A DNA stretch of 27,457 nucleotides, from NCBI GenBank assembly GCA_009869945.1, contig WIXG01000672.1:1-27457 (forward strand), read 5' to 3'. Below the pieces are notes generated by a model, which saw only the letters and a list, made by a program, of their open reading frames with translations, made no database searches and was not told where the DNA came from. The DNA comes from Mesaphorura yosii. Its lineage: Eukaryota; Arthropoda; Collembola; Poduromorpha; Tullbergiidae. Made by a program: the position numbers and the translations under genes. Positions 1-27,457 of this stretch are shown here, piece after piece. Each line of letters begins with the position of its first letter. The first letter of the stretch is position 1.

Positions 1-222
1 AGAAACTTGGCTCGTGAGTACGTACTCATAAGATCCGAGATTGTTAATATGAATCGGGCTAATTTGAGTATGATCACGTGATCAGATCACGAAAATTTCT
101 ATTTGTTAATACCAGCCTAAGTATATCTGTTTGGTCACCTTGGCCTCCCCTTGTACTTTGTTCTCGTGACATTGAACCCTATGATGGAATTTTCCATCAG
201 TAGGGTATTTAAGCGCAGAGTT
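1..222. promoter_or_regulatory. Upstream region with palindromes and possible TATA box
   Basis: No gene is visible here. The stretch holds short palindromes: a TACGTA-centred one at about 15-27 (gagtacgtactc) and a CACGTG-centred one at about 74-85 (gatcacgtgatc). A TATA-like tatttaag lies near 207-214, just ahead of the small open frame that follows. The TACGTA core resembles the one in the minisatellite near 24942-25077. Promoter function is inference. Confidence 0.3.
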
Positions 223-792
223 ATGTCAAATAAATAATCCATTTCACCAAAATCCATCTCCATCTTCAACAATACCAAGACGGGAAATCACGCGTTTCTG
301 TTCTTCCAACGAAAAAACTCGTCCGGAAACTGGGCTCTCTACAACAAAGCCGACTTTTGCTTCGCCGGCCAACTCAGTATCAACTCATTCACATCCTCTT
401 CACAGCTTGCTGGATGCGTTGGTGGAGTTATCATCACGGTCACCGAAACGACTGACAACGTGGATCCGGTTCGTTCCTGGCTCCAAGGAGGAGACCAGCA
501 TGCATCTTTCACCTTTGTGCACGAGTATCGATCTGAAGAGATCGAAGCAAAGATCAAAGGGTTGAAGGCGAGCGAGGGCATGTTCAAGTACAGCGTTTCT
601 GGTGACCATTCCGTGACCAGGAGCGTCAACTCGAATCAAAACAACCAGAATTGTGCGACGTGGTACGCGTACGTGCTGAAGAATGACTTTGGAATCGATA
701 TTGGGCTGAATACTAAATTCATGGCTTTTGTGAGGAGCCCAACGTTCGTGGTGGGGCAAGGCCAGCGAGTGGCCGCAGCAGCGAACGCTTAA
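223..792 (+). pseudogene. Unrecognised small protein, frame broken by one early TAA
   Basis: An open frame runs from 238 to the TAA at 790-792 and encodes about 184 residues rich in Asn, Ser, Thr and aromatics. It looks like a compact beta-rich soluble protein, for example SISIFNNTKTGNHAFLFFQ near its start and NCATWYAYVL further on. I do not recognise the family. There is no in-frame ATG between the stop at 235-237 and an internal Met near 580. The nearest upstream ATG in this frame is at 223, separated from the open frame by that single TAA. Either the start lies in an upstream exon outside the window, or the gene is damaged by one stop. No signal peptide or membrane segment is seen. A polyadenylation signal aataaa lies at 943-948. 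Confidence 0.4.
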
Positions 793-942
793 GACGACGA
801 GCAGGAGCTTGAAGTCGCCTTATTCATGGAGCACCTTGGGTATACATCACATACCAGTTTATATTTACATCACTGTGTAAGAAACTTATGGGCCTAGGGT
901 TTGATTTCTGAATGCACTTGTTAAAGCTTTAATCTTGGATTA

Positions 943-948
943 AATAAA
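943..948 (+). terminator. Polyadenylation signal AATAAA
   Basis: An exact aataaa lies about 150 bases after the stop of the small plus-strand frame and just before the convergent minus-strand gene. Confidence 0.4.
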
Positions 949-973
949 TTTCATTCAATTACATTAGCCCAAT

Positions 974-3900
974 CTAGGCGAAGGTTTTAATGAAGATTAC
1001 AATAAAAATTCCGACTAGCACAGTAACACTGGATGCCCAGACGAGTTCATAACGTTGGTTAAGCGCCCGACCCTCCAATTTGTTTCCATCTTGATTTTCA
1101 TCGGCAGGGTCAGCAATCGATGAATTTGGGAGTGAGCGCAGCATTTTCCAGTAATTGATCGGCACGCCCACGCAGCTCAAGTGCAACAGACACCACGAGA
1201 TGCAATTGTGAATGAAAAAGCTGTACTCCCAGTCTTCTTGCTGTTCATTCCGCACATTTTCGACCAGCTGTCGCCCAGTCGCTGGGCCAATCTCGAACTG
1301 GATTCCCTCCACGTCCTTCAGATCCTCCTCTGCTTGTTGCAGGCTGGCGTAAGGCTTAAGGATTAGAATCCGAGTGTCGCCCGTCCACAGTTTGAGATCA
1401 GCACGAATCAGGAATCGCTGGTCGTGCACGACGCCTTCCAGGACGAGAAACGTGTGGCGGAACAGAACTCGCCTTAAAAGCAGGGCAAGCAGGATCCGGA
1501 ACTTGGATTTTTGGTGCCTGAGCCTTCTCCCGACGAGTGAAACCACCCACCTGGAGTTAGACGCAAAGAATTCAGGACTTTGGTGCTGATTTCGGTTTCT
1601 AAGGATGGACAGGAAGTGGCGGGGCTTTGACTCCTTTTCATCTGCTGGTAGGAGCCTGAACAAGGACGATTGCAAATAATACGCCTGGCCTGGAGGAGCT
1701 GGAGTCCCAAACGCGCCAAAGCTGTCGAGAATTCCACGGGACCAATCAGAGAGCCGAATACATTTGTCATAGTTTAGATTTTTCGCAATTAGTTCTGTCT
1801 GTTGTCGATTTAGGATCGATTTCAAAGTCCATTCTCCGTCAGTCGTGAACTGGAGGACGATGAGATTGGATGACGAGCCAGCGACGATCACGTCAACTAC
1901 ATTGCCGCTTTCTGTACCTTGCAGGCCGCTACGCCGACGCGGCTGGTATGCGTGCAGTGTGTGGACCGCGAACCACAGCGGAATTTGGCGGAGAAGCTTA
2001 AAACTACCTGCGTCCCTCAGCTGCAGGCTTCCTTCTCTGTCGCTGAGCAGGAGACAGCGCTGGTGCGATTTCGATCCCGGTTTGTTGATCACGCACATTG
2101 CCGAATACAGAAACGAATTACCCTCAATCTTGAACCACATCTTACTCTTCCAGCGGCTTTGGACTGGATTCACTTTCCAAACTTGTAAACTTCCAGACAT
2201 GGAGTAGAGCAATGGCTGGAGAAGGTCAGGATCAAAATACAGGGCGATCGACTTTGAATACTGCTTCTCTTTAAGTTCCGCTGCAGATAACAGGTCAAAA
2301 ACGTATGCCGGCTGGTTGGATGGAGCCCCCACCCTCCAAATTCGCACTGTGTTGATCATATTCTTGGTGATGACCCATTCCTGGTCCGATGAGATGTTAA
2401 TCCAGAGGTCGACATGCTCCCAGGGCTTGGTTGTTGCTGCACAAGCCACTTTGAGCTGACCGTACGCGTTTATCCTTGCCGAATAGTAAGATTCACCGGG
2501 GCAGTCATACGAAAGGAGTTGACTCGGCTTGAATTTTTGCTGCCAGTTGTCGTACGTCCAGAGCTGGACGGTGCCGTTCCACGACTCGGTGGCCATTTGG
2601 ACCCGTTTAGCTTTCATATTCAGATCGCACGAGTAAATGTAGTGTGCCACCCCTTCAACAAGCTTTTTACTGCCGAATCCCCAAATTTCTTCCGACAGAA
2701 CGACACGTTTGTGGAGATCTCCGCGGGGAATGTTGAGGAGCAGCACCACAAACTGTACGTGACCCTTTTCCACACAAGCGTCGAACCCGTTTCCACACCC
2801 GTTTCTAGTTTCATCATCAGTTCCAATTCCCGTCCTTTCTTCACTTCCACAATCAACTTCCACACCAGCAAATATAAAGTGCTGATCGTCAGGGGAAAAG
2901 TCCATTGCAAAATGCTCTCCGAGTAATCTGCGCGGCTTTGTGTACGAAGTTGCATTGCTCTGATGGCCGGATGTCTTCCAAAACTTTAGGAGATGCTTAC
3001 TCTCTGTTGCGTAGCCGATGCTGCCCTTTTCACTGCTTGGGTGGTCTGGATGCAAAGTGGCCACCCACTCCTGGCCATGCGATATGGCGACCCTCAAGAT
3101 TTTCCCGAACGGGTCTGGGCCATTGTCTTCCTGCTCGTGGCACTCATGAAGTGATTTGGGACTTGGGAGCGATAGCTTGTAAAATTGGATCGTGGGGCTG
3201 CGATTGCTGCTGGCTGCAATAATTGGCTTTGTAGGGTGGAAACAGAGTGAGGACACTCCCGCGAGCCGCCTGGAGAGCTTCTGGAGTAATTTCCCAAAGG
3301 GTACTGAAGTCCCGTCTTCAGCCTCGCGCACACCAGTGCTCCACACTAAAATGTTTCCAAAGTTATCGGAAGACGCGAGAAGCGTGGCTGGCGGGTTGAA
3401 CGCAACGCACTTCACAGAGACTCCAACTCGCATGAACGTGTCGTGCGAGAGGATCGCCGGTGCCTTCGGTGCTAGTGTAGAAGCTTCAGCCGTAGCACAT
3501 CGGACTTTACGATTTTCCTGATCCAGAGTCAGGTTGTGCAGGTGCACTTCCCGGCCAACTATAAAAGTCACAAGTCGCTCCTTCAGCGGGGCTGGCCGGT
3601 CGTCAAATACTAAAGCACTTGTGAACTGATTTAAAACAAGTACCCCGATCAGCTCAGCTTGGCCCTCGTCTTTAGCACTGTGGGACATTAGCTTATAGAT
3701 TCGAATCACTGATTTGCGAAAGAGGCCTAGAAAGCACGTGGAGTTCGTCCCATCACTTTCGTAAACGCAGTTTGATAGGACAACTGTCACATGGCGCCTG
3801 ACTTCAGATTTTGGGATCGGTTCGTCTCGCTCAAGTCGCATCTGACCACTCCGCCAATAAAACGCCTTGATCTTCCCGTTCAAGTACATGCAGATCCACT

Positions 3901-4813
3901 GGCAATTCACATCCACACACTCTTCATGTTCTTCCTCATTTTTGCCCTCAGCCCCAAACATCTGTTTCAGATTGAATTCGACGGGTAGTGGTCTCCCTTT
4001 TACTGCCTTCATATCGTAGAGTCGGACAAAGCAGCTCGTGTCCTCGATATCTGGATGGTTGCAAAACCAAACTGCTACAAACAGCTTGCCAGTGCACGGA
4101 ATTATTCTAAACTTTGTGGGGTACAGCGCTGAGTGTCGAAAATCACCGGCTTTCGTCCGCTTCACTTGAAACTGAAATGGGCGCAGGTGGTTTCCAGTGT
4201 TAAAGTTCCAGCAGTGTACCCACGAAGTCTTTTCTGGGTAATAATGCGGGTGGTTATTCTTTTTGACTGACTCAATACAGAGGGACGTGAGAATTGGGTT
4301 TCCAGGTGTGTCGATCCATGCTGTGAGTCCGGTGGGCGCTTCGCCGGGAAGGCACGTGACTCGAAGTTCTTCCCCAAATTCAGTCAAGAAGAGGTTCGTA
4401 CCTTTAAAGTTAGCGTTGACCAGCCACGAATTGGAGAAATTCACCGCACTCAAATCCGCACCACGAAAATCCGTTCCGCCACACATGGAATTTGTAAGGT
4501 TTGCACCCGAAATGTCTACGTTTCGGAGGTCGTGACGGGAAAAGTTAAAATTTGCACGGTTCAGCACTGTGATGGCATTTGCGGCGGCTGGCTTGCGGTC
4601 TTGATCAAAACGGGACGACTTGACCAGGTCGAGGAGGGCGGTTTGCAGGCAGGAGTCTGAGGTGCACCTTTGGGAGAGTGTCTGAAGGAGGCTCTCGGAT
4701 GGGTTGAGTTGAGCAAGGTCAGGGTACTCCTGTAGCAGGCGGTCAACTGGATCGGCCCTGACACATGCTACCGTGGCGGAGCTTCCTGGTGTGCTTGAAG
4801 GCTCTGGCTCCAT
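974..4813 (-). CDS. Pentapeptide-repeat / WD40 tail-anchored protein (STAND-like C-terminal architecture)
   Basis: One intronless frame of 1279 aa. Residues 83-142 are pentapeptide repeats of A(D/N)LxX type (e.g. SGANLTNS, FRGADLSAVNF). They are preceded by a helical stretch and ANAITVLNRANFNFS, and followed by a phenylalanine-glycine-glutamate turn (FGEEL). In bacterial STAND proteins this order follows a NACHT ATPase, but no P-loop or NACHT is present here. About 200-1010 is a degenerate WD40 propeller; the clearest blade is 461-493 (SVKCVAFNPPATLLASSDN, ending LVW), with others near 516-546 and ending VQLWTY, VRIWRV and LQVWKV. About 1100-1210 is a separate domain with H1120 and an HNC motif (C1204). 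Residues 1257-1276 form one hydrophobic segment, so the protein is probably tail-anchored with its bulk cytosolic. The Met at 4813 fits the domain order. Role unknown; a scaffold or sensor is plausible. Confidence 0.75.
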   Translation of the reverse strand: MEPEPSSTPGSSATVACVRADPVDRLLQEYPDLAQLNPSESLLQTLSQRCTSDSCLQTALLDLVKSSRFDQDRKPAAANAITVLNRANFNFSRHDLRNVDISGANLTNSMCGGTDFRGADLSAVNFSNSWLVNANFKGTNLFLTEFGEELRVTCLPGEAPTGLTAWIDTPGNPILTSLCIESVKKNNHPHYYPEKTSWVHCWNFNTGNHLRPFQFQVKRTKAGDFRHSALYPTKFRIIPCTGKLFVAVWFCNHPDIEDTSCFVRLYDMKAVKGRPLPVEFNLKQMFGAEGKNEEEHEECVDVNCQWICMYLNGKIKAFYWRSGQMRLERDEPIPKSEVRRHVTVVLSNCVYESDGTNSTCFLGLFRKSVIRIYKLMSHSAKDEGQAELIGVLVLNQFTSALVFDDRPAPLKERLVTFIVGREVHLHNLTLDQENRKVRCATAEASTLAPKAPAILSHDTFMRVGVSVKCVAFNPPATLLASSDNFGNILVWSTGVREAEDGTSVPFGKLLQKLSRRLAGVSSLCFHPTKPIIAASSNRSPTIQFYKLSLPSPKSLHECHEQEDNGPDPFGKILRVAISHGQEWVATLHPDHPSSEKGSIGYATESKHLLKFWKTSGHQSNATSYTKPRRLLGEHFAMDFSPDDQHFIFAGVEVDCGSEERTGIGTDDETRNGCGNGFDACVEKGHVQFVVLLLNIPRGDLHKRVVLSEEIWGFGSKKLVEGVAHYIYSCDLNMKAKRVQMATESWNGTVQLWTYDNWQQKFKPSQLLSYDCPGESYYSARINAYGQLKVACAATTKPWEHVDLWINISSDQEWVITKNMINTVRIWRVGAPSNQPAYVFDLLSAAELKEKQYSKSIALYFDPDLLQPLLYSMSGSLQVWKVNPVQSRWKSKMWFKIEGNSFLYSAMCVINKPGSKSHQRCLLLSDREGSLQLRDAGSFKLLRQIPLWFAVHTLHAYQPRRRSGLQGTESGNVVDVIVAGSSSNLIVLQFTTDGEWTLKSILNRQQTELIAKNLNYDKCIRLSDWSRGILDSFGAFGTPAPPGQAYYLQSSLFRLLPADEKESKPRHFLSILRNRNQHQSPEFFASNSRWVVSLVGRRLRHQKSKFRILLALLLRRVLFRHTFLVLEGVVHDQRFLIRADLKLWTGDTRILILKPYASLQQAEEDLKDVEGIQFEIGPATGRQLVENVRNEQQEDWEYSFFIHNCISWCLLHLSCVGVPINYWKMLRSLPNSSIADPADENQDGNKLEGRALNQRYELVWASSVTVLVGIFIVIFIKTFA

Positions 4814-5328
4814 GTTGCAGGCCGTGAGTCAAATACAAAGCCGGCTAATGCGTGAGTATTTGGCGGTTGACTTGAACCATCCGCTTCAAAGTGCGAAAGA
4901 ATGCAGAAACTGTTGTGCAAGTCAAGTCGAGTCGTATCAGACTGAATGTTGTTTTTATTTGACACGATTAATTTATGGTTATTGCTACTTACAGAGAGGT
5001 ACATTGCCAAAAAACCTATTAGTGCTCATAACTGACTCGTACGTGATGTTTGCATGCAAACGCCTCTGCAGATCTGAGATCTTTTTCTGCTCACTCGGCT
5101 CACTGGTCCACTCCACGAGTACAAGGTCGACAGCTTATAAACGTTGTGTTGTGTAGCCGCTCCATGCTGCATAGCATATCTGCAACATTGAGATTCATGA
5201 TTTAGATTCAACTGCGTTGATGATTTTGCACATCGGACATGGAAAAATGTGCAAATTCTTATCGTGCATATGAAGACGTGAAATTCAAGCGCTCGGCTCT
5301 GTCCAATGAAATGAAATGCTACAGAATT
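4814..5328. other. Intergenic stretch, no gene seen
   Basis: This 515-bp AT-rich stretch lies upstream of the pentapeptide-WD40 gene and downstream of the MACPF gene, both on the minus strand. Short open frames occur on both strands but none has recognisable protein character or splice context. The part near 4814 is the presumed promoter of the pentapeptide-WD40 gene. Confidence 0.5.
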
Positions 5329-6927
5329 TTAAAACACTTGATTCGAAAAATGGAAATTTTTGGAGTAAACGTTAACAATTTTTTCGTAAGGACACAGCCA
5401 CCCTTCCTGCACCAGCCGATCCTGCAGCACTCCAGGATCCACGCTCGGCACTTGACTCTGCAGCCGATCCAGCCAAACGGGTACACGTCGGCGTTCTTCA
5501 ATCCACCGTCGGATGCAAGCTTGGTGGATCTCCTCCAGTTTGTATGACCGGACTCCCTCCGGATCCAGCAGCTGAATTTCATGCAGATACGCCGTCGATG
5601 GCAATTGCGGGACTGTCACAGTCAAAGGAGGGCCAGTCGCAGGTCCAGTGAGTGCAGGAGTGCAGATTGACTTGATAAACTTAGTAACCTCCGCCGTCGT
5701 TGTCCCCATCGCCCCCTGGGTCCTCCCTACCCCCTGGTAGGACCAAACAACCAACACCTGGATTATACCGCCATGTTGCTCCTTTGTAATCAAATGTGTG
5801 CCCCATCGGCGGGTAAAGTCCGGTGTCCTGATTCTTAAAAATTTCGCGTCGCTTATGAATGCTGCGCTTCCAGCGAGAACAGCACCACCCTCCCGCACCG
5901 TCAACTCCATCAATGGAATATGGAAGGTGTACCAGGAAAACTGCCGTTTTTGGTGGTCCTCCGAATGCAGGTGGGCCTCAAATACGGGTCGGCTGACTCT
6001 GAGGCCACTTGGGATTTGCACAATTTGGTTGTCCAGCCGAATCGCTGTGGTCGTGGTCGTCAAGTCTAGAAGTGCCGGATCGAGATTAATCACTCTCTGC
6101 GGATCTGCGCTGTCGAAACCGCGCCCAATTTGGACAAATTCGATCTTGGTTCCAACCTGCGTGGTGCTGATCAAAGCCGCCGCCTGCAGAAACGTGATGG
6201 ACTTGGTAAGCTCTTCGCCGACGATCTCTACATTCACCGGTACTTGTTCAAAGTAATAATCCGCTCCGGAAAGAGACGAAGGCAGCACCATCCGGCCGAA
6301 AAGTCTATTCACTTCTTCAGTAATCAGCTGATTTGATTCGGAGCCTTGATTTGCAAATATAATTGGCACAGGCGTGGCCAGTCCAAGATCTGATCGGAAT
6401 CCATTCATAATTGATTCTCGGATGAATTCTAACGCCGGGGTCGAAATTGATGCGTTCATATCCGCCAAGATTACCAGTACATTGCCTTCACTTGCAATTC
6501 TGTGTGATTTTAGTATCTGCAGACTTTGGCGGAACGTCGATGCAGGACCAACCATGCGGATCTCAGCCGCTGGGTAGAAATACAGAACCACTGGAGGCTG
6601 GAGGCTGTACTGCTTGATCCGTTGATTAATTGAGTTCAGAAATGCTTGTGCTTCTGCGTGATTTATGACTTCTTGGTGGTCGTCACCACAGAGAAATCCA
6701 GGCAAGTCGATTATGCGCAGGTTCAGGTGCTTATTCACAAATTCGCGTCGACATCTGAAACGGCCCGCACTTTCACTTGTATTTGCATATGGAATACCTG
6801 TGATGAGAGAATTCAGTGTTCCACTGATTCCACAAGAGGATACGCCACAAAAGATAAGGCAGGCACTGCCAGAACTGTGATTGTTGCTTTTGAAAAACGT
6901 AAATGTGTCGGCCATCTCCATGATCAT
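5329..6927 (-). CDS. GTPase-like / MACPF protein with degenerate P-loop
   Basis: An intronless frame of 532 aa. Residues 28-37 align with a G1/P-loop of AIG1/septin-like GTPases, but the lysine position is isoleucine (GVSSCGISGT, I34). A G3-like DLPG stands at 74-77 after a short switch region. Nucleotide binding is therefore doubtful and hydrolysis unlikely. The C-terminal half carries the MACPF signature: WGTHLITKEQHGG at 375-387 fits Y-G-T-H-(F/Y)-x6-G-G with W and L substitutions. MACPF proteins oligomerise into membrane pores (perforin and complement family). No signal peptide is evident, so the protein is probably cytosolic. It lies head to head with a second GTPase-MACPF gene across 536 bp, suggesting shared regulation. 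No Hint domain follows. The Met at 6927 is the first in frame; nearby Mets (residues 3 and 5) are alternatives. Confidence 0.7.
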   Translation of the reverse strand: MIMEMADTFTFFKSNNHSSGSACLIFCGVSSCGISGTLNSLITGIPYANTSESAGRFRCRREFVNKHLNLRIIDLPGFLCGDDHQEVINHAEAQAFLNSINQRIKQYSLQPPVVLYFYPAAEIRMVGPASTFRQSLQILKSHRIASEGNVLVILADMNASISTPALEFIRESIMNGFRSDLGLATPVPIIFANQGSESNQLITEEVNRLFGRMVLPSSLSGADYYFEQVPVNVEIVGEELTKSITFLQAAALISTTQVGTKIEFVQIGRGFDSADPQRVINLDPALLDLTTTTTAIRLDNQIVQIPSGLRVSRPVFEAHLHSEDHQKRQFSWYTFHIPLMELTVREGGAVLAGSAAFISDAKFLRIRTPDFTRRWGTHLITKEQHGGIIQVLVVWSYQGVGRTQGAMGTTTAEVTKFIKSICTPALTGPATGPPLTVTVPQLPSTAYLHEIQLLDPEGVRSYKLEEIHQACIRRWIEERRRVPVWLDRLQSQVPSVDPGVLQDRLVQEGWLCPYEKIVNVYSKNFHFSNQVF

Positions 6928-7463
6928 GCAGTCAAACTGCCAATGTCCAGGCCCCCTCCGCCTAAACTGATGATGAACGTAAATCTGATGCCCTTAGCCT
7001 TTGGAACAGAAGAAGATGGCACAACACAAATTACACTAAACTGGTTCAGTAATCGAGGCACTCTGGACAGCATGAACTAGTCCCTGCTTGTGAGTGTGAA
7101 GAGTCGATCTGTCAGCAAATCTTCAAAGCCGAGCATAGCTTGAGTTGAAGGCTGAGCTCATCTGGCTATTTTAGTCTTGGCCAGCTTTATCATTACAGCT
7201 TTACATTACATTGCAAAACGCAGTGGTTAAAGTGGCTGATCTGCTAGACTGCCTCAAGTACGAGTGAAGAAAGCATGGCAAAACTCTCAGTTGCAAATAT
7301 TTCACACACGCGCAAGCTTTTGCCTTGGCTCTCAATACATCCTAACAGGCATCATTTTCTGTCTAGACCGAGCGGGGCGCGGTTGATCCTTGTCCTTCTT
7401 TCTCAGTTTAACTTTTGTACGCAAACGCTAAACAAGAACTGCTTTCTTAGACGAGTTTAGAGC
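6928..7463. promoter_or_regulatory. Divergent promoter region between two GTPase-MACPF genes
   Basis: These 536 bases separate two head-to-head genes with the same domain order. No open frame in it looks like a gene and I find no convincing TATA box. It must contain both 5' UTRs and both core promoters unless one gene has a distant start. A bidirectional promoter is inference from layout. Confidence 0.45.
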
Positions 7464-10400
7464 ATGGATTCATTCTGTAACAGTTTAATTGGCCACAATA
7501 TGAGGTCGGACTCGGTAAGTCGCCTGTCCATTCACATCAGCATTTAATCAACGGCTAACCCTGATTCTAACTCGAATTGCTCTTCTAGGACGTAAATCTA
7601 CCGTCGACGACCTCCGAGTTCATCAGCGTGATGAAGGATGGAATCCGTCGCGAAGTCCTGAGTGCAATGTTGGGTACAGGTAAGTGTTGAGCTGTTCTGC
7701 AGTCATTTAGCAAACTGCACTCCATCAGACACTGCTCCGGTTTACAGCGGTTTCGACAGTCTTGTGGTCTGTAACCCTTGGGGCCTTTGGTTCATCTCCG
7801 GTTGGGGCCTTTGGTTCATCTCCGGTTGGGGCCTCTGGTTTATCTCTGGTTGGGGCCTTTGGTTCATCTCCGGTTGGGGCCTCTGGTTTATCTCCGGTTG
7901 GGGCCAAGTTACTCGACTACACGGATATGCCAGCGTCCAAGCAGCAGCTCCTAAAATATACCGGATCTGCACTGCTGCATGGACGTCCGCTCAACTCGTT
8001 AATGGTCATCTTGGCCGGACAAACTGGGAGAGGTAATTACACAGAGACCAAGTTTCTAAGTCTGTTTTATCAGTCTAGTCTAATCTGACTGATAACTGCT
8101 GATTGCTAATTGCAGGAAAGTCGACAACAATCCAGAGGTTCTTCGACGATTCAATCTACAACTCTGATGTTGACCGCACGATGAATATTTCCGTATACGA
8201 GAAGCAGCTGCGTGTAACAAGTGAGTGGCCAGTTCTCGTCGGGCGCATTAAATTCATTGATTTTCCTGGCTCGCTGGACGAGGAGCCCGACAGGGCCGTT
8301 GAGAACTTTGCAAGGCTGAGGAATTTCAGGAAAAATCGTCCGGAGCTGGCCGAGCGATCAAAAGGTATGGTTATTGTTAATTTATCCAGAGAATATTCTT
8401 GCGAGTACATGGGAGACTGACTTTATATTTCAGACGCAGCAAATCCTGAGCTCGTGAAATTAAAGGTCGAAGTGAGAAAAATCGTGTATCCGAATTTGGT
8501 CTTGCTCGTGGCTTCTGCGAACGATCGTGACATCACACAACCCAACTCTGACTTTCGTAAATCTGCAGCTTACCTCAAGGCGTCGGACACCGTGGACACG
8601 AAGCAAGTCAATCTGATTGTTGTCATCACGCATGCTCTGGACATACCTTCTGACCGTTTTCAAATGAGATGCGATGCAATCACGCAAGATGTTCAGTCTG
8701 TTGTTCAATACACGTTTGGTATTCCAAAAGTCCAAGCAGTCTTCGTCGAAAACAAGTTTGAGGGACGCGGAGAAATGGATGGCGATTTCTTGAAACTGCC
8801 GAATGGCGAGCGGAATTACGAAAACCTTAAGAGTTCCATGGAGGAGCTCTTTAGGAGGACACACGACAACATTGCGATGCAGTTCACGTCGCATTACTTT
8901 CAGCTCAATGCTCCAGAGAAGCGTATCCGCCCAGACCACCACAGCACCAACATTGATGCGTACAGCTGCACACTAACGGCCGAGCAGAAGGACGAAGCGC
9001 GAAACATGCTGAAGGATTTGGGCTTGTACACGGGCCGCGATCCAACGCAAATGCCAGTCAGATTCAACTACTTGGGGCGAGGCTACTGCCCAAAGTTCGA
9101 ACGAACAAAGCAAATCAACATGTTTAGCAACTGCGAGTATAAAGTGTGTCGTGCTCTCGGCCAACCGCTTAGAATTCCGTCCAACGTCATGATTGCCAAA
9201 ATGTCGGAGCTGAAGAGCGAACGACTGAGCTTAAACACGAAGAAAGAGTACGAGGACCACCGCCAATCTAAGCTGGGCATTTCTGGCAATTTCCACCTGA
9301 TTGTGGGCAACATTGGTGGGAATTGGAATGATGACATGGAGAACGGAGACTCCCAAGAGATTGTAAAGTTCTCGTACTCGTTTTGCTTTGCGAACGCTGA
9401 GTTGGAGCGTGCAGAAGACAATCTGGGTAAGAGCTTTCTATTTCTGGTCTGGTATTTGACTACTTTGACCAGACTCCAAAATCCAGCGTCTGAATGCCGG
9501 CTTGACTCGAATTCCAGATGAAACATTGACAGACGCGCTGGATGCCCTGCCCAACAAATTCGAAGCTGGAAGCAGGAACAGGTTCGATATGTTTTTTGAC
9601 GGCCACGGAACTCATCTTATACGCGAAGTGAATTTTGGGGGCTCCATACACATCGAGGCTCACCTTGAGCAGTCGGCTCTCCTAAGAGGAAGTAAAATCG
9701 CCATCGCAGCTGGTCTGGAAGGTGAATTCAAGAAAAAGTTTCTGAGGGTCATGAGCGAGGGAAGTTGGAGTTGGGGCACAGAAAATAGCTCAGGGATTGA
9801 GTTTTCAAGCGTGAAATTCGTTGGCGGACGACCACTTCCAGACGTCACGACAGTTGAAGAACTGACTCCGCGGAAACTGAAAAAATGGTTGGAGAGTGTG
9901 AAGGAAATGGAAGGGGGTCTCATTACCGAACTTCCAGACACGATGGAGCTGAAGGCTTACTATCTGATGGCGAGCACCGACGAAAAGAAACAGGCGCTGA
10001 AGGAGGCGACGATTGATTATTTGAGCCGGGTCGTCCAAGGATCGGAGAGGAGCTCCGAATCCGAGAACACACGGGAAGCACTGGCAGCCAAGCATGCCCA
10101 GATTGCTAGAGAAAATGCTGAAGCTGCGGCGAAACACGGGGAGTGCTGCTTTGCAGGCTCAACTATTGTGAAGACCCTGAATCGTGGACCTACTCCAATC
10201 GCAGATTTGATCCCTGGTGACGTGATTGATTCCGGAACGAGTGCAACGTCGTTTCTGACGTATCTGCATTATGACCCGGATGCCTGTGTGCAGTTCTGCG
10301 TCATCGAACTGGAGAATGGTGTCATACTGGAGCTGACTGGTGAACATCTGCTTTTCCTGGCTGGTGATGGCGATACAACTACGGATCTTACCTCTGTGGC

Positions 10401-10752
10401 AGCGAGGGAGGTTCAGCCAGGTCACCGTTTGATGGCTGCAACTTCGCCTAGTTCAATAGCGCCGACGTCAGTCACAAACGTATCCTGGACTGAAGCAAAG
10501 ACTGGAATCTACTGCCCACTTGTAGCCTCCGGAACTTTCCTCGCCAACGGGGTGCTGGTCTCGTGCTACTCAAATCTTCGGTCGACTAGCCTGGCCAGAG
10601 CTCATGCCAGCCTTCTGCCTCTCAGAATGTGGATTCGTTTACGAAACGGCGTACGACGTGTGGCGGGTTGGGCAGATGCCACTAAAGCTCCTCCAAATGG
10701 TATTCACGCCTACGCAAGGGCTCTGATGAAGTTTCGGGACATTTTCGAGTAA
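7464..10752 (+). CDS. GTPase - MACPF - Hedgehog-type Hint fusion protein
   Basis: Six exons are supported by GT..AG sites: 7464-7514, 7589-7679, 7748-8032, 8116-8364, 8434-9426 and 9518-10752, giving 967 aa. The third exon could instead start at 7760 (4 aa shorter). Domains in order: five 8-residue repeats (GAFGSSPV type); a P-loop GTPase with canonical GQTGRGKS at 138-145 and G3 DFPG at 191-194; a long linker; MACPF signature HGTHLIREVNFGG at 586-598; an Ala/Glu-rich helical stretch; then a Hint domain from C767 (CFAGSTIV) with T830 and H833 (LTGEHLLFLA) and a closing SCYS at 905-908. The last 60 residues (AHASLLPLR, GIHAYARALMKF) resemble the tail of Hedgehog C-terminal domains. By family knowledge, Hint cleaves the peptide bond before its Cys, here releasing about 201 aa. 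No signal peptide is apparent. Confidence 0.8.
7780..7905 (+). repeat. 24-bp coding tandem repeat, five copies
   Basis: Five head-to-tail 24-bp units (ggggcctttggttcatctcc plus ggtt) run from 7780 to 7899 and are followed by a partial sixth (ggggcc). In the gene frame they encode GAFGSSPV, or GASGLSPV variants, just before the GTPase domain. All three forward frames stay open through the array because 24 is a multiple of three. The GT..AG context places it inside exon 3, though an intronic position cannot be fully excluded. Confidence 0.85.
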
Positions 10753-10836
10753 ATTCAGGAGTAGAATTAGGGAATACACGAATGTTTAATAAGAATTACG
10801 GCTACTAACGGTACATTTTTTCGAGATTTCGGAATC

Positions 10837-11933
10837 TCATCGCTCGTTTTGCCTTGTCATCACGCAGTAGAACGGCTTTGTCGCTATCGTCACACCGCCA
10901 ATTGTCTTACTTCTCAGCTCCGGGTGCACCGGAGAGCGCCTCAGGTCATATCGCTGCAGCAGCGCCGTGACCAGATGGAACAGAACCGCTTTTGCGACTG
11001 TCGTGCCTATGCAAGCCGGCCTGCTCGCTCCAAACGCAAGCAACTTGACATTGTTCTTCAGAATTCTGCTGTTCGCCCCATCGCCGTCTAGGAAGCGCTC
11101 CGGCCGAAAGTTGTGGGGGTCGCCCCACAGTTCTGGATCCATGTGAATATAGGCGAGATTGATTCCTGCCTAAACATTGGCCGGGACGAAGTGGCCCTGC
11201 ACAGTGATGGTGGAGGTGGTGCTGAATCTGCCCATAGGATGCAACACATTGGCGTGCCGGAAGACTTCGAACATGAAGGCGCGGGTGTACGGCATCTTTT
11301 GCGAGTGTGTTGTTCAAGCGGTGCGGCTCTTACCCTGGCACTACCGAACTGCCCGCAACGCCGTCAATTTCCTCGCGGACTCTCGCAAGCACGTGCGGGT
11401 TGCCGAGCAGATGCAGGATTGCATACTCTGCCGTATTTGCTGTGATGTCGAGGTTGGCGCAAAGCAGATCGCAGGTTGCCTGCAGGAACTGCTGCAATAA
11501 ACGCAAGGATACAATCACGGAGAATCCGGATGGAGACTCGGACTCACCAGTGAAACTCGTGCCCGGATCACGGTCCTGCTCTTCATCCAACTTCTGCAAG
11601 AAATGGTCCACAAAATTCGCTGGTGGGTTGTTTCTATACGAGCCCGACGTCCTGCGCGCTTCCATCAGCTAAATCCGACGGTTCCGCACCCTCATCAACG
11701 CCTTGCAGTGCTGCCAGCAGTTTGAGCACGTAGCGTAGGAATCGAAAGGCCCACTCGACATTGAATCGAATCTCAATCTTCGACCCTTTCTCCAGGCCGG
11801 CAATAATCTGATGGATTCTCGGGTCGGAATACTCGAATCGGCCACCAGACATCATGCGCCAGACAGAATTGAAGACGCAGAGCTGCCGAATAGGAGCCTG
11901 AACCAAGGCGCGTTGCTGTAGGACAGCAAGCAC
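10837..11933 (-). pseudogene. Decayed cytochrome P450 (clan 2-like)
   Basis: Clear P450 blocks appear in order on the minus strand but in different frames: a central region (FNSVWRMMSGGRFEYSDPR, near 11820-11880), an I-helix remnant (CDLLCANLDITANTAEYAIL), the K-helix/PERF region (DPHNFRPERFLD near 11100) and the heme loop (FGASRPACIG, with the Cys codon near 11011-11013). An in-frame TAG lies at 11170-11172 between the beta-strand and the PERF region. The I-helix AGx(D/E)T core reads ANLDI and the heme loop has Ser and Pro at positions usually Gly and Arg. The N-terminal membrane anchor and the ExxR region are not intact. Splice sites (gtgagt..cag near 11545-11490) give an inconsistent phase. 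An ancestor would have been a microsomal monooxygenase. This copy is probably dead. Confidence 0.75.
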
Positions 11934-12395
11934 TGACTTTCCTAGAAGATACTTCGGTCGTAGTGGTGGTAGTGATCTAGTAGAGGGGCGTACTCGACAA
12001 AAGCCTCCTTAGCTTGGCGGTCTCTTCCCATTCTGAGGAAGCTTTCGGTGTGCTTAAAGAACCAGGACTTTACCAGAGATTGATGTGGTTCAGTTTCCCA
12101 TCCGCGCCGATGTCATCCGTCCAATCCCCCCCAAAATGACAACAAACTGCTCGCGCTCGAAGGCGATTCCTTCCACAAAATTGTGCGTCTCCTCAAGAAG
12201 CCTTCACGCTTCCCGAGCAGAGCCACACGGGTGGTACTCGAGGTGCACAAATTTCCTAGCTTGCTGCAGAGGTATCTTGACGGCCGTGAGAAAGCCGAGC
12301 GTGCCATAAAACGAGCCATCAACATGTGCGACGACTGCCGCTGTTCTTCGAGCATGTGACACAATTTTAAACTCAAATTTGGATGGCGCGGTCAT
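11934..12395 (-). pseudogene. Unrecognised decayed coding stretch
   Basis: Protein-like sequence continues upstream of the P450 remnant but does not look like a P450 N-terminus. The frame from 12395 reads LGFLTAVKIPLQQARKFVHL and, after a TGA, EETHNFVEGIAFEREQFVV. It then appears to shift at a run of six G's into DDIGADGKLNHINLW. A further block (FFKHTESFLRMGRDRQAKEA) follows. At least one stop and one shift interrupt it. I cannot assign a family. It may be a separate gene fused to the P450 relic by rearrangement. Confidence 0.35.
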
Positions 12396-12651
12396 TGAAG
12401 AGCTGTTACAATTAACTTAAGCACAAATGCCCTTGGCTGAGCTACGTGCAAGCGTGAGTTGTCTGGAGTTCCTTCTTCCTTGCCCATGCCCTCGAGTATT
12501 TGTCCTTGAGGGATTAAGCTTGAGATCTGAGAGCATGCAGCCTGGCCTGGCCTGGCATAACGTCCCGTCCTTTCACTTCGCAGCATCTGTTTGCGCGTTC
12601 AAGGTCAGTTAAATCTTTAGGGCACGGACGCACGGACAGCAATTCTTTGCA
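12396..12651. other. Spacer upstream of the secreted repeat protein
   Basis: This 256-bp spacer shows no convincing open frame. It should hold the promoter of the gene starting at 12652. No clear TATA box is seen. Confidence 0.35.
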
Positions 12652-14026
12652 ATGGCAATGGCACGGGCTCAACTCACCATTTTCGGCACCTGGAGGCTCT
12701 TTTTGTTGCTAGCCGTAGCTGCAATTGCTGTTGTGCCGGAGGAGCGGAGGCCTGGCGGCCCTCCCCCGTCTCCGTCCTTCGTCCGCAGTCACTTGGGGCT
12801 GTACCGCCCCGGCACAGGTACCGTCTGGATCCTCGCTCACGATGGCAGCGTCTTCCGGCCCATCTACGCCCAGGGCACAGGCATCGGCGGCTACGACCTG
12901 GCGAGCCCCCGCGACCGGATCTTCACGTTCGATTACGCCAAGCGGGGCATCGCAGACCACCTCGTCCTCTACCGCCCCATGTCTGGGACCATTTGGATCC
13001 TGCAACGCGACCCGCACACGGGAGCGTTCTCGCCCGTCTTCGCGAGCGGAGCGGGCATCGGTGGCTACGACCTCAAGTCGGAGGTCGACTATGCCTTCAG
13101 CTTTGACTACGACAGCATTGGGCGCCAAGACCACATCGTCTTCTACAGGCCGGGGGCGGGCACGATCTGGATCCTGAAGAACAAGGGAGGAGCATTCAGT
13201 CCCTTCTACGCACAGGGCGACCCGGGGAACGGAATCGGGGGCTACGACCTGTCCGACCTCCGCGACCGCGTCTTCACCTTCGACTACAACCACTCGGGTA
13301 ATTTGGCAAGTCAAGTTTTAGAATTCAGAAGCTCTCCACCAATCCCTCCTTTGTCTTTGTCAATTTTCAGGGAAGACTGACCACCTCGTCCTCTATCGCC
13401 CGGGGGTGGGGAAGGTGTGGATCCTTAAGAACCTCGCCGGCCTCTTCGTGCCGGTGTACCCGAGCGAGAGTGGAATCGGGGGCTACGACCTCCTCAGCAA
13501 CTCCGACAACATGTTTGCGTTCGACTACTCGGGGAAGGGAAGACGAGACCACCTCGTCCTGTACCGGCCCGGCTCGGGTCGAATCTGGATCCTGAAGAAC
13601 AGGGGCGGAGCCTTCAGCCCCGTCTACGCCAGCAGCACGACGGGCATTGGCGGCTACGACCTGAAGAGCGGTGTCGACCGCGTCACAGCCTTCGACTACG
13701 CGAAGGCGGGCATCTTCGACCACCTCGTCCTCTACAGGCCGGGGACGGGCACCATCTGGATCCTCAGGCATAAGGCGGGCGTGTTCTCGGCTGTCTACGC
13801 TCAGGGCGACCCCGGTACCGGCATCGGCGGCTACGACCTGGCGAGCCCCCTCGACAAACTTTTCGTGTACGACTACCGCACTCGGGGGCACCATCGGACT
13901 CAGCAGGCGCCCACGGCGGGAGACGCTACGCCAGGTGACAGGGCGAACAACTCGTTAGCGTCAGCGCAACTGCCACCCGATATGCTCACGCTTGAGCATT
14001 CTTTCGCAGCCACCCTCGACGACTGA
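12652..14026 (+). CDS. Secreted FG-GAP/VCBS-like six-repeat protein
   Basis: Two exons, 12652-13297 and 13371-14026, are joined by a GT..AG intron of 73 bp with a pyrimidine-rich 3' end and matching phase, giving 433 aa. The N-terminus has a signal peptide (basic residues, then LFLLLAVAAIAVV). Six repeats of about 50-55 aa follow, each reading roughly DHLVLYRPGTGTIWIL, a GGxFSPVYA strand, IGGYDL and DRxFxFDY. Such tandem blades suggest a beta-propeller or carbohydrate-binding surface like those of bacterial and fungal secreted proteins; ligand unknown. The final blade decays into a low-complexity tail. Coding sequence is strikingly GC-rich compared with flanks, and the repeats are nearly identical at motif level, so the gene may have been transferred and later gained an intron. 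The next in-frame Met (12658) is an alternative start. Confidence 0.75.
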
Positions 14027-14027
14027 A

Positions 14028-14033
14028 AATAAA
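14028..14033 (+). terminator. Polyadenylation signal AATAAA
   Basis: An exact aataaa begins one base after the stop codon of the secreted repeat protein, implying a very short 3' UTR. Confidence 0.6.
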
Positions 14034-14514
14034 TTACTATCGTATAATTTTCTTGTTAAAACAATGCCCGTTACGGTAAGTAATTGCTTTACATGAAATT
14101 GAACTTATCGAAATGAAGTTTAGCTTAAAGACTTATACACTTCGTATTGTACGCAATTATTTTAAAATAAACCAAGATCCCGACTTTAGGATTATGACGC
14201 AGATTATTCCTGCGGACGGACGATGACTGCCACTTGCAATCGTCGGGCCATCTGGACCATCGTACGCACACGCGTCTCAAATGCCCGAAAATTTTGTCTA
14301 TCCCCCTGAATCCACACCCTCCAATGAAAATATGCACACCCGCACATAAAGACGACGAATGCAATTGTCACGTGGGACGTACGCACGTGCCCTCATTCGC
14401 CTTTGGTGCAAGAAGCTGCCCATTCCGTATATTCCACAGGCAAACGTAAAGTAAGTGGAATCTACTCAAATTTTCGCCCAGACTCTAATCGATTGCTCGC
14501 GCCTGCAGACTGGA
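14034..14514. other. Intergenic stretch, no gene seen
   Basis: This is about 480 bases of mostly AT-rich sequence between the repeat-protein gene and the SET-like remnant. The short open frames on both strands lack recognisable protein features. Confidence 0.4.
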
Positions 14515-14766
14515 CTACGTCATTTACAAGGACGACTCATCCACGCTCCGCACCCGCCAAATCTTCCGCCACTCCTGCCGCCCAACGTTCCTCTGGTCTT
14601 TGATCGCGTCTCGATGGTGGGCCATGTCAAGATGCTCCGCCCCGTGCGCAAGAGGGAGGAGCTTCGGGTCAGTTACCTCACCCACCACGACCTGTACGAC
14701 CCGATCGACCTGCGGCGGAAGAAGGTGAAGATCCGGTGCAGGCGTGTTCGCATACGCTCAATCTAA
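14515..14766 (+). pseudogene. SMYD-like SET-domain remnant, frameshifted
   Basis: A frame reading RTRQIFRHSCRP matches the NHSCxPN motif of SMYD-type SET methyltransferases, which bind S-adenosylmethionine there. Immediately after (about 14582-14584) the matching sequence moves to another frame: NVPLVFDRVSMVGHVK, then REELRVSYLTHHDLYDP and a basic end at 14766. This corresponds to the GEE..SY..l....R segment that follows in SMYD proteins. One base appears to be missing at the junction. The N-terminal SET half, the MYND finger and most of the cysteine-rich post-SET region are absent. The ancestor was probably a lysine methyltransferase-like protein; this is a fragment. Confidence 0.55.
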
Positions 14767-14929
14767 TTATAAACTGCGCGAAATCGCTAAAAATAGATAA
14801 CAAATTATGCACAATCGGCGTCTGCCGTCAGAATACGAATATTAAACAATTAATGTCTTGTCAAAATTGCGAATTACAAAGTTGGGTGGAGAAATCCGGT
14901 AATTTCAGGTTCTGTGTAAGTTTAATTAA

Positions 14930-14935
14930 TTTATT
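14930..14935 (-). terminator. Polyadenylation signal (AATAAA on minus strand)
   Basis: tttatt on the plus strand reads aataaa on the minus strand, about 30 bases past the last stop of the ionotropic-receptor-like gene. Confidence 0.4.
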
Positions 14936-14964
14936 TCACTTGATCTTGTAAGATTGTTAAATTG

Positions 14965-16633
14965 CTAAATTATTCCTAAATTTGCTCTAATCCGTCCCAG
15001 CTCGCAGGCGGTCCAGGCCCGTGCCCAAATTCCTGCAGCTCTAATTTTGGAACACGCTCGCCTCGCGGGTTGATTTCCATGATAGCAGGCGCATTCGGCT
15101 AGAAAGCCTGCGAATGCTGCAAGAAGCATCCACCCGGAGATTGGAATGATGCGCATAACTTCAAAATCCATCGAAATCGGTGGTGGGCCAATCCTCCTGG
15201 GAGCTATTTGATTCATTCTTGCTAGTTGTACAGTACATCGTTCACTCCTGCCTCCTCCATGGTGTCGTAGAATTGAAAGCCGTTGTAGAGCAGTTGCTTC
15301 GTGTCGTTATCGAATTTATGCATCTTAGCCACTAGCGCAGGTGCAACCTCCGGACTCTTTCTTGTTTTTATCTTATAGCCAGCTTGCATCAACTCCTTGA
15401 CGGTTGGATAAATCAATGGCTGGTCAGGCAGGAGTGCAGTGCTCGTCATGTGATTCTCGTAGTAGGCCATAATTACGCATCCACCCAGCAGAATAACGAG
15501 ATGGAGCCCAGATCGTATGGAACCCTCCCCCTTGATCAGGCTGAAGGAGTTGAAAAGGTCAGAATCGAACCTCAGCTCGCTGTTGATCATCTGCACGTTG
15601 ATAGAAGAATTGCGAGGAGACAGATGGCAAGTACGAGGCCCCAGTACGTCGACCTGAACGCGTTCAGCCAGTTGTAGTCGTTCCGGATTCGTTTCTTTTC
15701 ATAGTCGCAGTACAGAATAAATAATTCTTGATCATCTGTCAATAAATACCGCTCGGCTCGATGCTTACGAACTTCTAAACTGTTCCAGTTCATCTCCCCA
15801 ACGACGAACGTTCCGGCATGACGACGATCGTATTCGACCAACGTGCGGACCGATCCGTTCATCCTCTGTACAAGTACCCAGGGGAAATTTTGGTACGCCA
15901 CGCATTCGTCTTCGACTTGGCAGGCCGTGTTAGCTGCACGTGCTGCGTGGCCTTCATGTTCACATTGGGTTTCCAGTTGCCTTTTCTCGATTTGAGGGTA
16001 GAAAACTGTGACGGGGTCCCCAGCGAAGTTCCTGCCACATTCATTGTACAACGTGTCGACCAGAGCGCCATTCAGCTCAGCCTGGACCTCTCCATCTTCT
16101 ATCTTATACATCAAGTAGTCGCTCGGGCAATACCAGATGGTCAGTACCGCCCGAGAGTCGTGAATTGCTATCGCGTAGTGCTGAAAGTTATACGACAGAA
16201 AATGGGGATGCAACTTGAGTGGTCCTCTAAGAATCACCCAAATAAGGAAAGTCAGGTGGCGATCTCTGACGGAGGGCGGAGCCCCGTACTTCCAAATCTC
16301 AACGTTCTTGAACGTAAAATACGATTTTATGATCAGGTGGACGTTGCAGAATCTCGACTCCCAGTCGTACAGGCGAACGTGGCGAAGGTCATTGTCATCA
16401 GCCATGGGCTTCAAGATTGGCTGAGTGATGTTGCGCGTTGTCCACGGCTGGCCGTATTGATTAGAATTCAGAATACGCTCGGACAGATCGGTTTCGTACG
16501 AGGAAACCATATGGGATGTGCAATGAGCCATATGACGAAGGTCCAGATCGACAGCCACACAATTACAAAGCAAAATGGGTGACAGAAGCGTCAAGATCAA
16601 GATCGATATCAATATCGACGTCGACGAAGCCAT
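14965..16633 (-). pseudogene. Ionotropic-receptor-like chemoreceptor with two frameshifts
   Basis: Three minus-strand frames succeed one another: 16633 to about 15600, 15596-15222, and about 15225-14965. The Met at 16633 opens a good signal peptide (ILISILILTLLSPILLCNC); an upstream Met at 16708 is less likely. A ligand-binding-like ectodomain follows, then LYCDYEKKRIRNDYNWL and a first membrane helix (YWGLVLAICLLAILLS). After a one-base shift the second part has a membrane helix ending VIMAYYENHMTS and VKELMQAGYKI, the pattern after the pore in insect and springtail ionotropic receptors. After a second shift near 15225 the last helix (IPISGWMLLAAFAGFLAE) follows. Joined, these would be about 555 aa, a ligand-gated cation channel for taste or smell. 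Each break fits a single-base indel, so assembly error is possible. Confidence 0.6.
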
Positions 16634-16744
16634 GGCTTGGCTCTCATCGCTGCCAGGAGTCGAATAAATCCTGATAGCGCTAAATCTAAAATCTACGTGG
16701 AAAAACATAAGAATCGACTACTGCCAATGAATTGCACTGACTTA

Positions 16745-16952
16745 CGAGGGAACGTTGCCACCGATCCGACTCAGAATCAGCTCAAATTTTCACAAGTCGT
16801 GTCTATGGTTTTTAAAAACATGATTGTGGGCGTTACAGGTCGCAATGGTCAATAATGACCAAGATTTTAAATTTTAGCGAATTGTTTGTTATCACTTTCC
16901 TGATGGGAATTAACATGGAAATTTGAAACAAACAAGCGACATTACAGTTTTA
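16745..16952 (+). repeat. Left terminal inverted repeat
   Basis: About 208 bp matching the right end in reverse complement. It contains an internal small palindrome, ggtcaataatgacc, near 16848-16861. Confidence 0.85.
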
Positions 16953-17084
16953 TTAAATCATTTGTCTTGAAGTTTCGCACATGCGCGCGCGGGTTCATTG
17001 CATTCGAAAGCAAATTCGAGACTTGTGTAGTCGGAGTTTGTACAAGCATAAAGATTAGCCCACAACGGAAAACAGAAATCAACA

Positions 17085-18782
17085 ATGGAAGTAGATATTA
17101 ACCCGTGCTCCATTGCTGCATTATTTTCGAATCTAGTTTCGCAAGAATACCCGACCTATACAAGAAGCGACCCGACTATTATGGAACAACAAATAGCAAA
17201 TGAATTGTTGTTTAAGTTTTTGGAGTTTCTCACCGATCGTGTTGTTCAGGAGGAAAATACTTGCGAAATTTTAGACGGTAATGATTAATATGTATTACTA
17301 GCATATTAGCTCTGACTAGAACTCATTTACTAAAATCTGTTCATATATCTGTTTCTCAGAATCTCAAGAACCTTGCTCGAGCCAGTCTCCTCCTCCCAGT
17401 CAACTTATTTTGACGATGACGGCCTCGAAATTCCGTATCAAGTAAACGCAATTCCAGTAGAAAGGAAGAAAGAAATTTTGGATTTAATCGATGCGCATCC
17501 AACGTGGTCACTGTCGACATTGCAAAAACATGGGGCCAAAGAGCTGAAACATATGCGTTATAAAGGTGTCTGGGAGAAGCATGTCGCGTCAGGTGGAACC
17601 AAGTTCGAAAAATTCGCTCATATTTCGTCCCATTGTCTCAATTTGTTCATAGAAGCCCGTAACGAGTTTAAGTCAGTTCATGATTCGGACTTAAGACACT
17701 GGGCATTGCAAATAGCTCAAACATTTCAAGACCCAACTTTCAAGTTCAAGGCGAGTGATTCGTGGCTCCAAACCTTTAAGACCCAGCACAAGATAACCTC
17801 CCGCAAAATAACAAATCTGGTCAGCAGACGGCAAATTGTTACTCAACATGAACTTGATAGCCGAGTGAATAAGTTTCGCGATGCATTCAAGCAGAGAGCC
17901 GCAGCATATCACCCTGATTCTGTGATTAACACTGACCAAGTGGGGTTCAATTATGAATTGGTGAGTTTGCGCACGTTGTCGCACCGGGGCGAGAAAATCA
18001 CCTTCGGGTTCGCCAAGTCTCCAAAAAATCTGGCTACTCACTCTTATACAGTACAGTACGTAGTCAGCCTCTCAGGGAAAGTTGTAGCTGACGTTTTTGT
18101 ATGCTTGCGGGAGCAATCAGGGCGAATTAGAGTAAGAGCAGAGGAAAAACTCCCTGCAGTGCCCAATGTGACGCTCACGTGCAGTAAATCTGGCAAGTTA
18201 ACGTCAAGCCTCGTGGAGTATTTCCTTGACAAAGTCCTCAAGCCTGCAATGACTACTAATTTCTTGCTGACACTGGATTGTTGGTGGGGACAAAACAATC
18301 CTTCAATTTATGGGGAGCGATTTGAGTCAGAACTTGGAATTTCGTGCGAAACAATGTTCATTCCTGAAAACACAACCTCGATTTGCCAACCCTTGGACAC
18401 TACATTCAACCGACAGCTCAAGTATTTTGCTAAACAGATCACATCACATGCGAGTCTCTACTTTGATGAAAATGGGAATAGAGAAGATGAAATCACGTCA
18501 CGCAGAAGTATTTTAATAATACATTCATTGATACATCGGCAATTTTCGGCCTCAATCTTTGTACCAATGATTATGTACTGCTGGATTTCTTCAGGCTTGG
18601 CTGATGGCAGCGTACGGGTTTTATCCGTGAAAAAAGCCTGCTTCACATTTTCAGTGGACGAGTCAAGACAGTGGCAAATTGCACTTTGCGTCAAACCAAT
18701 TTTTATAAAATGTGCTCATTGTAGACGAAATTTGTGTTTTGATTGCTTCTTCTACGATTATCACTATTTTTGCAATCCTTAA
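17085..18782 (+). CDS. DDE transposase of pogo/Tigger-like type
   Basis: A first exon from ATG 17085 (about 64 codons) ends at a gtaatg donor at 17278. The main frame is open to TAA at 18780-18782, about 465 aa. The best-looking acceptor (ttctcag, 17359) is out of phase with the main frame; a weaker one at 17385 (gccag) is in phase, so the junction is uncertain or frame-damaged. Main-frame features: a CENP-B-like HTH (DSWLQTFKTQHKITSRK), the catalytic aspartates NTDQVGF, LTLDCWWGQ and CQPLD in DDE order, and a C-terminal CxxC-x4-CxxC zinc-finger-like cluster (CAHCRRNLCFDC). It should bind its own inverted repeats and cut and paste the element. An aataaa signal overlaps the end (18781-18786). 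All three catalytic residues remain. Confidence 0.75.
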
Positions 18783-18786
18783 TAAA
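18781..18786 (+). terminator. Transposase polyadenylation signal AATAAA
   Basis: An exact aataaa overlaps the transposase stop codon and precedes the right inverted repeat. Confidence 0.45.
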
Positions 18787-18789
18787 TTG

Positions 18790-18997
18790 TAAAATTGTAA
18801 TGTCGCTTGTTTGTTTCAAATTTCCATGTTAATTCCCATCAGGAAAGTGATAACAAACAATTCGCTAAAATTTAAAATCTTGGTCATTATTGGCCATTGC
18901 GACCTGTAACGCCCACAATCATGTTTTTAAGAACCATAGACACGACTTGTGAAAATTTGAGCTGATTCTGAGTCGGATCGGTGGCAACGTTCCCTCG
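18790..18997 (-). repeat. Right terminal inverted repeat
   Basis: Reverse complement of the left end over about 208 bp, with isolated mismatches only, ending at 18997 before TTA. Confidence 0.85.
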
Positions 18998-19000
18998 TTA

Positions 19001-19327
19001 GATTAAATTTCGTGGAACCGTACAATCTCCGTGCGTGATGCGCATATTCTTTAATTACTCTAAACGACAGAGACAAAGGGAAATTGCTACTACGAACTGA
19101 CGAAATAAAATGGTAAAAGCATTTGATTAATTTTTCTCTGCTGACGACCTTGACTGCGACAAGTCCTTAGAATGTCAATCGCCTTGTAGCTTACCATCTG
19201 CACGCGCATTCACGATTAAATCTTTATTTCTCTCGCGTGAGCATCGTCTTTGGACTTTTGTGGGAAATTCCTCATTCGGAATTTGAATTCAGGTCAACTG
19301 CGCAGCGCAGTAGCGAAAATATACGAA
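19001..19327. other. Intergenic stretch, no gene seen
   Basis: Between the transposon insertion site and the ACT-domain gene there are 327 AT-rich bases without a recognisable gene. It may hold the promoter of the ACT-domain gene. Confidence 0.4.
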
Positions 19328-19771
19328 ATGGGTGATAAAAATCTGCCGCTCCTGCTCGCTTCGCTGGAGCCTGTCTAACACAAAGGCGACTTTGTTTATG
19401 TGAGTCTGAAACCGAAGCACCCAGCAATGACCCGTCTGCTGTCGAAAATCGGGACGAACGACGTGGTGGCTGTCGTCACCGAATCGGAGGGTATCACATT
19501 CATCCTTCGTCGTGAACTCGCCGACGCCGACTCCTTCGCGCTTGGCTACGACTACGACCTGGGCGGCTTTATCGCCAGGTGGATTACTCTTCGCGTCCAT
19601 TCTTCGCTGAACGCCGTCGGACTCACAGCAGCCGTCGCCGGTGCTTTGACTCAGGCGGGCATTTCGTGCAACGTTGTAGCAGCCTTTTATGATGATCACC
19701 TCTTCGTGCCGATGGAAGACGGGCCCAAGGCGATGGAAGTTCTGAAGAATTTGTCGCACTCGCAGTCGTGA
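19328..19771 (+). pseudogene. ACT-domain protein of bacterial type, one in-frame TAA
   Basis: From ATG 19328 the frame encodes an N-terminal block (DKNLPLLLASLEPV), a TAA at 19376-19378, then continues in the same frame to TGA at 19769-19771, about 146 codons overall. The downstream part reads NDVVAVVTESEGITFIL, RWITLRVHSSLNAVG and AGISCNVVAAFYDDHLFVP, a pattern of the short stand-alone ACT-like proteins (ACT_3/ACT_7) common in bacteria and fungi. Those domains bind amino acids or other small ligands and act as regulators. The homologous bacterial proteins begin with the same LLASL..G.fVy block, so the stop lies inside the conserved part, most simply a TTA-to-TAA type change. No intron is seen. 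Coding GC is higher than its flanks. Without the stop it would look like a complete transferred gene. Confidence 0.65.
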
Positions 19772-19930
19772 GCAGAGTAAAATTAATCAAGCGCCTTTGC
19801 CATTTTACTTTGTGAAAGCAGTTCGAATTGGTTTTTGCCATTTAAAGTAATTAAACAAATGCGTATCGTGCTCGACCTTCACCTTCAAGACTTTGGGAGA
19901 GCGCATGCATTCGTTGATTGTATCTACTAA

Positions 19931-20605
19931 TGATCACAGACCTGATGACGACTCGTCTTGCAAGGGCTTGAAATCATTGAACTTCTTCAGATGAGCGAAG
20001 ATAATTTCGCGAGTCACGTCGTACCTGCGAAGCACGCGGGCTCATGCTTCTTTGTCATTTTCTTCGGTGGCTTGAAACGAAGAAATGATGGTCGCTGCTT
20101 CGCCGATGAGACAAGACTTGAGATGTATAATCTTCTCAGCACCGGACAGGCTCGCGTTCTTGTGGACCGACGCAATGAACAAGTCGCGGAAGGAGGACCA
20201 CTCGGCAAAGTTACCACCGAACTGGGGAAACTTGATGCGCTCCAACCTAAATGATGGTGAAAGATGCGCTAATTTCTTCTCTTTAAGCTTGTTGGCTTCG
20301 GTCATGACTTTGACCTGAAGAGTCTCGATGCACCCGTTGATGGTGTCGAAGTGCCCTTCGTGCACTGCAGGGAAGAACACTTTACTTTCGCACAAGTTGT
20401 ACGTAGCGTCGTACAAATCCTCGCCTTGAGCCTTGAACGCTTTCAAGCTAGTGGAATGCAGCTCCAGCACAGAAGGGTCGAGTAAATCAGGAGGGTAGGC
20501 GATGATAATCACCTGCAACTTCACCACTTTACGGGAGAGCAGCTCCCGTTTCTTCACCAGATCGATGACTATCGCGGGCATGATGGGGTGAGAACGAACG
20601 AGCAC
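19931..20605 (-). pseudogene. Pao/BEL retrotransposon gag remnant (DUF1759-like)
   Basis: The minus-strand frame from 20605 (or the Met at 20581) encodes about 187 aa with a helical start and the DUF1759 core: RIKFPQFGGNFAEWSSFRDL, then SLSGAEKIIHLKSCLIGEAA. This is the gag-side signature of Pao/BEL LTR retroelements. An in-frame TGA at 20042-20044 interrupts it; the same frame then continues with YDVTREIIFAHLKKFNDF to a second stop near 19935. No protease, reverse transcriptase or integrase follows in the window. It is a 5' fragment of a retroelement. Confidence 0.75.
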
Positions 20606-21336
20606 GGTTCACAAAGACAAAAGAACTGGAAAACTTTTTAAAAATTGGGTTGGTTTTGAGGATTTCGATAAAAGGAGAACAGGAGAAATGATTTTATCTC
20701 GCCTTTTATTGATAAACGAAAAAGAACAAGTGACAAACAAAATAACAAAATTGACCGCCCAGGCCAGCAGACGAATGAGGAGTGAAGTGAAGGAAATGTG
20801 ACTTGAGCTTGAAAGCATAAGGAAGCATTAGACAAAAGGCAAACCATACACTGAACGGGAAAGGACCAATAATTGAATAATTAAGTTGGGCATTTTAAAT
20901 TTTGCACCGCGCCGTCTCGACCTCGAACAGTGGTAATTTTGCTTGAGTGGTGAATTGCACACCTGAGTGTGATCCAATTGCTGGGTTCAGACAACCGAGA
21001 CCGCCTACCCGTCAATCATTGCAAATTATTCCAGTTGCGGGGTATTGCAAAAATTCCACTGCATTTGAAAATGGTTAGTGAAATGTCACAAAATGAATTA
21101 TTGAATGCTTTCACATGCCTTTCCAGTTGAGACGACCTTTTGGGCCCAATTGCTTTCACCAAAAGTCCAGAAATAAGGAAAGCAAGTCAATTAAACCTAC
21201 ATTAATTTAAAAGTAGGCACAAGAGCAGTCTTTTCTACGAACTTCAAAATTGACAAATGCTTGAGACTCAAGTTTAGTCAGTCATTTTGCGGTCCAACGC
21301 CACAGTTGCATTCCAACTGGCACGTAAAATTCAAAA
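20606..21336. other. Intergenic stretch with possible LTR/leader relic
   Basis: No gene is seen in 731 bp. The part next to the gag remnant (about 20606-20830), read on the minus strand, is pyrimidine-rich with an aataaa near 20710, which would suit an R/U5 and leader of the retroelement. I found no matching second LTR in the window, so this is a guess. The remainder is AT-rich and featureless and includes the promoter of the receptor gene starting at 21337. Confidence 0.3.
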
Positions 21337-22519
21337 ATGACAGGTGAAGTTAAGGCCTTTCTTGTTTCCCTGCTCACGCGAGTGGCTCCCCCTTCAGTGC
21401 CTCAGGGAAAATACGCACTTAAGTGGACGTACTTCGTTACAGAGTTTGCAACCAGCCGATTTCTCGTGAGCCCCTTCGGCTGGGACCGAGACAGAATGCA
21501 GCTGAAGTACGTCGGCGGTTGGCGGGTGGGATCGCGGTTGAGTTGCCTGCGATGGCGGCTAGGCATGGGCGCAATGATTCTCTTGGCAACGACAACCATG
21601 CTGGAAACTCTCAAAAATCTTTACGTGGAAGCAATGCAGAAGGAGAAACTGAACGACTTCGTCATTTGCGCCCAACTGGTCTCCACAATCATGAGCGCCA
21701 AATTTGTGACGGCCGCCGTTCACTGCCTCCCTGCTCCTGGCCTGTAGACTCCTGACGGCCACCCTGCCCGTCCTTCTGCCCCTTTCGTACCTCCTCCAGT
21801 GCAACTCCAGTCCTGCCGCAACAATGATTCCACTCTGCGACGACGTTGGCGGGGTCACGCACCACGCCTCGCTTTGGCTCGTGCCCGCCTTCGCTGCAAT
21901 TCACTGGCTCGCCTTCGCTTTGGTCCTGGAGCAAATTTTCTGTCACTGTTTCCTGGTCATTGTTGTGGCCGTCCTGGGAATCCGGTTCGTGACGGAGATC
22001 GGACACGACTCGCGTTTGAAGCTTGAGTGCCGCACCCTTGCGCACTTTCTCGCCAGCTACCGCCAAGTTCAAATATTCGTGAAACTCATAAACGAGACCA
22101 CGCATACGTTTCTGCCGATTCTATGCGTCGAAACTAGCGCCGTCATCATCGGTTCCGCCTTTTTCTTGATCAGGGGCGTGTTCAGCAGTTCGTTCCGTGC
22201 CCTGCTTGGAGTCCGCTGCCTCAGCGCCCTCTCTTTTCTGCTTTTTATAGTAGTGGGAGGGGGCGAACTGGGTTCGGAATTATTGCGGCTGAAGAACAGG
22301 CGACCAGCCACAGTCCCCACAAGCGGCGGGAACGTGGACACAGAAGGGGCGGGGGTTCACGTGGACGCCGATGGGAAGGACCTTCGAGCCTGCGCGCCTA
22401 TAAAACTCTGCGCAGGAGAGTTCTACGTCGTCATGCGTCACACGCCCCTGGAAGTGCTTTACAGGATGTTCGAGGCACTCGTGACATTGTTTTGTGCAAT
22501 TCCAGCCTCAAAAACTTAG
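21337..22519 (+). pseudogene. Gustatory-receptor-like seven-helix protein with one frameshift
   Basis: Two consecutive frames make one multipass membrane protein. The first (ATG 21337 to about 21720) includes FATSRFLVSPFGWDRDRM, a motif I associate with springtail chemoreceptors, and hydrophobic helices (MGAMILLATTTML). At about 21719-21721 the reading frame moves by one base and continues as ASLLLACRLLTATLPVLLPL to TAG at 22517-22519, with further helices such as LVPAFAAIHWLAFALV and LSFLLFIVVGGG. Together about 390 aa, seven or so helices. The canonical C-terminal TYxxxxxQF motif of insect gustatory receptors is missing; the protein ends after FEALVTLFCAIP. The ancestor was probably a ligand-gated ion channel of the gustatory/odorant receptor family. 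No splice sites explain the shift, so it is a lesion or an assembly error. Confidence 0.6.
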
Positions 22520-23251
22520 ATTTTAGTATGCAGATGTAAGCAACAAAATTAATACTTCGGTAACTGTAATATGTAGTTAAATATATTTGAGTTTCCCGGT
22601 GGTGTTCTGAAGTATCCCTGATTACCGTAGAATAAAAAAAATAATCACGACAATGTCGTGGTAAGAAAAGCACATGAAGAAATTAGTAGTAGACAAATTA
22701 CTAAATAATCCCTCCCACCAGATTTTCAACCACTGTCCCTGGTGGGCGTTAACCTTGCCGTCGTCGCTTGAGTCTGATGGATCGAAGCGTATAACTGTTC
22801 TCTCCGTTTAGGAGTAGCAAGAACAGTATGTACAGTATGTTCTAGCAATGCAAGCTGAGGAATAATATACACTTGGATACGGATACACATGATTTTACTG
22901 TGGACATTCCTCAGAACTCACCCGTAAGCAGAGAATTTCGTACCGATAATCAAACTCGAACAATAATGCTGCATTCTGTAGAAGCTGTTCTGCGGATTTT
23001 ACCACAAATATGCCACAATTGTACGGATCACATTCACTGACATCAAAGTCGACAGTCATCTGGTTGAACAAAAAGTGAATGAAAATAATTTGAAGCAAAA
23101 TGTGAAGAATTCAATTCGTCAAGTCTCAAATCTGTTATATTTAGAATGTACTTTCAACTTAGTGAGAAATTAAAACTGCAGGCTTCCATCTGTTGATAAA
23201 TCGATTTTCCGTTTGGTGAACAGCACTTGTGGCTCTTCTAATGAAGCCCAC
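22520..23251. other. Intergenic stretch between convergent receptor genes
   Basis: It is 732 bp, mostly AT-rich. It contains a hairpin-forming pair (cccaccag ... ctggtggg) near 22713-22746 and a short symmetric element agaaca...tgttct near 22820-22843. One possible orphan exon on the minus strand is listed separately. No complete gene is visible. Confidence 0.4.
22922..23059 (-). other. Possible orphan internal exon
   Basis: On the minus strand a 46-codon open stretch is flanked by a good acceptor (ttgttcaaccag) and a good donor (cgg|gtgagt), with both ends in phase 0. It contains VSECDPYNCGIFVVKSAEQ. It lies beyond the stop of the gustatory-receptor-like gene on the same strand. I do not recognise the protein. 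It could be an alternative 3' exon of that gene, part of another gene continuing out of view, or chance. Confidence 0.25.
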
Positions 23252-24789
23252 TCATGTCTTCGAAACGACCAACGAGTTGGCTCTGAATTGCAGGATAATA
23301 ATAGAAAATGTCACCAACAAACTCAGAACCTGTCAATAATACACAAATGCTCATTTCGCAGTTGGAATCCAAATTTCAAGAGTCAAAACATTACCGAACC
23401 CAAAAACCCGCTTGAGAATTTGAAGAATCCGGCGCCGTAGAGGCTAACTGCGCCAGACGTCGCCTGATGTACTGCGACGTTGAACAGACGTACTTTCATG
23501 CGCGTGTGAACTTCTGGGTCACACAGCCACCGTTCCATGATGGCCGCTTTGTTGCTCAGAATCACTGCAAGTACTTGGAAGTTGAATGTACTGAACAGGA
23601 AAAAGAGGTTACGAATGAAGAATGACCATCCGCCTGGGTTCAAGCAGTCTAAGAGTAGAAACAGGTCGTCTGGAAATTTGCACAGGGCCAATCCAAACAC
23701 CAGAATCCCAATTGCGGAGTTAACGGCTCCGGTCAAGTCGTGCAAGTGTTTGTAGTCCCTCAAAACCTAAATAAATGCAATGTAACTTTGGAATCAAGAC
23801 GAGCAGAACTTGGAATTTGGGCTCACATCATCCACGCAAGCAGGCGACCCACGCAATTTATCCTTGAAATTCTTGACTCGGCTGTAAAATGCGTTCGCAA
23901 CCCCATTCAGAGTGAGGGTGAGTGTAAAGGGAAGAAGCTCCACGAAATTCCAATAAACAAGGCGAAGGAAGACCATCGCAACTGCAAACGCCCCCGAACT
24001 CCAAAAAACAAGGGGAAAGTCTTTCTGGGGATCAGCGGCAAAAATCAAATTCAAATGAAGCTGGTTGAAATAGTTGACACACCAATTTTCCGCAGTTTTT
24101 GTGAAACTCCATCCATTTCGGACAAATTCATTTACGATGAAGGTTGACACGTTTATCGACAGCAAAATTAAGGCAAGTGCGCAGGCAACCGCGACTCGGA
24201 CGCGGGAACGTCGACTTCGGGAAACGGCGGGCTCAAAATACGCTGGTGGACAATTCTGCAGCAATCTCAAGACACTTGGCAAATGACGGTTCATTTTCCG
24301 CCAGATTGTACTAATCGATAGAAATGTGCAAAGTACAAGTCCGCCACGGCGCGTGACTTCAAAATACGAAATGGGATTGCTTTCGCGGACTTGACTAGAA
24401 GTTATGATGCGTGCGATTCGCGTGACGTCGGCCAGGAGGACGGCGGCTGGTGGTAGCCAACACAGCGCTCTTGCAAAACCGTTTCGTCTAACCATCGAAA
24501 GAGAGCCGCTATTCCAGTTGATACGGAAGGGGAAAATGAAAAAATGATGCGCGAGGCGAAAGTAGACATGCAACACGTGAATTGGGTGGACGGGCAACCG
24601 AAACCGATCCTGTGACTGATATGGCGAATTTTCTTGAGCAGCGCCTTCAAAGATTTTGACCGCGACGTGCGAAATCTTGCGGGAAGCATACATTTTGGGA
24701 TTTATAAAGCGATGCGCACGATTTCGAGTAAACACAATTGAATACTGCAAAAGTAGAAGAATTCCAGCCATTCTGGACATCGTCGTCAT
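23252..24789 (-). CDS. Gustatory-receptor-like seven-helix chemoreceptor
   Basis: Three exons, all phase 0: 24789-23827, 23766-23395 and 23329-23252, with donors gtgagc and gtaatg and acceptors tttatttag and ttgacag, giving 470 aa. Exon 1 holds an N-terminal hydrophobic segment and helices such as VAVACALALILLSINVSTFI and FAVAMVFLRLVYWNFVELL. Exon 2 has SAIGILVFGLALCKFPDDLF and FFLFSTFNFQVLAVILS. The tiny last exon (25 codons) supplies VTFSIIILQF, matching the TYxxxxxQF signature at the end of the last helix of insect gustatory receptors. Members form ligand-gated cation channels in taste neurons with an intracellular N-terminus. The frame is intact and splice sites agree, unlike the neighbouring receptor at 21337. 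The ATG at 24789 is chosen; Mets at residues 4 and 7 are alternatives. Confidence 0.75.
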
Positions 24790-24941
24790 TGAGTTGCTAC
24801 GAGTGGTTGTTTCCTTCGACTTGGACAGTGATTTAGTGTTTTGTCACGAAATTGGTAGAAATTATTTTATTTATTCATGAATAGCAAGATTATACCTAAA
24901 TTATTTTACAATTTAGACGATTTTACCGCATATACTTATTG

Positions 24942-25077
24942 ACGCTAAATACGTACTTGGCCTGAGTACGTACTTACACTTAATATGTAGTTCGACAAAG
25001 TACGTACATACATTAAACACATATTCGGGCTGAGTACGTACTGACGCTAAATACGTACTAGGTCTGAGTACAACTGC
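24942..25077 (+). repeat. Degenerate 34-bp minisatellite, four copies
   Basis: Four successive 34-bp units start at 24942, 24976, 25010 and 25044. Units 1 and 4 share acgctaaatacgtact; units 1-3 end with agtacgtac. The repeated core is the palindrome gtacgtac. Units 2 and 3 are more diverged. Confidence 0.8.
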
Positions 25078-25833
25078 TTGTACAACTTGTAAGCAGCTTT
25101 TTACTGGAAGTTGTATACTGCTTTTACGGCAAGTTGTATGGTGCTGCTTTTGTGACATTGCTTGTCACAATTGTGGCATTTGCTTTTAACACGGGAAGTC
25201 CCATGCTCTAGCTAAATACATGTCGCTTGTTCCTTAACCATAACCTAACCTAACTCCACGCCTGCCCACTAGCTCTCTCTGCACTCCCCCCTATGCACTG
25301 CATCTACATCTCTGACATCTCGCACTCCACCCACCGCATTTCTACTCACGACCCTAGACGGGTTAGGTGTAGGAGGCTAATACGCAGCGCGCATATGAAT
25401 TCATAAAATTAATTAATTTTAACGTGAAAGAGCTGCGTGATATATGGCTCAATTTTTACTGGCTTGAGCCCTAAGGAGCAGTTTTCTTACCTATAGGGAA
25501 ATTTCTCGGTTTCCGCTGGGACAGGAGGTACAGGACCAGGAGAACGAGAAGGGCAATTCAAATCACAAACACGGACATTTTTTGTCAATAATTACGTTCA
25601 GGTTCTTCAAAAAAAGTCTCTTGAGTTGAGAATCGAGTATCGAGAAGAAATCGAGAGCCGTTGCTCTGCACGTGCGAAAGAATGGTCACGTCAACTTGAT
25701 TCAAAAGAGCCGCCTTTCAAGTAAAAATCAGTAAACATCAGTTTGAACACAGGAAACATGACGCAATTGACGCCCCACCGTTGTGCCGGCTTCTCTTGCA
25801 GCAAGACAAGAGAACGAGAACATTAAAAACATG

Positions 25834-25839
25834 TTTATT
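25834..25839 (-). terminator. Polyadenylation signal (AATAAA on minus strand)
   Basis: tttatt on the plus strand, 12 bases past the proline iminopeptidase stop on the minus strand. Confidence 0.5.
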
Positions 25840-25850
25840 CTTTTCTAAAG

Positions 25851-26876
25851 TCAATTAAAATGGTGCGACAGTGTCTTGTACTTGTCCAGGGCCGCTACAA
25901 TCCCCTTCGTGTTCGCAGGGTCCTTCGCCTCGTGTCCCGCGCCCCATATAAACTTCAGGTCCGCATGGGGGAGGCACTTTTTCAGGTCCCAGGCGGCCGT
26001 GGCGGGGCAGACGACGTCGTAGCGCCCTTGCACAATCGAAACGGGAGTCCGCGCCTCGGCGAGCACGTGCGCCTGCTCCAAAATGTAGTCCGGAGTAGGG
26101 AGAAATGCTCCATTGACTAAGTAGTGGGACTCCACGCGGCAGTAGCCCAGAGCCTCCTCCCCCACATCCTTACACGCCTCCTCCACTTCCTCGTGTGGCA
26201 CGCGCAGCTCGCATGTCGCCGTCTCGTAGACCATCCACGCCCGCACGCACCGCCGACGCTCCGCCTCGTCGACACCCAGCCCCACGAATCGTTTGTGGTA
26301 CGCCTGCAAAAAGTTACCCCGCTCCTCCGGCGGGATGGCGTTACTATAAACTTCCCAAACATCCGGGAAGAGATTGCTGGCTCCGCCCTGGTTGAACCAG
26401 TCAATATCCGCTTGGCGGCATAGAAACACGCCGTTCACCACTACCGCCAGAACGAGGTCGACGTGGGTCTCGGCGTAGAGCAGAGCGAGAGTGGAGCCCC
26501 AGCTGCCCCCGAATACGACCCATTTGTCCACGCCAAGGTGTTCCCTGAGCTTTTCGATATCCCCCAGCAGTGCCCAGGTATCGTTCTCCTCAAGGCAGAA
26601 AGCAGGCGTCGATTTTCCAACTCCGCGCTGGTCAAACATCACGATTCGGTAGGCGGCCGGGTCAAAATACCGCCTATCACGCGGCACAAAGCCCTCACCG
26701 GGTCCCCCGTGCAAGAAGACGACGGGGAGGCCCTTCGGGTTACCGCACTGCTCGTAGTAAATCGTGTGAAGGGGCGAGACCTTCAGCATGCCCGCATCGT
26801 AGGGCTCGATTGGCGGGTAGAGCCACTTTTCTTGTTTTTCCTCGGCCTTGGCCATCGCTTGTACTGAATACTTCAA
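25851..26876 (-). CDS. Proline iminopeptidase (S33 alpha/beta hydrolase)
   Basis: An intact, intronless 341-aa frame. It removes N-terminal proline from peptides (EC 3.4.11.5) and is normally cytosolic. Family landmarks are all present: oxyanion loop HGGPGEG from H56, DQRG at 82-85, nucleophile elbow GGSWGSTLAL with S125, acid D287 in GRYDVVCP, and H315 in GAGHEA. Length is slightly above the usual bacterial 310-320 aa because of a short N-terminal extension. No signal peptide or membrane segment is seen. Start could be Met1 (26876) or Met8. Coding sequence is GC-rich against AT-rich flanks, and the best-known homologues are bacterial, fungal and plant, so horizontal acquisition is plausible. 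A minus-strand aataaa just after the stop shows a eukaryotic 3' end. Confidence 0.9.
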   Translation of the reverse strand: MKYSVQAMAKAEEKQEKWLYPPIEPYDAGMLKVSPLHTIYYEQCGNPKGLPVVFLHGGPGEGFVPRDRRYFDPAAYRIVMFDQRGVGKSTPAFCLEENDTWALLGDIEKLREHLGVDKWVVFGGSWGSTLALLYAETHVDLVLAVVVNGVFLCRQADIDWFNQGGASNLFPDVWEVYSNAIPPEERGNFLQAYHKRFVGLGVDEAERRRCVRAWMVYETATCELRVPHEEVEEACKDVGEEALGYCRVESHYLVNGAFLPTPDYILEQAHVLAEARTPVSIVQGRYDVVCPATAAWDLKKCLPHADLKFIWGAGHEAKDPANTKGIVAALDKYKTLSHHFN

Positions 26877-27457
26877 CTGTCGCGAACAGAGTGGATAGAA
26901 GGCAGTACTAATTCGACACGGGAAACGCGAAATCTCGGCTAGCCGAAAGAATACCGCAGTAGCCTGATAAGGATACCGCGTATCGCAATTCCGATTGGAA
27001 TGTCTGGAACTTTAGGACACCAAACACAGACAAAAATGATCATCGACGGGACGGCAAAGATTGCAAGGCAAGAAAGAGATTGTCCAGGACCAGAAGATTT
27101 GTAAATAGTAAAAAAGAAAACGTTTTGTAGCCGAAAGCTGACGATTGCAATTGTCATGAATAATTGGCATGAGTTGATGCTACTTGTCCGTTCTGAAACT
27201 TTCTCGCATGACAATTGCTGTGAGGTGGAAAAATGAGAATACAATGTGGCGTGAACGTAATCTGGAGGTTTTACCTTTCTGTGCACAAAGGCTTTATTAA
27301 GTATCAATCTTTACAGAGTAAGGGACGGAAGAAGACTGCCAAAATTACAAATACAAGTTATTAATATCCCGATCCGAACACGACTTGTTGTCATGTCCGT
27401 GCTCCTTCTCTTTGTTGCTTTCTGTGTTGGGTCCGTGATCTCGCCTCTGCGTCATAA
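26877..27457. other. Right window edge, little supported
   Basis: Apart from the possible membrane-protein exon, I see no gene in these 580 bases. The part nearest 26877 is the presumed promoter of the proline iminopeptidase gene. Confidence 0.35.
26939..27307 (-). other. Possible terminal exon of a membrane protein
   Basis: A minus-strand frame ending at 26939 encodes two hydrophobic stretches (FMTIAIVSFRLQNVFFF and SLSCLAIFAVPSMIIFVCVW) and a basic end. A candidate acceptor (ccacctcacag, about 27215-27225) could open an exon inside it. It resembles the C-terminal part of a receptor-like membrane protein, but no TYxxxxxQF motif is present and no upstream exon is visible before the window ends. 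Coding status is uncertain. Confidence 0.25.

Follow-up and report, generated by a model that had tools for sequence, protein, structure and literature searches.

The window analyzed here is the whole of contig C672 (27,457 nucleotides), taken from the 93.0-Mb, 1127-contig genome of the springtail Mesaphorura yosii. It contains a gene whose predicted product joins a GTPase, a MACPF domain and a Hedgehog-type Hint domain with its adduct-recognition region (together called Hog). Profile matches and a collinear paralogue elsewhere in the genome (C601) support this domain order as real, in agreement with a preliminary description that had placed all three domains in one gene. Fusions of a GTPase with a Hint domain are already known from fungi, coral, snail and lancelet; the new element is the pore-former that stands between the GTPase switch and the Hint cutter. 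Our preferred reading, which we hold tentatively, is that the gene belongs to a probably cytosolic family of septin/AIG1-like GTPase-MACPF-Hog proteins in which the Hog would cut itself off, a sterol-like adduct would tether the remainder to membranes, and GTP would drive pore assembly.

Gene structure and a collinear paralogue

Splicing of six exons between positions 7464 and 10752 of the plus strand yields a 982-aa model with zero internal stops, GT-AG borders at all five introns and reading phases that are consistent throughout, as the preliminary description had claimed (Table 1). The motifs listed there were all located in this model: the P-loop GQTGRGKS starts at aa 138, DFPG at aa 191, the MACPF signature GTHLIREVNFGG at aa 602, CCFAGST, with the Cys before FAGST, at aa 781, and LTGEHL at aa 844. 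For exon 6, an alternative acceptor at 9518 is also in frame and gives 967 aa, but we prefer 9473 because C601 has matching residues at this point (QYISTGFTAI versus QRLNAGLTRI). The nucleophile had been numbered C767, which is correct with the acceptor at 9518 and becomes C782 in the preferred model; the expected C-terminal fragment of about 201 aa was recovered as 201 aa from C782, with a predicted mass of 21.5 kDa. With the acceptor at 9473, the last intron is 46 bases long, and the remaining four measure 68 to 83 bases.

Table 1. Positions of the gene features and of the neighboring gene in the window
Feature	Position	Strand	Remarks
Head-to-head neighbor	5329..6993	-	GTPase-like; MACPF signature GTHLITKEQHGG; frame lacks Hint; first ATG at ~6927
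Exon 1	7464..7514	+	Predicted start ATG; GT donor, phase 0; outside local alignment with C601
Exon 2	7589..7679	+	AG/GT borders, phase consistent; outside local alignment with C601
Exon 3	7748..8032	+	In-frame 24-base repeat and early GTPase, ending GQTGRG; 3' portion matches C601 GTPase
P-loop GQTGRGKS	8017..8123	+	Interrupted by intron 3 (8033-8115)
Exon 4	8116..8364	+	GTPase; DFPG at 8259-8270
Exon 5	8434..9426	+	C-terminal half of GTPase, N-terminal half of MACPF
Exon 6	9473..10752	+	Single open frame: MACPF core, linker, Hog domain
MACPF signature GTHLIREVNFGG	9607..9642	+	Profile match and spliced model
Hedgehog-type Hog (Hint plus adduct-recognition region)	10147..10749	+	201 aa starting at nucleophile C782
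H822, general-base position (D303/D46 of Hedgehog)	10267..10269	+	Alignments
TxxH motif, T845 and H848	10336..10347	+	Alignments
C921 of motif J (SCYS)	10564..10566	+	Alignments

The frame of exon 6 (9469-10752, 427 aa, unspliced) matched both the Hint profile PF01079 (1.4e-34, 120 bits against a cut-off of 29.7, covering profile positions 4-209 of 213) and the MACPF profile PF01823 (8.7e-11, 42.8 bits against a cut-off of 21.5), and it carries the MACPF signature. Because the two domains share one unspliced open reading frame, the MACPF-Hog fusion cannot have been made by splicing. The Hedge signaling domain (PF01085) gave no match at 0.1 in the frames of exons 4, 5 and 6. Structure prediction on the exon 6 frame with P0001, a metagenome protein treated below, returned a mean pLDDT of 30.2 and no usable fold.

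The GTPase rests on exons 3 to 5, where the Walker A motif and DFPG are present. Against MMR_HSR1 (PF01926), the exon 4 frame alone scored 0.06 (13.9 bits, below the Pfam cut-off), and the spliced GTPase piece, entered without the repeat, scored 0.004 (17.7 bits against a cut-off of 21.9); the related C601 and C9 proteins exceed that cut-off, with 34.3 and 30.8 bits. For AIG1 (PF04548, cut-off 27 bits), the window protein at 14.2 bits and C601 at 21.7 bits both fall below, and C9 reaches 27.3 bits. This last value says little, since the AIG1 profile is unspecific: it found matches in all 14 control genomes and exceeded its cut-off in 8 of them, which makes any assignment to a GTPase subfamily tentative and the analogy with AIG1/GIMAP proteins a loose one. 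The profile searches that the preliminary description had proposed for the three segments therefore succeeded for Hint and MACPF, both over their cut-offs, and left the window GTPase short of those for MMR_HSR1 and AIG1. Direct comparison with the C601 GTPase gave E values of 3.6e-5 for the exon 3 frame, 9.7e-10 for the exon 4 frame and 1.2e-10 for the exon 5 frame, which also matched the C601 MACPF at 1.4e-4. Used as a query against the genome, the C601 GTPase found three places in all: itself and two of the window exons.

The paralogue repeats the architecture in full. Its GTPase exon matches MMR_HSR1 at 2.9e-8 and passes the Pfam cut-off, and the 585-aa frame that follows contains both MACPF (1.3e-18) and Hint (1.5e-34). 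The C601 model comprises three exons and 885 aa, homology having picked the end of exon 1 (L015 3058) among nine frame-consistent joins. A local alignment of window aa 113-982 with C601 aa 41-885 runs across GTPase, MACPF and Hog with 28.4% identity over 902 columns. Window introns 3 to 5 are missing in C601, and both C601 introns are missing in the window gene; because the intron positions differ, the duplication looks old, rather than recent or an assembly duplicate, with the fusion kept. Collinearity suggests that one fusion event lies behind both MACPF-Hogs, a point on which a tree of six Hogs gave no resolution. The start of the gene is its least certain part, because aa 1-112, including an in-frame 24-base repeat at 7778-7905, lie outside the alignment with C601. 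A simple hydropathy calculation without a control showed no clear signal peptide in the window, C601 and C9 models. A cytosolic placement is nevertheless not secure, because hydrophobic stretches occur at aa 40-58 of the window model (KD 1.67) and, in a mild form, near the start of C601 (KD 1.46 over 11 residues).

Other MACPF and Hint loci in the genome

Searches of the same genome with PF01823 found nine places in eight open frames, and those with PF01079 found six places, corresponding to five genes. Among the 14 control genomes, each profile had a match in one, that of PF01079 being below its cut-off. GTPase sequence accompanies five of the eight MACPF frames (the window gene, C601, C9 plus, C9 minus and C7); at C7 the GTPase was recognized because it aligns with C9 plus from roughly the DTPG region onward. 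No GTPase was found within the MACPF frames at C423, C636 and C403, a count confined to those frames themselves. The tail after the MACPF is a Hog in two of the eight frames and a probable intein-like Hint in one. No further Hint gene adjoining a MACPF was found in this genome, and Vint (PF14623) had no match in it. A separate Hedgehog gene lies on C213 (HH_signal 5.7e-44, Hint 2.8e-54).

The probable intein-like Hint belongs to the C9 plus gene, which lies on a 601-kb contig and has four exons encoding 1049 aa in one frame-consistent model from the narrow set of joins tried. Its GTPase exceeds the MMR_HSR1, Septin and AIG1 cut-offs, and its MACPF matches at 1.9e-13. The tail that follows (SSCLRAGT...TEVHLF...GTYFANNFLCRH) scored 0.003 to 0.007 against Hom_end_hint (16.8 to 18.1 bits against a cut-off of 32.1), and its matches in the PDB set were the Prp8 and PI-SceI inteins at E values of 0.36 to 1.2. 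We grade this Hint as probable only, because its profile support is weak. As a genome query it retrieved only itself, and a profile comparison between the Hogs and the C9 Hint was not significant (probability 0.5%, E 0.13).

The window gene and the C9 plus gene both have a head-to-head neighbor of the GTPase-MACPF type whose frame contains no Hint. The C9 minus partner has the P-loop GQAEGGKST, and in the window neighbor the P-loop is degenerate (GVSSCGISGT). For this neighbor the only Pfam match was MMR_HSR1 at 0.038, below the cut-off; no Pfam MACPF match was obtained at 0.1, the domain being read from GTHLITKEQHGG, and the alignment with the C601 GTPase is weak (22% over 167 columns). At C601, no head-to-head partner was found among open reading frames of at least 90 aa in 9.2 kb.

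Hog active site and putative processing

The nucleophile C782, T845 and H848 of the TxxH motif, and C921 of motif J are all present in the window Hog. C601 keeps the nucleophile Cys and the T and H of TxxH, and in its motif J the Cys is missing (TSYA). The leading matches of the window Hog in the PDB set were Sonic hedgehog at 6.8e-16 and, at 2e-10, 6td6 ("Protein hedgehog"), which we take to be the Drosophila Hedgehog protein. The 6td6 alignment (NGIHAYARALMKFRD versus NGIHWYANALYKVKD) reaches residue 461 of 471 and pairs the window tail GIHAYARAL with NGIHWYANAL; because the tail aligns this far, the adduct region is kept, beyond the protease core alone. At the general-base site, His occupies five of the six aligned Hogs (window, C601, C191, C364 and P0001), and Asp is found only in the C213 Hedgehog. 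The preliminary description's assignment of a Hint active site was therefore borne out for the nucleophile Cys and TxxH and not for the general-base position, where His, not Asp, stands.

Published mutants of Hedgehog bear on this substitution. In the available portions of the reports, Drosophila Hh D303H retained its structure and its activity with cholesterol and gained activity with coprostanol and epicoprostanol (PMC9163320), and D46A Hedgehog formed the thioester, was cleaved faster by thiol and did not react with cholesterol (preprint PMC13060885). His at the general-base site is, by analogy with D303H, compatible with activity, and from the two mutants together the window Hog would be expected to form a thioester and use a sterol-like alcohol as acceptor.

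For the window protein, we infer self-cleavage, lipidation, pore formation and GTP gating. In the preferred reading, C782 would attack the preceding peptide bond in an N-S acyl shift aided by T845 and H848. The acceptor of the thioester would be a sterol-like alcohol, which the C-terminal adduct region would bind and H822 would activate. With the departure of the 201-aa Hog, the GTPase-MACPF part would retain a C-terminal lipid as a membrane tether; GTP-driven clustering on membranes would trigger pore assembly. The role may be that of an intracellular defense effector, by analogy with AIG1/GIMAP proteins only.

Alternatively, the Hog might cut itself through a thioester followed by simple hydrolysis, with the tail serving as an inhibitory or dosage cap and no lipid attached, an explanation that we regard as doubtful but well worth weighing. 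Immediately before the nucleophile, four of the six Hogs have Cys, C601 has Asp, and only Hedgehog has Gly; Asp at position -1 favors hydrolytic cleavage of intein fusions, which we count on the side of hydrolysis. The sterol-contacting HWY is HAY in the window Hog and is changed in both MACPF-Hog genes, and the region past motif J is shorter than in the Hedgehog of the same genome. These two changes caution that a different adduct, or none, may be attached. The D46A mutant, in which the thioester still forms and thiol cleavage is faster, fits hydrolysis as well, as far as the available part of the preprint goes (PMC13060885). Against it, the adduct region can be aligned to the Hedgehog chain nearly to the end, and a HAYA core, not obviously needed for hydrolysis alone, is present in every one of the four Hogs that this genome has besides the Hedgehog.

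A more elaborate proposal, which we consider rather unlikely as a whole, is a self-lipidating, GTP-controlled MACPF protein whose own Hog would esterify its C terminus with a sterol or related alcohol, thereby removing a cap and planting the unit in a sterol-containing membrane. Hint would have been recruited twice to GTPase-MACPF proteins, once as a Hedgehog-type and once as an intein-type domain, and these proteins would perhaps form divergent pairs with Hint-less GTPase-MACPF partners.

The changed HWY in both MACPF-Hog genes and the lost motif J Cys of C601 could also mean that the Hog is now noncatalytic and gives a GTPase-MACPF protein a folded domain for binding or scaffolding. We think this improbable, as idle catalytic residues would be expected to drift, whereas both MACPF-Hogs, at about 30% identity, still have the nucleophile Cys and the T and H of TxxH. 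That adjacent genes were merged by assembly or gene prediction is very improbable: exons 1 and 2 are short and without paralogue support, and the gene model comes from DNA sequence, but the single open frame with MACPF and Hint largely refutes such an artifact for the MACPF-Hog part, C601 repeats the full order, and on C9 a GTPase-MACPF combination recurs, followed by a probable Hint.

Relation to described proteins

The preferred reading, a GTPase-MACPF-Hog family with a self-cutting Hog, sets the window protein beside several described systems. AIG1-type GTPases with a C-terminal Hint include GmGIN1 of Glomus mosseae, whose GTPase is N-terminal and which has no signal peptide (PMC2362128), coral genes identified alongside the immune-induced ones without belonging to them (PMC3723955), snail AIG1/GIMAP-Hint proteins (PMC7053062) and lancelet CARD-AIG1-HINT genes, for which the authors discuss apoptosis and inflammation (PMC12373286). 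In the accessible parts of these papers, all four groups have the GTPase first and the Hint last, as in the window protein; some lancelet and fungal members carry a CARD in front. No MACPF is mentioned there between GTPase and Hint, whereas the window protein has one; its GTPase also differs in falling below the AIG1 cut-off.

With Hedgehog (Hh, Shh), the window Hog has in common the nucleophile Cys, TxxH, motif J and the adduct region; the window protein differs in having no detected Hedge domain or clear signal peptide, His for Asp303 and HAY for HWY. Nematode, cnidarian and protist Hog proteins resemble it in carrying the Hog on an unrelated N-terminal part, but many have signal peptides, and the accessible text of PMC2362128, from whose main text the word "perforin" is absent, mentions a MACPF in none of them. 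Perforin and MPEG1 share with the window protein the MACPF domain and the GTHx-x6-GG signature; in the window protein this domain follows a GTPase and precedes a Hog.

The preliminary description knew of no described protein with this order. Open-access searches agree, although the statement needs narrowing, since the available texts describe AIG1-type GTPase-Hint fusions. No description of MACPF and Hint in one protein was found in the open-access literature, which does not imply absence from print; the available portions of PMC12373286 treat MACPF and the HINT domain as separate matters, not as one protein. No MACPF-GTPase fusion appeared in the titles and abstract openings among the open-access matches listed, or in the accessible parts of PMC9334734 and PMC3927609.

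In a protein database, spliced aa 120-982 gave no match at E ≤ 0.001 among 7999 candidates scored, and alignment A1 gave none at 0.01 among 8000. The Hint region, with 1974 candidates, had one match, P0001, at 9.8e-3. P0001 is a 435-aa metagenome protein (Ras/Roc plus Hint) that has a GTPase followed by a Hog, His at the general base and CC before F, and it has no MACPF; it adds a further GTPase-Hint case. The null results in this database say little on the fusion in other animals, because no animal Hedgehog was listed despite the PDB match of 6.8e-16. No relatives of A1 were confirmed among 46 pattern matches in viral_contigs and 166 in genome_contigs. For the C601 GTPase, NCBIfam listed 13 families, none close to its cut-off; the MACPF-Hint frames of the window gene and C601 and the Hint frame of C9 had no match there. 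Of five proteins submitted to PADLOC, only the C601 GTPase matched (LeoA, 0.018).

Sterol transfer by the Hog is a step in the making of Hedgehog signals. If the preferred reading is true, Hog autoprocessing would extend from those signals to a membrane-attack protein, and this might help explain why GTPase-Hint fusions recur in several lineages.

Neighbors and relatives of the GTPase-MACPF gene

Two head-to-head pairs of GTPase-MACPF genes were seen, one in the window and one on contig C9; in each, one gene bears a Hint (a probable one on C9) and its partner has none in its frame. Within exon 3 of the window gene, an in-frame tandem repeat follows a hydrophobic stretch (aa 40 to 58); no counterpart of this repeat is present in the collinear paralogue on contig C601. 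Further relatives include a long frame on C7, and similarity to the GTPase part of the C9 gene was found at loci on C216 (L039; 8.0e-24) and C757 (L042; 3.0e-12).

Coordinates of features in the window and on related contigs
Feature	Contig	Position	Strand	Details
Pair, no Hint in frame	Window	5329-6993	-	
Pair, Hint-bearing	Window	7464-10752	+	
Pair, no Hint in frame	C9 (L020)	2564 to about 5001	-	
Pair, Hint-bearing	C9 (L020)	6198-9569	+	
Exon 3 tandem repeat	Window	7778-7905	+	24-base unit, 5.3 copies, 92% matches
MACPF frame	C7 (L021)	2342-6163	+	1273 aa; two MACPF matches, GTPase-like front
WD40 frame	Window	974-4828	-	1284 aa; WD40 match, pentapeptide repeats (Pfam)
Repeats	Window	12613-14026	+	Type DHLVLYRPGTGTIWILK...YAQGTGIGGYDL, over two frames
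Tc5-type transposase frame	Window	17334-18782	+	DDE_1 3.2e-7, HTH_Tnp_Tc5 7.5e-7
DUF1759 piece	Window	20042-20608	-	1.7e-11
Alpha/beta hydrolase	Window	25851-27011	-	Single 386-aa frame; Abhydrolase_1 1e-26
Hog domain	C191 (L016)	5539-6186	+	
Hog domain	C364 (L017)	4305-3679	-	

Other frames of the window

The WD40 frame carries a C-terminal HNCISW stretch followed by a hydrophobic end, and the repeats spread over two frames had no match in a Pfam search at 0.01. The hydrolase has the look of a proline iminopeptidase. The Tc5-type transposase frame and the DUF1759 piece are also present; DUF1759 is known from retroelements.

Hog domains on C191 and C364

Two Hog domains elsewhere in the genome each seem to stand alone, beginning with MVCCCCFPP (C191) and MSCCCCFPP (C364). 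In both, TxxH is replaced by SxxH (ISEKH), and His occupies the general-base position. If there is no upstream exon, only five residues would precede the cut.
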